A stretch of DNA of 64,000 nt, from contig NZ_CP120468.1 of NCBI RefSeq assembly GCF_029490015.1, forward strand, positions 2,170,001 to 2,234,000, read 5' to 3'. Shown in pieces: positions 1 through 64,000 of the stretch. How positions within the stretch are numbered: position 1 is the first letter of the stretch; the number at the start of each line of letters is the position of its first letter. The position numbers were made by a program, and so were the translations under genes. The notes below the pieces were generated by a model. It had not been told where the DNA came from and searched no databases. It saw nothing but the letters and a program-made list of their open reading frames with translations. The stretch is from Halobaculum limi (GTDB taxonomy: Archaea > Halobacteriota > Halobacteria > Halobacteriales > Haloferacaceae).

Positions 1-216
1 GAGCAGTCCGGTCAGGGGAACGAACTCGACGATAGGGTCGGGCCGAAACACGCCGAGGGCGAACGGGACACCGACGAGTACTGGGAGCATCGTCAGCATA
101 CCGAGCAACCCGGCCGCCATCCCGAATCCGAGCACTTTCACCGTGATCGGGACCGCTACGTCGGCCGGTGTCTCGACGGTGGCCGACTCGGTCGTCATCT
201 CGGTCGGTTCGCTCAT
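1..216 (-). CDS. Membrane protein, C-terminus cut by window edge
   Basis: An ATG-started frame reads toward base 1 with no stop, giving 72 visible residues. After a Thr/Glu-rich cytoplasmic start (MSEPTEMTTES) there is a hydrophobic stretch at about residues 28-50, rich in Gly, Leu, Met and Val, and a second hydrophobic segment begins near the edge. This suggests an integral membrane protein with at least one helix. I do not recognise the family from the fragment. It is divergent from the aspartoacylase-family gene to its right, with about 125 bases between the starts. Confidence 0.6.
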   Translation of the reverse strand, partial: MSEPTEMTTESATVETPADVAVPITVKVLGFGMAAGLLGMLTMLPVLVGVPFALGVFRPDPIVEFVPLTGLL

Positions 217-342
217 ACCGCCCCGTATACGTTCGATCTTTATTGTTAGGTGTTAGCAATACGCACAGTAAGACCGGTCTTCAGCCAGACACGAAGCGGG
301 GCGAACCGCGCCGCTCAAATGCGTCCCCCCTGGACGGGAAGT

Positions 343-1152
343 ATGCGAATCCACCAGCTCGGCGATGGCGTGCCCGAGGTGGCGGTCGTCGCGGCGATCC
401 ACGGAGACGAGCCGTGCGGTTCTCGCGCCGTCGACCGACTCCGCGCCGAAGCGTCTGACCTTGACCTCCAGCGGCCGGTGAAACTCGTGATCGCCAACGA
501 GGAGGCGCTGGACGCCGGCGAGCGCTACCTCGAAGAGGACCTCAACCGCGCGTTCCCCGGCGACCCGAACGGCGACACCCACGAGTCACAACTCGCACAC
601 CACCTCCTCTCGGAAGTCGAGGGGTGTACCGTCCTCGCACTCCACTCGACGCAGTCGACGGCGGAGCCGTTCGCCATCTCAGAGACAGTCAACGAAATCT
701 CTCGCGCGATCGTTCCCCATCTCCCGGTCGACAAACTCCTCGAAACTGAGGGGCTGGCCGAGGGACGACTGATCCAGCATCCCCACACCGTCGAAGTCGA
801 GTGTGGTCTCCAGGGGACCGACGCCGCCGCCGACAACGCCTATCGACTCATCCGCGGCTTCCTCGCCGCGACGGGCGCGCTCCCGACAGATTCGGGGCCA
901 GTTCCCGCCGCAGACGGCGGTTCGACCCGCGACATCGAAGTGTTCCGCCTCCTCGACCCGGTTCCGAAGCCACCGGCTACCGAGTACGAAGTGTTTGCCG
1001 AGAACTTCAGCGAGGTCGCCGTCGGCGACCGGTTCGCGGCCGCGGACGGCGAGGTGTTCACCGCAGACGAGTCGTTCTATCCGGTGTTGATGTCGCCGTA
1101 CGGGTATCAGGACTTGTTCGGCTACGCCGCAGACCACCGCGGCACGCTGTGA
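343..1152 (+). CDS. Succinylglutamate desuccinylase/aspartoacylase-family zinc deacylase
   Basis: A zinc-dependent amidohydrolase related to carboxypeptidase M14, about 269 residues. Visible family features are the zinc ligands in AIHGDEPCG (His20 and Glu23), the DLNRAFPG substrate-arginine motif at residues 66-73, and the third zinc ligand in LALHST (His101). Members remove an acyl group from an N-acyl amino acid or related compound; the substrate here cannot be read from sequence. The frame is open further upstream to base 250, but those residues do not look like the family, so the ATG at 343, just before MRIHQLGDG, is preferred. Confidence 0.85.
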   Translation: MRIHQLGDGVPEVAVVAAIHGDEPCGSRAVDRLRAEASDLDLQRPVKLVIANEEALDAGERYLEEDLNRAFPGDPNGDTHESQLAHHLLSEVEGCTVLALHSTQSTAEPFAISETVNEISRAIVPHLPVDKLLETEGLAEGRLIQHPHTVEVECGLQGTDAAADNAYRLIRGFLAATGALPTDSGPVPAADGGSTRDIEVFRLLDPVPKPPATEYEVFAENFSEVAVGDRFAAADGEVFTADESFYPVLMSPYGYQDLFGYAADHRGTL

Positions 1153-1180
1153 GCGGGTCGCTCCCGCGGTCGCGGTCGCG

Positions 1181-1462
1181 TTACGCCTCGATGGTCTCGT
1201 CGAGTTCCTCTAACTCCTCGACCGGGTCGAGGTCGTCGCTCATCAGTTTGCGAATGCCGAGGCCGAGGACCACGAGGACCACGAGTCCGACGAGCGCACC
1301 AGCGCCGCGGCCGGGTCCGGACGACGACTCTTCGTCGGCGTCGACCGCCAGTTCTTCCTCGGCGTACTCGTCGAGTTCCTCATCGTCGCCGCCGATGACC
1401 GAGGACGGACTGAAGTCGAAGCCGTCGTGGACGTGCAGTTCGAACAGGGTGATGTTGACCAT
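1181..1462 (-). CDS. Small acidic single-helix membrane protein
   Basis: A 93-residue protein. The N-terminal half (residues 1-52) is acidic and hydrophilic, with runs of Glu/Asp. One strong transmembrane segment of Gly, Leu and Val lies at about residues 54-70, followed by a short basic turn (IRKLMS) and an acidic tail. The layout suggests an anchor with an outward or cell-surface acidic domain. It converges on the neighbouring aspartoacylase-family gene with 28 bases between them. Function unknown; probably a conserved haloarchaeal protein of its own small family. Confidence 0.65.
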   Translation of the reverse strand: MVNITLFELHVHDGFDFSPSSVIGGDDEELDEYAEEELAVDADEESSSGPGRGAGALVGLVVLVVLGLGIRKLMSDDLDPVEELEELDETIEA

Positions 1463-1594
1463 ACCTGAGAGACGTCGCCCAAAGTGTTATTCGTTTGGGT
1501 AGTCGTGTGAACACGGCACAGTCCGCTCGTTGACGCTCGAATCACGTCCACGGCGGACCGTCGGCTTCTTGAGGAGACCGTCCCGTGCGCTCGT

Positions 1595-2659
1595 ATGGAC
1601 ACGTCTCGCCGTGCGTTCCTCGACGAACTGCTCACCACTCCGTCGCCGTCAGGCTTCGAGGTCGACGGCCAGCGAGTGTGGGTCGACTACGTCCGCGAGT
1701 TCGCGGACGACGTGTGGACCGACGCCTACGGCAACGCCGTCGCCGTCCACGAGGGGGTCGACGACGCCCCCGAGGTGGCGTTCACCGGCCACGCCGACGA
1801 GATCGGATTTATGATCCGACGCATCACCGACGACGGCTTCCTCCGACTGACGCGCGTCGGTGGCTCCGACAAGACGGTCTCGAAGGGACAACACGTCACC
1901 GTCCACGCGGCCGACGGCCCCGTCGAGGGCGTCATCGGGCAGACGGCCATCCACCTCCGCGACACCGCAGACGACGAGGTAGAGAGCGTCGCCGAGCAGT
2001 TCGTCGACATCGGCGCAGACAGCGAGGCGGAGGCCCGTGAGTTGGTCGAGGTGGGCGATCCCATCACGTTCTCCTCGACGGTCGTGGACCTGGCGGGTCA
2101 CCGCTTGTCCGCGCGGGGGATGGACAACCGTGTGGGGACGTGGGCCGCCGCCGAGGGCCTCCGTCGTGCGGTCGAAGCCGACGTCGATGCGACGGTGTAC
2201 GCCGTCTCGACCGTGCAAGAGGAAGTGGGTCTCAACGGTGCGGAGATGGTCGGCTTCGAACTCGATCCGGACGTAGCCGTCGCCGCCGACGTGACTCACG
2301 CGACCGACAACCCCGACGTCGACGGCCAGCATCGCGGTCCCGTCGAACTGGGCGCTGGTCCGGTCATTGCACGCGGGTCGACGAACCACCCGCGGGTCGT
2401 CGAGTTGGCGCGGAGGGCGGCCGAGGATGACGACATCGACTACCAACTCCAGGCGACGGGCATCCGCACGGGCACCGACGCCGACGCGTTCTTCACGATC
2501 CGTGGGGGAACGCCGTCGCTGAACGTCGGCATCCCGAACCGCTATATGCACACGCCGGTCGAAGTCGTCGACACGCGTGATCTGGTCGCCGTCGCGGACC
2601 TGTTCGGGGCGATGGCGGCACACGCCGTCGAGTACGCGCCGTTCACGGTCGACGTCTGA
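1595..2659 (+). CDS. M42-family metallo-aminopeptidase
   Basis: A 354-residue cytosolic di-metal peptidase of the M42 family (glutamyl aminopeptidase / TET / deblocking aminopeptidase group), which finishes breakdown of peptides released by the proteasome. Metal and catalytic residues are visible: His66 in FTGHADEIGF, Asp177 in RGMDNRVG, the Glu209-Glu210 pair in VQEEVG, Asp232 in AADVTHATD, and a late His in the YMHTPVEVV motif. Length and motif order are normal. The ATG at 1595 directly precedes the expected N-terminal helix, so the start is secure. Confidence 0.92.
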   Translation: MDTSRRAFLDELLTTPSPSGFEVDGQRVWVDYVREFADDVWTDAYGNAVAVHEGVDDAPEVAFTGHADEIGFMIRRITDDGFLRLTRVGGSDKTVSKGQHVTVHAADGPVEGVIGQTAIHLRDTADDEVESVAEQFVDIGADSEAEARELVEVGDPITFSSTVVDLAGHRLSARGMDNRVGTWAAAEGLRRAVEADVDATVYAVSTVQEEVGLNGAEMVGFELDPDVAVAADVTHATDNPDVDGQHRGPVELGAGPVIARGSTNHPRVVELARRAAEDDDIDYQLQATGIRTGTDADAFFTIRGGTPSLNVGIPNRYMHTPVEVVDTRDLVAVADLFGAMAAHAVEYAPFTVDV

Positions 2660-2678
2660 TCGGACCGCTCCGCGGCGC

Positions 2679-2843
2679 TCAGAGTCGGTCCCACTCGTAG
2701 AACCACCACGCCGCGCCCAACAAGAGGAGTCCAGCACCCAGCGCGGAGGTCGCAGGCTCCGGGAACACGAACAACAGGAATCCGACGATGAGGACGGTCG
2801 ACGGCGCGATATCGTCCGACAGCGAAGGCCAAGAGATGTCCAT
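2679..2843 (-). CDS. 54-residue two-helix membrane protein
   Basis: A short frame from ATG at 2843 to TGA encodes MDISWPSLSDD, then a hydrophobic helix (about residues 15-28), a Pro-Glu-Pro turn, a second helix (about 33-47), and the ending WWFYEWDRL. The two helices joined by a tight turn and the aromatic C-terminus are typical of small haloarchaeal membrane proteins. It lies between the M42 peptidase and trmB. Function unknown; the coherent amphipathic pattern and clean start and stop argue that it is real. Confidence 0.6.
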   Translation of the reverse strand: MDISWPSLSDDIAPSTVLIVGFLLFVFPEPATSALGAGLLLLGAAWWFYEWDRL

Positions 2844-2935
2844 CGAGCGTACTGTCACTCGCCAATTACAAGACGCTTCTCCACCGCCCGACTGCGACGC
2901 TGGCAGGTGAAACTACACCCGCACGCCCGCCGCGG

Positions 2936-3973
2936 TCAGCGGCGGTCCAGTTCGATCTCCTGCCCTTCCAAGTCCTCGAAGGCGGCGACGAGACCGCCCA
3001 CGGTCACTTTCCCACCCTTGGGGTCAGCGACCGTGAACGACGCCACCTGCTCGGAGGCGTCGTACTCGTAGTCGACGACGGGGCCCTCGACGCGAATCTC
3101 GTTGCCCGTCTCCACGTCGCGCCCGGTGACGACGGCGGCGTAGTCGCCGCCGACCTCGTGGATGTCCTTGACCGCGCGGCGGATGGAGGCGTACGTCCGG
3201 GGGAACGGGCGATCCTCGCCGTTCGAGACGAGCGTCTCGCCGGTGCTCCAGAGGACGGTGCCGAAGAACCCGGAGACGAGGAAGCCCAGCGCCGAACGGT
3301 TGAAGATGACGCCGTAGCGGTCGCGGTCGTCGCGGAGGGCGTCCTGCGTGGCATACACGGAGTACTCGCCGTCGGCGACCGCGAGAACGGGCGTGGTGAT
3401 CCCACGGCGGGTGCGCGTCTCCGTCGACACCGCGCGGTAGTCGAACTCCTCGGCCGAGGGCGCTCTCGAGGCGGGCGTGACGAGCAACTCGACGGCGACG
3501 CCGTCGTCGACGCGGGCCTCGAGTGCCTCCCGGAAGCGCCGCAGGAGGTCGGGCGTCAGCGAGAGGGCGAGTTCGTACTCGGCGGACTCGATGACCTCCT
3601 CCAGGTATCGGAGGATGGTCGACCGCGACTTGACCAGCGAGACGGCTTCGGTGTCGCGGGTGGGCGCAGTGTAGCGTGCTTCCAGTTCGTCGACCATCTC
3701 CGAGAGCGACGAGCGAATGTCGCCGAACGCCTCGTCGGGGTCGACGGCGACGATTTTCATCGGCCGCGACTCGCGCAGTTCCACCAGTCCTCGGTCCGAG
3801 AGACTCCGCACCGTGTCGTACACGCGCGGTTGCGGGATGTCCGTCTCGCTCGCAATCTCGGAGGCGGTCAGTTCGCCGTGTTCAAGTACCGCAAGATAGG
3901 CGTCTATTTCGTACTCGCCGAGGTTGAACCGCTCCCCGACCCGTTCCATCGTCGTTCGGAGGTCGTCGGCCAT
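2936..3973 (-). CDS. trmB: TrmB-family transcriptional regulator
   Basis: A 345-residue regulator. The N-terminal winged helix (about residues 15-75, with [16 protein letters not shown] and [12 protein letters not shown]) is the TrmB DNA-binding domain. It is followed by a coiled linker and a PLD-like effector half that in this family binds sugars. In Halobacterium the homologue switches gluconeogenesis and glycolysis genes and cofactor synthesis according to glucose. The length fits. Just upstream of its own promoter lies a match to the published TrmB site, suggesting autoregulation. Haloarchaea carry several TrmB paralogues, so equating this gene with the main metabolic regulator is an inference. 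Confidence 0.8.
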
Positions 3974-4001
3974 ACGTCATCCTCTTCGTCCTGCGATAAG
4001 G

Positions 4002-4026
4002 GTTTTACTATCATCCGAGTTTTACT
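4002..4026 (-). promoter_or_regulatory. Candidate TrmB operator in the trmB promoter
   Basis: The + strand holds TACT, seven bases, then GAGT (4006-4020). This matches the TACT-N7/8-GAGTA element described for Halobacterium TrmB except for the last base. The same stretch carries an 8-base direct repeat GTTTTACT at 4002-4009 and 4019-4026. On the minus strand the TATA-like CCCTTATC follows immediately (about 3995-4003), 22-30 bases before the trmB start, so a bound protein would sit just upstream of the TATA box. Confidence 0.5.
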
Positions 4027-4054
4027 GTGTTCGGAACCGGGTTTTCATCACCCC

Positions 4055-4822
4055 TCACATGTACATCCGATCTGCTGGCTGTTCTTCCTCGGCTTCCTCT
4101 TCGAGGCGGTCGGCGAGCGTCCGGTAGTACTCTCCGACCTCCTCGGCGAACGCCTCTAAGGGATCGGTGTCGACGCCGAGGCCGTAGACGTGTTCGACGG
4201 CGTCGACGAGACGGACGGACGCCTCTGCATCGGGAACCCGCGCGTGGACCGGCGTGAGGAACACGCCGACGCCGAGCGACGACTCCATCGCTCGCGTCAT
4301 CAACGCGCCGTTCGTCCCGTCGAGGAATCCGGTTCCCATCGGCGGGAGCACCGCCGCTCCGTCGGCGTCCGTCGTGTCGAGGCGGTCGGCGTGCCGGTGG
4401 CGGTAGTCCTCGCTGGCGACGTAGAACGCGCGGTGTTCGTCCGGGCCGTGTGCGAACGGCACGCCAGACAACACCGTCACCTCCTGAACCCCGGCCGTCT
4501 CGGTCCACTCCAGCACCGACCGCGAGAACGGTTCCGCAAGCGAGTTGGGGACGAACAACTCGCCGACGAGCACCGTCACGTCGAGGTCTGGCCGCGAGAA
4601 CAACCGGGTCGGATAGCGCGGTTCACCGTTCGCGAACGGCGTAATCGTCGGCAGTCCCTCCGCGCGGATGTAGCCGGTCGCCTCGAGATCCAGTTGGTTC
4701 ACGAGGTAGTCGACGGCCGTCAGCCCTGCGAGTCCGAACTGTGAGAAGCCGGCGATGACCGTACTCGACGGGTCGACGTTGGTCGTGACGTGGAACGCTG
4801 GCTGGTCACGCTGGTCGTGCAT
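4055..4822 (-). CDS. PAC2-family protein (proteasome assembly chaperone-like)
   Basis: A 255-residue protein of the PAC2 family, a fold shared by eukaryotic proteasome assembly chaperones and archaeal homologues. The family signature is VIAGFSQFGLAGLTAVDYL near the N-terminus, followed by alternating strands such as DVTVLVGELFVPN and VTVLSGVPFAHG, and a helical acidic C-terminus (EEVGEYYRTLADRLEEEAEEE). The frame stays open to 4975, but those extra residues are Arg-rich and out of character, so ATG at 4822 (MHDQRDQPAF) is chosen. The archaeal role is unproven. Confidence 0.85.
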   Translation of the reverse strand: MHDQRDQPAFHVTTNVDPSSTVIAGFSQFGLAGLTAVDYLVNQLDLEATGYIRAEGLPTITPFANGEPRYPTRLFSRPDLDVTVLVGELFVPNSLAEPFSRSVLEWTETAGVQEVTVLSGVPFAHGPDEHRAFYVASEDYRHRHADRLDTTDADGAAVLPPMGTGFLDGTNGALMTRAMESSLGVGVFLTPVHARVPDAEASVRLVDAVEHVYGLGVDTDPLEAFAEEVGEYYRTLADRLEEEAEEEQPADRMYM

Positions 4823-4941
4823 ACGAACCGATTCGATTGGATATCTGATAGCAGTACCGCCGGTGCCCGGCCTGTGGCCACACGCTGGTCGCCGACCGCG
4901 TGAGGGGAACGCTTTTTCACACCGCACCCGACGCCCGCGGT

Positions 4942-5958
4942 ATGCAGACCGGGACGCCATCCCCGACTCCGACACCGTCGCCGCCTCCGGCCAACAGCGG
5001 TGTCGTCGCCACCGTGGTCGAGGCGTACCGCACAGTGCTGACCGTGCCGGGCGTCCAGATCGCGGTCGTCATCCTGTTTCTGGCGCTCGGGGCGGTCGCT
5101 GCGACGTACTTCGTTCGGCTCCTCGGTCGCCCCGTTGCGCGGCGGTTCGCCCGCGAGTCAGTCGCACAGGTGGTGCTTCGCGGCGTCAGATTCGGGGTCA
5201 TCATCCTGTTCGGCTTCCTCGGTCTCAGCGTCGCGGGCGTCAAGATCGGAAATATCGTCCTGTCGGTGACGGTGTTTTCGGCGGTCATCGGTATCGTCCT
5301 CGCGCCCATCGTCGGGTCGATCATCAGCGGTGTGTTCGTCCTCGCCGATCAGCCGTTCGAGATCGGCGATATGGTCGAACTGCCGGACGGCACGCGCGGC
5401 TTCGTCGAAGAGATCACCCTGCGGTACACCAAGATATTCACCGTCGACAACACGTTCGAGGTGATCCCCAACTCCTACGTCCGCGACCACCGCGTCACCA
5501 ACCTCTCGGCGGAGGACGAACGCACCCGCCTCCGACTGCCGATCCTCGTCACCTACGAGTCCGACGTCCCGCGTGCCCGCACGCTCATCGAACGGGCGGC
5601 CGCCTCCTGTGAGACGGTCATCGAGGGCGGCCCGGACATTCGCATCGGTGTGGCACGCTACCCCGCGAAGCCGACGGCGTACATCGACTCGTTCGCCGAC
5701 CACGGTATCCAGATCACGCTCCGCTACTGGGCGCGAAATCCGTACAAGCCGCTGACCGTCCGTTCGCAGGTCCAGACGGCGGTGTACAAGACCCTCGACG
5801 ACGACCCCTCCATCGACGTCGAGTTCGCGTACCCGCACAGCCACCTCGTCTTCGACGACACCAGCGGCGTCGCGCAGGTGGCGATGCGCGAGAACGGGAG
5901 TCACACCGAGGGCGCCGCGGTCGGCGACGTAGACGTAGACGCCTCCGACGGTAGCTGA
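4942..5958 (+). CDS. MscS-type mechanosensitive channel
   Basis: A 338-residue small-conductance mechanosensitive channel that opens under membrane tension to release solutes. A Pro/Thr-rich N-terminus is followed by helices at about residues 32-57, 75-93 and the Gly/Ala-rich pore helix 97-124. The MscS beta domain follows (PFEIGDMVELPDGTRGFVEE), then the strand with VDNTFEVIPNSYV, and a C-terminal alpha/beta domain. The ATG at 4942 is preferred over the open frame from 4900. A second, shorter MscS homologue lies at 8779-9366. Confidence 0.9.
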   Translation: MQTGTPSPTPTPSPPPANSGVVATVVEAYRTVLTVPGVQIAVVILFLALGAVAATYFVRLLGRPVARRFARESVAQVVLRGVRFGVIILFGFLGLSVAGVKIGNIVLSVTVFSAVIGIVLAPIVGSIISGVFVLADQPFEIGDMVELPDGTRGFVEEITLRYTKIFTVDNTFEVIPNSYVRDHRVTNLSAEDERTRLRLPILVTYESDVPRARTLIERAAASCETVIEGGPDIRIGVARYPAKPTAYIDSFADHGIQITLRYWARNPYKPLTVRSQVQTAVYKTLDDDPSIDVEFAYPHSHLVFDDTSGVAQVAMRENGSHTEGAAVGDVDVDASDGS

Positions 5959-6005
5959 GAATCGGGAACGGTGCCGCGCGTGCGGCCCGTGCTCTGCGCG
6001 ACAGG

Positions 6006-6206
6006 TTACTCTTGCAGTTCGAACGCGACTTCCACTTCCGCTTGGTACTCTCGCCCCTCGACCGAGGCGACTTCCACGCCGAACTCTTTCACCTCGATCC
6101 AGTGGACGTTGTCCAGCGTCGCCTCCGCGCGGTCGATGGCGTCGTCGGTTGCGGCGTCGAAACTCTCGGTGCTCCGGCCGATCAGGGTGATCTTCTTGAA
6201 GACCAT
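6006..6206 (-). CDS. Dodecin (flavin-storage protein)
   Basis: A 66-residue protein that in halobacteria assembles into a hollow dodecamer storing riboflavin or lumichrome. The sequence fits the family along its whole length: [12 protein letters not shown], a helix [15 protein letters not shown], and strands ending EVAFELQE. Trp36, which stacks on the flavin, and Gln55, which contacts it in the Halobacterium protein, are both present at the expected positions. The ATG at 6206 gives the standard start; the longer open frame to 6263 would add residues unlike dodecin. A perfect palindrome lies just upstream. Confidence 0.92.
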
Positions 6207-6250
6207 CGTACATCTCTGGTCGACCGCTGTATGCAAAAAGGTATTCGCGG

Positions 6251-6264
6251 GTTGACTAGTCAAC
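6251..6264. promoter_or_regulatory. Perfect 14-bp palindrome upstream of dodecin
   Basis: GTTGACTAGTCAAC reads the same on both strands. It lies 45-58 bases upstream of the dodecin start and about 10 bases upstream of an AT-rich TATA-like stretch (6232-6243). It is also 14 bases past the stop of the upstream minus-strand membrane protein gene. Position and symmetry suit an operator for a dimeric regulator; the regulator is not known. Confidence 0.45.
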
Positions 6265-6278
6265 AGCGACGAGTTCTC

Positions 6279-6950
6279 CTACGGGTTCCGCCACCCGTCG
6301 AGACGGTCGGTCACCGCGCCGGCGACGTCCGTGAGGTGGGCGGTCCCCCACACGGCGACGATGACCGCACCCACGAGGTCGAAGATGAGGTCGAAGATAG
6401 TGTCTTCGAGGCCGTACTGTGTCAGGACGGTCTCACCGCCGAGTAGCGCCGCGACCTCGCTGACGCCGAACTCGATCACTTCCCAGAACACGCCGAACGC
6501 GGCGACGAACGTGAGGATAAACACGAACATGAATCGCGGCGGGAGGTACACCGCTTCGGTGTGTTCGTCGATGCCGCGGGCGACGGTGTAGCCGACGGCC
6601 GCGACGACCGACGCCGACAGCGCGTGGGTGACGTGGTCCCAGAAGGGGATCGGACTCCCCTCGGCGTAGAGGTTCCCCGTCAAGCCGGGGACGCCGACGA
6701 CGCCAAGCGCGTGGAGGAACACCGCAGTCGTGATCCACAGCGTCAAGCCCGCGTCCATCGGGAGGTCGTACTCCCGTTCGAGCGTCGCCGGGAGGAACGT
6801 TACGAGCAGCGCCACGACGCCGTTGACCAACACGCCGGTCGACCCCTGCTCGATGCCGATGCCGATGAACACCAGCATCGACGCCTGCATCGCTCGCGAC
6901 GCCTGCTCCTGTCGTTTCGTCGAGATGTGGAGTCTGTCGCGGATGTTCAC
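6279..6950 (-). CDS. Polytopic membrane protein, YjdF/DUF2238-like
   Basis: A protein of about 223 residues with five or six predicted helices. The signature segment FWDHVTHALSAS followed by VFWEVIEFG, with an Asp-His pair and a Glu inside helices, resembles the YjdF/DUF2238 membrane family of unknown function. The GTG start at 6950 overlaps the TGA of the upstream membrane protein (GTGA), which implies translational coupling. A longer frame to 7526 exists in the same phase but only covers the neighbour antiphase and is rejected. The name is by resemblance; no function is claimed. Confidence 0.7.
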   Translation of the reverse strand: MNIRDRLHISTKRQEQASRAMQASMLVFIGIGIEQGSTGVLVNGVVALLVTFLPATLEREYDLPMDAGLTLWITTAVFLHALGVVGVPGLTGNLYAEGSPIPFWDHVTHALSASVVAAVGYTVARGIDEHTEAVYLPPRFMFVFILTFVAAFGVFWEVIEFGVSEVAALLGGETVLTQYGLEDTIFDLIFDLVGAVIVAVWGTAHLTDVAGAVTDRLDGWRNP

Positions 6951-7585
6951 GCCTCGGCCACCTCCACGTTCGTCCGTTTCACGCCGCGGGCCCGTCTGCG
7001 GAAGTAGTACTCGAACAGCAGTCCGGCGAGGACGCCCGCGACCGTCGCGGCGACGAAGTCCCACATCAGCGCCGTCTCGATGACGTGCTCTGGACGGCCG
7101 TCGAGCAGCATCGCCGTTCCCAACAGCGTGTCCGCCAGATACCGGCTGACGGCCCACACGCCCGCGGCGGCCATCGTCGCCACCGTCACGAAGAAGACGG
7201 CGAACGAATGGTTCATGCGAACCGGCGTGAACACGTCCATCTCGACGGCGATGATGAGCGCCACCGTCGCCACCGCGAGATACGTCGTCACGCGCCCGGA
7301 GAACGTCACCCCACCGACCGTCTCGCCAGCGATGAACGTCCGCCCGACCGCCGGGAGTGACGCCAACCCCAGTACCTCCCACGGGAGCATCGCCGTGGCG
7401 TCGCGGAACGCCACCGGCGGAATGACGGCGATGGCGACGAGTGCGAGGACGAACGCCCCCCACACCTGTTCGCCGACGAGGAGTTCCCGAAGCGCCGCGA
7501 GCGTGGTGAACACGAGAAGCGCCCACCCGAGCAGCGCGTTCGGTCGTCGCTCCTCGACGACGGAGCGAAGACTCGACCCAGTCAT
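6947..7585 (-). CDS. Polytopic membrane protein
   Basis: A 212-residue protein with about six hydrophobic segments, starting MTGSSLRSVVEERRPNALLGW and ending in a basic cytoplasmic tail (EYYFRRRARGVKR). The residues EYYFRRR after the last helix suggest a positive-inside anchor. It is the first gene of a two-gene unit with the YjdF/DUF2238-like membrane protein, whose GTG start overlaps this gene's stop, so the two may act together in one membrane complex. I do not recognise the family. Confidence 0.7.
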   Translation of the reverse strand: MTGSSLRSVVEERRPNALLGWALLVFTTLAALRELLVGEQVWGAFVLALVAIAVIPPVAFRDATAMLPWEVLGLASLPAVGRTFIAGETVGGVTFSGRVTTYLAVATVALIIAVEMDVFTPVRMNHSFAVFFVTVATMAAAGVWAVSRYLADTLLGTAMLLDGRPEHVIETALMWDFVAATVAGVLAGLLFEYYFRRRARGVKRTNVEVAEA

Positions 7586-7672
7586 ACCCGCGAGTTGGCC
7601 GGAGACGTGTAAAAAGTACCCGGCGTCGTCACGCAGAACTGCCCGAGTGCTCCGACTCCCGGTCGGGCCCGG

Positions 7673-8668
7673 TCAGGCGACGCCGACGAAGTACGCGATG
7701 CCGTACGCCACCGCAGCCAGTGTCACCGCCGTCAGGCCGGTGAACACCGAGCGTTCGAGGCCGGGCTTCGCGAACTCGGGCGCGACGGCGAGGCGGCCGT
7801 AGCGCCGGAGGCGAATCGGCGCGAACCCGACCGTCCCGACCGCCAGCACGGAGAACACGAACGGGTACGACAGGTCCAGCGTCGGTGCGGGAATGACGAA
7901 CACGCTGGCGGCGTAGCCCGCGCCCGCGACCGCACGGGGCGCGATACGGCGGGGGAGGTCGAACGGCCGCACCGTCCGCCCGTCACGCTCGGCGCGGAGA
8001 CGGCTCCACACGACGAGCGCGGCCCAGATAGTCGCCACTTCCAGCGCGAACGCCCCGAGCAAGTGCAGCGTCGGGTCTGTCGAGAGTGCGACCCGCGCCG
8101 ACAGCACCTCGGTGCCGAACGGATACAACAGCGCGGGTGGCTCACCCGTGAACACGTCGCCGAAGGGGTGTGAGACCAGTCCGAACAGCGCGAGTGCGAA
8201 CGTCGTTCGCGGCGAGAGGTCGGTCCGTCGCCGGACTGCCTCGGAGATGACGAGTGCGCTCGCGACGAACGCGACGGTGACGAACGCGGCGAGTCCGCCG
8301 CCGACGGCGGCGGTGACGGCCACGAGCCCGGACGCCACCGCGAGGGCAACGAGTTGGGTCGGTCGCCGGCCGTCGACCCACGCCGCCGCCGCGAGGGCGA
8401 CGACGGGTGCGACGACCAGCGAGTGGGTGACCGCGCGGTGGACGACGTTGCCCGTCTCCCAGAACGACGACGCCAGCCCGAGCGGTCCTGAACCGGCGGA
8501 GAGTCCCGAGACGACGCCCACGAGTGCGTAGCCGATGTCGACGTCGGGCGCGGCGGCGAACAGCCCCGCGACGAGGCCGAGCGTGAGCGCACGACCCGGC
8601 CGCTCACCGACGCGGCGAGTGACGGCCGCGGCGATGGCGAAGGCTGCCAGGGCGTGCCCCACGAACAT
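7673..8668 (-). CDS. Membrane-bound metal-dependent hydrolase (YdjM/DUF457-like)
   Basis: A 331-residue membrane protein of the family typified by YdjM, annotated as membrane-bound metal-dependent hydrolases. Conserved polar residues sit at membrane edges as expected: MFVGHALAAF at the start, AAPDVDIGYAL, HRAVTHSLVVAP, and SHPFGDVFTG, giving His and Asp clusters that could bind a metal. Eight or more helices follow. The frame extends to a GTG at 8728, but the ATG at 8668 gives the family's standard MxxxxH start. The substrate is unknown. Confidence 0.8.
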   Translation of the reverse strand: MFVGHALAAFAIAAAVTRRVGERPGRALTLGLVAGLFAAAPDVDIGYALVGVVSGLSAGSGPLGLASSFWETGNVVHRAVTHSLVVAPVVALAAAAWVDGRRPTQLVALAVASGLVAVTAAVGGGLAAFVTVAFVASALVISEAVRRRTDLSPRTTFALALFGLVSHPFGDVFTGEPPALLYPFGTEVLSARVALSTDPTLHLLGAFALEVATIWAALVVWSRLRAERDGRTVRPFDLPRRIAPRAVAGAGYAASVFVIPAPTLDLSYPFVFSVLAVGTVGFAPIRLRRYGRLAVAPEFAKPGLERSVFTGLTAVTLAAVAYGIAYFVGVA

Positions 8669-8778
8669 ACGCCGGCGTACTCGCTCAGAGGAGTTAAGTT
8701 CGCGCCACATACCGTCACACGGTGGCACGCCGCACGCCGAACGGATTCGGGCGGTCGTCCCCGCTCACTGAGTGTCGA

Positions 8779-9366
8779 TCACTCGGCGGGTGCGGCGACC
8801 GACTGCTCGCCGTCCACGTCGTCGAGTTTCGTCCACTTCTTTTCGATTTCGGCGTTGCCCCGAACCACGGTATCGTCGTCGACGGTCAGCCGCGTCTTCC
8901 GGAGTTCGATCGACTTCACGACGCCCGTCGAGCCGCCGATGTCGACGGTGTCGCCGGGGTTGAAGTCCTCGTCGCGCAGGAGGTACACGCCCGCGACGGC
9001 GTCGGCGATCATACTCGAGGTGGCGTACGAGACACCCAGTGCGAGGAAGCCAGCGGCGGTTCCCAACGAGGTGGCGATGCCATCGAGGCCGACGATCGAG
9101 AGGAACGACAGCCCCACGCCGAACCACAGAAAGACTGCGACGATGGTCGCGACGAACTGCCGATACACGGGCGACTCGCCGGCCACGGTGCGCTCGAGCA
9201 CCGCCCGCAGGACGGTCATCACGAGTTTGATGCCGATACCGGCGATGACGAGGAACACGAGCCCCGCGAGTACGTTCGGAAGCGCGTCGACGATGTCACT
9301 CACGAACCGATTCAACGCCGTCTCGACGAGCGACACGCCAGACTGGAGAAAGACGGTACCAGACAT
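8779..9366 (-). CDS. Short MscS-family channel protein
   Basis: A 195-residue mechanosensitive-channel homologue holding three helices (about residues 30-52, 68-92 and 95-125) and then the MscS beta domain only: FNPGDTVDIGGSTGVVKSIELRKTRL. The long C-terminal cage domain of typical MscS is missing; the protein ends soon after the beta domain with an acidic tail. This minimal form is common in haloarchaea. Its partner at 4942-5958 has the full C-terminal domain. Confidence 0.85.
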   Translation of the reverse strand: MSGTVFLQSGVSLVETALNRFVSDIVDALPNVLAGLVFLVIAGIGIKLVMTVLRAVLERTVAGESPVYRQFVATIVAVFLWFGVGLSFLSIVGLDGIATSLGTAAGFLALGVSYATSSMIADAVAGVYLLRDEDFNPGDTVDIGGSTGVVKSIELRKTRLTVDDDTVVRGNAEIEKKWTKLDDVDGEQSVAAPAE

Positions 9367-9417
9367 ACGCCGGAGTGGAACCCGGCGACGCTTAGTTCCG
9401 GTGCCAAGCCGGGCCGC

Positions 9418-9660
9418 TCACTCGTGGGCGGCGTCCCACTCCTCGGGCTTGCGGATGTTGCCGCACTCGTTGCACTCGATGCGGCCCATCGAGTCCATCG
9501 CGTTGTTCACCGTCTCGCAGTTGCCACAGAGATAGCCCCAACGCGTCTCGCCCGCCTCGTCGGCGTACGTGTGGAAGAACGGGGCCTTCGAGCCTCGTTC
9601 GCCGTCCGCGCGGTCGACGTAGATGTCACCGGCGGCGGTCTCTACGACTTCGAGATTCAT
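9418..9660 (-). CDS. Small zinc-ribbon protein
   Basis: An 80-residue protein with two CxxC pairs (Cys45/Cys48 in YLCGNCE and Cys63/Cys66 in ECNECGN) spaced like a zinc ribbon. The N-terminal part is a short beta-rich acidic region. Nothing else identifies a function; such small zinc proteins are abundant in haloarchaea and are often linked to nucleic-acid or protein binding. ATG at 9660 starts directly after a short spacer from the MscS gene's promoter region. Confidence 0.75.
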   Translation of the reverse strand: MNLEVVETAAGDIYVDRADGERGSKAPFFHTYADEAGETRWGYLCGNCETVNNAMDSMGRIECNECGNIRKPEEWDAAHE

Positions 9661-9747
9661 ACCGCAAGAAGACGGGCAGACGAGTTAAACGGCGGGGTCA
9701 AGTGCGACCGTAGTGGCCGACCAGGTGACGACAGACAGAACGGAGCG

Positions 9748-10116
9748 TTACGTCCGGAATGACTCGCCGCAGCCACACTCGGCTTCGATGTTCGGATTCT
9801 TGACGTTGAACCCCGCAGCCTGCAGGCCGGACTCGTAATCGAGCGTCGACCCGCCGATGTAGTTCATCGACGCGGAGTCGACGAACACGCGGAGGCCGTG
9901 CTGTTCGGTCACGCGGTCGTCGTCTTCGGGTTCGTTGTCGAAGCGCATCCCGTACGACAGGCCCGCACAGCCGCCCTGCTGGACGAACAGACGGAGGCCG
10001 CCCACGTCGACGTCCATCCCCTCGCCTTCCATCAGCGAGACGGCCTCCTCGGCGGCCGCCGGCGTCACCGTCACGGGCACGTCGGGGTCGCCGCCTTCGG
10101 ACGCGTCAGTACTCAT
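9748..10116 (-). CDS. HesB/IscA/ErpA-family iron-sulfur carrier
   Basis: A 122-residue A-type Fe-S carrier that passes clusters to target enzymes. The three conserved cysteines are present: Cys50 in QQGGCAGLSY and Cys114/Cys116 in AECGCGESF. The GLQxxGFxVxNPN segment before the C-terminal pair is the classic family signature. The N-terminus has an acidic extension of about 12 residues. No other Suf or Isc gene is nearby. Confidence 0.93.
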   Translation of the reverse strand: MSTDASEGGDPDVPVTVTPAAAEEAVSLMEGEGMDVDVGGLRLFVQQGGCAGLSYGMRFDNEPEDDDRVTEQHGLRVFVDSASMNYIGGSTLDYESGLQAAGFNVKNPNIEAECGCGESFRT

Positions 10117-10185
10117 AGTAAATGGATTCGGGTGAATCCGTATAACCCTGACGCTGGATCACACGGTCGTCGTGTTATCTATCTG

Positions 10186-10968
10186 TCACACTCGGCCGGT
10201 CCCGAGGAGGGCCCCCCGTTCGGGCACGTCGGCCTCGACGTTCACGTCGCGAAAGCCGGCGCGACTCATCGCGTCGGCGAGGTGGCCCGCCGACCGGGGG
10301 CGCAGACGTTCTCGTTCGCGGGCGACCGCACCCTCGCGCGTCTGGCCGTCGGTGACGCGGTAGTCCGCCACGCGGGCGAGGTCGCCGGAGCCGTCACCGA
10401 CGCCGAACACGTCGACCGAGCGCTCGACAGTGTAGCGGTTGTCGCGGAACACCGACGGCGACTCCTCGCGAAGCGGCCGCGCGTCCGCAAGCGCATCGAC
10501 GACGAGCGTTCCGCCGTCGTGGAGGTGTCGGCGCATCCCTGCCAGCGCGTCAACCAGTTCCTCGTCACTGAGGTACGCCGAGCGGTACTCCGTGCAAGCG
10601 GCGGCGTCGACGCGTCTGTTGAGGTCGAACGCCTCGTCGCTCACGTCGTCTTCGACCAACATCACCCCCCCGCTGGCGGCGACGTGGTCGGCCGCAAGCG
10701 ACAGCAGTTGCGCCGACGAGTCGACGCCGACGACCGCGCCGTGGCGCTCGGCGAGCGGCGACAGGAATCGACCGACGCCGCAGGGCGCGTTGAGGACGAC
10801 GCGGGTGCTGGGTGGGATGCGCGCCGTAATCGCGTTGAGGTGGACGGCGTAGCGCTCACCGGTCGTCGGCCGAACCCGCTGGTAGAGCGGTGCGAGCGTC
10901 GTGTGCAAGGAGTGGTTCCCACCGGGGTCAGAGAGGACGGCATCACACGCGTCGGCGAAGGTTCCCAT
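10186..10968 (-). CDS. Class I SAM-dependent methyltransferase, substrate unknown
   Basis: A 260-residue Rossmann methyltransferase. The SAM-binding motif I is VVLNAPCGVGRFL (about residues 57-69), followed by the acidic end of strand 2 (VVGVDSSAQLL) and the post-motif ADVRRHLHDGGTLVVDAL-type strand-4 region. The N-terminal 50 residues are helical and probably help bind the substrate. It is a single gene between the IscA-type gene and hisD, both on the same strand but separated by 70-80 bases. The sequence does not show what it methylates. Confidence 0.8.
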   Translation of the reverse strand: MGTFADACDAVLSDPGGNHSLHTTLAPLYQRVRPTTGERYAVHLNAITARIPPSTRVVLNAPCGVGRFLSPLAERHGAVVGVDSSAQLLSLAADHVAASGGVMLVEDDVSDEAFDLNRRVDAAACTEYRSAYLSDEELVDALAGMRRHLHDGGTLVVDALADARPLREESPSVFRDNRYTVERSVDVFGVGDGSGDLARVADYRVTDGQTREGAVARERERLRPRSAGHLADAMSRAGFRDVNVEADVPERGALLGTGRV

Positions 10969-11051
10969 TCGCCCGTGCTTGGAGGCCGGGGGGTATAGCC
11001 GTGGTGGGTGGTATCATTCCGCTGTCGTTCGGTTCGACAGGCAGGAGACAG

Positions 11052-12377
11052 TTACGCGTCCGAACTCGCGTCGCTGTCGTCGACACCGCCGGTGGCGTCG
11101 TCGCCGTCGTCGAAGCGAACACGGACGCTCTCGGCGTGCGCCTCCAGTCCCTCGGCCTCCGCGAGCGTCGTCACGGTCTCTGAGAGGTCGCGCAGGCTGC
11201 CCTCCGAGAGCCGTTGGACGGTCGACGACCGGAGGAAGGTGTCGGTGGAGAGGCCGCCGAACGACTTTGCGCCGCCGTTCGTCGGCAGGACGTGGTTCGT
11301 CCCCGAGGCGTAGTCGCCGGCGGCGACCGGCGTGAACCGGCCGAGGAACGCCGACCCGACGTTTGTGACTCGTTCGAGGAGTGCCTCGTCGTCGTCGGCC
11401 TGGATCGAGAGGTGTTCGGCCGCGTACTCCTCGGCGAACAACACCGCCTCCGACATCGACCGCGCGAGGAGGACGCCCGAGGCGTCGTTGTCGAGAGCGG
11501 CCTCGATGGTCTCCTGTCGTTCGCGGTCGGGCACCTGTGCGTCGAGTTCGTCACAGACCGACTCCGCGAGCGACGCCGAATCGGTGACGACGACGACCGA
11601 GGCGTTCGGGTCGTGTTCCGCCTGTGCCACCACGTCGGCCGCGACCGACGCGGGGTCAGCGGTGTCGTCCGCGAGGACGAGCACTTCCGAGGGTCCGGCG
11701 AGGAAGTCTATCTCCACGTCGCCGCGGACCTCAGCCTTCGCGGCCGTCACCCACTTGTTGCCCGGCCCGACGATCTTTCGGACGCGCGTGACCGTCTCGG
11801 TGCCGTACGCGAGCGCCGAAATCGCTTGTGCGCCGCCGACAGCGTACACCGCGTCTGCGCCCGCCTCGTGAATCGCTGCGAGCGTCGCGGGGTTCACCTC
11901 GTCGGCGGGCGGCGTCACGACGGCGACGTGGTCGACGCCCGCGACGACCGCCGGGACGACACCCATAATCGCCGAGGAGGGGTACGCGGCCGTCCCGCCG
12001 GGGACGTACACGCCGACGCGGTCGAGCGGACGGAAGCGCCGCCCGAGTTCGCGGCCGTCGTCGAACTCGCGGGTCCAATCTTCCGGCAGTTGTGCCTCGT
12101 GAAACGCGCGGACGTTCTCGATGGACTCGTGAATCGCGGCGAGGACGTCGTCGTCGACGGTGTCGACCGCGCGTTCGGCCTCGTCGGTGATATCGATGTT
12201 CGCCACCTCGACGCCGTCGAACTCGCGAGAGAACTCCCGTAATGCGGCGTCGCCCTGTTCGCGGACCTGGTCGACGATGTCGCGCACGTCGCTGCGAACT
12301 GCGTCGACACCGGCGTCCCGGTCGAAAAAGGCCCGGCGCTCGTCCGGCGAGAGGTCGGCTACCTGTCTCGGCTCCAT
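11052..12377 (-). CDS. hisD: Histidinol dehydrogenase
   Basis: A 441-residue zinc enzyme that oxidises L-histidinol twice to histidine, the last step of histidine synthesis. Whole-length family features are visible: GVYVPGGTAAYPSSAIMG, GGAQAISALAYGTETV, KIVGPGNKWV, DFLAGPSEVLVLAD, AEHDPNASVV, the zinc/base region YAAEHLSI, and a C-terminal GTNHVLPTNGGAKSFGGLS. The last 20 residues are an acidic extension. It is not in a his operon here; hisF lies 36 kb away on the same strand. Confidence 0.97.
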   Translation of the reverse strand: MEPRQVADLSPDERRAFFDRDAGVDAVRSDVRDIVDQVREQGDAALREFSREFDGVEVANIDITDEAERAVDTVDDDVLAAIHESIENVRAFHEAQLPEDWTREFDDGRELGRRFRPLDRVGVYVPGGTAAYPSSAIMGVVPAVVAGVDHVAVVTPPADEVNPATLAAIHEAGADAVYAVGGAQAISALAYGTETVTRVRKIVGPGNKWVTAAKAEVRGDVEIDFLAGPSEVLVLADDTADPASVAADVVAQAEHDPNASVVVVTDSASLAESVCDELDAQVPDRERQETIEAALDNDASGVLLARSMSEAVLFAEEYAAEHLSIQADDDEALLERVTNVGSAFLGRFTPVAAGDYASGTNHVLPTNGGAKSFGGLSTDTFLRSSTVQRLSEGSLRDLSETVTTLAEAEGLEAHAESVRVRFDDGDDATGGVDDSDASSDA

Positions 12378-12449
12378 ACCAATCGCGACGGACGCCGCGG
12401 GTAAACCGTTCCCGGAACGCGTATCCGCCCCGCGTCGAATCGCTCACTC

Positions 12450-13016
12450 GTGCCCGAGGACGCACCCGCACCCGACCCGCCGTCCGCCGAGTTCTCACCC
12501 CGCGACCCGCGCACGTCGTATGACGACCTCCTCGTGAACCGCGTTCGCTCGGAACGTCCGGCGGCCGACCTCCGCGACCTCCGCGCCTCGAACGAGGCCA
12601 TCCGCGAGGGCTGGGTCGCCGTCGGCGTCACGCTCGACCCCGCCGACCGCGTCCTCGTCGTCGACCTCGCGGACCGTGGGTGGGCCATCCCCGGGGGCAC
12701 TGCGCTCCCCGACGAACCGCTGTCGACGGCGGTCGAACGCGAGGTTCTGGAGGAGACTGGCGTGAGCGCAGAGGCCGTGCGCCCACACGCCATCCACGAC
12801 GAGCGTATCCACGCCGCCGACGGGTCGGTGCCGGAGACGCCGTTTCGCGTCGTCCACTTCGAACTCCGTGCGTCGCGGGCGGCGACGCCCGACGACCTGA
12901 CGACGCTCGGTGACGACGACGAGACCGTGCGAGCGGTCGAGTGGCGCGAGACGATGCCCGACGACCTGTACGGCGGCGCGTTGATCCGCGACACGATCGA
13001 GCGGATTCGATCGTGA
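12450..13016 (+). CDS. NUDIX hydrolase
   Basis: A 188-residue protein with a complete Nudix box: GTALPDE, seven residues, then REVLEETGV (about residues 86-108), which binds the metal that cleaves a nucleoside diphosphate linked to another group. The N-terminal region is Pro- and Asp-rich and probably flexible. The start is a GTG at 12450. It is divergent from hisD. The substrate cannot be told from sequence; another NUDIX gene lies at 54982-55476. Confidence 0.88.
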   Translation: MPEDAPAPDPPSAEFSPRDPRTSYDDLLVNRVRSERPAADLRDLRASNEAIREGWVAVGVTLDPADRVLVVDLADRGWAIPGGTALPDEPLSTAVEREVLEETGVSAEAVRPHAIHDERIHAADGSVPETPFRVVHFELRASRAATPDDLTTLGDDDETVRAVEWRETMPDDLYGGALIRDTIERIRS

Positions 13017-13047
13017 GTGCCGACGGTCGCGGTGACGAGTCGACCTG

Positions 13048-13797
13048 TTAGGCGTGCGGGTCCGGGTCGTCAGTCGCGTCCACCGACTGCTCGGCGTCGC
13101 CGTCGTCGCTCACGTTCCGCCAGTAGAAGCGCGGGCCGAGGAAGAGGTACCCCAGCGCGAGAAACAGCAGTGCGAACGCGAACGACTCCCCCGCCATCCC
13201 GCCCAGCAAGACCGCGAACGCCTGCACGACGCCCATCACGAGCGCGTCCTGCGGGTGGAGGTCGGGGTACCGAATCGGTGTCACCATCAGCGGCGTCGCC
13301 AGCGCTGCCAGCCCCAACACGAGCAACGGAGCGTCCAGTCCCGCGAGGACGGACGCCGCGATGATGGTCGCCGCGAGCGTCGTCTGGACGCCGTGGGTCG
13401 TCTTCGCGCCGGAGTCCTCGACGGTGTAGACGGCCAGTCGAATCACCGCCATCGCGACGTACGCTGCCGGAACCGCGAGACCAGCGACGTACAGCGCCGG
13501 GTTCGTCGCCAGCGAGTACGCCGAGGTGACGGTCGCGGCCACGAGCAACGCGGGCGCGACGCCGAAGGAGGCGACGTCTGCCAGCGAGTCGAGGTGGGGG
13601 CCGACCGCGGTGCCGCCGTAGCGACGCGCGAGGACGCCGTCGAGGCCGTCAGCGATGGCACCCAACAAGAGGAGTCGGGCCGCGAGTGCGGGGTCGACGG
13701 CGACGAACGCCGCCGCGAGCGTCCCGAGTGCGGCGTTGCCCGCCGTGACGACGTCGGCGAGGCCAAGCCGGGAGAGGAATCGCGGCCGCTCGGTCAT
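13048..13797 (-). CDS. pssA: CDP-alcohol phosphatidyltransferase, archaetidylserine synthase type
   Basis: A membrane enzyme of about 249 residues that joins CDP-archaeol (an activated lipid) with an alcohol, most likely L-serine, to make the polar head group of membrane lipid. The CDP-alcohol motif is visible as ADGLDGVLARRYGG then HLDSLADV, directly followed by ASFGVAPALL, which is typical of the PssA branch. Seven or eight helices follow. The ATG at 13797 is preferred; 13836 is also possible. The serine specificity is by family resemblance. Confidence 0.85.
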   Translation of the reverse strand: MTERPRFLSRLGLADVVTAGNAALGTLAAAFVAVDPALAARLLLLGAIADGLDGVLARRYGGTAVGPHLDSLADVASFGVAPALLVAATVTSAYSLATNPALYVAGLAVPAAYVAMAVIRLAVYTVEDSGAKTTHGVQTTLAATIIAASVLAGLDAPLLVLGLAALATPLMVTPIRYPDLHPQDALVMGVVQAFAVLLGGMAGESFAFALLFLALGYLFLGPRFYWRNVSDDGDAEQSVDATDDPDPHA

Positions 13798-13891
13798 AAT
13801 CGGGGCGACGGCACCACCGTTCGTATGACTTTCCATCCGTCGTGCGCTGGGAATCGGACGGCCTAAACGCCTCGCGTCCCTACCCGCGCGT

Positions 13892-14308
13892 ATGGACCGA
13901 CGGCGTTTCCTCGCGACCGCCGGCACCGCCGCGTCGCTGTCGCTGGCCGGGTGTTCGGCCGTACTGCCCTCCTCGGCTGCCGACGACTACGACATCGGGA
14001 TGACCGCCGAGGCGTTCCGCCCATACGAGATCACCGTCTCCGTCGGCGACACCGTCGTCTGGGAGAACACCTCCACCCGTGCCCACTCCGTGACCGCCTA
14101 CGAAGAGCAGATTCCCGACGACGCGGAGTACTTCGCGACCGGTGACTACGACTCGGAGGCCGCCGCTCGCGAGGCGTGGGACGGGAACGCGGGCGCGATC
14201 ACGGCGGGCCAGCGGTACGAACACACCTTCGAGGTGCCCGGCGACTACACCTACTTCTGTATCCCGCACGAGCAGGCGGGGATGGTCGGTATCGTCCGCG
14301 TCGAGTGA
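13892..14308 (+). CDS. Halocyanin-type blue copper lipoprotein
   Basis: A 138-residue exported cupredoxin that carries electrons at the outer face of the membrane. The N-terminus is a Tat signal (DRRRFLATAG) ending in a lipobox LAGC, with Cys21 as the predicted lipid anchor. The type I copper ligands are all present: His65 in RAHSVTAY, Cys123 and His126 in YFCIPHEQ, and Met131 in AGMVG. It is divergent from the lipid synthase with a gap of about 95 bases. Confidence 0.93.
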   Translation: MDRRRFLATAGTAASLSLAGCSAVLPSSAADDYDIGMTAEAFRPYEITVSVGDTVVWENTSTRAHSVTAYEEQIPDDAEYFATGDYDSEAAAREAWDGNAGAITAGQRYEHTFEVPGDYTYFCIPHEQAGMVGIVRVE

Positions 14309-14357
14309 GCGGCCGCTGGTCGGCGCTGGAAAATCGGTGAGAACGGGTCGCGCCGCG

Positions 14358-14999
14358 TTACTCGTCGACTGCGACGTCTTCGTCGTCGACGTCGACGGAC
14401 GTCTCCTCTTCGGCGGCGATCTCTTCGGGCCGTGCCTCCAGCGAGAGCTTCTGGACCTCGACCCGGCGGAGCGGGTAGATGGTCTTCGCCTCGCCGTAGA
14501 TGGCCGACGAGAGCCGACCCTCGACGACGGAGTCGACGAGTTCCGCGAACGAGCGGTCCTCGGCGGCGTCCTGAACCAGGTCGATCATGATCTGGCGGAT
14601 GGCCTGCTCCTGCGAGCGGTCGGCCTTCTTCGTCGTGAACGCGACCGGGCTGACGCGGACGCGGTAGTCGTCGGTCGTGCGCACGGTGATGTGCAGGTCG
14701 ACCTTCGAGGCGCCGCGGCGCACCATCGAGCGCAGGTAGTCGCGCGTGAGTTCGTGTTGGATGAACTCGGTGTAGGCGGCGTCGGAGCCCACGTCCGTGA
14801 TCTTGAAGATCAGCTTGATGTTGTCCTGGCCCTGGTCACCGGTGATCTCACCGAGCGTCGTCTCGACCGTGCGGCCGATGACCTGGTCTGGCTCTTCTGC
14901 CATCGTCTCGCCCAGTTCCGCGCGGTCGAACTGCTCTGGCGCGAGGACGGTGTACCAGCGTTTCCCCTGTCGTTGTCGTGAGACTGATCGTTCGCTCAT
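14358..14999 (-). CDS. rps3ae: 30S ribosomal protein S3Ae (eS1)
   Basis: A 213-residue archaeal/eukaryotic small-subunit protein. Recognisable stretches are KRWYTVLAPEQFDRAELGET near the N-terminus, GRTVETTLGEITGD, RRGASKVDLHITVRTTDDYRVRV, and IYPLRRVEVQKLS near the C-terminus. It ends in an acidic tail. Its ATG overlaps the Pcc1 stop (ATGA), making it the last gene of the S15 / DHH-like / Pcc1 / S3Ae operon. Confidence 0.96.
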   Translation of the reverse strand: MSERSVSRQRQGKRWYTVLAPEQFDRAELGETMAEEPDQVIGRTVETTLGEITGDQGQDNIKLIFKITDVGSDAAYTEFIQHELTRDYLRSMVRRGASKVDLHITVRTTDDYRVRVSPVAFTTKKADRSQEQAIRQIMIDLVQDAAEDRSFAELVDSVVEGRLSSAIYGEAKTIYPLRRVEVQKLSLEARPEEIAAEEETSVDVDDEDVAVDE

Positions 15000-15409
15000 G
15001 TGTCGTGTGTGTCTGCGTCTGTGTCGTGAGCGCCGCGCGTCTCGTGCGCGTCGCTCGTGGCTGCATCGCGGCTGCCGGCCGCGTCGTTCGAGTCGACCGC
15101 GTCGGTCGCGGTCGCCGTGTCGCCTCTCATCTCCCGTCCCGTCGCGGCCACGTCGTCGGCCACGCCGAGGTTCACGAGGTAGTCGTCCACCGAAGAGAGC
15201 AGGCCGCCCGTCGTGTCCCGGTCGATCCGGGTACGAACGGTCGCACCCGCTGTCGTCGTCTGTATCTGCGCGGTGTTGTCCGGCGTGAGCGACGCCGCGA
15301 CCGTCGCGGCCGTCGACTCGTCGGCGTGGGTCGTCTCGACCGTCACCGTGCGTGCGAGCGGCGCGTCCGTCCCGTTGGTGACGCGGTCGTGTCCGTTCGG
15401 CCCGCTCAT
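14996..15409 (-). CDS. pcc1: KEOPS complex subunit Pcc1
   Basis: A 137-residue protein. The first 95 residues match Pcc1: a strand (ARTVTVETTHADESTAATVAAS), then TRIDRDTTGGLLSSVDDYLVNL, a two-layer fold that dimerises KEOPS, the complex that makes t6A in tRNA. The remaining 40 residues are a low-complexity Asp/Ala/Thr tail, probably disordered. Its ends overlap both neighbours by four bases (ATGA), so it is made together with the DHH-like protein and S3Ae. Confidence 0.88.
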   Translation of the reverse strand: MSGPNGHDRVTNGTDAPLARTVTVETTHADESTAATVAASLTPDNTAQIQTTTAGATVRTRIDRDTTGGLLSSVDDYLVNLGVADDVAATGREMRGDTATATDAVDSNDAAGSRDAATSDAHETRGAHDTDADTHDT

Positions 15410-16587
15410 CGCAGGGCCTCCCTGAAGCCGCCGATGAACGCCGTCACGTCGCCGCCGCCGAAGCGTGCGTCGCCCGCACGCCCGTGGCCGACGACGTCGG
15501 CGTCCGTCGGATCGTCACGCTCGTCTTCTTCACCGCTCGTCGCGTCGACGCCAGCACGCAGCGCCGCCGTCACGTCCGTCGACCCGTCACCGGCGGCGGC
15601 CGCGGCGTCGTCGGAGACGACGAGCGCGGCCGGTTCGGGCGACTGGTAGTCGCGGAGCAGTCGGGCGGCGGTCGACAGCGCGGGCGTATCTGCTGGATCG
15701 GTCTCCACGCGTGCGACGAACACGCCGTCGTAGCGCCCCGTCGTCGGGTCGTCGAGGAGGCCGTGCGCCCGTCGCGCGTGCTCGCGCCACGTCGTCACGG
15801 CCGCCTCCGTCGCGTCCGCGCCGAGTGCGACCGAGACACCGAGTCCCGGTTGCTCGCGGGCGAGCGCGCACAACACGTCGGCGTAGCCGCCGAGTGTCGC
15901 GAACGGCCCCGTCGGCGTCTCGTAGGGGCGGAGTGCCCGTTCGACTGCGCCGACCGACTGCATCGGTGCGTCGGTCGTCACGTCGAGTGCGAGCGCAGAG
16001 GCGAGTCGTCGGTAGTCGTCGTCTGCGGGGTCGGCGGGCAAGTCTAACTCCGCCACTAGCGCCTGCGCCGCCTCCGGATCACCGGAGAACGGCGCACGGA
16101 CGAGCGTCGAGTGTGCTAGCCCGGTCGCGATGTCGGCCGTCGGCACGGCCACGCCCGGTCGGCGCTCGACGATACCGCGTCGTTCGGCCGCTTCCAGCAG
16201 GCTCCCGCTGCCCGCGTCGCCGGGAACCGCCTCCGCGGCGACGACGCCGGCGAGGCCGACGAGCGGGTCCGGGTCGACGCCGAGTGCCGCGACGACCGCC
16301 GCCGCGACCGACGAGACCGGCTGGTCGCCCGTGTCCAGTCCCGTCCCGTTCGGCGGCGTCCAACCGAGTGCGAGCGCCGTCCCGTGGCCGTCTGGGGCCG
16401 CCGAGTCACGCGTCGATCGGACCTGAAACGCCGTGTCGCGTTCGCGAAGCGCGTTCGCGAGCAGTCCGGCCGCCGCGAGCGTGTCGCCCGTCGGGCGAGC
16501 GTACACGCGGACGAACTCGGCCGCCGACAGCGCCGAGGCTACCCGTTCGGGGTCGGCCCCTGCGTTGGCGTCGGCGGCGGTGGACAT
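15406..16587 (-). CDS. DHH/RecJ-like protein with degraded catalytic motif
   Basis: A 393-residue protein in the position where archaea usually carry a DHH-family (RecJ/GAN-like) phosphoesterase. The general layout fits: an N-terminal fold, then a C-terminal DHHA1-like part ending VVGHGRAGDARFGGGDVTAF (about residues 360-380). However, the first catalytic motif, normally containing Asp-Ala-Asp, reads ARPTGDTLAAAG (residues 30-41), and the next motif reads LALGWTP with no aspartate. Metal-dependent cleavage is therefore unlikely. It is coupled to pcc1 by a 4-base overlap. Confidence 0.72.
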   Translation of the reverse strand: MSTAADANAGADPERVASALSAAEFVRVYARPTGDTLAAAGLLANALRERDTAFQVRSTRDSAAPDGHGTALALGWTPPNGTGLDTGDQPVSSVAAAVVAALGVDPDPLVGLAGVVAAEAVPGDAGSGSLLEAAERRGIVERRPGVAVPTADIATGLAHSTLVRAPFSGDPEAAQALVAELDLPADPADDDYRRLASALALDVTTDAPMQSVGAVERALRPYETPTGPFATLGGYADVLCALAREQPGLGVSVALGADATEAAVTTWREHARRAHGLLDDPTTGRYDGVFVARVETDPADTPALSTAARLLRDYQSPEPAALVVSDDAAAAAGDGSTDVTAALRAGVDATSGEEDERDDPTDADVVGHGRAGDARFGGGDVTAFIGGFREALR

Positions 16588-16608
16588 TGTCGTGTGAGAG
16601 TGGGTCGC

Positions 16609-17082
16609 TTACGCGTCGTCCTCGAGGAGGTCGACGGCGACGTCGTAGCTGTAGCGGAAGTCCTCGTCGAGTTCGTCGCCACGGTAGTAGTCGACGAGAC
16701 GACGGATCTTCGACTCGGTGTTCTGGAGTGCGCGTTTATTCTGCGCGTCCTGCTGGTTGTCCGCCATGTGCTCACGGAGGCGCACCGCGCGCTCCATCAG
16801 GTTGCGGAGGTCCTCGGGCAGGCTCGAACCGGCGTCGTGCTCGTCGAGGATCTCGGTGACCTTCTTGTCGGTCGCGAGCTTCACGTTCGGGACCGGCGTG
16901 CCCTTCACGCCCTCGTCGCGCAGTTTCAGGCCGATGACGCTCGGGTCGTGACCCTGTTCTGCCAGTTCGACGACGCGTGCTTCGATATCGTCGGCGTCGA
17001 CGTCGCTCCACTCCGGGGGTTCGTCTGCCGCGGGGTTGTCCGAACCGGACGACCCTCGACGGCGGGTGTGCATTCGTGCCAT
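16609..17082 (-). CDS. rps15: 30S ribosomal protein S15 (uS15)
   Basis: A 157-residue archaeal S15. The N-terminal extension MARMHTRRRGSSGSDNP is the usual archaeal one, followed by EARVVELAEQGHDPSVIGL, the central helix with KVTEILDEHD, and the RNA-binding core LRNLMERAVRLREHM and NTESKIRRLVDYYR. The ATG at 17082 is chosen; the open frame continues to 17196 with non-family residues. It is the promoter-proximal gene of the operon and has a strong hairpin in its leader. Confidence 0.95.
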   Translation of the reverse strand: MARMHTRRRGSSGSDNPAADEPPEWSDVDADDIEARVVELAEQGHDPSVIGLKLRDEGVKGTPVPNVKLATDKKVTEILDEHDAGSSLPEDLRNLMERAVRLREHMADNQQDAQNKRALQNTESKIRRLVDYYRGDELDEDFRYSYDVAVDLLEDDA

Positions 17083-17117
17083 TGTGTGTTTGGAACGTCG
17101 GCCGCAGAAGCGAGCCA

Positions 17118-17170
17118 CCGTCGGCTGTCGCTCCCGAACGCGCCAACGGGCGCGGGCGGGACACCGACGG
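17118..17170 (-). promoter_or_regulatory. Long hairpin in the rps15 leader
   Basis: CCGTCGG (17118-17124) pairs with CCGACGG (17164-17170), TGTC (17126-17129) pairs with GACA (17160-17163), and the tip is GCGCC-AACG-GGCGC (17140-17153). The structure ends 36 bases before the rps15 start. No TATA-like box is seen close to the start, so transcription probably begins farther upstream and this hairpin would be in the mRNA. Confidence 0.5.
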
Positions 17171-17311
17171 GGGCACATCCGCAATCCCAAGCCCACCGCG
17201 GGCGAGTCAGAGTTGCGGCCGTGCTGTTCCCGTGTGTACGTGTTCGACGGCGTGCCTAATGGCTTTCCATCCGGTCGGCCCTGTGGTGGTGTGTGGCGTG
17301 GGCGGTTGCAG

Positions 17312-17329
17312 TCGAAGCCCTTAATAATG
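17312..17329 (+). promoter_or_regulatory. Promoter of tRNA-Ala
   Basis: A TATA-like TTAATAATG (17321-17329) preceded by a purine-containing CGAAG (BRE-like) lies about 30 bases upstream of the tRNA 5' end. It is the only AT-rich patch in a very GC-rich stretch. Confidence 0.6.
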
Positions 17330-17356
17330 GAACCGCGGTACCTGGGAGTGCAGCGA

Positions 17357-17428
17357 GGGCTCGTAGATCAGTGGTAGATCGTTCCCTTGGCAGGGGAAAG
17401 GCCGTGGGTTCAAATCCCACCGAGTCCA
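17357..17428 (+). tRNA. tRNA-Ala (GGC anticodon)
   Basis: A 72-base cloverleaf with acceptor strands GGGCTCG and CGAGTCC (one G-U pair), a D-arm around AGATCAGTGGTAGATC, anticodon stem TTCCC/GGGAA with loop TTGGCAG (anticodon GGC), and a T-arm with GTTCAAATC. The discriminator is A, CCA is not encoded, and there is no intron. Confidence 0.95.
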
Positions 17429-17488
17429 CTTCTGTTTCACTCGCTCGTTGAGTGTCAGGTCCGCTCCAATAGACGTCGATACTCCGAC

Positions 17489-18196
17489 TCAGGTGAGAAA
17501 CACCAGCGCTGCCAACGCGACCCCGGCAACTGCGACTATCGCACGAAACGCGATACTCCCGAGTGACCGCTGCTCGTGGAGTTCCTCGGGTGGGAGGTCT
17601 GACACCTGAAACGCACCGCCGTCGGCCACGACCCGCTGTGAGACGCCCGAACACGACGACTCGCCGTCTGCACTCTTCGGGTCTCCGACGACGGTCACGT
17701 CGCCTTGAGGGATGACGTACTGCGTGTAAATCCGCTTTTTCCCTTCGGGTGGCAGTCGCGCTTCCGGGATGTGCTCGCGTGCGTGGTCGGACAGGTCGTC
17801 GGGCGACCGCGCGACGACCTTCGTCTTGTTCGCGTCGCTGACGACGACGTCCGAGTGGGTCGCTCCGGAGGCGTCTACCTCGACCGTCTGTGTCGCTCGT
17901 TCGTGTCGGAACGGAGCGGCGTCGACCGACGTCTGTAGCCGCTGTCGACCGGCACGGGTGCCCGACTCCCGTTCGACCGTGAACGCCACCACGACGGCTT
18001 CCTCGTCGGTCAGCGGCGGCGTCACCGGTCGCTCACAGGCTGTTGCCCGACCCTGCGCCGTCGTCTCGTCGGACGTGGCACCGTCGCCCGTGTCGATCGC
18101 TCCCCGATACCGTGCCTGTTCAACGGCTCCGTATCCGGCCGCGATGGCAGTTAGCAGTCCGATCCCGCCGATCATAACTTCAGAGAAACTGACCAT
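17489..18196 (-). CDS. Membrane-anchored protein with two terminal helices
   Basis: A 235-residue protein. A helix at residues 7-22 and another at about 214-234 flank a soluble beta-rich domain. That layout, together with the phrase YVIPQGDVTVVGDPK near the second helix, resembles the GIDE-type membrane domain of eukaryotic mitochondrial E3 ligases and their prokaryotic relatives, though no RING domain is present. The likeness is weak, so I give no function. It converges on tRNA-Ala. Confidence 0.65.
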   Translation of the reverse strand: MVSFSEVMIGGIGLLTAIAAGYGAVEQARYRGAIDTGDGATSDETTAQGRATACERPVTPPLTDEEAVVVAFTVERESGTRAGRQRLQTSVDAAPFRHERATQTVEVDASGATHSDVVVSDANKTKVVARSPDDLSDHAREHIPEARLPPEGKKRIYTQYVIPQGDVTVVGDPKSADGESSCSGVSQRVVADGGAFQVSDLPPEELHEQRSLGSIAFRAIVAVAGVALAALVFLT

Positions 18197-18381
18197 CGTT
18201 CTCAGCGATCAACTGGCTGTCCGTTCGCGGGAAGGGGTTTTTCGGTCGTCCGATCGAATCTCGAACTACGAGTTTCCACGGTCCTGTTGTCGATGGATCA
18301 CACCGACGGATTAGTGCTACGGAGTCACACGATGGAGGTAGCGAGTCTCCAAAGGCTACGGCCCGTCAGTAGTCGATTCCG

Positions 18382-18741
18382 TTACGCCCACGACCCTGGA
18401 AGCCTGTCGCGGTGGTGGTACAGCAACTCGATTGCGGGCAAGACCGCGTCGAAGTCCGACCCGCGAGTCACCGTCTCGTCTCCCGGAACCCAGTCGATGT
18501 AGTCGCTGTACGCGAGTTTTGGCAGGTGGACGTGGTAGAGTTCGACCGACGACTGCTGCGGTGTCTGCGACGCATCGACGAACTGCCCGCACGCCACCTC
18601 CTCGTCCGGGTCCACCGCTGCGAGTGTCGCGAGGATGTGACGGCGACGCGGGTGAGACAACTGGACGAACAGGTCGTTCTGTGGGTAGGTATTCCTGGGT
18701 CGGTCTGACGCGTCGGTTCGTCGCGTTTCACTCGTTCCCAT
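18382..18741 (-). CDS. Winged-helix protein, haloarchaeal DUF7344-like
   Basis: A 119-residue protein with an ArsR-like winged helix: LSHPRRRHILATLA, a loop, VELYHVHLPKLAYSDYIDW, and GDETVTRGSDF forming the wing. This class of small haloarchaeal DNA-binding proteins usually lacks a separate sensor domain. A TATA-like stretch lies 25-30 bases upstream. It stands immediately downstream of the Bat-like regulator on the same strand, so it may join the control of the pilus region, but that is inference. Confidence 0.7.
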   Translation of the reverse strand: MGTSETRRTDASDRPRNTYPQNDLFVQLSHPRRRHILATLAAVDPDEEVACGQFVDASQTPQQSSVELYHVHLPKLAYSDYIDWVPGDETVTRGSDFDAVLPAIELLYHHRDRLPGSWA

Positions 18742-18779
18742 ACACGATTGCAGACGCCCTATCCGTATACGAGTACACG

Positions 18780-20132
18780 CTATGCTTCTAGCTCATCGAA
18801 GTACCACTGCACCAGTTTCCGCTCGGCGATTCGGAGGTGACGAAGCCACGTCGACGCCGCGATGCCCATCGACTCGGCGATGACGTTCGCCTTGCTCGTT
18901 CGTGGCCACTCGAAGTACCCCGACAGATACGCCGCCCGAAGCGTCTCTCGCTGTCGTTCGGTGAACGTGTTTGCCAACGCGTCTCGATACTGCCTCGTCG
19001 TCACAATCGGGCGCGAGAGCGTCCGTTTCGTGACGACTGTGGCGTCCGGATACGCGTCGGTGAACGCTTCGAGAAGCGGTTGGAGCGCGAGGTCCGCACG
19101 CGCTTCCGCGACGAGCGTCGTGACGCCCCCTTCGCTGTGCATCGACCGACTGCTCGCGCCCGCCTCGAACAGCACCTCTACGGGTGAGTCCGTCAGGTCG
19201 AGTTCCAACTCGGTCGCGTGGGCCGAGTCGTGGACGACCCGACAGCCGTTCACCTGCGGCGACTCGTGGAGCACTGCGGTGAGCGTGTCGGGGTCGACGT
19301 CGAAGGCGGTCACGTACTGGAGGAGTCGACCGTCGGAGGTCGGCACCAACCCTTCGAACTCGAAGCGACAGTCGAGCGTGGCCGACAGGTCGCTGAACAC
19401 GTCGCCACCGGTCAGTTCGAACGACAGTTCGATGACCGCGTCTGCGGCGAGCGACTTCTGGTACCGTTGGCTCCGCTCGCGTTCGCGTTCCAGTTCGGCC
19501 TTCGCCTCGCTGCGTTCGGTCACGTCGCGGAGCACCGAGAGGTGTCGCCCGGGGAGGATGTTGGGACTCGCAGCGAACTCGACGATGCGGCGTTCGCCGT
19601 CCGCACGGACCAGCGGAAACAGGCCGCGGTCCAACTGATCGCCCTGAAAGTCGCGCCACGCGTTCTCGAAGTCGTACTCCTCGGGCGCGAAGTCTTCGAT
19701 GGTCTTGCCGAGCAACTCCTCACGTGGGAGGCCGAACAGCGCACACGCCGCGGGGTTCACGTCGACGTACTGCGCCTCGTCGTCTGCGATCACGATGGCG
19801 TCGAACGCCTCGTTGAAGACGGCGTGATACTGCAGTTCTCGCGCGAGAAGCGTGGCGTAGTCCGGAACCGACGCTTGGGACTCCTCCGCGGCGCCGCCGC
19901 CGTCGCTCGGAACCGCTATCGGCAGCCACCAGACGCGACCCCGTGCGCCGACCTTCTTCGTCGACAGTTGCCCGGACGCTGCGAGGTCTTGTAGCCGCTT
20001 GTACGCGGTCGTCCGGGCACAGCCGAGTTCGTCGGCGATTTCGCTCGACGTGTACGGTTCTCCCGGCGGAAGCAATTCGAACACCGCCAACACGGCCTCC
20101 TCGGTGACCCGTGACCCGCTACGCTCAGTCAT
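18780..20132 (-). CDS. Bat-like regulator: HTH, PAS, HTH-10 domains
   Basis: A 450-residue transcription regulator related to bacterio-opsin activator (Bat). In order: an N-terminal winged helix (YTSSEIADELGCARTTAYKRLQDL, about 25-60), a PAS domain (FDAIVIADDEAQYVDVNPAACALFGL, about 110-215), a BAT-type sensory domain (about 235-385), and a C-terminal HTH (FTERQRETLRAAYLSGYFEWPR to the end). The PAS lacks a recognisable cofactor cysteine signature. ATG at 20132 is preferred over 20195. It is divergent from the pilin gene, which makes pili a likely target. Confidence 0.85.
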   Translation of the reverse strand: MTERSGSRVTEEAVLAVFELLPPGEPYTSSEIADELGCARTTAYKRLQDLAASGQLSTKKVGARGRVWWLPIAVPSDGGGAAEESQASVPDYATLLARELQYHAVFNEAFDAIVIADDEAQYVDVNPAACALFGLPREELLGKTIEDFAPEEYDFENAWRDFQGDQLDRGLFPLVRADGERRIVEFAASPNILPGRHLSVLRDVTERSEAKAELERERERSQRYQKSLAADAVIELSFELTGGDVFSDLSATLDCRFEFEGLVPTSDGRLLQYVTAFDVDPDTLTAVLHESPQVNGCRVVHDSAHATELELDLTDSPVEVLFEAGASSRSMHSEGGVTTLVAEARADLALQPLLEAFTDAYPDATVVTKRTLSRPIVTTRQYRDALANTFTERQRETLRAAYLSGYFEWPRTSKANVIAESMGIAASTWLRHLRIAERKLVQWYFDELEA

Positions 20133-20287
20133 AGCACCTAGTGGCGAGGCGAGTGAATATCGTTGACGGGGACTCTCAAGGGTATCGTGAAACAACAGCG
20201 TTCTGACGGCTGAGCGCCGCTACGACTGTCGAGTTCCCGAACTGTCTCTCGCGGCGACAAATTATTATCGCACTTGATTTTCTGAAC

Positions 20288-20303
20288 AAAAAGCTCATAT
20301 AAT
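20288..20303 (+). promoter_or_regulatory. Promoter of the pilin gene
   Basis: AAAAAGCT followed by CATATAAT (20296-20303) is a good BRE/TATA pair. It predicts a start of transcription near 20328 and a leader of about 40 bases. The leader contains a G-rich run (GGGGGGACC) ending some 10 bases before the pilin ATG that could pair with 16S rRNA. Confidence 0.6.
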
Positions 20304-20369
20304 GGCGCCTTGCTACTCTGACTCACAGGCCTACCGGGGGACCGGCCTCTGGGGGGGACCGAGAGAACC

Positions 20370-20768
20370 ATGAACTTCAGCAACCTACTACGGGACGACC
20401 GTGCAGTGAGTCCAGTTATCGGCGTAATCCTGATGGTCGCGATTACCGTGATCCTCGCGGCCGTCATCGGGTCGTTCGTCCTCGGACTCGGGAACAGCGT
20501 CCAACAGACGGCACCGAACGCGAACTTCCAGTTCGACTACGACAGTGCGGCCAACGAAGTCACTGCCACGCACACTGGCGGCGACACGATCCCAGCTTCC
20601 GAGACGGTGACGCTGTCGGCGGGAGTTAACAACACGACGTTCACTACCGCGGTGAGTGCTGGTACCAGCGAAAACACAACCTACGGGTCGGGCGATTCCG
20701 TCCGTGTTGTCTGGACATCCGAGAGTGGAGATACCTCACAGACGCTCGCCGAGGACACCGCACCGTAG
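20370..20768 (+). CDS. pilA: Type IV pilin (PilA-type)
   Basis: A 132-residue pilin, the subunit of an adhesion or motility filament. The N-terminus is the class III signal [20 protein letters not shown], cut after the Ala by the PibD peptidase, leaving a hydrophobic helix for polymerisation. The C-terminal part is a short beta-rich domain with Asn-Thr/Ser sequons (NNTTF, NTTY) that could be N-glycosylated. It has its own promoter and lies divergent to the Bat-like regulator. Confidence 0.9.
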
Positions 20769-20893
20769 TCGGACCGACACTTTTGCCGGGACACCCATCC
20801 GACGCCACGAGAGCGGTTGCACTTCTCGAATAGTGTTTCAGTTCTGATAGTCTGAAACAAACCCTTATGCGTCGCCTCTGCGTTAACCGAACG

Positions 20894-22315
20894 ATGCCTA
20901 CTCGGGGGGACGGCCAGCGTGCACAGGGTGACGTCATCGGCGTCGTCCTCTTGCTGGCGATCACGATCACCGGCGCGACGACCGTCGTCGCGTTCGGCGG
21001 CGACGCACTCGGCGGCATTCAGGACTCCGCGACCAACGGGGCCGCAGAGCAGTCGCTGACGCAGTTCGACTCGAAGGCGAGTCTCGTCGCCCACGGCGAC
21101 AGTGACTCCCAGAGTGTCACCCTCGCCGGGAGCACGAGCGCGACCCGGTCGGTCGACCCCGACGCCGGGTGGATGAACATCACTATTAGGAACGCGACCA
21201 CGGGCGCCGTCGAGCGGACGCTGACGAACACGACGCTGGGATCGGTCACCTACCGTGAAGGAGAGACGACTGTCGCGTATCAGGGCGGTGGCGTGTGGAC
21301 TCGCACCGGCAACGGGAGCGCGATGATATCGCCGCCGGAGTTCCACTACCGCGGGACGACGCTGACGCTCCCCTTGGTGCAGGTGACGGGCGACACCCGA
21401 CTCGGGAGCAGCGTCGTCGTGCGAAACACGGGGAGTTCGACCGCCGTGTACCCTGACACTGAAGGCGCGGCGGACCTCACGAACCCCCTCGACGATGGGA
21501 AAGTCGTCGTCACCGTTGGGAGTGCGTACTACGAGGCGTGGGGACAGTTCTTCCGCGACCGCACCAGCGGCGACGTCGACGTCGACCACGCCAACGAGAC
21601 GGCGACCATCGAACTCATCGTCCCGTTCGACACGGACTTCGACAACGTCGTCGCGACGACGGCCGCCGGCGGTATCTCCGCAGTTCCCGGACCGCCGCCG
21701 AGTCCGTACCGAACGGGTGTTCAACAGCCCTCCGCCGACGACCTGATCGAATCGAAGGTCAACGACTGTGAGAACGGGAGCTGCAACACGTCGGTCTCGT
21801 CGGGAACCGTCCTCTATCCCGGAACCTACTACGTCGACGGCGACTACGGAAGTGACCTCGAGGTGGACGCGTCGGCCGGCGACGTGAATCTCGTGGTCAA
21901 CGGAGACTTCGAACCCGGAACGGTCACCGTGACCGGCCCGAAGAACTTCACCGCCTACGTCCGAGAGGACTTCCAAGTGAGCGGCAGTGACTCCGTCAAC
22001 GCGGGCGGCGACGTGAACACGACCCGCGTCGTCGTCCACTCGGACGGGCACATCAACTTCAACGGGAAATACGTATTCGTCGGCTTCCTGTACGCGCCTG
22101 GTTCGGACATCCAACTCAACGGTGGTGGCGGTCCCAAGACGGTGAATCTGAAGGGCGGCATCGTCGGAGAGACCATCGACGTCAACGGCAAACCGAACGA
22201 GTTCGAGTACGACCCGATGATCGAGACGATTAACATCGACGTCACCGGGTCGACTGCTCCCCGAATCACCTTCCTTCACGTCTCTGTCACCGAAGTCAAC
22301 GTCACCGACGACTGA
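20894..22315 (+). CDS. Large pilin-like surface protein with beta-helix-like end
   Basis: A 473-residue protein. Residues 1-35 (GQRAQGDVIGVVLLLAITIT) look like a pilin-type signal and helix. The next part is related to the smaller pilin-like protein at 22342-23088: both have TYREG, a VTV segment and AYYEAWGQFF or AEAWKRYF. From about residue 300 the sequence is a row of short strands with Gly/Asn turns (GDVNLVVNGDF, HSDGHINFNGKYVFVGFLYAPGS, LKGGIVGE), as in a right-handed beta helix. Start 20894 is supported by a TATA-like CCCTTATG 25-30 bases upstream; 20867 is possible. Confidence 0.8.
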   Translation: MPTRGDGQRAQGDVIGVVLLLAITITGATTVVAFGGDALGGIQDSATNGAAEQSLTQFDSKASLVAHGDSDSQSVTLAGSTSATRSVDPDAGWMNITIRNATTGAVERTLTNTTLGSVTYREGETTVAYQGGGVWTRTGNGSAMISPPEFHYRGTTLTLPLVQVTGDTRLGSSVVVRNTGSSTAVYPDTEGAADLTNPLDDGKVVVTVGSAYYEAWGQFFRDRTSGDVDVDHANETATIELIVPFDTDFDNVVATTAAGGISAVPGPPPSPYRTGVQQPSADDLIESKVNDCENGSCNTSVSSGTVLYPGTYYVDGDYGSDLEVDASAGDVNLVVNGDFEPGTVTVTGPKNFTAYVREDFQVSGSDSVNAGGDVNTTRVVVHSDGHINFNGKYVFVGFLYAPGSDIQLNGGGGPKTVNLKGGIVGETIDVNGKPNEFEYDPMIETINIDVTGSTAPRITFLHVSVTEVNVTDD

Positions 22316-22341
22316 CTCGCGTCAATCGGAGGAAACGACGT

Positions 22342-23088
22342 TCACGAGGTGAGTTCAACCGCCACAGTCGTCTGCTGGACGACGAGACTGTCCACGGTGA
22401 ACTGGTAGGTTATCTCCCCGTCGGAGGCGTCCGAATCGACTGGTGCCAATCCCTCAGACTCGAAGTAGCGTTTCCACGCCTCCGCCCGGGGCGACGACAC
22501 CGTGACGTTCACCTGGACACCCGAGTCTGATGCCAATTCGCCCGCGACGCCGCGTCCGATCACCGTGCTCCGGACGAGAATGGTCGAACTCCCGCCGAGT
22601 GCGGCGCGGTCACCCGAACGAGATGTGACGACCAGCGGAACGAGGGCGTGGTCGTCGTCGACGACCCACCCCGGACGCTCGCGCATCACAGACGCGTCAC
22701 CGTCCTGTCTGAACACCGCGCCGTACGACGACGCGACTACTGTGTTGCCCTCGCGATACGTGATCGGTTGGGAGGTGGCGTTCACTGTGACGTTGTTCGA
22801 CGCGTTGCCGACCTCCTCGGCGCGTATCCTGATCGTCGTCTCACTGTCGACCGCGAGCGTGCCGCCGTTGAGTTTGATCTCGGTCGCGCGACTTGGAGCG
22901 CCGTCGCGAGCCATATCGTCGACGTTGTCGTCGAGGACGGTGAACGCTCGCTCCATATTCTCCAACTGTTCGCCCGTTCGCAGTTCCTGTAACGCGGGGA
23001 AGCCCATCGCGTACACGGTCCCGACGGTCAACACGATGAGCGAGAACACCAGCACGAACCCGATGGTGTCGCTCTGTGCGCGGTTCAC
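22342..23088 (-). CDS. Pilin-like protein, last gene of the pilus operon
   Basis: A 248-residue protein beginning MNRAQSDTIGFVLVFSLIVLT, a pilin-type signal and helix, then a beta-rich outer domain with several NVT sequons. It is the shorter relative of the convergent gene at 20894-22315. Its ATG overlaps the stop of the preceding gene (ATGA), so it belongs to the long pilB-led operon. Likely a minor pilin or tip protein. Confidence 0.8.
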   Translation of the reverse strand: MNRAQSDTIGFVLVFSLIVLTVGTVYAMGFPALQELRTGEQLENMERAFTVLDDNVDDMARDGAPSRATEIKLNGGTLAVDSETTIRIRAEEVGNASNNVTVNATSQPITYREGNTVVASSYGAVFRQDGDASVMRERPGWVVDDDHALVPLVVTSRSGDRAALGGSSTILVRSTVIGRGVAGELASDSGVQVNVTVSSPRAEAWKRYFESEGLAPVDSDASDGEITYQFTVDSLVVQQTTVAVELTS

Positions 23089-23576
23089 GACGACTGCACC
23101 TCCAGTTGGCCGCCGACGAGAACGATGTCCACGTCGCCGCCGCTGACGCTCGCGTTCGCGACCGGCGTTCGCGTCGCCGCCGTGACCGTGACTGTGCCGT
23201 CCAACTGTGCCGACGACAGTACGATCGTCGTCGGTGACCCGCCGGCCCCGCCGGTGACAGTCACCGTGTAGGCGACACCCGCGAGCGTCTCGGGGTAATC
23301 TCCGCGGACCGTCACGTCGCTCGCCCCAGTTTCGGCGAGTCGGTCGGCGGCCATCAGCCGCGAGGCCAACTGCTGGCCGACGACCTCCATCGCCTCGCGA
23401 GCGGTGTCCTCTCGCTGTCGGTCGACCGTCCCGCCCGCCGCCGCGATCAATCCGCTGATCAGTAACGCGGTGATGCCGAGCGTCAGGACGTACGACAGCG
23501 TCGTCGCCGTCGCGCGGTCGCGCCGGTAGTCACTTGAAGTAGTGAGCGTTCTCACCGCAGTGAACGGGTTACGCAT
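23085..23576 (-). CDS. Pilin-like protein of the pilus operon
   Basis: A 163-residue protein. After MRNPFTAVRTLTTSSDYRRDRATATTL comes one helix (about residues 30-50, SYVLTLGITALLISGLIAAA), then QREDTAREAMEVVGQQLASR and a small beta domain. The pre-helix RDRA resembles a pilin cleavage signal. The ATG at 23576 overlaps the upstream TAA by 8 bases and is preceded by a GGTGA ribosome-binding site, so this start is favoured over the open frame to 23735. It overlaps the following gene by four bases. Confidence 0.75.
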   Translation of the reverse strand: MRNPFTAVRTLTTSSDYRRDRATATTLSYVLTLGITALLISGLIAAAGGTVDRQREDTAREAMEVVGQQLASRLMAADRLAETGASDVTVRGDYPETLAGVAYTVTVTGGAGGSPTTIVLSSAQLDGTVTVTAATRTPVANASVSGGDVDIVLVGGQLEVQSS

Positions 23577-24555
23577 CGTGTTCACCCGGGGCGACCCGAA
23601 TCGTCGCGGCGTACTCCAGTTCCGGCGTCTGGAACCGAACGGGCACGTCGACGGCGTACACCGCATCGGCGGCGTACGGCGACCCCGAGGAGGGGTCGTC
23701 GTTGACGAGTGTTGGGTCGAACACCGACGACCCACCGGCAGCCGTCAAGTCGTAGGTTCCCTGTGCCTCGTCGCCGTTCGCGAATTGGACGGAGTACTCG
23801 TCGGTGACGCCCGCGGCCCAGTCGAGCCCCGAACACGCCTCACCATCGAGCGTACCTGCGGTAAGATCGAGCGTCGCCGTCGTCCCGGCGACGGCACACA
23901 CCTGCGTCTGTGACCCCCCGTCGGGTTCGACCGCGACGGCGACGTCGCCGCCGGTCTCGTACACGTACACGCGCCACTCCGTTCCGTCGGAGGTGTCGTT
24001 CACGATGATCGTGAACACGCTCGACAGCGACCCCGGGCTTCCGGACGCAAGCGGGTCCACGTCCATCGCGAACGCCCGAACGCCGTCGGTGTCGGTGACG
24101 ACTGCCCAGTCGGCGTCACCGTTCGCTGCGCGGAACTCCCGACTGGAGTCGGTCTGTCTGATCAGCCGCCCCTCGGTGTACGTCAGTCCCGACTCGTTGA
24201 TGCGGGCGCTCGCGGCGCTTCGGGCGGCCGCCCCACGCAGTTGCTCGTCGAGCGCACCGACACTGTCGTTGATATTCGATCTCACCGCGTCGTAGTCGTC
24301 CGATCCGACGGCGTTCTCGTTCTCGCGGTCGACGATGCCGCCGACGCCGTCGACGACCGACGAGCGGTAGCCGAGGGCGTCGTGTTCGCCGACGCCGTTG
24401 TCCCGGGTCGCGAGATTCTCGGTGAAGATGGCCGTGTTCGCCAACAGGACGAACGCCACGAGGATGACCGCGAGTGCGAGTCCCGCGACCAATACGAGTT
24501 GCCCCCGTCGGTCCTCACTCGTCTGTTCACCGGCGATTCGGTCGAGTGTGTTCAT
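23569..24555 (-). CDS. Pilin-like protein with large outer domain
   Basis: A 328-residue protein: MNTLDRIAGEQTSEDRRGQ, a helix (about residues 20-42, LVLVAGLALAVILVAFVLLANTA), then an acidic beta-rich domain with many Asp and Ser and NDT sequons. The RRGQ before the helix resembles a class III signal. The start is decided by a GGAGG (on the minus strand at 24565-24561) five bases before ATG 24555, and that ATG shares one base with the upstream TGA (TGATG). The in-frame ATG at 24567 would put the GGAGG inside the gene. Confidence 0.78.
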   Translation of the reverse strand: MNTLDRIAGEQTSEDRRGQLVLVAGLALAVILVAFVLLANTAIFTENLATRDNGVGEHDALGYRSSVVDGVGGIVDRENENAVGSDDYDAVRSNINDSVGALDEQLRGAAARSAASARINESGLTYTEGRLIRQTDSSREFRAANGDADWAVVTDTDGVRAFAMDVDPLASGSPGSLSSVFTIIVNDTSDGTEWRVYVYETGGDVAVAVEPDGGSQTQVCAVAGTTATLDLTAGTLDGEACSGLDWAAGVTDEYSVQFANGDEAQGTYDLTAAGGSSVFDPTLVNDDPSSGSPYAADAVYAVDVPVRFQTPELEYAATIRVAPGEHDA

Positions 24556-25133
24556 CAGATCCTCCATACGATGATGCGCACCTCCAAGACCGCAAACAGC
24601 GGGCCGTCGTCGAGGTCGTCCGCGTAGAACTCCCCGTCGTCGGCCGCGTCACCCACGGTTCCAGAGCCATCTCCGAGCGGGTCGTCGTCGAACAGGACGA
24701 CCGTTCGACTGGCCGCGACGGCGTTGTCGCTGGGCGTCCCCATGTACACCATCCGCGTCCGCGTCTGTCCGCCGCCGGCGCTGGTGTGGAGTATCTCGAC
24801 GTTGAACGCGATCCGATCGTCGGAGAACGTCCGGTTCAGCGTCGCGCCGAACGGCGTCGGTGGACCGCCGTTGGCGTACACGTCGCGAGTGCCGGAGTCG
24901 ATGAATCGCTCTTCGCTGGTGTCCCAGTACAGCAGCGACTCGACGAGCGTGCCGTTCGCCTCCGCGGACGCGAGCACACCCTCGGCGACGGCCGCCTGCT
25001 GGTTCTCGATGTGTTGGTTCGACGTACTCGCCGTCAGTGGGGTCACTGCCGTCGCTTGCAGCGCGAACAACACGCCGCTCAGTAGGATGATGGCGGCCGC
25101 GAACCCTTCCAGCGTGTGTGCTTGTGCGCGCAT
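24555..25133 (-). CDS. Pilin-like protein of the pilus operon
   Basis: A 192-residue protein starting MRAQAHTLEGFAAAIILLSG: a class III-like signal with Gln followed by a helix, and a Glu at position +5 of the presumed mature form as in classical pilins. The outer part carries NGT and NRT sequons. ATG at 25133 lies two bases after the upstream stop. It is the fourth gene of the operon after pilB, pilC and the RAQ-pilin at 25136-25678. Confidence 0.78.
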   Translation of the reverse strand: MRAQAHTLEGFAAAIILLSGVLFALQATAVTPLTASTSNQHIENQQAAVAEGVLASAEANGTLVESLLYWDTSEERFIDSGTRDVYANGGPPTPFGATLNRTFSDDRIAFNVEILHTSAGGGQTRTRMVYMGTPSDNAVAASRTVVLFDDDPLGDGSGTVGDAADDGEFYADDLDDGPLFAVLEVRIIVWRI

Positions 25134-25135
25134 AC

Positions 25136-25678
25136 TCACCACACCCTCACGACGACGGTCGCGTCACGGCCGTCGAGCAGGACGGCCCGCTGTGAGACTG
25201 AGATATCGGCGCTCCCGGGCGGTTTCGGCCCGGCCGCGAGCGTCGTTCCGCCTACGCCAACGATTCCAGTGTCGTCTACGACGGTCACGTTCACCGTTCG
25301 AGCAGGCGAGCCAACAGCGAGTGCACCCTTCAGGTCGCTCGCGTCGGTGTCGTACCGACAGTCGCCAGAGATGTCTGGTCCGGTCGTGTTGAAGAAGCCG
25401 ACCGTACACGTGGCGTTCAACACCGTTGGTCGAGTGGGGTCGTCGACGAGAAGGTCGTGTGCGAGGCGGTCGGCCGCGCGGTCGGAGACGACGACCGCGT
25501 CGGTCGCGTCGTTGGTGAACGGCGTCGTCAGCGACGGTGCGAACGCGAACACGAACGCGACCACGAGTAAGAACACGCTGATGCCGATGGCGTAGTCGAT
25601 GGTCGTCTGCGCGCGGTCGGCCGAACCGTGCGGTGTCGTCGTCGCTGCGGTCTCCGAGGAGTCCACCGGTCGGCTCAC
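25136..25678 (-). CDS. Pilin-like protein directly after pilC
   Basis: A 180-residue protein with a 22-residue polar leader, then DRAQTTIDYAIGISVFLLVVAFVFA as signal plus helix, and a beta-rich outer domain with NAT, NTT and NVT sequons. The start is GTG (25678), overlapping the pilC stop as GTGA, so translation is coupled. The RAQ-TTIDY signal is close to those of bacterial Flp/Tad pilins and haloarchaeal minor pilins. Confidence 0.78.
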   Translation of the reverse strand: MSRPVDSSETAATTTPHGSADRAQTTIDYAIGISVFLLVVAFVFAFAPSLTTPFTNDATDAVVVSDRAADRLAHDLLVDDPTRPTVLNATCTVGFFNTTGPDISGDCRYDTDASDLKGALAVGSPARTVNVTVVDDTGIVGVGGTTLAAGPKPPGSADISVSQRAVLLDGRDATVVVRVW

Positions 25679-27720
25679 GCCACCACCGCCCAGACGCCGA
25701 GTGCGACCGTCAGGAGGACGACGACGTACTTCATCCCCGAGATGATGTCGGCGCTGCGAATGTAGCCCGCGATGATGCCCGAGAGGATGGCCTGGATGGT
25801 CACTGCGTGGAAGAACAACACCGACAGGCGCTCGACGTTGACGCCGCCGGCGAAGCCACCGGAGCCGAGTCCGCCGCCGCCCGACGAGGCACCCGAAGAG
25901 CCTGCCTGCGCGGTCAGCCCCGCGAGGATGTCGAGGAAGCGGAGCTTCAGGATGGCCATCACCGCCAGCAGGGTGAGGTACGTCATCAGGATGATGGCGA
26001 CCTGCATCCGCGTGCGCGATTTCCGCTCGCGCTCGATGTCGTCTTGGTTCTCCGAGGCCTGCGCCGCCGTCGTCAGGACGTCCGTGATCTGACTCGACGC
26101 CTGCTGTGCCTCCGAGATGAGTTTGACCGTCCGCGCCAGCCGCGGGATGTGGTACTTGTTGTTGAACTCGACGAGCGCCTCCCGCAGGCTCATCCCGTAG
26201 TTAACCTTCGCGTACATCACGTCGAACTCCTCGGCGAGTTTGCCCGTCGAGGTGTCCGCAGTCGACCGGATCGATTCGAGCAGCGTCTGCCCGGTGTCGT
26301 TGGCCGACGAGAGCTTTCGGAGGTTGTCCGAGAGCTTCCCGGTGATGCCGCCGCGACGGATCTGGTGCCACTCGTAGAAGACGACCAGCGGGATGAGCGT
26401 CAGGTACGCCGGGACGTACACCCAGATGAACGTCCCCCACACGGGAGCGTCGATGAACCCCTGGAACGAGGTCGGCGCACGACCCGAGAGGAGTGCGATC
26501 CCGACGAGGACCAACGCGGCCGGGACCGTCAACGCGAGCGTGTACAGCGGGTTGTCCCTGAAGAACACGTGCGGGGCCGCCAGCAGTTCACGCGTCTTGT
26601 AGTTGCCCTCGCGGGACTTGATCCGGTCGAACACGGAGAACTCCCCGGTGAACACCTCGACGAGGCCGAGGTGGAAGAGGCCCTCACGCTGTTCCTCGGC
26701 GAAGTGGTCGTCGACGCCGTCGGGGTCGAGGTAGCCGTCGCCGGGTTCGTCCTGTTTCACCGTCGAGACGAGGACGAGGAACCCCACGCCGATGAGCGGC
26801 GTGAGCGCGTAGACGGTCGCCGTCAGCAGGAAGTCCTGGCCCTGCCCGAGCATCGACATAATGACGAGGATGATGATGAGCAAGAGCGGGAACAGCGAGA
26901 GCGTCATGTACATCTCGCCGAACAACTCCAGCGTCTCCAGCGTCAACTCCTGCTGTTGTTTGGCCGTGCGCAGGTGTTTCTCCTTCTTATCGTAGAGGAA
27001 CCGCTCCATATCACCGCCGGAGTTGATGATCGACAGCATGTCGGTGAGGAACTGCGCGAACTCCTCGCTGGGTGTCTCGATCGACTGTTGACGAACCGCG
27101 TTCCGGTAGTCGGTGCCGAAGTACGTCGTCTCTTGGACGATGCTCTGGAACTCGCGGGCGACTTCACCGTAGGTGTCGTCCGCCTGCGCCATCGCTTCGA
27201 GAATCTCCAACTGATTCAGCCCACCCACGGACAGGGCGTACATAAACGACACCGCGTCCGCGAGGAGCATATTGATCTCACGCTTGCGAGCGTCGGCGCG
27301 TTGGTACGGAATCGCCAGCAGCGTCCCGAACCCCAGTCCGAATCCGATACTCCCGAAGACGAGGCCGCTCACCAGCACCGCGGCGGGTTCGGTCAGCGCC
27401 TCCAACTGCGCGGCGGCCTGTTCAGAGCCGACCGGGATACCCAACCCAATCGCTTCGGCACTCACGATACCGAGCGCGAACAGTCCCCACCCGATGGTCA
27501 TCCCGACGAGCCACAACACGAGGCCAGCCAGCACGCCGACCCCGAGTGCGCGCGAGACGTACAACTCGACCGGCTGGTTCATTCGCGCCTCGGTCAGTTT
27601 CTGTTCGACGGAACCGACGAAGTCGCCGTCCTCGTCGAAGAGTCGCTGGAACAGCGGGTAGAACGCGTCCGCGAACCCCTCGGCGTCGCCGAAGCTACTC
27701 GATCCCGTATCTAGGCTCAT
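25675..27720 (-). CDS. pilC: Type IV pilus membrane platform protein PilC (GspF/TadC family)
   Basis: A 681-residue membrane protein on which the PilB ATPase works to assemble pili. Two GspF-type cytoplasmic domains are visible: SVGGLNQLEILEAMAQADDTYGEVAREF (about residues 165-190) and the second copy with SANDTGQTLLESIRSTADTSTGKLAEEF near 480, each followed by helices. The C-terminus carries helices such as VQAILSGIIAGYIRSADIISGM. Its ATG abuts the pilB TAG, with a GGAGGAGG ribosome-binding site eight bases before it. Confidence 0.92.
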   Translation of the reverse strand: MSLDTGSSSFGDAEGFADAFYPLFQRLFDEDGDFVGSVEQKLTEARMNQPVELYVSRALGVGVLAGLVLWLVGMTIGWGLFALGIVSAEAIGLGIPVGSEQAAAQLEALTEPAAVLVSGLVFGSIGFGLGFGTLLAIPYQRADARKREINMLLADAVSFMYALSVGGLNQLEILEAMAQADDTYGEVAREFQSIVQETTYFGTDYRNAVRQQSIETPSEEFAQFLTDMLSIINSGGDMERFLYDKKEKHLRTAKQQQELTLETLELFGEMYMTLSLFPLLLIIILVIMSMLGQGQDFLLTATVYALTPLIGVGFLVLVSTVKQDEPGDGYLDPDGVDDHFAEEQREGLFHLGLVEVFTGEFSVFDRIKSREGNYKTRELLAAPHVFFRDNPLYTLALTVPAALVLVGIALLSGRAPTSFQGFIDAPVWGTFIWVYVPAYLTLIPLVVFYEWHQIRRGGITGKLSDNLRKLSSANDTGQTLLESIRSTADTSTGKLAEEFDVMYAKVNYGMSLREALVEFNNKYHIPRLARTVKLISEAQQASSQITDVLTTAAQASENQDDIERERKSRTRMQVAIILMTYLTLLAVMAILKLRFLDILAGLTAQAGSSGASSGGGGLGSGGFAGGVNVERLSVLFFHAVTIQAILSGIIAGYIRSADIISGMKYVVVLLTVALGVWAVVA

Positions 27721-30666
27721 CTACTCGTCCTCCTCCGGCGACTCGACGTCGCCGAAGCCCCAGTCTTCGATCTCTTCTTCCTCGTCGTCCACCTCCTCGT
27801 CTTCGGGTTCCACGTCGTCGAACACGTCGTCGAAGGAGTCTGCCTCCGCGTGGTCGTCGCCAGCATCCCCGTCGGCCGCGTCGTCCGATTCGTCGAACTC
27901 GTCGACCGCGTCGAACGCGGCGTCGTCGTCGACGCCGCCGTCGGCGTCCGCCCGCTGTGACGACTCGTTCGGGGTGTCGATGTCCAGCGGGTCAGGACCG
28001 ATTCCCTCGAAGGGGTCGTCGACGCCGTCAGCCTCTGCCAGGCGGTCGCCTGCGCCGGGTTCAGCCGGCACGTCGGAGCGCGGTTCGACCGTGCCGAGTG
28101 CGCTGGCGACGCTCGCCGTCCGCGACCCGCGGTACTCTTCGAGGATGGACTCGGCCTCTTCGAGGATGCGGGTCGCCTCCTCGGCTTGTGCGTCGGAGGG
28201 GTCGGGTCGGGGGACCATCTCCTCTTTGTCCTCGTCGACGTCGATGAGGACCGACTCCATCTCGCGGAGGTCGTCGAGACTCGCCTCCAGTCGCTCGTTC
28301 GCCATCAGCGAGAGGATGGTCTCGGGGTCGTTGATGAACGCCTGCAGCGTCGCCGCGACCTGCGTGTACGTGTTGAGGCCGCGGTCGATGAGGTACGCGA
28401 GCACCGCGCGGCGCTTGAGCAGTTCGTCGTTGAGCGTCGCCGCGTCCCAGCCGCGGTCGAACATAATCTCCTGGAGCGTGTTGGAGTCGCCCATGTGGAG
28501 GAACTCGTCCGTCTCCGCCTGCCACTGGTAGACGTCCTGGACGTTGATCTCGTCGTTCTCGGCGTCGTAGTGGTTGATCTCGGTGAGCGACTTGTTCCGG
28601 CGCACCTTGCTCCCCTGCACGCGCGTCTGCGTCTGGATGGAGACCAGGTCCAGCGCCGTGAACATCGTCTTCGAGACGTTGATCGGGTCGGTGGTGAACC
28701 GCTTGAGCACCTCGCCGACGTTGTCCGCGTGGAAGGTGGTGTAGGTGGTGTGTCCGGTCGACATGACCTGGAAGAGCGTTCGCCCCTCCTCACCACGGAT
28801 CTCACCCATCACGATGTAGTCGGGGCGTTGCCGGAGTGCGGCTTCCAGCAGGTCGAACTCGTCGACGTCGCCGCCGTCGTCGTCCGCGAACGAGGGGCGA
28901 GTGACGGAGGCGATCCAGTTGCGCTGTGGCAGTTCCACCTCGCGCGTGTCCTCGATGGAGACGATCTTCGAGTTCGACGGAATGAACAGCGACACCGCGT
29001 TCAGGCTGGTCGTCTTCCCGGACGCCGTGCCGCCGGCGAAGATCAGGCTCTTGTGGTTCTCGATACACAGCCACAGGAACGCCATCTCGTCGAGGCTGAA
29101 CGTCTTCCAGTTGATGAGGTCGATCGGCGTGAACGGGACGTCCTTGAACTGGCGAATGGTGTAGTTGGTCCCGTGGTCCGAGACTTCCTTCCCGAGCGTC
29201 AACTGTGCACGCGACCCGTCGGGGAGCGTGGCGTCTACCTGTGGGCGACGCTTGGAGATACCCTTCCCCGAGCGCTGGGCGAGTTTGACGACGAAGTCGT
29301 CGAGTTCCTTCTCGCCGTGGTAGACGTTGGTGATGATCTGTTCGTAGTCGGAGTGGTAGACGAACACCGGCGAGTTGTAGCCGTCGACGGAGATGTCCTC
29401 CACGTTGATGTCGTGTTTGATGCCGTCGATGCGCTCGTAACCGACGAAGTCGCGTTCGAGGTAGTACAGCGCCTTCAGGACGGTGTACTCGGTGAGCGTG
29501 TCGGCGTCGTCTTCGAGGACGGCAGGCTCTGGCCGGGCCGCGATGCCGTCGATCTGCCCGTCGGATTCGCGGGGCGTGACGCCTAACGCGCGGATGAGTC
29601 GCCCGGCAGCACCGTCGTCGTCGACGGCGACGCCGAACAGCTCGGCGAGTCTGTCGCCTAGTCCGGGCCCGGCTTCACGCTCGTAGAGGTCGTAGCGGTC
29701 AAGCAGTTGGTACGTCTCCTCTCGAATCGTCTGTCTGCGGTGGTCGTCGTCGGCCGCGACCTTCCCCTCGTCGGCGTACTTGATCGCCGAGCGGAGTTTC
29801 CCCTCGAGGAAGTCGAACAGGTCGAGTTCGATCCGGTTGCGGTACGGTTCGACGGCGTAGTACTTCTTCTCGTTCTCCTTGGTCGAGTGGAAGACGATGA
29901 CGAACGAGTACGGTTCGTTCACCCAGTAGCGCTCAACCTCGCGGAAGTGCTGCTTCTTCGGCATCGGCACGGCCTTCTCCAGGTCGTAGCGATTCACGAG
30001 CGTCGTCGCGCCCGTCGCGTCGGTGAAGAACGCGTCTTCGTCGATGTCGTCTGCGATGTCCACCGTGCGCTCGTCGACGACCTCGTCGAGTTCGGGCGCA
30101 CGCTTCGCGAGGTGGCCCAGCGTCTCCTCGACGCGGTTCGGGTCGAAGCCGAGTGCCTCGGCTTTGTCCTCGTCGGTGAACTCCAGCGGTTCCCCCTCCT
30201 CGTCCGTCGGCGGTTCGCCCTCGTCGTCGAGGAAGTACTCCTCACGGTAGTCGTCCCAGGTGTAGATGTCCTTCCAGACAGGCGTCTCGTCGTACGCGAG
30301 CAACGGGTGGCGGTCCGCGATGGACTCGCCTAACGCCCCGGCCCACCCGAACGTCGCCAGCACCTGCACGGGTTCCATCCCGAGTGCGTCTGCGACGACG
30401 TCGGTGACGCCGACAGCCTCCAAGTCCTCGGCTCTTACCGCGCGAATCTCGATCCGAACGACCTCCTCGCCGTTCTCGTCTTCCTCGGTCACTTCGACTT
30501 CGAGGCGGTCGGCGAGGTCGTCGGCAGCGTCTTCGTGTCCGTGGTCGCGGAGGAAGTCCGGCCACGTGTACCCCCCAACGACGACAGCGGTCTCCGTGTC
30601 CGCCTCGTCGCCGAAGCTCTCGTCGAACCCAGCATCAGCAGACACGTCTGCGTCGTCGGTAGCCAT
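27721..30666 (-). CDS. pilB: Type IV pilus assembly ATPase PilB
   Basis: A 981-residue secretion ATPase that powers pilin insertion. Core motifs: Walker A GGTASGKTTS (about residue 545), Asp box SIEDTREVELPQ, Walker B DYIVMGEIRGEE, and His box GHTTYTTFHAD. A long N-terminal region (about 500 residues) precedes the core. After it comes a coiled part (EEATRILEEAESILEE) and a very acidic tail with runs of Asp/Glu. ATG at 30666 is chosen because a TATA-like box sits 25-35 bases upstream; the frame is open to 30735. Confidence 0.94.
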   Translation of the reverse strand: MATDDADVSADAGFDESFGDEADTETAVVVGGYTWPDFLRDHGHEDAADDLADRLEVEVTEEDENGEEVVRIEIRAVRAEDLEAVGVTDVVADALGMEPVQVLATFGWAGALGESIADRHPLLAYDETPVWKDIYTWDDYREEYFLDDEGEPPTDEEGEPLEFTDEDKAEALGFDPNRVEETLGHLAKRAPELDEVVDERTVDIADDIDEDAFFTDATGATTLVNRYDLEKAVPMPKKQHFREVERYWVNEPYSFVIVFHSTKENEKKYYAVEPYRNRIELDLFDFLEGKLRSAIKYADEGKVAADDDHRRQTIREETYQLLDRYDLYEREAGPGLGDRLAELFGVAVDDDGAAGRLIRALGVTPRESDGQIDGIAARPEPAVLEDDADTLTEYTVLKALYYLERDFVGYERIDGIKHDINVEDISVDGYNSPVFVYHSDYEQIITNVYHGEKELDDFVVKLAQRSGKGISKRRPQVDATLPDGSRAQLTLGKEVSDHGTNYTIRQFKDVPFTPIDLINWKTFSLDEMAFLWLCIENHKSLIFAGGTASGKTTSLNAVSLFIPSNSKIVSIEDTREVELPQRNWIASVTRPSFADDDGGDVDEFDLLEAALRQRPDYIVMGEIRGEEGRTLFQVMSTGHTTYTTFHADNVGEVLKRFTTDPINVSKTMFTALDLVSIQTQTRVQGSKVRRNKSLTEINHYDAENDEINVQDVYQWQAETDEFLHMGDSNTLQEIMFDRGWDAATLNDELLKRRAVLAYLIDRGLNTYTQVAATLQAFINDPETILSLMANERLEASLDDLREMESVLIDVDEDKEEMVPRPDPSDAQAEEATRILEEAESILEEYRGSRTASVASALGTVEPRSDVPAEPGAGDRLAEADGVDDPFEGIGPDPLDIDTPNESSQRADADGGVDDDAAFDAVDEFDESDDAADGDAGDDHAEADSFDDVFDDVEPEDEEVDDEEEEIEDWGFGDVESPEEDE

Positions 30667-30690
30667 TGCCGAACGTGAGTCTGGGAACGG

Positions 30691-30703
30691 GGTTAAATAT
30701 TCG
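30691..30703 (-). promoter_or_regulatory. Promoter of the pilB operon
   Basis: On the minus strand ATATTTAACC (30700-30691) is a TATA-like box 25-34 bases before the pilB start, predicting a leaderless or nearly leaderless operon transcript running through seven genes to 22342. Confidence 0.55.
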
Positions 30704-30774
30704 CCCTCTATATCACTGGTGAGAAAACGTATCATAACCGATCCGACAAGATCGTAGATACTGCTTACTGACTA

Positions 30775-30834
30775 CGTACGGTACGATTAACCAGTTAACA
30801 TCTTTCTAACGATCACCTGAATACAGTGATCGTT
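30775..30834. repeat. Cluster of three inverted repeats in the pilB upstream region
   Basis: Three perfect inverted repeats lie close together: CGTAC-G-GTACG (30775-30785), TTAAC-CA-GTTAA (30787-30798) and AACGATCAC, nine bases, GTGATCGTT (30808-30834). The 333-base stretch between the two divergent starts (30667-30999) holds no gene. It is AT-richer than the rest of the window and otherwise contains only the pilB promoter. Confidence 0.5.
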
Positions 30835-30999
30835 CATATCGGAAGAATCCCGGCTGTTCCGCGAATCGATGGCCGTTTTTTGTATACGGTTGTTCAGTGC
30901 ACGAATAGCGTATGAGAGCGGATCCGTGGCAGCGTCTGGTGCAAACGTGTCACTATGGATATGAGATTGGACGGCGACTGATCGGACGGAACAGCGTAT

Positions 31000-31725
31000 A
31001 TGGCATCAGCAACGAGCGGAGCAGCAGCGCGTATCGAACAGTCGCCCACCGGGGGCCGCTGGAACTACTTGACGGCCGGTGGGCTCGCGGCGTTGACCGA
31101 AGCGGCGCTGTACGTCCTCGGAATCGGCTACTTCCTCGTCGTCCTCGACTTCGCGAGTGCGACCACGCCGCTCCAGCAACTCGAACTGTTCGTCGCGAAC
31201 GAGGCGACTCTGTCCGCGATGTACCTCCTCGTCTACGTCGTGTTCGGCGTGGTGTTGGTCCCCCTCGTGTTGACGCTGCACCACGATCTCTCGGCCGGTG
31301 CACGGATGGCGATGCAGGTGACGACCGCGTTCGGACTGATCTGGGCTGGGCTCGTCGTCGCCAGTGGGATGATCGCGACCCTCGCGACCGGCGTCGTCGT
31401 CGACCTCTACGGGACGGACCCGGCGCAAGCGACCACGGTGTGGCTGGCTATCAGCCCGGTCGTCGACGGACTGGGTGGCGGTAACGAGATCGTCGGCGGC
31501 ATCTGGACGTTGCTCGTGAGTGTCGTCGCGTTACGGATGGGGGCGCTTCACCGCGTGGTGAACTACGTCGGCCTTGTCGTCGGGACGGCGGGGATTCTCT
31601 CGGCGGTCCCGGCGCTCGGCGAGGTCGGTGGCGCCATCTTCGGTCTCACGCAGATCGTCTGGTTCGTCGGTATCGGCGTCCTCCTCCTGCGTGCGAGTCG
31701 GCGGGAGACGGCGTCCGTGTCGTAG
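31000..31725 (+). CDS. Six-helix membrane protein
   Basis: A 241-residue protein with six or seven hydrophobic helices and few polar residues inside them; the best-marked run from YFLVVLDFASA at about residue 45 to the C-terminal GVLLLRASRR. The number of helices, the short loops and the absence of metal ligands are like DUF4386-type proteins of unknown role. It is the only gene of its strand here, divergent from the pilB operon. Confidence 0.6.
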   Translation: MASATSGAAARIEQSPTGGRWNYLTAGGLAALTEAALYVLGIGYFLVVLDFASATTPLQQLELFVANEATLSAMYLLVYVVFGVVLVPLVLTLHHDLSAGARMAMQVTTAFGLIWAGLVVASGMIATLATGVVVDLYGTDPAQATTVWLAISPVVDGLGGGNEIVGGIWTLLVSVVALRMGALHRVVNYVGLVVGTAGILSAVPALGEVGGAIFGLTQIVWFVGIGVLLLRASRRETASVS

Positions 31726-31777
31726 TAAACGCGACAGCGATGCGACGGGACTCACGCGAGCGAACGCAGTGAGCGAA

Positions 31778-31850
31778 CGGGCGTGACGGGATTCGAACCC
31801 GCGATCTAGCGGTTAGGAACCGCTCGCCGTATCCGCTTGGCCACACGCCC
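31778..31850 (-). tRNA. tRNA-Arg (CCT anticodon)
   Basis: A 73-base cloverleaf on the minus strand: acceptor GGGCGTG / CACGCCC, anticodon stem AGCGG/CCGCT with loop TTCCTAA (anticodon CCT), T-arm GCGGG-TTCGAAT-CCCGT, discriminator G, no encoded CCA, no intron. A 9-base direct repeat GAGCGAACG (31758-31766 and 31771-31779) lies at its 3' end. Confidence 0.95.
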
Positions 31851-31870
31851 CACTCACGGGGTGTGCGGCG

Positions 31871-31882
31871 TGAAATAAAAAC
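31871..31882 (-). promoter_or_regulatory. Promoter of tRNA-Arg
   Basis: TTTTTATTTCA on the minus strand, 21-32 bases upstream of the tRNA 5' end, is the only AT-rich element between tatA and the tRNA. Confidence 0.6.
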
Positions 31883-31907
31883 CGTCCGGGGCCGTCGCCT
31901 GCGGGCC

Positions 31908-32189
31908 TCAGTTCTTCTCGGTGTCCGTCTCGACGTTCGTCTCCGTGTCGTCAGTCGTCGACGTCGTGTCGAACTCGTCGTCCTCCTCCTCCTCTCCGTC
32001 GCCCTGCATCGCCTGGAGTTCGTCCTCGACTTCTTCGCGGCCTTTCTTGAACTCGCCCATCGCCTGCCCGGTCGAGCGAGCGAGTTTCGGGATCTTGTTT
32101 GCGCCGAACAGCAGCACCAACACGAGCAGGATGATGAGCATCTCGGGCCCGCCCGGGATGGCACCGAACAGCGGTAGGGTTGTCAGCAT
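31908..32189 (-). CDS. tatA: Twin-arginine translocase subunit TatA
   Basis: A 93-residue protein: short outer N-terminus, one helix (about residues 16-29, EMLIILLVLVLLFGANKIP) with the FG hinge, the amphipathic helix IPKLARSTGQAMGEFKKG, and an acidic Asp/Glu/Thr tail. TatA forms the pore that exports folded proteins, the main export route in haloarchaea; several Tat substrates are in this window. ATG 32189 is preferred; a TATA-like CCTATAATTG lies 25-34 bases upstream. Confidence 0.92.
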   Translation of the reverse strand: MLTTLPLFGAIPGGPEMLIILLVLVLLFGANKIPKLARSTGQAMGEFKKGREEVEDELQAMQGDGEEEEDDEFDTTSTTDDTETNVETDTEKN

Positions 32190-32213
32190 CTCTACTCTCG
32201 GCTTACCCGGTCG

Positions 32214-32223
32214 CAATTATAGG
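32214..32223 (-). promoter_or_regulatory. Promoter of tatA
   Basis: CCTATAATTG read on the minus strand, 25-34 bases upstream of the tatA ATG, suggesting a leaderless message. A further stem-loop (ATCGGC, six bases, GCCGAT, 32273-32290) lies farther upstream and is unassigned. Confidence 0.55.
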
Positions 32224-32363
32224 CTTTTTGGACTCGACAGTATCGCAAGCACAGCGGCTGAGAACCCAACTGATCGGCAGAACAGCCGATATTCTGGGTC
32301 CTGGTCTTGTAGTCCTTTCGACAACCCTGGGGAACTAGCTGGTATCCAGAAGATGAGCGTCTG

Positions 32364-32531
32364 ATGGCTACGTACGCCAGCGAGAGCGTCTGTGGGGCGC
32401 TTGGCTGTACCGAGGTACCTGCCGTTGTCGTTGAGATCCTTCGGATGGGCGAACGGACTGTCTGCGACGACCACGCGCGCAACGCGGTCGACCTCTGCGA
32501 CCCGAATTTCACCCCTCGCGACAACTACTGA
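32364..32531 (+). CDS. 55-residue Cys/His (zinc-finger-like) protein
   Basis: A short frame from ATG 32364 to TGA encodes MATYASESVCGALGC..., with Cys10 and Cys15, then about 18 residues including strands around VVVEILRMG, then VCDDHA (Cys34, His37). This Cys-x4-Cys ... Cys-x2-His spacing recurs in haloarchaeal small zinc-binding proteins. An upstream ATG at 32353 stops after three codons, which fixes the start. Function unknown; the ordered Cys/His spacing is the reason for calling it real. Confidence 0.6.
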   Translation: MATYASESVCGALGCTEVPAVVVEILRMGERTVCDDHARNAVDLCDPNFTPRDNY

Positions 32532-32579
32532 ATGTGCTGGTGAAGGGGCAACAACGTAGAAACTGTTGACGGAATACTG

Positions 32580-32627
32580 AGGCCAGCGGGTGTATGTCAG
32601 AAGGCTTTGCTCGGGGGCCGCTGGCCT
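32580..32627. repeat. Perfect 10-bp inverted repeat with 28-base loop
   Basis: AGGCCAGCGG (32580-32589) and CCGCTGGCCT (32618-32627) are exact complements. They lie within the 268-base gene-free stretch (32532-32799) between the Cys/His protein and the HD-domain gene. There is no T-run after it, so it is not a classical terminator. I see nothing else in this stretch. Confidence 0.6.
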
Positions 32628-32799
32628 GAAGACTCACTCGTCGCGTAGCCACTTCGTTAGCCGAGTCATTCGACACACCACCACTTCCAACGCTTCCAGC
32701 AATTGTTCGCGATATCGCCAGACGCGTCGCCCGTCGACCCGCCGGTTCGCGATTCGCCACAGGGGACGAACTTTTGCGAGGGGCGGCCGACGGCAGTGT

Positions 32800-33684
32800 A
32801 TGGACGACCAGACTACTGGCTCCCCGCTTCGTACCGACGGTGGGACCGCCACCGACGCAGACGAGTCAGTCATCAGAAAGTACGACCCGGACGGTGAACA
32901 CCACTTCCCGGACGACCGCGTCAACGAGGTTCTCGCAGCCATCCAGACCGACCCGGAGATCAACACCTACCTCAGCGCACAGAACGTCAACGCGGTGACG
33001 CGGAAGGGGTACAACGACCACGGCTCGAAGCACATCGAGATCGTTCGCAACCGCGCGCTGCGCCTGTACGACCTCCTGAAACGCGGCGGCGTCGAGTTCA
33101 ACGGCGCGACCGAACAGGGTCTCGACGAGGCGGACGAAGCGGTCATCGTCGCCCTCGCGGCGACGCTCCACGACATCGGCCACGTCGTCCACCGCGACGA
33201 ACACGCCTACTACTCCATCCCCCTCGCCGCGGACGTCCTCGACCGCTTCCTCCAGCAGTTCGACTACTACGGTATCGAAGAACGCGTCCGGATCAAAGGC
33301 GAGACGCTCCACGCCATCCTCTGTCACCACACTGAGGAGACACCCCTGACGCGGGAGGCGGGCGTCATCCGCGTCGCGGACGCCCTCGACATGGAGCGCG
33401 GACGCTCGCGCATCCCCTACGAGAAGGGCGGACGCGGCATCAACACGCTCTCCTCGCGAGCGATCAGTACGGTCGAACTCAAGCCCGGCGACGAGGTGAA
33501 CGGCCACAACGGCGACGCGATGCCCGTCCTCGTCGAAATCGAGATGGTCAACGCCGCCGGCGTCTACCAAGTCGACAACCTCCTGAAGGCGAAACTCCGC
33601 GACTCGCTCATTGAAGAGTTCGTCCGTATCGTCGCGCTCAACACGAAAGGCGACGACCAACTGGTCGAGCGGATCGAACTCTAA
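32800..33684 (+). CDS. HD-domain phosphohydrolase
   Basis: A 294-residue protein of the HD superfamily, which uses metal-bound His and Asp to cleave phosphate esters of nucleotides or cyclic nucleotides. Motifs: GSKHIEIVRNRALRL near residue 70, LHDIGHVVHRDEHA (His-Asp, about residues 125-140), CHHTEET and ADALDMERGRSRIP. The frame is open upstream of 32800, but those residues are not family-like. Substrate unknown. Confidence 0.85.
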   Translation: MDDQTTGSPLRTDGGTATDADESVIRKYDPDGEHHFPDDRVNEVLAAIQTDPEINTYLSAQNVNAVTRKGYNDHGSKHIEIVRNRALRLYDLLKRGGVEFNGATEQGLDEADEAVIVALAATLHDIGHVVHRDEHAYYSIPLAADVLDRFLQQFDYYGIEERVRIKGETLHAILCHHTEETPLTREAGVIRVADALDMERGRSRIPYEKGGRGINTLSSRAISTVELKPGDEVNGHNGDAMPVLVEIEMVNAAGVYQVDNLLKAKLRDSLIEEFVRIVALNTKGDDQLVERIEL

Positions 33685-33762
33685 AGCGTCGCTGCGGTCG
33701 ATCCCCACGCGTTCGGTCTGGTGCGTGCTGTGCTATTTCCCCACGTAGCCGGCCGCGATAAT

Positions 33763-33773
33763 CGGGTTTAAGC
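33763..33773 (+). promoter_or_regulatory. Promoter of the MFS transporter gene
   Basis: CGGGTTTAAGC, a TATA-like element 30-40 bases upstream of the GTG start. Confidence 0.45.
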
Positions 33774-33802
33774 ACCGGCTGTGTGTTTCGATACGTAACA
33801 CG

Positions 33803-35107
33803 GTGCAGTTCGGCAACTCCGTCGCGCTGTTGCGCGACAGGGAGTTCGCAGCCCTCTCGGGCACCGCGTTCGCCCGTAGTCAGGCGTATTCGACGCTGTT
33901 GATCGCACTCGCGTTGTACGCCGAGCAGTTCAACACGACCGGCACCGTCGAAGGACTGTTCGGGACGGCGTTTGCCGTCGTCCAGTTGCTCATCGTCCTC
34001 CCACTCGGCCGGAAGGTCGATACGGGCAACGCAAAGCGGTGGCTACTCTTCGGCCTCGCAGTCAACGTCGTCGTCTTCTTCGGGTTCATGCTCGTCGAGA
34101 GCGCCACCCACGTCATCCTCGTGCGGTTGTTGCAAGGCGTCGGCGCGTCTATCCTCTGGATCACCGGATCGACGGTCGTCGGACACATCGCACCCGACGA
34201 CCAGAACGGCCGGTGGCTCGGGTCGTACAACCAGGTCGCGGCGTTCTCCAGTCTCGCTGGCGACGTGGTCGGCGGCTACCTCCTGTTCACGCGGGGGTTC
34301 ACGTTCACCTACGTCATCCTCTCGCTGGTCACTATCGCCGCGTTCGTCCTCGTGTTCTTCAACCTCCGCGACGACCCCGGCGGCGGCACCGAGAACGACG
34401 CCGGCGGCGGCCTCGACACGCTGAAAGCGCTCCTCGATCTGCCGATGATCCGTGCGCTCGTCGTCTTCCGCCTCGCCTTCTCGGTCGGGAAGATGGCGGT
34501 TATCATCTTCCTCCCCATCCTCGCACGCACCGAGTTCGGGACGACGGCGTTCGCTATCGGCTGGATCCTCGCGGGCGGGAAACTCACCAAGTCCATCACG
34601 CAGGGGTACGTCGGCGACCTCTCCGACCGCTTCGGCAACAAGGAGTACTTCGTCGTCGCCGGGGCCCTGCTGTACGGCCTCGGGACCGCACTCATTCCGC
34701 TCAGTTACTACTTCGAGGGGACGGTTGACCCCGTCAGATTTGTCGCGTTCGGCGGGGAGCAAGTCCTCGGCGGCGCGTTCTTCAGCCTGTTCGCTGCGTA
34801 TATGGTCCTCGGCGTCGCCGACTCCGTGCGCCTGCCAGCCTCGATGTCGCTGTTCGTCGAGGAGGGCGAACGCTACGACTCCGTCGCTTCGGCGATGAGC
34901 CTCCGCTCCATCTCGTGGAAAGTCGGACAAGTCGCAGGGCCGGTGGGTATCGGTGCCATCAAGGAGTACGTCTCTACGAGCGTCGCCTTCTACACCGCCG
35001 CGGGGTTCATCATCGTTGCCTCTGGCGTCTTCTGGGTCGTGTTCCGCAGGGCGTCGGCACGGGAGGCGGCGCTCGCGGACGTCGAAGCGGACGTGGCCGA
35101 CGACTGA
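33803..35107 (+). CDS. MFS transporter
   Basis: A 434-residue transporter with 12 predicted helices in two halves. The loop after helix 2 has GRKVDTGNAKRW, similar to the MFS motif G-x-x-x-D-x-x-x-x-R, and the second half repeats it as GDLSDRFGNKEY. A cytoplasmic loop rich in Gly and Asp separates the halves (DDPGGGTENDAGGG). The start is GTG 33803. The substrate is unknown; the neighbours do not help. Confidence 0.88.
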   Translation: MQFGNSVALLRDREFAALSGTAFARSQAYSTLLIALALYAEQFNTTGTVEGLFGTAFAVVQLLIVLPLGRKVDTGNAKRWLLFGLAVNVVVFFGFMLVESATHVILVRLLQGVGASILWITGSTVVGHIAPDDQNGRWLGSYNQVAAFSSLAGDVVGGYLLFTRGFTFTYVILSLVTIAAFVLVFFNLRDDPGGGTENDAGGGLDTLKALLDLPMIRALVVFRLAFSVGKMAVIIFLPILARTEFGTTAFAIGWILAGGKLTKSITQGYVGDLSDRFGNKEYFVVAGALLYGLGTALIPLSYYFEGTVDPVRFVAFGGEQVLGGAFFSLFAAYMVLGVADSVRLPASMSLFVEEGERYDSVASAMSLRSISWKVGQVAGPVGIGAIKEYVSTSVAFYTAAGFIIVASGVFWVVFRRASAREAALADVEADVADD

Positions 35108-35159
35108 GCAGGCAGCGTCGTCGCCACAGGGGCTACTTGTCAGATGGCGTCGAGAGAAG

Positions 35160-35231
35160 TGCGCCGGCCGGGATTTGAACCCGGGTCGTTGGCTTGGAAG
35201 GCCAAAGTCATACCAGCTAGACCACCAGCGC
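35160..35231 (-). tRNA. tRNA-Gly (TCC anticodon)
   Basis: A 72-base cloverleaf on the minus strand: acceptor GCGCTGG / CCGGCGC with one G-U pair, anticodon stem TTGGC/GCCAA with loop CTTCCAA (anticodon TCC), T-arm around CCGGGTTCAAATCCCGG, discriminator A. No intron. Two small hairpins, TTCCGC-AC-GCGGAA (35245-35258) and GACCG-TATT-CGGTC (35266-35279), precede it, with a likely TATA-like CCTTATTC near 35280-35290. Confidence 0.95.
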
Positions 35232-35334
35232 ACGCGTCACCGCGTTCCGCACGCGGAATGCATCCGACCGTATTCGGTCAAAGAATAAGGGTTTGCCGCT
35301 TCCGATTCGGCGACCCCGCTGCCCCCGCCTCGGT

Positions 35335-36414
35335 TCAGTCGTCAGCGGGTGCCTCGCCTTCCGCCTCCTCTGCCTCCGCGCGAGGACCAGCGGCGTGTCC
35401 CTCGTGCGCGACGGCAGTGGCCATCAACTCCGGCGAGATGGCCGGCACGTCGGACTTGGAAACGGGACCCAGTTCTGCGATGTCGTCGGTCGACCGCGGG
35501 AACGCACGCAGGTCCATGTGGATGGCGATGCCGCACTTCGCGCCCTCGCCCATCGCGACGGGAATCTGGTTGTGACCGGGCGTCAGGTCCCCCACGGCGT
35601 ACACGCCGTCGACGGAGGTTCGGCCGTGGTCGTCGACGGCGACTTCCCCGGAGTCCTCACGTTCCAATCCGAGCGCATCGGCCAGTTCCGCGTGGTAGTC
35701 GGAGCCGTACATCGGGAACCCGCCCTTGTACTCGCGGACCGTCCCGTCGGCGAACTCGAACGACTCCAGCCAGCCGTCGTCGTCTTTGTTCATCCCAGTT
35801 ATCTCCTCGTGGATGACGTCGACGGGATGGTTCTCCACCATCTCGGCGGTGTCGTCGGACCACGTCGGCTCTTCGCCGCGCGTCAGAATGTCCACCTCGT
35901 CGGTGAAGTTGAGCATAATCATCGCGACGTAGGCGGCCGAGTCGCCCGTGCCCATCACGTACACAGACTCGTCGACGAACATGTACGCGTCACAGTGGAG
36001 GCAGTAGTGGAGGCCCATCCCCGTCCGCGGCAGCGGTGGGTCCGGCCGCTCGTCGGAGAACCCCGTCGCGAGGACGACGCGGCGTGTCGTCACCTCGTCG
36101 TCGCCGGTGTCGACGCGGAAGCCCGCGTCGGCGTCGTCGCCGAGTGCCTCGATGTCTTCGACGAAGCCACGGCGGTACTCGCCGCCGTAACTCTGAACCT
36201 GTTCTTGGGCGGTCTGGAGGAACTCGTTGCCCGACACATCCTCGCTGACGCCGATGACGTTGTGCGTGTCGCGCATCATCGCCGCGCGGCCGCCACCGCG
36301 GTTGACGACGAGCGTGTCCAACCCAAGTCGGGTCGCGTACAGGGCGCTCGTCAGGCCTGCGGGGCCGCCGCCGACAACCGTCACGTCGTAGTCGAACTCG
36401 CCGTCGGTGTTCAT
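35335..36414 (-). CDS. Thioredoxin-reductase-like FAD/NAD(P) oxidoreductase
   Basis: A 359-residue flavoprotein disulfide reductase. FAD motif VVGGGPAGLTSALY (residues 13-26), redox pair CLHC (Cys138/Cys141), NAD(P) motif VMGTGDSAA (about 153-161) and the second FAD motif VYAVGDLTPG near residue 285. The family passes electrons to thioredoxin-like partners. About 45 residues at the C-terminus (SKSDVPAISPEL onward) are an Ala/Glu-rich extension beyond the usual end. Confidence 0.9.
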   Translation of the reverse strand: MNTDGEFDYDVTVVGGGPAGLTSALYATRLGLDTLVVNRGGGRAAMMRDTHNVIGVSEDVSGNEFLQTAQEQVQSYGGEYRRGFVEDIEALGDDADAGFRVDTGDDEVTTRRVVLATGFSDERPDPPLPRTGMGLHYCLHCDAYMFVDESVYVMGTGDSAAYVAMIMLNFTDEVDILTRGEEPTWSDDTAEMVENHPVDVIHEEITGMNKDDDGWLESFEFADGTVREYKGGFPMYGSDYHAELADALGLEREDSGEVAVDDHGRTSVDGVYAVGDLTPGHNQIPVAMGEGAKCGIAIHMDLRAFPRSTDDIAELGPVSKSDVPAISPELMATAVAHEGHAAGPRAEAEEAEGEAPADD

Positions 36415-36437
36415 CTACGAACGAGTAGGGCCTTCCA

Positions 36438-36449
36438 TCAAATAAAAAC
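36438..36449 (-). promoter_or_regulatory. Promoter of the thioredoxin-reductase-like gene
   Basis: TTTTTATTTGATG on the minus strand, 24-35 bases upstream of the ATG, in an otherwise GC-rich region. Confidence 0.55.
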
Positions 36450-36518
36450 GCGTCCGGTCGTGCGACCGTGGCATCCACCCGAGAAGGTGTGACACACCAC
36501 GCGAACGCACCGTCGGCC

Positions 36519-37241
36519 TCACTCGGGCGCGACCACCGCGTAGCAGTTGCCGCTGGAGACGAACGACTCGACCGCTCGGAGGTCGCTCGCGGCGATGTCG
36601 GCGTCGAACTCCGCTGGTGCGTAGATGTGGTAGAAGCGTGGAACCGTCTCGCCGCCCGGGAGCGTCCAGTCGACCATCGTATCGAACCCCTCGTCGGCGT
36701 CTGCAGGGGCCTCGAAACGGTCGTGTGCGGTACTCCACGCGCTGACGAGCGCACGTCCCTCCGGACCCAACGCCGCCGCTAGCGCCGACAGCGAGGCGAC
36801 TCGACGCTCGCGCGTTCGGAGGTGGTGCAACGCCGCGACGTACACCGCGAGGTCGGCGCTGTCGTCGCGAATCGGGAGCGAGGCGGCGTCGCCGGCGACG
36901 AACGAGACACCGTCGCTGTACCCGCGGTCGGCAGCACGCGCCTGTGCCTCTCGCAAGAGACCACGGCTCACGTCGACGCCGACGACGCGGTCGGCACACG
37001 CGCGCAACGGCTCGCAGTGGCGACCGTTGCCACAGCCGACGTCGAGTGCGACTGCACCGGTTCGCCCGTCGAGAAACGACTCCACCTCCGGCCACGCGTA
37101 CTCTCGCGTCTTCGAGAAGTGGGCGGCGATGCGATCGTACGTCGCCGCGGTCGTCGTCGCCCCGTCGGCGTCCGTCGATTTGGTCGGGCCAGTCGGCGGC
37201 GACTCGGCTCCGTCGCTGTCGTCAGTCGTGTCTCGGGGCAT
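36519..37241 (-). CDS. Trm9-like SAM methyltransferase
   Basis: A 240-residue methyltransferase. ATYDRIAAHFSKTREYAWPEV followed by VALDVGCGNGRHC is the Trm9/ALKBH8 pattern, and YHIYAPAEFDADI matches the late region of that family, which finishes the carboxymethyl side chain on wobble uridines of tRNA in eukaryotes. It may be a different tRNA or small-molecule methylase here. ATG 37241 shares one base with the stop of the upstream pilC-like gene (TGATG), so it is coupled to the second pilus operon. Confidence 0.8.
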   Translation of the reverse strand: MPRDTTDDSDGAESPPTGPTKSTDADGATTTAATYDRIAAHFSKTREYAWPEVESFLDGRTGAVALDVGCGNGRHCEPLRACADRVVGVDVSRGLLREAQARAADRGYSDGVSFVAGDAASLPIRDDSADLAVYVAALHHLRTRERRVASLSALAAALGPEGRALVSAWSTAHDRFEAPADADEGFDTMVDWTLPGGETVPRFYHIYAPAEFDADIAASDLRAVESFVSSGNCYAVVAPE

Positions 37242-39376
37242 CAGATGAACAGGAAGGTGACGTAGGTGAGTATCAACAGCACCGTCGCGTGTTTCACGCC
37301 GTCGCTGACGTTCCCCTCGCCTAACTGCCCGGCGATCAGTCCCGAGCAGAGTCCCTGTATCGCAGCCGCGTGATAGAACAACAGCAGGTACTGGTCGATG
37401 GGGACGTTCCCGATGTCCGTGATGAGGCCGGTGGAGACACCGCTTGGAACGCCGCCCGCGCCGGATGCAGACGCGAGTTGCGTCCCCTCGATGGCCGGGA
37501 TGAACGCCACGGTCAACGCCACGATGATGCCGAGGAACACCAGAAACGAGATGTAGATGACCATCAGGTACGTCACCATCACCTGTCGACGCTCGCGGCG
37601 AAGCCGCCGCGTCGCCCGCGCCTCGTCGGCGGCGATTTCGAGCACCGGGGCGACGTCGCCGCTGGCCTCGATGGCGTTCGTGATCAGTGCGACCGCGCGA
37701 GACACCATCGGCGACCGGACCCGACGGCGCATCCGTTCGAGCGCGGTCGAGGCGTCCGCGCCCCACTGGATGTCTCGCCACGCGCGCTGCACCTCCGGCG
37801 TGAGCGCGTCCAGATCCGACCGCGTGAGTCGTTCGATGCTCTCGACGACGGTCATTCCCGCGTCGTTGATGCTCGCCATTCGGTCGAGGAAGTCGGGAAC
37901 CGCCTGCTCCATCGACCGCAGGCGACGTTTGTGTATCTCGTAGGCGAGACCGTACGCGCCCAACACGAGCACCGCCGACTCGATGAGCGGCGAGTCGACC
38001 GCCCGTGCCAGTTCGAGCACGTCGAACGGCAGCGGCGTCGACCGATACCACACCCACGCCAGACCGATTGGAACGGTGATCGCCATCGTGTTCGCCGGGC
38101 GCTCCAGCAGCAGCGCCAGCGGCCGTTCCAGCGCCGCGAGGAGGTCCTCGATGCGGTCGTAGGCGGCCAGTCGCTCCCTGCGCTGGCTCCACTCGTCGGA
38201 TGCAGCGGCGGAGACGTCGCCCCCCACTCCGCCGTCGGTCTGTGCTTTCGGCGGTCGTCCGGAACTGGCCGGTCGAACCCTCGATATCGCCGCCAACCGC
38301 GGGTCCTCGGGGTCGTGGTCGAGTTCGACCAGGTTCGTGTTCGACCGCGTGATGGAGTCGATGTAGACGACGAACCCGAAACTCGCCAGCGGGATGCCCA
38401 GGTACACGACCGCACGAAGCAACGGCAGCGTGTCGTCGAGGACGATGCCGATGACGACGAGGATGGTGATGAAGAACAGGGGGCCAGCGACGAGGACGGT
38501 CACGTACGCCTCTGCGAACGTCGAGACGAGTTCGAGATACTGATCCTGTCTGGACTCCGTCTCCTCTTGGAACTGTTCGTACTGGCCGTGGAGGAACTCC
38601 GAGAGGTTGCGCCCACTCCCGAGGACGGACGCGAGGTTCTCGCCGAACTCGGACATTGCATCCGACGGCGTCCGCGAGGACATTCGTTCGAGCGCGGTCA
38701 GCACGTCCGTCCCGAACGTGTTCATGTCGCGGACGGCGACGCCGAGTTCGCGGGCCGCCTCGCCGTAGACGCCCTCGTTGCGCGCGAGGGTGTTCAACAC
38801 GACGGGGAACGCCATCCCCGACCGCGAGAGCGCGTAGACGAACGCGATCGTTCTGGGCAGAGTCGTGTCGATCTGTCCGCCGCGAGCGTACGCACGCTGG
38901 TCGAGTATCTGCCACCGGAGGAAGTACACCGCGACGGCGGACCCGGGACCGACCGTCGCCGACGAGACCAGCAAGAGGGGGAACAGTTCACCGACGGTGA
39001 GTTCGCCGATCCGAGTCAGGTCTGCGAGAAAGCCCAGTGCGGCCGGGAGTGCGTCGCGAATCGTCTCGCCGCCGACCCGCAACAGCGCGAGCGTCGCCGC
39101 GGCGACGTAGACGCCGAGGACGCTCCCGGCGACACCGAGCGCACCCGCGTAAAACAGCGTTTGCGAGGCGTACACGCGGTGGGTGACGGTGACGTGAGCG
39201 GCCTGGAGTCTGCTCCGCTGTTCGCGCTTTCGCGGGCTCTCGTTGGCGACGTAGTCGCCGAACAGGCCGACGGCCGCGCGAGTGACGACGAGGTTCGCCC
39301 CGTCGTGAACCAACGCCGCGACGACGCCCGCGACGACCACCAGCGCGGCCACCAACGGCAGGTACGACAGCACCAT
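37241..39376 (-). CDS. pilC: Second PilC-type membrane platform protein (GspF/TadC family)
   Basis: A 711-residue homologue of the PilC encoded at 25675-27720. Two GspF-type repeats are visible: ALSRSGMAFPVVLNTLARNEGVYGEAARE (about residues 182-205) and the second copy ASINDAGMTVVESIERLTRSDLDALTPE near 510, with clusters of helices after each. It sits three bases after the second pilB. It is the membrane base on which that ATPase would act; its pilin substrates are not in this locus. Confidence 0.9.
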   Translation of the reverse strand: MVLSYLPLVAALVVVAGVVAALVHDGANLVVTRAAVGLFGDYVANESPRKREQRSRLQAAHVTVTHRVYASQTLFYAGALGVAGSVLGVYVAAATLALLRVGGETIRDALPAALGFLADLTRIGELTVGELFPLLLVSSATVGPGSAVAVYFLRWQILDQRAYARGGQIDTTLPRTIAFVYALSRSGMAFPVVLNTLARNEGVYGEAARELGVAVRDMNTFGTDVLTALERMSSRTPSDAMSEFGENLASVLGSGRNLSEFLHGQYEQFQEETESRQDQYLELVSTFAEAYVTVLVAGPLFFITILVVIGIVLDDTLPLLRAVVYLGIPLASFGFVVYIDSITRSNTNLVELDHDPEDPRLAAISRVRPASSGRPPKAQTDGGVGGDVSAAASDEWSQRRERLAAYDRIEDLLAALERPLALLLERPANTMAITVPIGLAWVWYRSTPLPFDVLELARAVDSPLIESAVLVLGAYGLAYEIHKRRLRSMEQAVPDFLDRMASINDAGMTVVESIERLTRSDLDALTPEVQRAWRDIQWGADASTALERMRRRVRSPMVSRAVALITNAIEASGDVAPVLEIAADEARATRRLRRERRQVMVTYLMVIYISFLVFLGIIVALTVAFIPAIEGTQLASASGAGGVPSGVSTGLITDIGNVPIDQYLLLFYHAAAIQGLCSGLIAGQLGEGNVSDGVKHATVLLILTYVTFLFI

Positions 39377-39379
39377 CGA

Positions 39380-41074
39380 TCAGGACTCCGCGCCGCCACC
39401 GACGGCGGCCCGGTCGTCGTCTCCGTCTCCCGATCCGGATGCGTTCACCGCCTCGTCGGCCGCTTCCGCCGATTCGATCCGGTCCATCACACGGTCGGCG
39501 TCGGCGTAGTACTCGTTGACCAGCGCGGTGAACTGCCGGTAGTCGGTCACGTCGTGGTCGTGGAGGTGGCTCAAGAATCGACGGCGCTTGCGCATCTCCT
39601 CTAGCAACTCCGAACGGCTCCACCCTCGTTCGTCTTGGATCTCGTCGAGGAGCGCGGAGTCGCGGCGGCGGAACGTGTCCGACCCTGCCTGCCACTTGAA
39701 CACCGACGAGTAGTCGAGTTCGCCAGTTCGCTGGTCGACGCCACCGATCTCACCGATCGTCTTGGCCCGGCGGACACGCTGGCCGTCGAACCGCGTCAGC
39801 GTCTGGATCGACAGCATATCCAGCGAGCGAACCATCGCTCGCGGCACGTTGATCGGTTCGTTCTCCAAGCGATTGATCACCGTCTCGATGGAGTCGGCGT
39901 GCATCGTCGAGAACGTGGTGTGGCCGGTGTTCATCGCCTGGAACAGCGTCAGCGCCTCTTCGCCGCGCACCTCGCCGACGACGATGTACTCGGGGCGGTG
40001 GCGCAGCGCCGACCGCAACAGGTCGTACATATCGATGTCGGCTCCCTCACCCATTCGTTCGCGTGTCACCGACGACAGCCAGTTGTCGTGGTACAGCGAC
40101 AGTTCGCGGGTGTCCTCGATGGTGAGCACCTTCGATCGGGGTGGGATGAACATCGACACTGCGTTCATCGAGGTGGTCTTCCCCGAGGCGGTGCCGCCCG
40201 CGAAGATGAGGCTCTTGTTGTGCTCGATGCACAGCCAGAAGTACGCCATCTGCTCGACCGAGAAGGTGCCGTACTCGATGAGATCGATGGGCGTCAGCGG
40301 TTCCTCGGCGTACTGCCGGATGGTGAACGCCGACCCGCGCGGGGTGACCTCCTTCCCGAGCGCCAGTTCCGCCCGCGACCCGTCGGGGAGCGTCGTCTCG
40401 ACGATGGGGTCGCCGACGGAGATGTGCCGCCCGGACTGCTGTGCGAGTCTGATGACGTAGTTGTCGAGTTCGTCCGGGCCGAACGTGACGTTCGTCTCGA
40501 TGTCGGTGTAGGTGTCGTGGTAGACGAAGATGGGGAGGTCGTAGCCGTCACAGGAGATGTCCTCGATGTGCCGGTCGGACAACAGTGGGTCAACCTTCCC
40601 GAACCCGCGGAAATCCCGGCGCAGGTAGTACGACAGTGTGTGGAACGTGTCCATCGACACCTCGATGCCGTACTGTTCGAGGAGCGACTGCAACTCCTCG
40701 CGAAGCGTCTCCTCGTCGGCGCGTTCGACGTCGCCGCGGTACAGGAGGGGGTCGCGAATGTCGTCGACGACGCGGTGGAGCAAGTCGAGTTCGAACTCGT
40801 CGAGTTCCGGTTCGACGACGTGGTACACGTGGTTGTCGTCGTCCGTATCGTACGTGATGACGACGTACGCGTACGGCGCGTTCACCCAGTAGCGTTCGAT
40901 TTCCTCGTGGCCGCTGGGTGGGTCGAACGTCGCGAGTGGGCCGTCCGCTCCCGGTTCGAACGGCTGTACGTCGATGGTTGACCCGCGGAGGACTTCGATC
41001 GTGCGCGAGATCCGACGCTGGAGGGCCGACAGGCGACTCTCGGTTGCCCTGGACTCGGCTGTGTCCCCCGACAT
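39380..41074 (-). CDS. pilB: Second PilB-type secretion ATPase
   Basis: A 564-residue ATPase, much shorter than the one at 27721-30666 because it lacks the long N-terminal region and acidic tail. Walker A GGTASGKTTSMNA (about residue 293), TIEDTRELSLYH, Walker B YIVVGEVRGEE and His box GHTTFSTMHAD. ATG 41074 is chosen, with TATA-like GTTAAGTACCG about 30 bases upstream, over the open frame to 41122. It heads the operon with pilC and the Trm9-like gene. Confidence 0.93.
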   Translation of the reverse strand: MSGDTAESRATESRLSALQRRISRTIEVLRGSTIDVQPFEPGADGPLATFDPPSGHEEIERYWVNAPYAYVVITYDTDDDNHVYHVVEPELDEFELDLLHRVVDDIRDPLLYRGDVERADEETLREELQSLLEQYGIEVSMDTFHTLSYYLRRDFRGFGKVDPLLSDRHIEDISCDGYDLPIFVYHDTYTDIETNVTFGPDELDNYVIRLAQQSGRHISVGDPIVETTLPDGSRAELALGKEVTPRGSAFTIRQYAEEPLTPIDLIEYGTFSVEQMAYFWLCIEHNKSLIFAGGTASGKTTSMNAVSMFIPPRSKVLTIEDTRELSLYHDNWLSSVTRERMGEGADIDMYDLLRSALRHRPEYIVVGEVRGEEALTLFQAMNTGHTTFSTMHADSIETVINRLENEPINVPRAMVRSLDMLSIQTLTRFDGQRVRRAKTIGEIGGVDQRTGELDYSSVFKWQAGSDTFRRRDSALLDEIQDERGWSRSELLEEMRKRRRFLSHLHDHDVTDYRQFTALVNEYYADADRVMDRIESAEAADEAVNASGSGDGDDDRAAVGGGAES

Positions 41075-41100
41075 AACGTAGTACCGGTCGTAGGGAACTC

Positions 41101-41112
41101 CGGTACTTAACT
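41101..41112 (-). promoter_or_regulatory. Promoter of the second pilB operon
   Basis: AGTTAAGTACCG read on the minus strand, 28-38 bases before the ATG at 41074. Confidence 0.5.
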
Positions 41113-41194
41113 TCACCACCAAGCGTCTCGATCTTGATAGATAGCGTGCGAGTGGTCCGACCCGGTCTCGACGCCGTCGGCGAGTACGCTCGGA

Positions 41195-41728
41195 CTACGA
41201 GACGCGTTCGGCCCGCAGCAACACGCCGCCCAAGAGCAGTTGCACGAGTGCACCGACCGGGAGCGACACGCCGGCGAAGCCGCCGCCGACGCCGAACGAG
41301 AGGCCGAAGAACGTCTCGGGGAACAGCAGCGACGCGACGACGAACAGCAGTCCCGAGGCGACGAGCAGTCCGCCGAGAAGGCTCACCGGGTCGACCGACC
41401 ACGCCTCGACGCGCTCCTGTTCGCGGTAGTAGTACACCGAGATAGCGAGTGCGACCAGATAGATAGCGGCGCCGAGCATCCAGACGCCGTACGCGACTTG
41501 GACAGACGTTCCGGCTTGGAACAGATACGCCGACACGGGGGTCGCGAAACTCGTCGCGCGCACCAACGGCACACCGAACGTGTATCTGATCTGCAGTAGC
41601 GGGAACCGCACGAACAAGACGGTGCCACCGGCGACGGCCCCGTAGAAGATGTTCCACGGGAGCAACGCCGTCACCCACGTCGACACCACCGCGAGTTCAC
41701 CCGCGTACTCCGAACGGACCCAGACCAT
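41195..41728 (-). CDS. Polytopic membrane protein, haloarchaeal
   Basis: A 177-residue protein with four to five helices, starting MVWVRSEYAGELAVVSTWVTAL. The loop YYYREQERVEAWSVDPVSLL lies between the middle helices. I recognise it only as one of the uncharacterised haloarchaeal membrane families. The ATG at 41728 is supported by a TATA-like AATTTATCC about 25-30 bases upstream; the frame is open to 41902 with unlikely residues. It is upstream of the second pilB on the same strand and may be separate. Confidence 0.6.
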   Translation of the reverse strand: MVWVRSEYAGELAVVSTWVTALLPWNIFYGAVAGGTVLFVRFPLLQIRYTFGVPLVRATSFATPVSAYLFQAGTSVQVAYGVWMLGAAIYLVALAISVYYYREQERVEAWSVDPVSLLGGLLVASGLLFVVASLLFPETFFGLSFGVGGGFAGVSLPVGALVQLLLGGVLLRAERVS

Positions 41729-41923
41729 ATACCCGACCGCACGTCGAGCGTGGATAAATTGATTGGACGGCCGCGGTGTGACGCACGTGGAGGGCCGTTC
41801 GGTCACGGGCCGACCGTCTCGGATCTGTTCGGAGTCTCCCCGAACGAGTTCGCCGGAGGAATTATGTGCTGTGGTATCGGGCGGTACGTACTTACACGCC
41901 AACCCCTAACGAGGTGATACGGA

Positions 41924-42397
41924 ATGAGGCGCGACCACTTCGAACTGGATGTCGAGCATATCGACTGGGTAGACACCGACGCGGACCCCGAGAAGCCACA
42001 CGTCTCTATCGTGTTCAACGGGTCACAGGACCTGCTTCGTGACCGACTGACGAACGCCGAGGGGGAGTTGCTGGCGGCCGAAGAGACGGACGTCGCCTAT
42101 CGCCTCCGCGAGGACCACGAGTCTGACCCGGACGCCGAGGGCGTCGTCTCGGTGACGAACCGACTCACCGGTGAGTTCGTCCTCGAACTGAACGAACAGG
42201 CCTCCGACGTGTTCCAGTTCATCCGCGCGGCACGCGAGTACGGCCGCGCGGACGACGGCGATGGGCGCTACCACGTCGACATCCGCGTCGGTGACGAGGA
42301 GTTGGTCACCTACGAGAAAGAGACGTTCCTCGTGTACGACGCCGAGGGGAACCTCCTGCGCGCGGAGAGTCTGATCCCGTCGGGCGTCGAACTGTAA
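41924..42397 (+). CDS. Conserved haloarchaeal protein (DUF5793-like)
   Basis: A 157-residue soluble acidic protein starting MRRDHFELDVEHIDWVDTD. Alternating strands (VSIVFNGSQDLL, YHVDIRVGDEELVTY, ETFLVYDAEGNLLRAESLIPSGVEL) suggest a small alpha/beta fold, and no catalytic motif is visible. The well-formed C-terminus and the common start suggest a conserved protein of unknown role. It is followed by the UDG-family gene on the same strand with 69 bases between. Confidence 0.7.
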   Translation: MRRDHFELDVEHIDWVDTDADPEKPHVSIVFNGSQDLLRDRLTNAEGELLAAEETDVAYRLREDHESDPDAEGVVSVTNRLTGEFVLELNEQASDVFQFIRAAREYGRADDGDGRYHVDIRVGDEELVTYEKETFLVYDAEGNLLRAESLIPSGVEL

Positions 42398-42466
42398 CGG
42401 TCGAACACGCTCGTTGACCCTCCAGAACCGCAAACGCCTTGCGGCGTCTGCGCGCTATGCATCTCC

Positions 42467-43135
42467 GTGAAGAACGTCACTGACCGCGTCTCGAATCCCT
42501 TCGGGATGACGCCTCCGTGCGAGCGATACGTCCCGGGGTACGGAGACGCGAACGCCGACTTCCACGTCATCGGGGACCATCCCGGCGTTCACGGCGGTCT
42601 CGACACTGGAGTTCCGTTCACCGACACCGACGCTGGCCAGCGACTGCTGGAGACGCTCGTCGACGCGGAGTTGCTTCACGCGGCCGGCACGGCCCCCGAG
42701 GTAGCGTCGACGTACCTCTCGTATCTCCACATGTGCCTACCCGAGGGCGACCGAACGAACGGCGACGGGACGCCGACGCAGGCGTCGTACGACGATATGG
42801 AGCGATTCTTCGACGCGGAAGTGCGTGCTATCGCCGCACACGTCCTCCTCCCGGTCGGTGCGGTCGCGACCCGGCACGTCCTCGAGACGTACACCGCACA
42901 GGCGCACAAGACCGACCTCGTGATGGACAACCTCCACGGAACCGAGATTCGGGGGTCGGGATGGCTCGTCGTCCCGATCAAAGACCCCGCGGAGTGGACC
43001 GACGGCGACGAGGACACGCCGAGTGATGCCGAGCGACTCGTCGAGGGGATTCGGACGCTTCGGTCGACCGACTACCGCCGCGAGTCCGATTTAGGTCGGT
43101 TCATCGCTGGATCCGACCCGTATATGGTCCGGTAA
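42467..43135 (+). CDS. Uracil-DNA-glycosylase-family protein
   Basis: A 222-residue protein with the UDG superfamily layout: a first motif DFHVIGDHPGVHGGLDTGVPF (in place of the common G-E-A/N-P-G), a middle TYLSYLHMCLPEG segment and a later VLLPVGAVATRHVLE strand, and a C-terminal GSGWLVVPIKDPAEW. Such proteins cut uracil or damaged bases from DNA. The start is GTG 42467; ATG 42506 is an alternative. The active-site residues differ from the classic enzyme, so catalysis is unproven. Confidence 0.75.
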   Translation: MKNVTDRVSNPFGMTPPCERYVPGYGDANADFHVIGDHPGVHGGLDTGVPFTDTDAGQRLLETLVDAELLHAAGTAPEVASTYLSYLHMCLPEGDRTNGDGTPTQASYDDMERFFDAEVRAIAAHVLLPVGAVATRHVLETYTAQAHKTDLVMDNLHGTEIRGSGWLVVPIKDPAEWTDGDEDTPSDAERLVEGIRTLRSTDYRRESDLGRFIAGSDPYMVR

Positions 43136-43163
43136 GCGCGACGACCGGCCATCGTTCCGCGGC

Positions 43164-44981
43164 TTACGCCTGCCCCGCCGGGTCCGACGGCGGGTCCGCG
43201 GCGGGTAGTCGGACCGTGACTGTGGTTCCAGTCTCGTCGACGTCGAAGGAGACGTCGCCGCCGGACTCTTCGACCAACCACACGACGAGCCACAGCCCCA
43301 TCCCCGAGGAGTGGGTCAGTTGCGTCTCGCCGCGCGCCCGGATCGGGTCGAGTTCCTGCTGGGGGATGCCCGGTCCGTCGTCCGAGATGGTTGTCACGAC
43401 GCGGTCGCCTTCCGTCCGAACGGTGATGTCGACCGTGGGGTGTTCGCGGTGGTTGTGTTCGACGGCGTTCTCGAGGAGGTTCTCGAACGCTGAATCGACG
43501 AGGTCGTTCGCCCACAGCCACGCCTCGTCGGGGGCGTCGACCGACACGCGGGCCTCGGGCCAGGCGAACTCAAGGCCGTCGACCTGCGCGCGGACCAACC
43601 CTGCGCCGTCGAGTCGCGTCGGTTTGGCACCCTCGGCGTCTATCGTCGCCTCCACCTCGCGGACGAGCGACGAGAGGTCGAGCATCCCCTCCGCCGCGTT
43701 TCGGATGTTGTCGATAGCCGTCGTCCCGCCGTCGCCGGTGAGCGTTCCCGACCCGTCGCCCCCTGGCACGGCGTCGATGTCCTCGTGGGTGGCGAGTTCT
43801 GCTTCGAGCATCTCCGCGTAGCCGATTACGACGTTCATATCGTTGCGCAAGTCGTGTCGGAGAATCCGGTTCAGCACGCTCATCCGCCGCCGGTGACGGT
43901 AGCTTTGGGTCACGTCGCGGACGGTCACGATGTCGCCTTCCAGCCCCGACCGAGCGAACGACGAGACGCGAACCGCGAGCGTGCGGTCGCCGCGGTCGGT
44001 CTGATAAACGACGTGTTCGGATCGCTCGGTGGGATCCGCACCGTGGTCTCGTCCGAGCGGTTCGACCGCGTGTTCGCTCTCGGTAGATGCGTCGTCGACG
44101 GCGTCGGCGACCACCGGCACGACAGCAGAGAGCGAGCGACCCAGTACGTCGTCGCGGTCGACCCCGAACAGCGTCGTCGCCGCCGTGTTGCAGTCGGTGA
44201 CGGTTCCGTCGTCGGTGAGGACGAACAACGCGTCGCTAATCTCGTCGACTGCGGTCTCGCGGGCGAACTGTTTGGCCGCTTCGGGCGCGTCGAGGAGGTC
44301 GTAGCGTGTGACGACGCCCGTCAGTAGGGCACCCGAGAGCGCCGTCGCGACGGGTGTCGGGTCGACCCACGGCCCAGCGAGGCCGAGGAGAGCGACCGTG
44401 TGTGCGAGCCACGGTGCGAAGACGGCGACCAACACGACCGCTCCTTGGACCGCGTCGCTGTCGGTCGTCAGTGCCGCGCGCCGTCCGACGGCGACCCCGC
44501 CGGCGGCGAGCAACACGTACGAGTACGCGGCGTGTAACACGAACATCGGGCCGTACGACACTGACAACGACGCCGCTCCGTCGGTGGTCACGAGGCCGGC
44601 GTCTCTCCAGAGCAACCCGGTCGCAGGCGAGGTCCACGCGGACACGACGGTTATCGCGGGGACCACACACAACGCCGCGATCATCCGTCGGTTCAGCCGG
44701 TTCGGGCGGGTAGAGAATCGTCCGGCGAACACGACCCACGCGACCGGAAGTGCGGCGAGGAACACGTAGCCGACCCGTGCAGCGAGGAGTTTTCCAGCAA
44801 GGTCTGCTTGTGCGTGTTCGACTGCCGTCGCAAGCGTCCACCCGGCCGCGGCGACGAGGACGACCGTCAGCGCAGTTCCGCTGGGCGTCCGGTGTCGCCC
44901 CCACAGGAACGCCGCTGCCAGCAGTGCCACTACTCCTGCCGCCGACAGCAACGGTGTGAACGGGACGACCTGCCACGTCAC
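43164..44981 (-). CDS. Membrane histidine kinase with N-terminal 7-helix sensor and PAS
   Basis: A 605-residue sensor kinase. Residues 1-220 form seven or eight helices of the haloarchaeal His-kinase N-terminal family. A PAS domain follows (DALFVLTDDGTVTDCNTAATTLFGVDRDD, about 245-345). The phospho-acceptor is in HDLRNDMNVVIGYAEMLE (His near 375). The ATPase has the N box FENLLENAVEHNH, the G1 box DDGPGIPQQELDPI and the G2 box SGMGLWLVVWLVEES. No response regulator is adjacent. Confidence 0.9.
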   Translation of the reverse strand: MTWQVVPFTPLLSAAGVVALLAAAFLWGRHRTPSGTALTVVLVAAAGWTLATAVEHAQADLAGKLLAARVGYVFLAALPVAWVVFAGRFSTRPNRLNRRMIAALCVVPAITVVSAWTSPATGLLWRDAGLVTTDGAASLSVSYGPMFVLHAAYSYVLLAAGGVAVGRRAALTTDSDAVQGAVVLVAVFAPWLAHTVALLGLAGPWVDPTPVATALSGALLTGVVTRYDLLDAPEAAKQFARETAVDEISDALFVLTDDGTVTDCNTAATTLFGVDRDDVLGRSLSAVVPVVADAVDDASTESEHAVEPLGRDHGADPTERSEHVVYQTDRGDRTLAVRVSSFARSGLEGDIVTVRDVTQSYRHRRRMSVLNRILRHDLRNDMNVVIGYAEMLEAELATHEDIDAVPGGDGSGTLTGDGGTTAIDNIRNAAEGMLDLSSLVREVEATIDAEGAKPTRLDGAGLVRAQVDGLEFAWPEARVSVDAPDEAWLWANDLVDSAFENLLENAVEHNHREHPTVDITVRTEGDRVVTTISDDGPGIPQQELDPIRARGETQLTHSSGMGLWLVVWLVEESGGDVSFDVDETGTTVTVRLPAADPPSDPAGQA

Positions 44982-45197
44982 GGGGATCGCACCTGGACTC
45001 GATCCGTCGAACGCGACGCACAGAAGATGTAAAAGCTAGGATACATATGGGACGAATCAGGACAGATTGTACTTAAAATTACCTCTGCTTCCACCGAACG
45101 GTGCGAATCGGGCGTTCGAGGTGACGGGCGCGGAAGCGGTGGGAGTCGAAATCGCGAGTCGGAAGGCTTCTTTCCCCCGCGCGGCCCATCGTGTCAT

Positions 45198-46217
45198 ATG
45201 CATCGGATCCGCCTCAACAACACCGTCTTCGAGGGACAGAACAACGTGTACGTCCTCGACGGCGGCGACACGGGGCACGTGAGCGATGAGTTGGTGCTCG
45301 TCGACGCCGGCGTCGCGCTTCCTGAGGTCCACGAGGAGTTGCGCTCGGAACTGGCGGCGCTCGGTCACGAGGTAGCCGATATCGACCGCGTGCTCGTCAC
45401 CCACTGGCACTACGACCACGCCGGCCTCGCGGGGGCGATTCAGGCGGAGTCCGGGGCGACGATTCACGCCCACGAAGCGGACGCACCGCTCGTCGCCGGC
45501 GACGAGGAGAGCCTACTCGACGAGCAGTCGCTCCAGCGCGAGAAGTTCCGCGAGTGGGACCTCCCGGACGACGCTCGCGAGGGCCTCGTCGAGTTCCTCG
45601 CCGATCATATGGACCTGGGCGGCGAGCAGTGTGAAGTCGAACCGTTCACCGACGGCGACCGCATCGCGGTTGGCGACCGAACGCTGGAGGCCGTCCACCT
45701 CCCTGGCCACGCCGCGGGACTGACCGCGTTCCACGACGCCGAGGCCGACGAGGCGTTCGTCGGCGACGTCATTCTCCCGAAGTACACGCCGAACGTCGGC
45801 GGGGCGGACGTCCGCGTCGACGCGCCGCTCGAACGCTACGTCGAGAGCCTACTGCGCCTCATCGACCGGGATCCGGCGACGGCGTGGCCCGGCCACCGCG
45901 ACCGCATCGACGACCCTGCGGGCCGTGCGGCGACCATCCTCCGGCACCACGTCGAGCGAACCGAGAACGTCGTTGGCGTCCTCGGCGATCGGGGGCCGTC
46001 GACGCCGTGGGAGGTGAGCGCCGCTCTGTTCGGCGACCTCCACGGCATCCACGTCCTTCACGGCCCCGGCGAGGCGTACGCGCACCTCGATCACCTCGCG
46101 CGGGCCGGCATCGCTGAACGCGACGGGAAACAGTACGCCCTCGTCGACGACGACCCGGACATCGGGTCGCTGTTCCCCGACCCCGGCATCGACCGCGTCG
46201 TCGAGTGGGAGGGGTGA
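45198..46217 (+). CDS. MBL-fold metallo-hydrolase
   Basis: A 339-residue metallo-beta-lactamase fold enzyme. THWHYDHAGLAG supplies the H-x-H-x-D-H metal ligands (about residues 73-79). Later ligands are LPGHAAGLTAFHDAEADEAFVGD and AWPGHRDRIDDPAGRA. A C-terminal alpha domain (VSAALFGDLHGIHVLHGPGEAYAHLDHL) has a winged-helix look, seen in the glyoxalase II / LACTB2-like branch. Substrate unknown. It is divergent from the histidine kinase gene with about 215 bases between them that hold no gene. Confidence 0.88.
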   Translation: MHRIRLNNTVFEGQNNVYVLDGGDTGHVSDELVLVDAGVALPEVHEELRSELAALGHEVADIDRVLVTHWHYDHAGLAGAIQAESGATIHAHEADAPLVAGDEESLLDEQSLQREKFREWDLPDDAREGLVEFLADHMDLGGEQCEVEPFTDGDRIAVGDRTLEAVHLPGHAAGLTAFHDAEADEAFVGDVILPKYTPNVGGADVRVDAPLERYVESLLRLIDRDPATAWPGHRDRIDDPAGRAATILRHHVERTENVVGVLGDRGPSTPWEVSAALFGDLHGIHVLHGPGEAYAHLDHLARAGIAERDGKQYALVDDDPDIGSLFPDPGIDRVVEWEG

Positions 46218-46323
46218 GGTGACAGTGCGGCGTTCTCGGAGTGAGTCGCTCTCGGTTCACTCTGCTCGCCGTTCGCCTTCGCGGTCTCGCGTTGCTCGAC
46301 CGCGCGCTGCTCACGGGTCGCTC

Positions 46324-46348
46324 CGAGGCCTCACTTCGTTCGGCCTCG
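46324..46348. repeat. Inverted repeat upstream of rpoL
   Basis: CGAGGCC (46324-46330), an 11-base loop TCACTTCGTTC, then GGCCTCG (46342-46348). The sequence between the MBL gene and rpoL (46218-46399) holds no gene; short GC-rich repeats of this kind, with a TCACTTCGTTC core, are scattered through haloarchaeal genomes. A TATA-like AAGCTTGAAA sits about 30 bases before rpoL. Confidence 0.5.
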
Positions 46349-46399
46349 CACGTCTCCCGAACACAAGCTTGAAACACGCCTCGGGCGAAATCAGCCGTA

Positions 46400-46708
46400 A
46401 TGGAACTTCGCGTCATCGAGAAGACGGACGAGGAACTCCGCATCGAGATCGCGGGCGAGGACCACACGTTCATGAACGTCCTCAAGGGCCAACTCCTCGA
46501 GACGGAGGGAGTCGCCGCCGCGACGTACGACATGAACCCCGAGCAGTCGGGTGGTCAGACGGAGCCGATCCTCTCTGTCAAGACTGAAGACGGCCTCGAC
46601 CCACTCGACGCCCTCGCTGAGGCTGCGAACGGCGTCTCTGCGAATCTCAAAGAACTGTACGACGACATCGAGGCCGCGTTCGCGGACGCCGACGCCGCCG
46701 AAGCGTAA
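46400..46708 (+). CDS. rpoL: DNA-directed RNA polymerase subunit L (Rpo11)
   Basis: A 102-residue subunit homologous to eukaryotic Rpb11/RPC19, which pairs with subunit D at the base of the polymerase assembly platform. [28 protein letters not shown] is the recognisable beginning of Rpo11, followed by [20 protein letters not shown] and the C-terminal helix [25 protein letters not shown]. The acid tail is halophile-specific. Confidence 0.95.
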
Positions 46709-46721
46709 GCGCGCGGTTCGG

Positions 46722-47291
46722 TTACAATTCGGGCTGTTTCTCGCCCGCGCGAATCGCCACGTCTAGCCAGTTGTCCATCGGGACCAGCGGGCACTCGTAG
46801 GCGTCGGCGTACGCGCAGAACGGACTGTACGCCTCGTTGAAATCGAGGATCCACGCGCCGTCGTCAGTGCGGTCGTCGGGGTCTTCGAGGTCGAGATACC
46901 GCCCGGCGGGATACGTCTCCTCGCCACTCGTGGCGTCACGGAACGGGACCCACAGGCGATACTCGTCGCCGGGGGCTTGGAACGCGTGGAGCGTCACGTC
47001 CTCGCCGTCGACGGTGAAGCGGAACTCGCCCACGTCGTGGTACGTCCGCGCGCCGTCTTGCGTCGTCTCGACCGTTATCTCCTCGGGGTCGTCGTGTTCG
47101 TGGAGGTGGACCTCGAACCGGTAGCCGGGGTCGGGGTCGAAGTACCGCAGTCCCGTGAAGTCCGCGCGGGTCGCCTGCGGAATCGGCGAGCGCGGGTGCT
47201 CCACGAAGAACTCGTCTTTCTGTGCTCGTTGCTCTCGAATCTCGTCGGCGTACGCCTCGGCGTCGATGTCGCTGTCGGAGTCGGTGGTCAC
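46722..47291 (-). CDS. DUF1684-family protein
   Basis: A 189-residue soluble protein. The family pattern is clear: IREQRAQKDEFFVEHPRSPIP near the N-terminus, GLRYFDPDPGYRFEV, TSGEETYPAGRYLDLE and the closing DFNEAYSPFCAYADAYECPLVP then AIRAGEK. In the family these residues suggest a beta-sandwich enzyme or ligand binder of unknown role. Convergent with rpoL, with 13 bases between the stops. Confidence 0.88.
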   Translation of the reverse strand: MTTDSDSDIDAEAYADEIREQRAQKDEFFVEHPRSPIPQATRADFTGLRYFDPDPGYRFEVHLHEHDDPEEITVETTQDGARTYHDVGEFRFTVDGEDVTLHAFQAPGDEYRLWVPFRDATSGEETYPAGRYLDLEDPDDRTDDGAWILDFNEAYSPFCAYADAYECPLVPMDNWLDVAIRAGEKQPEL

Positions 47292-47395
47292 ACTAGTCAG
47301 TCATCGGCTCGACGTATCAACGTTCACCGGGTGTGTCCGCGCCGCGCCTCGCCGAGGAAGCGCGAGGTGCAACAGTGGGGGAAGACGACCCGGCC

Positions 47396-48214
47396 TTACA
47401 GCCGAACGGGGACGTCGTGGTCCGCGAGATACTGCTTCACCTCGTCGATGCCGTACTCGTCGAAGTGGAAGATGGAGGCGGCGAGGCCGGCGTCGGCGTT
47501 CGCGTCGACGAACACCTCACGCATGTGTTCGGGACTACCACAGCCAGACGAGGCGATGACCGGCGTCGACACGGCGTCACAGACGGCCTTCGTCAGCGGG
47601 ATGTCGTAGCCGTCTTTCGTGCCGTCGGCGTCGATGGAGTTGACGAACAACTCGCCCGCGCCGCGTTCTTCGGCCTCTTTCGCCCACGTCACCACGTCGA
47701 TGCCGGTTCCTTCGCGCCCGCCCTTGACGGTACACTCGAACCAGCACTCGCGCCCGTCATCGAGCGTGACGTAGTGGTCGCCCTCGTCGTCGAAGCGGCG
47801 GCGGGCGTCGACCGAGATGACGATACACTGACTGCCGAATGCGTCTGCACCCTCGGTGATCAACTCGGGGTTTGCGATGGCCCCGGAGTTGATTGACACC
47901 TTGTCCGCACCGGCGCGAAGCGTCTCTTTGATATCGGCTTTCGTACGGATGCCGCCGCCGACGGTGAGGGGGATGAAACACTCGTCGGCGACTGCTCGGA
48001 CCGTATCGAGCATCGTCTCGCGGCCCTCGGCGCTGGCGGTGATGTCCAAGAACACGAACTCGTCGGCTCCCGCCTCGTTGTACTTCTTCGCCATCTCGAC
48101 GGGGTCGCCGGAGTACTCCAGGTTCTCGAAGTTGACGCCGGTGTAGACGGCGGCGTTCCCGTCGTCGTCGAGGTCGACGTCGATACACGGGATGATCCGC
48201 TTCGTGAGAGTCAT
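47396..48214 (-). CDS. hisF: Imidazole glycerol phosphate synthase, cyclase subunit
   Basis: A 272-residue TIM barrel that with HisH makes imidazole glycerol phosphate and AICAR during histidine synthesis. Recognisable stretches: [25 protein letters not shown] with the catalytic Asp, [46 protein letters not shown] with the second catalytic Asp, and [17 protein letters not shown]. An insertion of about 15 residues in the middle (after VISVDARR) is halophile-typical. hisH is not adjacent. Confidence 0.96.
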
Positions 48215-48283
48215 ACCGGCGATAGCCGCGAGTGGGGTTTCACGGTTTCGCCTGTCGACGCCCGCGTCGCCCGAGCGACCCAG

Positions 48284-48610
48284 TCACTGCTTCCACCCTG
48301 CCTGCGTACCGCCGCCGTACAGCCAATCGCGGATTCGGCCGACAATCGAGTGGAGAACGACGAACAAGATGAACACATACGCGAGGCCGACTACCGCCTG
48401 CGCCATCGGGCCGACGCGAGCGGCGATCATCGGGAATCCGTACCGGAGGTAGAGGTACACCCCGCCGACGACGCCGCCGAGACCGATGCTCGCGACGACC
48501 ACGGCGTAACACGCGAATATCGTCCACCAGATGCCTTCCGCGACGTACTCGTTGCGGCGTGCGACACGTCGGACGCGATGGAGGAGGAACGAAGTCGTAT
48601 CGGGGAGCAC
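48284..48610 (-). CDS. Two-helix membrane protein
   Basis: A 108-residue protein with helices at about residues 28-55 (WWTIFACYAVVVASIGLGGVVGG) and 70-92 (AQAVVGLAYVFILFVVLHSIVG). The N-terminal part is basic (HRVRRVARRNEYVAEG) and the C-terminus ends GGGTQAGWKQ. Unknown function; conserved appearance and clean ends support a real gene. It stands between hisF and the alpha-glucosidase on the same strand. Confidence 0.6.
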   Translation of the reverse strand: MLPDTTSFLLHRVRRVARRNEYVAEGIWWTIFACYAVVVASIGLGGVVGGVYLYLRYGFPMIAARVGPMAQAVVGLAYVFILFVVLHSIVGRIRDWLYGGGTQAGWKQ

Positions 48611-48670
48611 ACTCGAACGGCGCTCACGGGCGCCACTTAGCCGTTCGGGAGCGACGACCGGCCTCGTGGG

Positions 48671-50437
48671 TCACTTCAGCAGGTACACTCGCGCCTCCCA
48701 CGGTCGGGCGGTGTACGATTCGACGGCACCCGGCGACGGCGTCTCGCCGTAGTTCGACAGTTCCAGCGTCGTATCCGCGCCCGCGACGGCCTGTGGTGGT
48801 GTCACATCAACCCTGTCACCGCTCCAGTTGAGGGCGACGAACGCGCGGTCGTGGTTGGCGTCGGCCGCGGTGTCCGTCGCGGTGTTAGCGTCGTCGAGCG
48901 TCCGGGTGTACGCCCACACACGTTCGTCCTCGGGCGTGTGGTTCTCGTACTCCCCGTACACGAGCACCGGGTGGTCGTCGCGAACGTCGATCAGTCGACG
49001 GTAGTAGTGCCACGCCGAGTCGGGGTCGCCACGTTGGCGTTCGACGTTGACCTCGTCGTGGTCCTCGTGGAGTCGGATCCACGGGTCGCCGTCGGTGAAC
49101 CCGGCGTGTTCGCCGGTCGTCCACTGCATCGGCGTCCGACTCGTGTCGCGACTGTGGGCGTTGAGTCCGTCTTTGATCGCCTCGAACGACGACACCTCGC
49201 CCGCCGCGAGAGCGTTCTCCACCGTCCGAACCGTCTCCACGTCGCGGAACTCCGAGAGCGACTCGAACGTGGGATTACTCATCCCGAGTTCCTCGCCCTG
49301 GTACACGTACGGCGTCCCGCGGAGCGTGTGCAGGAGCGTGGCGATACACGTCGCCGACTCCCGACGGTACTCGTCGTCGTCGCCGAATCGGGAGACGACG
49401 CGGGGTTGGTCGTGGTTGTTGAAGTAGAGGCTGTTCCAGCCGCGACCGTACAACCCCTCCTGCCAGCGATCGAACGTCTCCTTGAGGTCTGTCAGCGACC
49501 ACTCCTCGCGCTCCCACAGACGCTCGCCGCGTCCGATGCCGACGTGGTCGAAGTGGAAGATCATACTGAGGCCGTCCCCGTCGGGGCCGACGTACTCGGC
49601 GGCCTCCTCGACCGACGGCTCCCCGATGCACTCGCCGACGGTGAGCAGTCGCTCGTCGTCGAACACCTCCTCGGCGAGTTCCGAGACGTACTCGTGGATT
49701 CGCGGGCCGTTCGGGACGAGACGGAGCGTGCCGTTGAACGGGTCCGACTGCTCGCCGTTCGGGTAGCCTGCGGGCTTCGAGAGCAGGTTCACCACGTCGA
49801 GGCGGAAGCCGTCGATACCCTCGTCGAGCCAGAACTGCATCTCGTCGGCGACGGCCTCGCGGACCGCCGGGTTCTCCCAGTTCAGGTCGGGCTGTTTGGG
49901 GTCGAACAGGTGGAGGTACCACTGCTCGCGTTCGTCGTCGTACGACCACGCGGGGCCGCCGAAAAAGGACTGCCAGTTGTTCGGCGGAGCCTCACCGTCT
50001 GGCCCTCGCTCGCTGCTCCACGACGCGTCGGCGGCGTCGACGCCGTCGGCCCAGTGATACCAGTCAGCCGTCGCGCCGCGGCGGCGCGAGATCTCGAACC
50101 ACTCGTGTTCGTCGGAGGTGTGGTTCGGGACGAAGTCCATCACGAGGCGGATGTCGCGGTCGTGGAGGGCGTCGCGGACGCGCCGCCAGTCGTCCATAGT
50201 CCCGAACGTGTCGTCGATGGCGCGATAGTCGGCTACGTCGTAGCCGTTGTCCGCCATCGGCGACTCGTACACCGGGTTGAGCCACACCGCGTCGACGCCC
50301 AGGTCGTCGAGGTAGTCGGCACGGTCGGCCAGGCCAGCGAGGTCGCCAACGCCGTCGCCGTCGCCGTCGGCGAAACTCCGCGGGTAAACCTGGTAGACGG
50401 TTGCCTCCTTCCACCAGGTCCGTCGCTCTACAGTCAT
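48671..50437 (-). CDS. GH13 alpha-glucosidase (oligo-1,6-glucosidase type)
   Basis: A 588-residue glycoside hydrolase that releases glucose from short alpha-glucosides. The barrel motifs are complete: WWKEATVYQVYPRSFADGDGDGVGD at the start, DAVWLNPVYESPMADNGYDVADY, MDFVPNHTSDEHEWF, GFRLDVVNLLSKPAG with the nucleophile Asp (about residue 212), VGECIGEP with the acid Glu, and YFNNHDQPRVVSRFG with the third Asp. ATG 50437 is preferred over 50449. No signal peptide, so intracellular. Confidence 0.93.
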   Translation of the reverse strand: MTVERRTWWKEATVYQVYPRSFADGDGDGVGDLAGLADRADYLDDLGVDAVWLNPVYESPMADNGYDVADYRAIDDTFGTMDDWRRVRDALHDRDIRLVMDFVPNHTSDEHEWFEISRRRGATADWYHWADGVDAADASWSSERGPDGEAPPNNWQSFFGGPAWSYDDEREQWYLHLFDPKQPDLNWENPAVREAVADEMQFWLDEGIDGFRLDVVNLLSKPAGYPNGEQSDPFNGTLRLVPNGPRIHEYVSELAEEVFDDERLLTVGECIGEPSVEEAAEYVGPDGDGLSMIFHFDHVGIGRGERLWEREEWSLTDLKETFDRWQEGLYGRGWNSLYFNNHDQPRVVSRFGDDDEYRRESATCIATLLHTLRGTPYVYQGEELGMSNPTFESLSEFRDVETVRTVENALAAGEVSSFEAIKDGLNAHSRDTSRTPMQWTTGEHAGFTDGDPWIRLHEDHDEVNVERQRGDPDSAWHYYRRLIDVRDDHPVLVYGEYENHTPEDERVWAYTRTLDDANTATDTAADANHDRAFVALNWSGDRVDVTPPQAVAGADTTLELSNYGETPSPGAVESYTARPWEARVYLLK

Positions 50438-50501
50438 ATCTTGGCGCACAGGCGCCGGCCGGATAGGTGTTTTTTTGCCGCGCGCCGCCCGACCGAGGCG
50501 T

Positions 50502-50657
50502 ATGGCCGACCACCACGACCACGACCACTACAAGGAGTTCGACTACGAGCGCGTTACTTCGCCGATGCAGGACGTGACGACCGGGCAGGCAGTCACCGGC
50601 GCCGTCATCGCCCTCGTCGGCATCGCCATCGCGTTCGGCCTGCCGCTCGTCCTGTAA
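50502..50657 (+). CDS. 51-residue membrane protein, His-rich start
   Basis: A short frame: MADHHDHDHYKEFDYERVTSPM, then a helix of about 22 residues (VTGAVIALVGIAIAFGLPLVL). A small protein of this shape occurs widely in haloarchaea; the role is unknown and the His/Asp start could bind metal. The ATG at 50502 is chosen because the frame upstream is Arg/Pro-rich. It is divergent from the alpha-glucosidase. Confidence 0.7.
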   Translation: MADHHDHDHYKEFDYERVTSPMQDVTTGQAVTGAVIALVGIAIAFGLPLVL

Positions 50658-50775
50658 GGGACGACGAACACGCAGGGTCGTCGACGCGACAACCCTGCCG
50701 CGTTCTGGTTCGTCCACAGCAACTCACGCTTCAAACGGTTCTTCTGGCACACTCTCTGCCGAGCGCTTGCTCGAC

Positions 50776-52902
50776 TCAGTCGAGTTCGCGCTCGATGACC
50801 GAGCGGAGGTCGCGGACGGCCCCCGCGTCGTACGCGAGCGTCTCGTCGCCGACCGTCAGCGAGAGCGTCCCATCGTCGGTCGCCGTCCCGAGTTCCTCGA
50901 CCGGCGCGACGCCGTCGAAGGCCGCACGAACCGCGTCGGGGTCGGTCGTCTCGACGACCGCGCGGCCGGGCGTCTCGTCGAACAGCGAGATCGCGTCCTC
51001 AACGGCCACCTCTGCGCCCGTATCTGCCGTGATCAGTTCCGCGAGCGTCACCGCGAGACCACCGTGGCTCACGTCGTGGACCGCCAGCGTCGCGTCGTCG
51101 TCAGCGACTGACGCGAGCGTCTCCACGACTGCGGGCGCGTTCTCCGGCAGGTCGGGGAAGCGGTCCGTGCCGCCCGCCTGCGCGAGATACTCGGACCCGC
51201 CAAGCGCACCGCCGGGCGCGCCGACGTGGAGCAGGGTTCCCTCGCCCGACAGCGACGCGGGCGGTGCGGAGAAGCCGGCCTTCGTGCCGATGACCGCCAG
51301 CGTCGGCGTCGGTGGGACGGGACCTGCCTCGCTGTCGTTGTACAGCGAGACGTTGCCGCCGACGACCGGCACAGAGAGGTCCGCACACATCTCCGCGAGG
51401 CCGTCGACGGCCGCGGCGAAGCCACCGTACACGTCCGGCTTCTCGGGGTTGCCGCCGTTGAGACAGTCGACCGCTGCGAGCGCCGTTGCCCCCTTCGCCG
51501 CGAGGTTAGTGACGTTCTCCAGTGCGACCGCGCGAGCGCCGTCGTACGGCGCGGCGGCCGTCCAGCGTGGCTCCGCGCCCGAGGAGATGGCGAGTCCAAG
51601 CGGGTCGCCCGACTCCGTCTGTGCCTCTCGAATCGCCATCACTGCGGCGTCGTCGCCGGGGAGCATCGAGGTTCGGACGCCGACCTCGTGGTCGTACTGT
51701 CGGTACACCCAGCGCTTGCTCGCCGTGTTGGGATGGCCGACGACGGCTTCGAACACGGCCGCGAGGTCGGCGTCGGGCAGGTCGCGGTCGGGTTGGGTCG
51801 GTTCCTCGCGAGCAAGGTCGTTCATCGGCGCGCCGTCCGCGAGGTACTCGGCGGGCGCGTCGACGACCGTCTCGCCCTCGAACGTGCAGACGTAGTTGCC
51901 GTCGGTCACTTCGCCGATGACCGAACAGCCCAGGTCGAAGCGGTCGGCGAGTTCCGCGACGCGGTCGGTGTCCTCCGGGCGAACCTCGTACACCATCCGC
52001 TCTTGACTCTCCGCGAGGAGGATCTCCATCGCGTTCATATTCGGTTCGCGCTGGTGGACACGGTCGAGTTGGATCTGTGCGCCGAGACCACCCTTCGCGA
52101 CGAGTTCCGAGGAGGCGCCACCCAGTCCGGCCGCACCGAGGTCCCTGGCGGCGACGAGCAGTCCCTCGTCGACGAGCGACTCGTTGCACTCAATGAGTCG
52201 CTTCTCTGCGTAGGGGTCGCCCACCTGCACGGCGGGCCGGTCTTCGGTCTCGGCGTCTTCCGCGAGGTCCTCAGAGGCGAAGGAAGCCCCGCCGAGGCCG
52301 TCGCGACCGGTCGCGTTGCCGACGAGGACCAACTTGTTCCCGGGCGTCTCGGCGGTCGCCGTGACGAGGCGGTCGGGCGTCGTCAGGCCGACGCAGGCGA
52401 CGTTGACGAGCGGATTGCCCTCGTAGCCGTCGTTGAATGCGACCGACCCGGCGACCGTGGGGACACCGATACAGTTGCCGTAGTGGCTGATTCCCTCGAC
52501 GACGCCCTCGAACAGGTACTTCGAGTGTTCGCGGTCGAAGTCGCCGAAGTACAGCGAATCGGCCAAGGCGATGGGGTACGCGCCCATCGACATCGTGTCG
52601 CGGACGATGCCGCCGACGCCGGTGGCCGCGCCGTCGAACGGGTCGACGTAGGAAGGGTGGTTGTGGCTCTCGATACCGAGCGTCGCGTACGTCTCGTCGT
52701 CTAAGGCAACGACTGCGGCGTCGTCGCCGGGGCCGATGACGACGTCGTCGCTCTCGCTGTCGAACGCCGACAGCAGGGGGCGTGACGAGCGATACGCACA
52801 GTGTTCGCTCCAGAGATTCTCGAACAGTGCGGCCTCCGCACGGGTGGGTTCCCGTCCGAGTTCCGCCTCCACCAGGTCGCGGTCCGCGTCGGCGAGGGGC
52901 AT
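50776..52902 (-). CDS. purL: Phosphoribosylformylglycinamidine synthase, PurL subunit
   Basis: A 708-residue enzyme for the fourth step of purine synthesis. Recognised parts: the N-terminal [34 protein letters not shown], the ATP/PurM-like domain [15 protein letters not shown], the HNHPSYVDP segment, [14 protein letters not shown], and the second PurM-like half from [10 protein letters not shown]. The glutaminase half (PurQ) and PurS are separate genes in archaea and are not in this window. Confidence 0.95.
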
Positions 52903-52985
52903 TCACGTGTGCGGTCATCCTGGCCGGTCAAATGGCTTTCTATGTGCACATTCGTGCGTATTCTCGGCGTCGGTCGACCGGGGTT

Positions 52986-52994
52986 CTTTTTATC
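52986..52994 (+). promoter_or_regulatory. Promoter of the PHP / asparagine-synthase-like pair
   Basis: CTTTTTATC, a TATA-like element 22-30 bases before the GTG start at 53016. This supports GTG as the true leaderless start. Confidence 0.55.
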
Positions 52995-53015
52995 AGGCCG
53001 GGTCTACCGACGGTC

Positions 53016-53699
53016 GTGCTTTCGGTCGAGCTGCACAGTCACTCCGCACTTTCGCACGACGGCCGCGACCCGGTCGATATGCTGCTCGAACAGGCGGCCG
53101 CCGTCGGCCTCGACGCACTCGCCGTCACGGACCACGACGAAATCGACGCGAGCCTGGAGGCCGCAGCGATGGCCGACGACTACGGCCTCGTCGGGATTTC
53201 AGGAATGGAGGTGACGAGTGCTGCAGGCCACGTCCTCGCGTTCGGTATCGAGGAGGCCATCCCGCCGGGGCTCAGTTTCGACGAGACGCTCGACCGCATC
53301 CGCGATCAGGGCGGCCTCTCGGTCGTCCCGCACCCGTTCCAGAAGTCGCGCCACGGCGTCGCCCCGCACATCACGGAGGACCAACTCGCCAGCGCCGACG
53401 CCATCGAGGTGTACAACTCGCGCCTGCTCACCGGTCGCTCGAACCGACAGGCGGAGTCGTTCGCCGTCGACCGCGGCGTCCCGATGACCGCCGGCAGCGA
53501 CGCGCACATCTCGGAGATGGTCGGACAGGCCATCACAGAGGTCGGTGCCGCCGACCGCTCGGTCGACGCGATTCTCGACGCGATTCGCGACGGTCGAACC
53601 AGCGTCGTCGGCAAGCGCACGCCGTGGCACATCTCCTTCCGGCAGGCCGCCGGCGGCGCGAAACGACGGATCGGTCGGCGCGTAGCCGACTTCCTCTGA
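53016..53699 (+). CDS. PHP-domain metal-dependent phosphoesterase
   Basis: A 227-residue PHP enzyme, which uses a cluster of metals to cleave a phosphate ester. The motif set is complete: ELHSHSALSHDGRD (His8, His10 and Asp), TDHDEI, SGMEVTS, VVPHPFQKS and GSDAHISEMVG. Start is GTG 53016, because the residues before it are not family-like and the TATA box is at the right distance. Its stop overlaps the next start (TGATG), so it is co-expressed with the asparagine-synthase-like gene. Substrate unknown. Confidence 0.9.
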   Translation: MLSVELHSHSALSHDGRDPVDMLLEQAAAVGLDALAVTDHDEIDASLEAAAMADDYGLVGISGMEVTSAAGHVLAFGIEEAIPPGLSFDETLDRIRDQGGLSVVPHPFQKSRHGVAPHITEDQLASADAIEVYNSRLLTGRSNRQAESFAVDRGVPMTAGSDAHISEMVGQAITEVGAADRSVDAILDAIRDGRTSVVGKRTPWHISFRQAAGGAKRRIGRRVADFL

Positions 53700-54826
53700 T
53701 GGCGTTCGCCCCCGCAGACGGCGCGACGCTCGACGGTGTCGACGCCGAGACCGTGCGTGCGGCGCTGAAGTCGGGCGACCCGTTTCCCGGGACCGACGGC
53801 TTCGCGGGCGCCGTGGACGGCGTCCTCGTCCGTGACGTCCTCGGGCGACGACCGATATTCGTCGACGACGAGACGGACGGCTGGAATTTCGACCCGACCG
53901 AACTCACTGCGCCTCGGTCGCTCCCCGCTGGGACCGTCCGCGACGACGACGGCGAACGCCGCGTCTGGACGCTCCCCGATCCCGATCCGGCTCCGAGCAG
54001 CGAGGCGCTCGACCGCGTCACGAGTGCGGTTCGCGAGCGAACCCGCGCGGTCGACCCCGAAGGGCTAGCGGTGGCGTTCTCCGGCGGTGTCGACTCGGCG
54101 GTCGTCGCCGCCGGCGTTCCCGACGCACCGCTGTACGTCGCCGGGTTCGAGGGCGCACACGACGTCGAGGCCGCTCGCAGGGCCGCCGACGCGATGGATC
54201 GGGACCTGACGGTGGTGGAGTTGTCGCACGACGACCTCACGCGGGCAGTACCGGAACTCGTCGCGGCCACGGGACGGCGCAATCCGATGGATCTCTCCAT
54301 CGCACTCCCGCTGTATCTGGTCGCAGAACGCGCGGCCGCCGACGGTCACGACCGTCTCGCTGTCGGACAGGGTGCGGACGAACTGTTCGGCGGGTACGCG
54401 AAGGTAGTCGACCCAGCAGACGACCACCGCGTCGATGCCGACACCGTCCGCGGCGCACGACGCGAGACGATGCTGACGCTCCCCGCACAACTCGAACGAG
54501 ACGTGCTAACGCTTCGAGCGGCCGGTGTCGACCCCGTCGCGCCGCTGCTCCACGACCGGGTCGTCGAGGCGGCGCTGTCGATCCCGGATGACCTCCTGGT
54601 CGCGGACGGCGAGCGGAAGGTGGCCTTACGCGCGGCCGCGGCAGGCGTCGTCCCCGAGTCCGTCCGGACGGCAGACAAGAAGGCCGTCCAGTACGGCACC
54701 TACGTCTCCCGCGAACTCGACCGCCTCGCGCGACAGGCTGGATTCAAACGCCGGATGGACGACCACGTGGGGCGGTACGTGGCGTCGCTGTGCGATCTGG
54801 AGTACCTCCCGCCCGACGAGCGTTGA
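53699..54826 (+). CDS. Asparagine-synthetase-like protein with truncated glutaminase half
   Basis: A 375-residue protein. From about residue 110 it is the AMP-forming synthetase half: PP-loop AVAFSGGVDSAVVAAG, then LAVGQGADELFGGYAK and the late VRTADKKAVQYGTYV. The N-terminal 110 residues keep only the end of a class II glutaminase (VRDVLGRRPIFVDD... LPAGTV) and lack its first 100 residues and catalytic Cys. It may use free ammonia or another amine donor. ATG overlaps the PHP stop. Confidence 0.85.
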   Translation: MAFAPADGATLDGVDAETVRAALKSGDPFPGTDGFAGAVDGVLVRDVLGRRPIFVDDETDGWNFDPTELTAPRSLPAGTVRDDDGERRVWTLPDPDPAPSSEALDRVTSAVRERTRAVDPEGLAVAFSGGVDSAVVAAGVPDAPLYVAGFEGAHDVEAARRAADAMDRDLTVVELSHDDLTRAVPELVAATGRRNPMDLSIALPLYLVAERAAADGHDRLAVGQGADELFGGYAKVVDPADDHRVDADTVRGARRETMLTLPAQLERDVLTLRAAGVDPVAPLLHDRVVEAALSIPDDLLVADGERKVALRAAAAGVVPESVRTADKKAVQYGTYVSRELDRLARQAGFKRRMDDHVGRYVASLCDLEYLPPDER

Positions 54827-54866
54827 ACGGTCGGTGGCTCTCGCGTCGCTCACTCGGTGCGAACAG

Positions 54867-54908
54867 GCGACAGTGGGTCGGGCCCGCCGCCGGACGGCGC
54901 ACTGTCGC
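54867..54908. terminator. Terminator-like hairpin between convergent genes
   Basis: GCGACAGTG (54867-54875) and CACTGTCGC (54900-54908) are exact complements with a 24-base GC-rich loop. The hairpin sits between the ends of the asparagine-synthase-like gene (54826) and the NUDIX gene (54982). No long T-run follows, so it would work as a structural end for both directions. Confidence 0.45.
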
Positions 54909-54981
54909 ACGACCGCTGAGCGACGCCCGGAACCGATAGTCGATACCGCTGTCTGGTCCCGGATTCAGTCATAAATGTTCG

Positions 54982-55476
54982 TCAGTCGCGCCGCGCGGGT
55001 TCGATCGCCGCTCTGACCGTCTCGATGGCCTCGATGCCGATCTGAACGGTGTCGCTGTCGACGCTACTCTCGCGCAGTTCCGTCGGCGTGTACCAGTCCC
55101 ACTTCGCGGCATCCACCTCGTCGTCGCCGTCGGGGTCGATGTCGCGGGAGTCGACGTGTGCGAAGAACACCGAGTCGATGTGCTGGTGGCCCACCCTTCC
55201 GTCCTCGTGGACGTTGATGTCGTACAACATCGTGTGTCGCGGCGTCGGCAGCGTCTCGCCCGCGGGGGCGTCGACTTCGTCGGTGTCGTCGACGAGCGTC
55301 GGGTCGAGGCCGGTCTCCTCTCGTGCCTCCCGAAGGCCCGCTTCGTGCGGGAGTTCGTCGCGGTCGACGTGGCCGCCTGGCGGGATGCGAATACCCAGTC
55401 GCGGGTGTCGGTGCAACGCCGTCGCACCGTCGTTGACGAGGTAGACGGTCGCGGTGAAGTGGCGTGTCGTCTCCAT
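54982..55476 (-). CDS. NUDIX hydrolase
   Basis: A 164-residue protein with the full Nudix box GGHVDRDELPHEAGLREAREETGL (residues about 34-57). METTRHFTATVYLVNDGATALHRHPRLG is the first strand pair, and DAAKWDWYTPTELRES is the late region. It could hydrolyse a nucleoside-diphosphate derivative. It lies downstream of tfb on the same strand with an 80-base gap. Confidence 0.88.
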   Translation of the reverse strand: METTRHFTATVYLVNDGATALHRHPRLGIRIPPGGHVDRDELPHEAGLREAREETGLDPTLVDDTDEVDAPAGETLPTPRHTMLYDINVHEDGRVGHQHIDSVFFAHVDSRDIDPDGDDEVDAAKWDWYTPTELRESSVDSDTVQIGIEAIETVRAAIEPARRD

Positions 55477-55556
55477 ACCCCAGGCTGGGGGGTGGGTGGC
55501 TTCGACGTTACGAAACGGGAAACGTGGGTGGCCGTGGACGAACGACGACGACCGCG

Positions 55557-56546
55557 TCAGCCGAGTTGGACCTGCTCTTCGGCTTCCAGCAGTTCGTGGT
55601 AGCGGTTTCGAATGGTGACCTCCGAGATGTTCGCCACCTCGCTGACCTCGCTCTGCGTCACCTTCTCGTTGGTGAGCAGCGAGGCCGCGTAGACCGCGGC
55701 GGCCGCGAGACCGACCGGCGACTTGCCCGAGTGAATGCCCTCTTGTTTCGCCGTCTGGAGGAGCTTTCGAGCACGCCGTTCGGACTCGTCGGAGAGGTCC
55801 AGATCCGAGGCGAACCGCGGCACGTAGCTCTCCGGGTCCGCGGGCTGGATCTCCAGTTTGAGTTCGCGGACGACGTAGCGATACGTCCGGGCGATCTCGT
55901 CTTTCTCCACGCGGGAGACGTTCGCAATCTCGTCGAGACTCCGTGGCGTTCCCGCCTGTCGCGCGGCGGCGTACAGGCTCGACGTCGCGACGCCCTCGAT
56001 GGAGCGCCCCGGCAGGAGGTCGTCGTCGAGTGCGCGGCGGTAGATGACGGAGGCGGTCTCGCGGACGTTGTCCGGAAGGCCGAGTGCGGAGGCCATCCGG
56101 TCGATCTCACCGAGCGCCTGCTTCAGATTGCGCTCTTTGGAGTCGCGCGTGCGGAACCGCTCGTTCCACGTCCGCAGACGCTGCATCTTCTCGCGCTGAC
56201 GGCCGGACAGTTGGTTGCCGTAGGCGTCTTTGTTCTGCCAGCCGATGTTCGTCGACAGCCCCTTGTCGTGCATCATATTCGTCGTCGGGGCGCCGACGCG
56301 GGACTTCTCGTCTTTCTCCTTGGAGTCGAACGCTCGCCACTCGGGGCCGCGGTCGATCTCGTTCTCCTCGACGACGAGACCGCAGTCTCGACAGACCGTC
56401 TCACCCCGTTCGGAGTCGCTCACGACCTGCCCGCCACACTCCGGACAGTCGAGTTCTTCACGTTCGGATTCGGACGTCGACTCGTCCGTCCTCGCGGTGT
56501 CGGTTCGCGGCCGCTCGTCCGTGTAACTTCGGACGTTTTCACTCAT
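55557..56546 (-). CDS. tfb: Transcription initiation factor IIB (TFB)
   Basis: A 329-residue general factor that bridges TBP-DNA and RNA polymerase. A zinc ribbon at the N-terminus (Cys34, Cys37, Cys52, Cys55), a B-finger/linker (RGPEWRAFDSKEKDEKSRVG), then two cyclin repeats: ALGEIDRMASALGLPDNVRE (about 145-230) and PRFASDLDLSDESERRARKLL (about 240-325). The last helix region VSEVANISEVTIRNRYHEL contacts BRE. Haloarchaea have several TFBs; which one this is cannot be told here. Confidence 0.95.
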   Translation of the reverse strand: MSENVRSYTDERPRTDTARTDESTSESEREELDCPECGGQVVSDSERGETVCRDCGLVVEENEIDRGPEWRAFDSKEKDEKSRVGAPTTNMMHDKGLSTNIGWQNKDAYGNQLSGRQREKMQRLRTWNERFRTRDSKERNLKQALGEIDRMASALGLPDNVRETASVIYRRALDDDLLPGRSIEGVATSSLYAAARQAGTPRSLDEIANVSRVEKDEIARTYRYVVRELKLEIQPADPESYVPRFASDLDLSDESERRARKLLQTAKQEGIHSGKSPVGLAAAAVYAASLLTNEKVTQSEVSEVANISEVTIRNRYHELLEAEEQVQLG

Positions 56547-56595
56547 TGTTGGGTTCTGGGAACGGCTGTCGGAGAAACGGCTCCGACCGGGTTCT

Positions 56596-56630
56596 CTGTA
56601 CCAATTACAGGGCTGTGAACCTCTTATATC
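56596..56630 (-). promoter_or_regulatory. tfb promoter with inverted repeat at the start site
   Basis: On the minus strand GATATAAGAG (56630-56621) is a good TATA box, placing transcription start near 56600 and giving a leader of about 50 bases. Exactly there lies a perfect inverted repeat, CTGTA-CCAAT-TACAG (56596-56610). The rest of 56547-56856 holds no gene; a palindrome TTCGATCGAA is at 56642-56651 and the gatC TATA-like AACCCTTAC is near 56823-56831. Confidence 0.5.
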
Positions 56631-56856
56631 TGGTGGCGAATTTCGATCGAATTCAACGGAAAATCTACACGACGGCGACGGGGGTGATCGGTCGGGACTG
56701 TGGCCGCGGTTCGACTGCTCTACACACCTAAATGGACGGTTTCAGTTAGAGCAAAATATGTGTGTAATGATACCACGATTTTGATCGTCTCTGTCACGGG
56801 TTCTCCGGGTCCGGGGTATCGAAACCCTTACTCGGTGTCCGCGGCACCGCTCGCAT

Positions 56857-57156
56857 ATGACAGCGACCGACGAGGGGAGCGACGCAGACGCCGTCGACCC
56901 CAACGAGGTCCGCCACGTCGCGGACCTCGCCCGGGTCGACCTCGACGACGAAGAAGCGGAGACGTTCGCGACACAGTTCGCGGACGTCCTCGACTACTTC
57001 GCGGCCCTCGACGAGGTGCCGGAAGTCGAGGACGAACCAGACCTCGTGAACGTGATGCGCGCCGACGAGGTCCGTGAGGGCCTCTCGCAGGAGGAGGCGC
57101 TCGCGAACGCGCCCGAGACGGAGGCGGGCTTCTTCAAGGGCCCGAAGGTCTCATGA
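56857..57156 (+). CDS. gatC: Glutamyl-tRNA(Gln) amidotransferase subunit C
   Basis: A 99-residue subunit that wraps around GatA and joins it to GatB in the enzyme that converts Glu-tRNA(Gln) (or Asp-tRNA(Asn)) to the amidated form. VRHVADLARVDLDDEEAETFATQFADVLDYF is the classic GatC signature and the C-terminus ends FFKGPKVS. Its last bases overlap the gatA ATG (ATGA). gatB is not in this window. Confidence 0.93.
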   Translation: MTATDEGSDADAVDPNEVRHVADLARVDLDDEEAETFATQFADVLDYFAALDEVPEVEDEPDLVNVMRADEVREGLSQEEALANAPETEAGFFKGPKVS

Positions 57157-58466
57157 GCGCCGACGACCTCAACGTCTTCCTCACCCGCGAACGCGTCGAC
57201 AGCGACGCCGATGGTCCGTTGACCGGGATGACGCTCGCGGTGAAGGACAACATCTCCACGAAGGGCATCCGCACCACCTGTGGCTCTGCGATGCTCGACG
57301 ACTACGTCCCGCCGTACGACGCGACCGTGGTCGAACGCGTCAGCGACGCGGGCGCGACGCTGGTCGGCAAGACCAACATGGACGAGTTCGGGATGGGCGG
57401 CACGACCGAAACCTCTGCGTTCGGGCCGACGAAGAATCCCGTCGACCCCGAACGTGTCCCCGGTGGCTCCTCGGGTGGCTCTGCGGCGGCCGTCGCCGCG
57501 GGTGAGGCCGACGTGGCGCTTGGCTCCGACACGGGTGGCTCCGTCCGCAACCCCGCCGCGTTCTGCGGCGTCGTCGGCATCAAGCCGACGTACGGTCTGG
57601 TGTCGCGGTACGGCCTCGTCGCGTACGCAAACTCCTTAGAACAGATCGGACCGCTCGCGAACACCGTCGAGGATGCCGCGACGCTGCTCGACGTCATCGC
57701 CGGCCCCGACCCGCACGACGCGACGACGCGCTACGACGCCGCCGAGGGTGGCGACGACACCCATCCCGCGGAGGCGACGACGTACGCCGACGCCGCCGAC
57801 GGCGACGTCGACGGTCTCACCGTCGGTATCCCGACCGAACTGGTCGAGGGCGCCGACGACGAGGTGATCGCGGTGTTCGAGGACGCCATCGCGGACCTGG
57901 AGGCACAGGGCGTCGAGACGGTCGACGTGTCGCTCCCCTCCGTCGAACACGCAGTGCAGGCGTACTACGTCATCGCGATGTCCGAGGCCTCCTCGAACCT
58001 CGCACGCTTCGACGGCGTCCGCTACGGCGTCGACGGCGGCGAGGGCAACTGGAACGACTCGTTCGCTCGCTCCCGCGAGGAGGGCTTCGGCGACGAGGTC
58101 AAGCGCCGTGTCCTGTTGGGGACGTACGCGCTCTCTGCGGGCTACCACGACAAGTACTACAAGAAGGCGCAGGACGCTCGCGCCTGGGTGAAGCAGGACT
58201 TCGACGAGGCGCTCTCGGAGGCCGACGTCCTCGCGACGCCGACGATGCCCGTCCTCCCGCCCAAGCGCGGTGAGAGCCTCGACGACCCGCTTTCGCTGTA
58301 TCTGATGGACGCCAACACCGTCCCGGTGAATCTCGCGAACCTCCCGGCCATCTCGGTGCCTGCCGGCGAGTCGGACGGCCTTCCGGTCGGGATGCAGTTC
58401 GTCGGCCCGGCGTTCGGCGAGGCGGTCGCCATCCGTGCGGCCAGCGCCGTCGAGCAGTCGCAGTAG
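57153..58466 (+). CDS. gatA: Glutamyl-tRNA(Gln) amidotransferase subunit A
   Basis: A 437-residue amidase that releases ammonia from glutamine for the amidation. The catalytic triad is in place: Lys31 (LAVKDNIS), Ser106 (GGSSGGSAAAV) and Ser130 (SDTGGSVRNP). Length is normal and all parts of the amidase signature fold are present up to LPVGMQFVGPAFGEA. Co-expressed with gatC through a 4-base overlap; glutamine tRNA charging in haloarchaea relies on this complex. Confidence 0.95.
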   Translation: MSADDLNVFLTRERVDSDADGPLTGMTLAVKDNISTKGIRTTCGSAMLDDYVPPYDATVVERVSDAGATLVGKTNMDEFGMGGTTETSAFGPTKNPVDPERVPGGSSGGSAAAVAAGEADVALGSDTGGSVRNPAAFCGVVGIKPTYGLVSRYGLVAYANSLEQIGPLANTVEDAATLLDVIAGPDPHDATTRYDAAEGGDDTHPAEATTYADAADGDVDGLTVGIPTELVEGADDEVIAVFEDAIADLEAQGVETVDVSLPSVEHAVQAYYVIAMSEASSNLARFDGVRYGVDGGEGNWNDSFARSREEGFGDEVKRRVLLGTYALSAGYHDKYYKKAQDARAWVKQDFDEALSEADVLATPTMPVLPPKRGESLDDPLSLYLMDANTVPVNLANLPAISVPAGESDGLPVGMQFVGPAFGEAVAIRAASAVEQSQ

Positions 58467-58528
58467 GTCGCTCCCGAGACCCGAATCGACCCTAACTGCT
58501 ATTCGACTCCGTTTTTCATCGTGACTCG

Positions 58529-58753
58529 ATGGACGACTCCCTCCAGTCCAGACTCGACTCGGTCGAGCGACGCCAGCGGATCGTGATCGCACTCCTCGTC
58601 GTCCCGTATTTGATCACCGGCGCCGACCTCCTCTGGTCGGTCGTCCTGACGGATCCCGGGTGGTTGTTCATCGGCCTCTTGTTGTTCGTCGCCCTCGCGT
58701 TAGGGGGCCTCGGCTACGTGGGCTATCGCGGGCGGCGCTCGTCGCGTCAGTGA
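58529..58753 (+). CDS. Small two-helix membrane protein
   Basis: A 74-residue protein: a charged N-terminus MDDSLQSRLDSVERRQRI, a helix at about residues 18-38, a short turn with DPGW, a second helix at 45-62, and the basic C-terminus YRGRRSSRQ. The shape suggests a coiled start and membrane hairpin; the function is unknown. It lies downstream of gatA on the same strand. Confidence 0.65.
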   Translation: MDDSLQSRLDSVERRQRIVIALLVVPYLITGADLLWSVVLTDPGWLFIGLLLFVALALGGLGYVGYRGRRSSRQ

Positions 58754-58774
58754 CCAGAGAACGGGGACGAGCGG

Positions 58775-60400
58775 TCAGCGCCGCCAGTACTCCGGCGTCA
58801 GGCAGACGAGGACGGGAATGATCTCCAGGCGACCGATCCACATCAGAAACACCATAAACAGCGTGCTCACGTCGCTGAAGGCGAGGTAGCCGCCCATTGG
58901 CCCGATGATGCCGAACCCAGGTCCGACGTTCCCGAGCGTCGTCGCGGCGGCGCTGAACACTTCGAGGACGGTGAACGTCGTCTCGACGCGGAGGCTGTCG
59001 AGGAACAACAGCACCGCCGAGACGAACACCAACACGATGTACAAGAGTGTGAACGCGAAGATACCGCGAACGCCGCGTTCGTCGAGCGCACGGCCGTTGA
59101 GTCGAACTGGGCGAACCGCGTCGGGGTGGGCGGTCGTGAACAGTTCGCGGCGGAGCGACTTGATGATCACGACCCAGCGAATCACCTTGATCCCCCCGCC
59201 GGTCGACCCGGCCGAGCCACCGATGAACATCGCGAACAGGAGGACGAACTGCGCGGCCGGTGCCCACGTGTTGAAGTCGATGCTGGCGTACCCCGTCGTC
59301 GTCACCAACGCGACCGTCTGGAAGACGGCGTGTCGCAGCGAGGGTTCGAGACTCCCGGTCAACTCGCCCGACACCATCGCGAGGTATGCGGCGTCGAACG
59401 TCGACTGGCCCTCGGGGACCGCCGAGACGAACGTTCCACCGAACAACAGGGCCGTGAGGATGGCCGTCAACACGCCGAGGACGCCGAAGTACGCGCGGAA
59501 CTCGACGTCGCGGAGCATCTTACCGGGCTGACCGGTGATGACGCCCCAGAAGAGAGCGAAGTTGACACCGGCGGCGACCATGAACGGGACGATGACCCAC
59601 TGGACGGCCGCGGAGAACGCCTCGATAGAGCGTGCCTCGGGCGAGAAGCCGCCGGTCGGCATCGTCGTCAAGCCGTGGGCGACGGCGTTGTACAGCGTCA
59701 TGTTCGGCGCGAGTTCGGGCATCCCGAGCAGCGGTCCGGCGACGTGGAGGCCGTACAGCAAGACGATTTCCAGCGCCGTCAGGCCGGCGTACACGCCCCA
59801 GAGGACGCGCGCGGTCTCTGCGATCCGCGGGGTGAGTTTCTCGATGCCGGGGCCGGGGGCCTCCGCGTCCATCAACTGCGCTCCTCCAACCGACAGTTCC
59901 GGGAGGATGGCGACGGCGAGGACGACGATACCCATCCCGCCGAGCCACTGACTCAGTTGCCGCCACAGCATAATCCCGCGGGAGTGCGTCTGGAAGGAGA
60001 TGTCGCCGAGGACGGTCGCCCCAGTCGTCGTGAAGCCGGACATCGCCTCGAAGAGGGCGTTGACGGGATTGGCGAGTGTCGACTGCGGATGCGGCGCGGC
60101 GACGATACCAGGGACGCCGTGTGCCTCGACGAGATACGGGATGGCACCGACGAGACCCACGGCGAGCCACGTCACTGCGACCATCAGGAAGCCCTCACGG
60201 GCGCCCATATCGGGGTCTGGGTCGAGACGGTTCAGAGCGGTCCCAGCGACCAGCGCTACGAGGATGGTGACGACGAACGGGGCGACCGACTCACCGTAGT
60301 ACAGCGAGACGACCAACGGCGCGAGCAACGGGACCGAGAGATACCGCACGACGGTCCCAACGAGACTCAGACTCGCCCGATACTCGACGCGGAGGTTCAC
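58775..60400 (-). CDS. trkH: TrkH-type potassium uptake channel
   Basis: A 541-residue K+ transporter with the four pore-loop repeats of the Trk/Ktr family: SGFTTTGATV, GLTTMPTGGF, LVTTTGYASI and TTLGNVGPGFG, each with the selectivity Gly. It spans the membrane with about ten helices. Haloarchaea keep molar K+ and use such channels with a TrkA gate subunit, not seen here. Start is GTG at 60400. Confidence 0.93.
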   Translation of the reverse strand: MNLRVEYRASLSLVGTVVRYLSVPLLAPLVVSLYYGESVAPFVVTILVALVAGTALNRLDPDPDMGAREGFLMVAVTWLAVGLVGAIPYLVEAHGVPGIVAAPHPQSTLANPVNALFEAMSGFTTTGATVLGDISFQTHSRGIMLWRQLSQWLGGMGIVVLAVAILPELSVGGAQLMDAEAPGPGIEKLTPRIAETARVLWGVYAGLTALEIVLLYGLHVAGPLLGMPELAPNMTLYNAVAHGLTTMPTGGFSPEARSIEAFSAAVQWVIVPFMVAAGVNFALFWGVITGQPGKMLRDVEFRAYFGVLGVLTAILTALLFGGTFVSAVPEGQSTFDAAYLAMVSGELTGSLEPSLRHAVFQTVALVTTTGYASIDFNTWAPAAQFVLLFAMFIGGSAGSTGGGIKVIRWVVIIKSLRRELFTTAHPDAVRPVRLNGRALDERGVRGIFAFTLLYIVLVFVSAVLLFLDSLRVETTFTVLEVFSAAATTLGNVGPGFGIIGPMGGYLAFSDVSTLFMVFLMWIGRLEIIPVLVCLTPEYWRR

Positions 60401-60500
60401 TCTCGAAGCGACCGACCGCGTTCAAGTTGAACTTACCGTTCCACGACGCGAGGCCGCCGCCGCACGGAAGCGTGAAGTCGACCGGCAGACTAGCCGGGCT

Positions 60501-60824
60501 ATGGACAGCGTCCTCCACCTCGCGTCGGACCTCCAGGGCGTGGCGTACGCCGTCGTCGTCGCCGTCGGCGGCATCGCCGGTGCGGGGCTACTCGGACTTG
60601 GACTCGCGGCGTTTCTCCGGCGACGCTCCCGCTCGTATCTGCTCATCGCACTCGCGCTAGGCACGCTCACCGTGCGGGCTGGGCTGGCGGCCGGAACCGC
60701 GCTCGGCGTCGTCGGGCCGGCGGCACACCACTTCGGCGAACACCTCCTCGACGTGGTGATGGCCGGCCTCGTCATCGGCGCAGTGTACTACGCCCGGTCG
60801 ACGACCGTGGAGGCGTCGTCGTGA
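60501..60824 (+). CDS. Three-helix membrane protein coupled to a regulator
   Basis: A 107-residue protein with helices at about 14-37, 44-68 and 82-98, the last following HHFGEHLLDVVMAG. The His-His and His pairs at this point are the only polar residues near a helix. Its TGA overlaps the GTG start of the regulator (GTGA), implying co-expression; such a pair often forms a sensor-regulator unit, but that is an inference. No family recognised. Confidence 0.65.
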   Translation: MDSVLHLASDLQGVAYAVVVAVGGIAGAGLLGLGLAAFLRRRSRSYLLIALALGTLTVRAGLAAGTALGVVGPAAHHFGEHLLDVVMAGLVIGAVYYARSTTVEASS

Positions 60825-61339
60825 CCGACGACTCCCTCTCGACCCGGGACCGACTGGCCGCGTACGTCGGGTCACACCCGGGACTCCACTTCAACGAACT
60901 CGTCCGGCGACTCGACCTCGCACCGGGACAGGCGCAGTACCACCTCCGACGCCTCACGCGGGCAGACCGCGTCGTCGCCGAGTCGGTCTCCGGGCGGACG
61001 CACTACTTCCCCATCGACTTCGACCCCGAGGAGCGGACGCGCGTGGCGCTGTTTCGTCGGGAGACTGCTCGCGACGCCGTGGTCGAACTCCTCGACGGCC
61101 CCGCAACTCCGAACGCCGTCGCCGAACAGATCGGTGTCGCACGAAGCACGCTGGAGTGGCACCTCGACGCCCTCGTCGACGCGGACGTCGTCCAGAAGCG
61201 CAGGGACAGTCGTGGTCGGGTGACGCTCGCGCTGACCGACCCCGAGGCGGCCGCACAGTCGCTTGCACGCGTCGAGCCGTCCGTCCCGGACCGGCTTCTC
61301 GACCGCTTTACCCGACTCGTCGACTCGTTTCTCGACTAA
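60821..61339 (+). CDS. Regulator with two winged-helix domains
   Basis: A 172-residue protein with two ArsR/MarR-like HTH units in tandem: GLHFNELVRRLDLAPGQAQYHLRRL (about residues 20-45) and ATPNAVAEQIGVARSTLEWHLDALVDADV (about 93-125), each followed by a wing. The GTG start overlaps the stop of the membrane protein gene. Tandem wHTH proteins of this kind are frequent in haloarchaea. The target may include the neighbouring genes. Confidence 0.82.
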   Translation: MTDDSLSTRDRLAAYVGSHPGLHFNELVRRLDLAPGQAQYHLRRLTRADRVVAESVSGRTHYFPIDFDPEERTRVALFRRETARDAVVELLDGPATPNAVAEQIGVARSTLEWHLDALVDADVVQKRRDSRGRVTLALTDPEAAAQSLARVEPSVPDRLLDRFTRLVDSFLD

Positions 61340-61471
61340 CCGGCGTCGACGCCGCCGATGCCGCCGACCCCGTCGACCCTGCCGACGGTGGATTCCCACC
61401 ACACAACCGGGGTCACGGCGTTCGACGGCCACACCACAACCCCCTTGGCCGTGACGAGACTACACCGTGGT

Positions 61472-62800
61472 ATGGACGACGCGGACGCCGACCAGGCAGA
61501 CCGACTCCGAGACGACGGCCTCAGTCGTCGTGACGCGTTGAAGGCCGCAGTCGCCGTCGGTGGTGCGACCGGACTCGCCGCCTGTGTCGACCGCTTCTCG
61601 GGAGCGGACCCGGTCCCGACCGGTGGCGGTCCCGAGGCACACCCGGAACGGCAGTTCGCGTGGAACGACCACGTGCCGACCGACGACGCAGGCAACTGGC
61701 AACTGCCGCGTCACCAGACGCTGTTGTACTGCACGCTCCCCGGCGACGGACCACCATCGGCGGCCGACCGCGAGGCCGTCGCCGGGGCGTTCGACGCGCT
61801 CGACCGCGCGTACGAGTGGAGCCACGAGGGACTGCTGCACTCGGTCGCGTACTCGCCGACGTACTTCGAGCGGTTCGACGACCCGCTGGCAGTCCCCGAC
61901 GACGTGTCACTCCCACAGCCGACGCCGTTGGCTGACTACGAGACGCCCGAGTTCGACACGCAAGACCTGCTCGTGCATCTCGGCTCCGACCGACCGGACG
62001 CGCTCCTCGCTGCCGAACAGGCGCTCACGGGGGAGGCGACGGAGGCGAACGGCGTGACGTTCCCGTCGGCGCTCACCGACGCCGTCACTGTCGACGACCG
62101 CCGGACGGGGTTCATGGGCGCGGGCATCCCCCACGAGAAGGGCGACGAACTGGCGGGCGTCCCCGACCCGAACCCCATCCCCGAGGACTCGCCGCTGTTT
62201 ATGGGGTTCGTCGCGGGCTTTCGCGGGAACCAGGCGACCGAAGACTACGTCGCCATCGGCGAGGGACCGTTCGCCGAGGGGACGACGAAGTCCGTCGGCA
62301 ACTGGCGACAGCGACTGGACGACTGGTACGGCGAGCAGACGTTCGACCAGCAGGTGATGGAGATGTTCTCCCCCGGCCACGCAGCCGAGGGACTCGTCGA
62401 GGGTATCGGCGCGAACCTCGGCGACGACTCCGACATCGATCAGTTCGCTGACGACGTGGTGGCCGACGCGAAGGAGTACGGCCGTGTCGGGCACGCACAG
62501 AAGGCCGCCCGCGCTAACCGCGACACCGAGGGGAACCCGCTCCTCTTGCGCCGCCACTTCGAGTCGGCCGACGACGACATCGCGAGCCTGCACTTCCCGT
62601 CGCTGCAGCGCTCTATCGACCAGTTCGAGGCCGTCCGCCGCGCGATGAACGGCGTCGACGCGACGGAGGCGACGCCCGCGGTTCGCCAGCGAGTGAACAA
62701 CGGCATCCTCGAGTACATCTTCCTGCGACACCGCGGCTACTTCCTCGTGCCGCCGCGGTCGCTGCGGGCGCTCCCGACGCCGAGCGGCGACGCCGGATAG
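61472..62800 (+). CDS. Tat-exported DyP/EfeB-like heme peroxidase-related protein
   Basis: A 442-residue protein. A Tat signal (LSRRDALKAAVAVGGATGLAAC, about residues 17-38) ends in a lipobox Cys. The rest resembles dye-decolorising peroxidases of the EfeB group: a mid-region with GFVAGFRGNQATED, then the late GRVGHAQKAARANRD (candidate axial His), LLLRRHF and LHFPSLQRSIDQFE. The usual G-x-x-D-G is G-F-R-G-N here, so the key Asp appears absent. Start 61472 is chosen over 61358 because the Tat signal begins there. It precedes the P19-like lipoprotein. Confidence 0.72.
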   Translation: MDDADADQADRLRDDGLSRRDALKAAVAVGGATGLAACVDRFSGADPVPTGGGPEAHPERQFAWNDHVPTDDAGNWQLPRHQTLLYCTLPGDGPPSAADREAVAGAFDALDRAYEWSHEGLLHSVAYSPTYFERFDDPLAVPDDVSLPQPTPLADYETPEFDTQDLLVHLGSDRPDALLAAEQALTGEATEANGVTFPSALTDAVTVDDRRTGFMGAGIPHEKGDELAGVPDPNPIPEDSPLFMGFVAGFRGNQATEDYVAIGEGPFAEGTTKSVGNWRQRLDDWYGEQTFDQQVMEMFSPGHAAEGLVEGIGANLGDDSDIDQFADDVVADAKEYGRVGHAQKAARANRDTEGNPLLLRRHFESADDDIASLHFPSLQRSIDQFEAVRRAMNGVDATEATPAVRQRVNNGILEYIFLRHRGYFLVPPRSLRALPTPSGDAG

Positions 62801-62887
62801 GGTGAGCGTGCGGGGAACGACGTTCCTGTTCCCCCGTTCGACGGGCGTACCAGAAGTCCCTCACGTATCGAACCCTTCTGCCCCGAT

Positions 62888-63982
62888 ATGGATAGACGAA
62901 CGTTCCTCCGCGGTGCAGTCGCGGGGGGGACGGCCGCCGGACTCGGTGGCCTCTCCGGATGTCTCGGCTTCGAACTCACCTCCAGTAGTTCCGCTCGGGC
63001 GCCGCCGGTCGTCGAGGACCGACCAGATGGAGTGTACATCCCGAGTCACATCGAGGGGATGAACATGGGCGGGATGGGGAAGGCGGGCGACTATCAGGTC
63101 GGCGTCTTCTACTCGTACGCGCATCGCTTCTGGAACGTCAACGGCGAGTCGGTCGAGCGTACCGACATCGGTGACGACGACGACGTCCACCTGATGGCGA
63201 GCGTCTGGGACCCCGAGACGGGACAGGTCCTCCCCGAGACTGGCCTGTCGGTCGAGGTGACGAAAGACGACTCGCTCGTCTCGCAGGAGGTCATCTACCC
63301 GATGCTGTCGCAACCGATGGGCTTCCACTACGGCGGCAACTTCCCGTTGGACGGCGACGGCACCTACACCGTCACCGTCTCGGTCGGCGGCGTCAGGACG
63401 CGGCGGACGGGGGCGTTCCGCGACCGCTTCACGGACCCGGCGAGCATCCCCGTCGAGATGGAGTACAGTCAGTCGGCGCGCGACGAGATATCGTTCGAGA
63501 CGCTCGACGACGCGGGCGAACGCGCGGCGGTCAGTCCGATGGAGATGTCGATGGTTCCCGACGCGACTGCGCCTGCCGTCGAAGACCTCCAAGGGACCGT
63601 CCTCGGCGAGGTGAACAGCAACGACGCGGTCCTCGTCGCGACCGTCCTCGACGAGTCGCCCGACGGAATCGACACACCGGGGCCGTATCTCGTGGTGTCG
63701 GCGCGGACGCCATACAACCGAATGCTCATCCCCGCGATGGGGCTGGAGGCGACGCACACGCGCGACGGCGAAGCGGTGTTCTCGGGCGAACTCGTCCGTA
63801 CGCTCGACCCCGACCTCTCGTACCACTACGGCGCGGCGCTCGACGGCGCGAGCGTCGAGTCGGGTGACGACCTGACGCTGACGCCGACGGTGTGGCCGCA
63901 GGTCGCTCGCCACGAAGGATACGAGACGGCGTTCGGCGCGATGCTGGGCGGGATGCCCGAGCAGACGCTGACGGTAGAGTAA
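62888..63982 (+). CDS. Tat lipoprotein with P19/Tp34-like metal-binding segment
   Basis: A 364-residue exported protein. MDRRTFLRGAVAGGTAAG to SGC is a Tat signal with lipobox (Cys25). The first third resembles the iron/copper-binding P19/Tp34 family: HIEGMNMGGMGKAG supplies Met and His residues, and MGFHYGGNFPLDGDGTYTVTV matches the family's H-Y-G-x-N ... Y-x-V-T strand. The remaining 200 residues are a second beta-rich region not recognised. With the EfeB-like gene before it this may be part of a metal-uptake module. Confidence 0.7.
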   Translation: MDRRTFLRGAVAGGTAAGLGGLSGCLGFELTSSSSARAPPVVEDRPDGVYIPSHIEGMNMGGMGKAGDYQVGVFYSYAHRFWNVNGESVERTDIGDDDDVHLMASVWDPETGQVLPETGLSVEVTKDDSLVSQEVIYPMLSQPMGFHYGGNFPLDGDGTYTVTVSVGGVRTRRTGAFRDRFTDPASIPVEMEYSQSARDEISFETLDDAGERAAVSPMEMSMVPDATAPAVEDLQGTVLGEVNSNDAVLVATVLDESPDGIDTPGPYLVVSARTPYNRMLIPAMGLEATHTRDGEAVFSGELVRTLDPDLSYHYGAALDGASVESGDDLTLTPTVWPQVARHEGYETAFGAMLGGMPEQTLTVE

Positions 63983-64000
63983 GCCGCGGCGTCGAAGCGC

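Follow-up and report, generated by a model that had tools for sequence, protein, structure and literature searches.

What does a relative of a nuclease do inside an operon of ribosomal and KEOPS genes when its active site is gone? The question is raised by a 393-aa ORF in the 64,000-nucleotide stretch of Halobaculum limi DNA analyzed here (the window). A sequence-only reading of the window had taken this ORF for a catalytically degraded form of the DHH phosphoesterase that usually occupies this slot in archaea, placed it within an S15-Pcc1-S3Ae operon and coupled to pcc1 by a 4-base overlap, and suggested that it might have become a structural partner of KEOPS or the ribosome. The ORF read-out and the family matches of the neighboring genes bore out both the operon and the overlap (Table 1). 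The gene order is S15 > RecJ2 > Pcc1 > S3Ae, where RecJ2 is the name we use for the product of the ORF; a 4-base overlap is also found between Pcc1 and S3Ae, and a gap of 21 bases separates S15 from RecJ2.

Table 1. Genes of the S15 operon and its surroundings, and regions of the RecJ2 protein, by position in the window
Feature	Coordinates	Strand	Description and support
RecJ2 (arCOG00428-type GAN/Cdc45 homologue, catalytically dead by sequence)	15406-16587	-	393 aa, ATG to TGA
Ribosomal protein S15 (uS15)	16609-17082	-	157 aa; NF006331 6e-59, PF00312, PF08069
Pcc1, KEOPS subunit	14996-15409	-	137 aa; NF011470, E 2e-14, residues 23-88
Ribosomal protein S3Ae (eS1)	14358-14999	-	213 aa; PF01015, NF003142 4.7e-84
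tRNA-Ala (GGC)	17357-17429	+	Divergent from S15 operon, ~275 bases upstream of S15
RecJ2 residues 22-60	16408-16524	-	beta1, motif I remnant (TGD), alpha2, beta2; AF2 secondary structure
RecJ2 residues 61-90	16318-16407	-	What is left of catalytic motifs II-III, shortened, with most of the DHH strand deleted
RecJ2 residues 119-236	15880-16233	-	CID-equivalent region (CMG-interaction domain in Cdc45/GAN); fragment model vs GAN 130-300
RecJ2 residues 306-393	15409-15672	-	DHHA1-like domain in degenerate form, without the GGGH motif

Neither Pfam nor NCBIfam assigned the RecJ2 protein to a family at E <= 1, and PF01368 (DHH) was not among the nine Pfam families matched at E <= 1 by 46 aligned RecJ2 sequences. 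The scattered matches that these 46 sequences did retrieve (Fe-ADH_2 in 3, with a best E of 0.00058, and eight other families in one or two rows each) were judged spurious. No S1 or OB domain was found in RecJ2 by Pfam, and a search of its own genome with RecJ2 as the query retrieved only RecJ2 itself at E <= 10. The ORF was assigned by published description and synteny: it lies between S15 and Pcc1/S3Ae in a member of the Halobacteria and is homologous to GAN/RecJ with an inactivated DHH domain, which fits haloarchaeal RecJ2 (arCOG00428; HVO_1147 in H. volcanii).

The family itself is not new. Passages of Makarova, Koonin and Kelman 2012 (PMC3307487) describe arCOG00428 as an inactivated RecJ of Halobacteria found in the S15/S3/Pcc1 neighborhood and propose a structural role for it in replication, such that the family, its inactivation, and a proposed replication role were already known. 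In the relevant passages of a 2020 review (PMC7776575), HVO_1147 is named as the H. volcanii RecJ2, the identity of the Cdc45 homologue in that species is given as an open question, RecJ1, 3, and 4 are reported from unpublished data to be non-essential even in combination, and the need for RecJ2 is given as unknown. A passage of the 2023 paper on the RecJ3/4-aRNase J complex (PMC10470531) likewise places RecJ2 in arCOG00428, which it says is predicted to include inactive nucleases. We saw no experiment on haloarchaeal RecJ2 in the titles and opening abstracts of a body of literature mostly without subscription papers and preprints. The window protein shares the slot and the inactivated DHH domain with these haloarchaeal proteins and differs in that its genus has also lost the first Asp of motif I.

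RecJ2 is found nearly throughout the class. The protein query matched 240/242 class genomes at E <= 0.01 (matches that were inspected in part, and of which the one in G021 is an intact GAN); of the two genomes that gave no match, G217 carries an intact GAN and G186, a draft of 180 contigs, was also empty with the family profile. Among 80 named haloarchaeal loci, S15, RecJ2, Pcc1, and S3Ae were all present in 76, and all hits lay on a single strand in 80/80. The four incomplete loci comprise L104 and L105, which end inside RecJ2, and L120 and L125, which gave no Pcc1 hit, while the apparent changes of gene order in 13/80 loci were ascribed to overlong starts from the ORF caller. RecJ2 and Pcc1 overlap by exactly 4 bases in 41/80 loci, and overlong called starts may hide more. 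The window protein is 43-54% identical to 39 of the other 45 rows of the 46-row alignment (which excludes L027 and L033, both trimmed in a larger alignment of 56 rows), 70-75% identical to five congeners, and 62% identical to L013; 24 columns are invariant among the 46 rows. No degenerate RecJ2 was seen in 16 genomes of other families outside the class. Hits at E <= 1 were obtained in 12 of these 16 genomes, and the proteins at those hits are 11 longer ones with motif I, DHH, and GGGH by pattern and one 82-aa fragment.

To place the loss of catalytic residues, we used the alignment of 56 RecJ2 sequences (L014, L024, L189, L192, L195, L208, and L209 were excluded as cut, overlong, or fragmentary) together with 17 outgroup GAN sequences from other families of the phylum, 4 intact haloarchaeal GAN sequences, and 29 RecJ1 sequences. 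The motif positions checked are intact in 17/17 outgroup GANs, 4/4 haloarchaeal GANs, and 29/29 RecJ1 proteins, with one exception, a haloarchaeal GAN that has Gln in place of the His preceding motif I. RecJ2 does not carry the set of motifs of an active DHH phosphoesterase, namely I (DxD), II (D), III (DHH), and IV (D). The motif II position of the window protein reads TALALGWTPP and, as had been claimed, contains no Asp, which is absent from this position in 56/56 RecJ2 rows. The second His of motif III is present in 2/56 rows and the Asp of motif IV in 3/56, and the His of GGGH is kept in only 1/56, the window protein itself (H368), with its congener L008 and L013 having D. The motif III Asp (D in 29/56) and first His (10/56) fall in a gapped stretch, and these counts were taken as alignment noise and left unused. 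Motifs I and IV are separated by a median of 121 residues in GAN and 104 in the intact haloarchaeal GANs; RecJ2 has 85, some 36 fewer than the outgroup GANs, so the strand bearing DHH is largely deleted.

Judged by its motifs, RecJ2 is catalytically dead, and the degradation is larger than the sequence-only reading had supposed, yet one of the residues on which that reading relied is not part of the common loss. The string ARPTGDTLAA does stand at residues 30-39 in place of a first metal motif with Asp-Ala-Asp, but the two motif I positions are D in 40/56 and 52/56 RecJ2 rows, with both D in 40/56. Thr at the first position occurs in 12/56 rows, comprising all 6 congeneric rows, L013, and 5 others. 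On this alignment the motif I change is a variation, found in this genus and a few others, of an enzyme that was dead already; what the RecJ2 family has in common, as read from the same rows, is that motifs II to IV are gone and that much of the strand bearing DHH is deleted. The C-terminal GGG (377-379), which had been taken for the DHHA1 motif, is ruled out as such: it aligns past the GGGH position, and five congeners read xGG. RecJ2 is, as that reading held, the counterpart of the archaeal DHH (GAN/RecJ) protein that usually occupies this slot. As for whether the loss is fixed in haloarchaea, it is nearly universal in the 56 aligned proteins, but two haloarchaeal families have an intact GAN.

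These two families, f5 and f11, carry the intact GAN in the RecJ2 slot. L213:4198-5457 is an intact GAN within S15-GAN-Pcc1-S3Ae, L214:4104-5213 is an intact GAN within S15-GAN-Pcc1, with no S3Ae hit within the stretch, and further intact loci are L220 and L221. Only 4/391 class genomes matched intact GAN at E <= 1e-25, all of them f5 or f11, and a fifth, G366, holds a C-terminal GAN fragment. The intact GAN in the same slot of two haloarchaeal families is new here, and no description of an intact GAN in haloarchaea was seen in the titles, abstracts, and passages of the literature searched. The f5 and f11 genomes with intact GAN are ~1.9-2.3 Mb in size. The slot extends beyond the class: in 16 outgroup GAN loci, picked for a second RecJ1-like hit and with some stretches cut by contig ends, GAN is neighbored by S15 in 11, by Pcc1 in 15, and by a nearby S3Ae in 7. 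The outgroup GANs keep the catalytic motifs that RecJ2 lost, and a blastp search with RecJ2 matched 15/16 of them (E 5.5e-11 to 4.8e-4).

Phylogenetic trees were consistent with this shared location. A careful tree of 46/106 rows, including 16/56 RecJ2 and 9/29 RecJ1 sequences that were analyst-picked to avoid the longest branches, joined RecJ2 with the intact haloarchaeal GANs (UFBoot/SH-aLRT 100/99) and recovered RecJ2 as a single clade (100/100), its stem measuring 2.46 changes per column; support for a clade of the four intact haloarchaeal GAN rows was low (57/75). The same groupings were recovered in a quick tree with all 106 rows (99 and 100, with a RecJ2 stem of 2.2), and grouping RecJ2 with RecJ1 was rejected on the careful tree (p-AU 0.0096). 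RecJ1 of L067 was left out due to an internal stop, and the program flagged long branches and uneven composition in the RecJ trees. In a tree of S15 from 36 analyst-picked loci, the intact-GAN loci fall together (99/93) and beside the other 24 haloarchaea at 81/91, short of the starred level, and the quick tree places the f5 RecJ1 as sister group of the 17 remaining haloarchaeal RecJ1 rows (99). On these trees, with their long branches flagged, RecJ2 descends from the S15-linked GAN lineage and not from RecJ1, and f5 and f11 are apparently early-branching haloarchaeal families. The grouping of the intact f5/f11 GAN with RecJ2 disfavors a transfer from outside the class, and the simplest reading would be one loss of the nuclease inside the class, accompanied by a burst of change.

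In a search of PDB sequences with the family profile, the best match was Thermococcus GAN (5ghr, E 6.7e-8, residues 24-382). For an AF2 model, the window protein was used together with 62 relatives (62 of the 80 named loci, the other 18 having cut or overlong frames or being close relatives of loci already included); the model reached a pLDDT of 93.0 and a pTM of 0.92. Its best Foldseek match was the Methanothermobacter RecJ-Cdc45 (7bih, E 4.5e-17). VIA aligned the model to Methanothermobacter RecJ-Cdc45 with Z 31.6 over 362 residues, to human Cdc45 (5dgo) with Z 19.6 over 361 residues, and to bacterial RecJ (5f54) with Z 23.4 over 288 residues, and the RecJ/Cdc45 structural alignments start at residues 6-12 of 393. 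The model shows the architecture of DHH domain, CID, helical stalk, and DHHA1 domain; the Thermococcus and Methanothermobacter proteins, the best sequence and structure matches respectively, share this fold including the CID-equivalent. When fragment 119-236 was folded alone (pLDDT 76.5, pTM 0.64), the first 14 VIA rows were all archaeal GAN/RecJ, with Z from 8.5 to 4.7 and alignment to GAN residues 130-300. By VIA's yardstick a Z of about 8 is modest, bacterial RecJ and Cdc45 chains were missing from the rows of this fragment, and unrelated rows, ribosomal chains included, appeared at Z 4.4 and below.

Passages of three papers (PMC4873980, PMC5484177, PMC12035558) describe two contacts of Cdc45: its DHH domain is met at the beta2 edge by the B-domain of GINS, and its CID touches MCM. 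Mapped by homology and the order of secondary structure elements, residues 22-60 of RecJ2 would form the sheet edge for the B-domain of GINS51/Psf1. The motif I retained in many members lies at the start of alpha2, which suggests a link to the GINS-facing edge beside it.

Conservation is distributed unevenly along RecJ2. With region boundaries chosen by us, mean pairwise identity is 56% for residues 22-60, 27% for 61-90, 53% for 91-124, 57% for 125-170, 46% for 171-205, 57% for 206-250, 50% for 251-300, 44% for 301-345, and 33% for 346-393. The block at 61-90, the lowest in RecJ2, is the best conserved in GAN at 67%, such that constraint is inverted around the active site, and only 1/30 of its columns reaches >= 95% conservation in RecJ2. 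Residues 206-250, which lie partly in the CID-equivalent, are conserved within RecJ2 and yet only 16% like GAN, with P221, F229, G234, and D237 invariant. Constraint on the catalytic block is relaxed, and that on the flanking parts is not; on the mapping above, the parts that meet GINS and MCM in Cdc45/GAN would be among the better conserved parts of RecJ2. Across 15 pairs from 6 loci of the genus, median dN/dS was 0.315 for RecJ2 (range 0.264-0.421), 0.175 for S15, and 0.154 for S3Ae, and pN/pS of RecJ2, again with our boundaries, was 0.43 for residues 20-125, 0.36 for 126-250, 0.32 for 251-345, and 0.60 for 346-393. Pcc1 had a high median dN/dS of 0.72, which suggests a long, fast-evolving tail; its model has 76 positions and matched only part of the protein (Table 1), and no Pfam hit was obtained.

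The fold, the retained regions, and the ancestry are most consistent with a Cdc45/GAN place in the replicative helicase. Our best explanation, to which we assign a probability of roughly 0.7, is that RecJ2 descends from an S15-linked GAN nuclease, that the nuclease activity was lost within the haloarchaea, most simply once, and that the protein was then kept by selection as a structural, Cdc45-like part of the replicative helicase (RecJ2-MCM-GINS). The edge strand of the first domain (~25-58) would still receive the GINS B-domain, the CID-equivalent (~119-236) would dock on the MCM ring, and RecJ2 would stimulate or steady MCM without cutting DNA, with the intact paralogue RecJ1 presumably supplying nuclease activity elsewhere. 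We consider it moderately likely, more specifically, that RecJ2 is the haloarchaeal Cdc45, a nuclease-dead CMG subunit made from an active GAN whose f5/f11 kin are still active, with residues 206-250 as a re-tailored MCM contact. Against a place in the replisome stand the low likeness of that same segment to GAN, the modest Z of fragment 119-236, the GINS matches of this genome, which score under the family cut-offs, the GAN-like character of RecJ1, and the AF2 fold, which shows no partner; moreover, the RecJ2 stem is so long (2.2-2.5 changes per column) that the function could have changed entirely.

Eukaryotic Cdc45 serves as a model of how such a protein would work, as it too is a nuclease-dead RecJ fold with a CID and matches RecJ2 in structure over its full length, but no common loss event is implied, the RecJ2 loss falling inside the haloarchaea. 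Passages of PMC7776575 and PMC3307487 describe Sulfolobus RecJdbh/Cdc45 and further inactive RecJ proteins of crenarchaea as inactivated RecJ in a CMG-like complex; these proteins belong to a separate lineage and are likened to RecJ2 here by description. The H. volcanii RecJ3/RecJ4-aRNase J complex (arCOG00429) similarly pairs a RecJ that has active-site residues with one lacking them, but it belongs to another arCOG, has S1 and OB domains, and is given in the abstract of PMC10470531 as RecJ3, RecJ4, and aRNase J only. For H. volcanii, our results narrow the Cdc45 question to a leading candidate with an ancestry and proposed interfaces, whose loss of the nuclease falls inside the class. By comparison with the intact-GAN haloarchaea one can study how a replisome nuclease comes to be lost, a change of the kind that also produced eukaryotic Cdc45. 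If our reading is true, f5/f11 GAN and RecJ2 would form a natural before-and-after pair for the purpose of that nuclease, and one could ask why haloarchaea, like eukaryotes, could drop it.

A structural role was already part of the sequence-only reading and appears likely, but we regard the partners named there, KEOPS (via Pcc1) or the small ribosomal subunit, as improbable. They are suggested by the 4-base overlap with pcc1, by the flanking S15 and S3Ae, and by the recurrence of all four genes in 76/80 loci. However, the same coupling is found where GAN is intact: GAN and Pcc1 overlap in 13/15 outgroup loci with a Pcc1 hit, by 4 bases in 5 of them, and the two intact haloarchaeal loci that were examined also have a 4-base overlap. 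The coupling therefore predates the inactivation and is uninformative on a new partner. The match of the fold to replisome proteins over its whole length also argues against these partners, and ribosomal chains appeared only as the weak rows noted for fragment 119-236. Another, unlikely reading would give the place of Cdc45 in haloarchaea to RecJ1 and leave RecJ2 as a pseudoenzyme, regulatory or DNA-binding, with an independent role, for example in repair. RecJ1 is GAN-like, keeps every checked motif position in 29/29 rows, is found by its query in 147/148 genomes of the phylum (where some hits may be GAN), and is the best GAN candidate in H. volcanii according to a passage of PMC7776575. Set against this, the same passages cite RecJ1 as non-essential in H. 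volcanii (unpublished), and RecJ1 falls in the other clade, not the S15-linked one.

Two further readings were considered. RecJ2 might still be an active phosphoesterase with re-routed metal ligands, to which the Asp pair of motif I in 40/56 members lends some color. We find this very improbable in view of the loss of motifs II, III, and IV and of GGGH and the shortening of the region, and with 1/30 columns conserved at residues 61-90 no new ligand set is evident there. That the gene is decaying and kept only as an operon spacer is hardly credible: it does evolve fast, as seen in its identity to most other rows, but it is present in nearly all sampled class genomes, with a within-genus dN/dS of 0.315, 24 invariant columns, and a confident fold. 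A Cdc45-like subunit remains our preferred account.

We also looked for the other DHH proteins and candidate replisome partners in the same genome. It encodes a 492-aa RecJ1 with DADG, DHH, and GGGH, a RecJ3-like protein (L007) with DGDG, DHH, and GGGH, and another four proteins with DHH domains. RecJ1 and RecJ3 are so called here for their likeness to published descriptions. L002 and L004 are DHH-domain proteins of ~500 aa, the DHH position of L004 reading DHD, and the N-terminal part of both resembles, by eye, a Rossmann/TrkA-N domain. Elsewhere in the phylum, the RecJ1 match is in separate blocks in G004, G005, and G016 and contains an internal TGA in G020, anomalies that we read as an insertion or a frameshift, the rest of the gene being intact.

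A candidate GINS partner is encoded by a 353-aa ORF of this genome, which weakly matches Sld5 (2-114) and Gins51_C (308-350), in the order of GINS51, with scores below the cut-offs (Gins51_C 21.2 and 17.9 bits vs 27; Sld5 13.2 vs 22.3). Directly before it lies an ORF with a weak match to the primase small subunit. Gins51_C (PF22090, the GINS B-domain) was matched in 19/19 genomes searched at E <= 10 and over the cut-off in 16/19, these matches being candidate GINS proteins. In addition to a GINS-sized frame, L224 (G026) and L244 (G088) each hold a second PF22090 match, which lies in an open frame of 897 aa in the former and 887 aa in the latter, and the second match of G026 is much the stronger, at E 1e-14.
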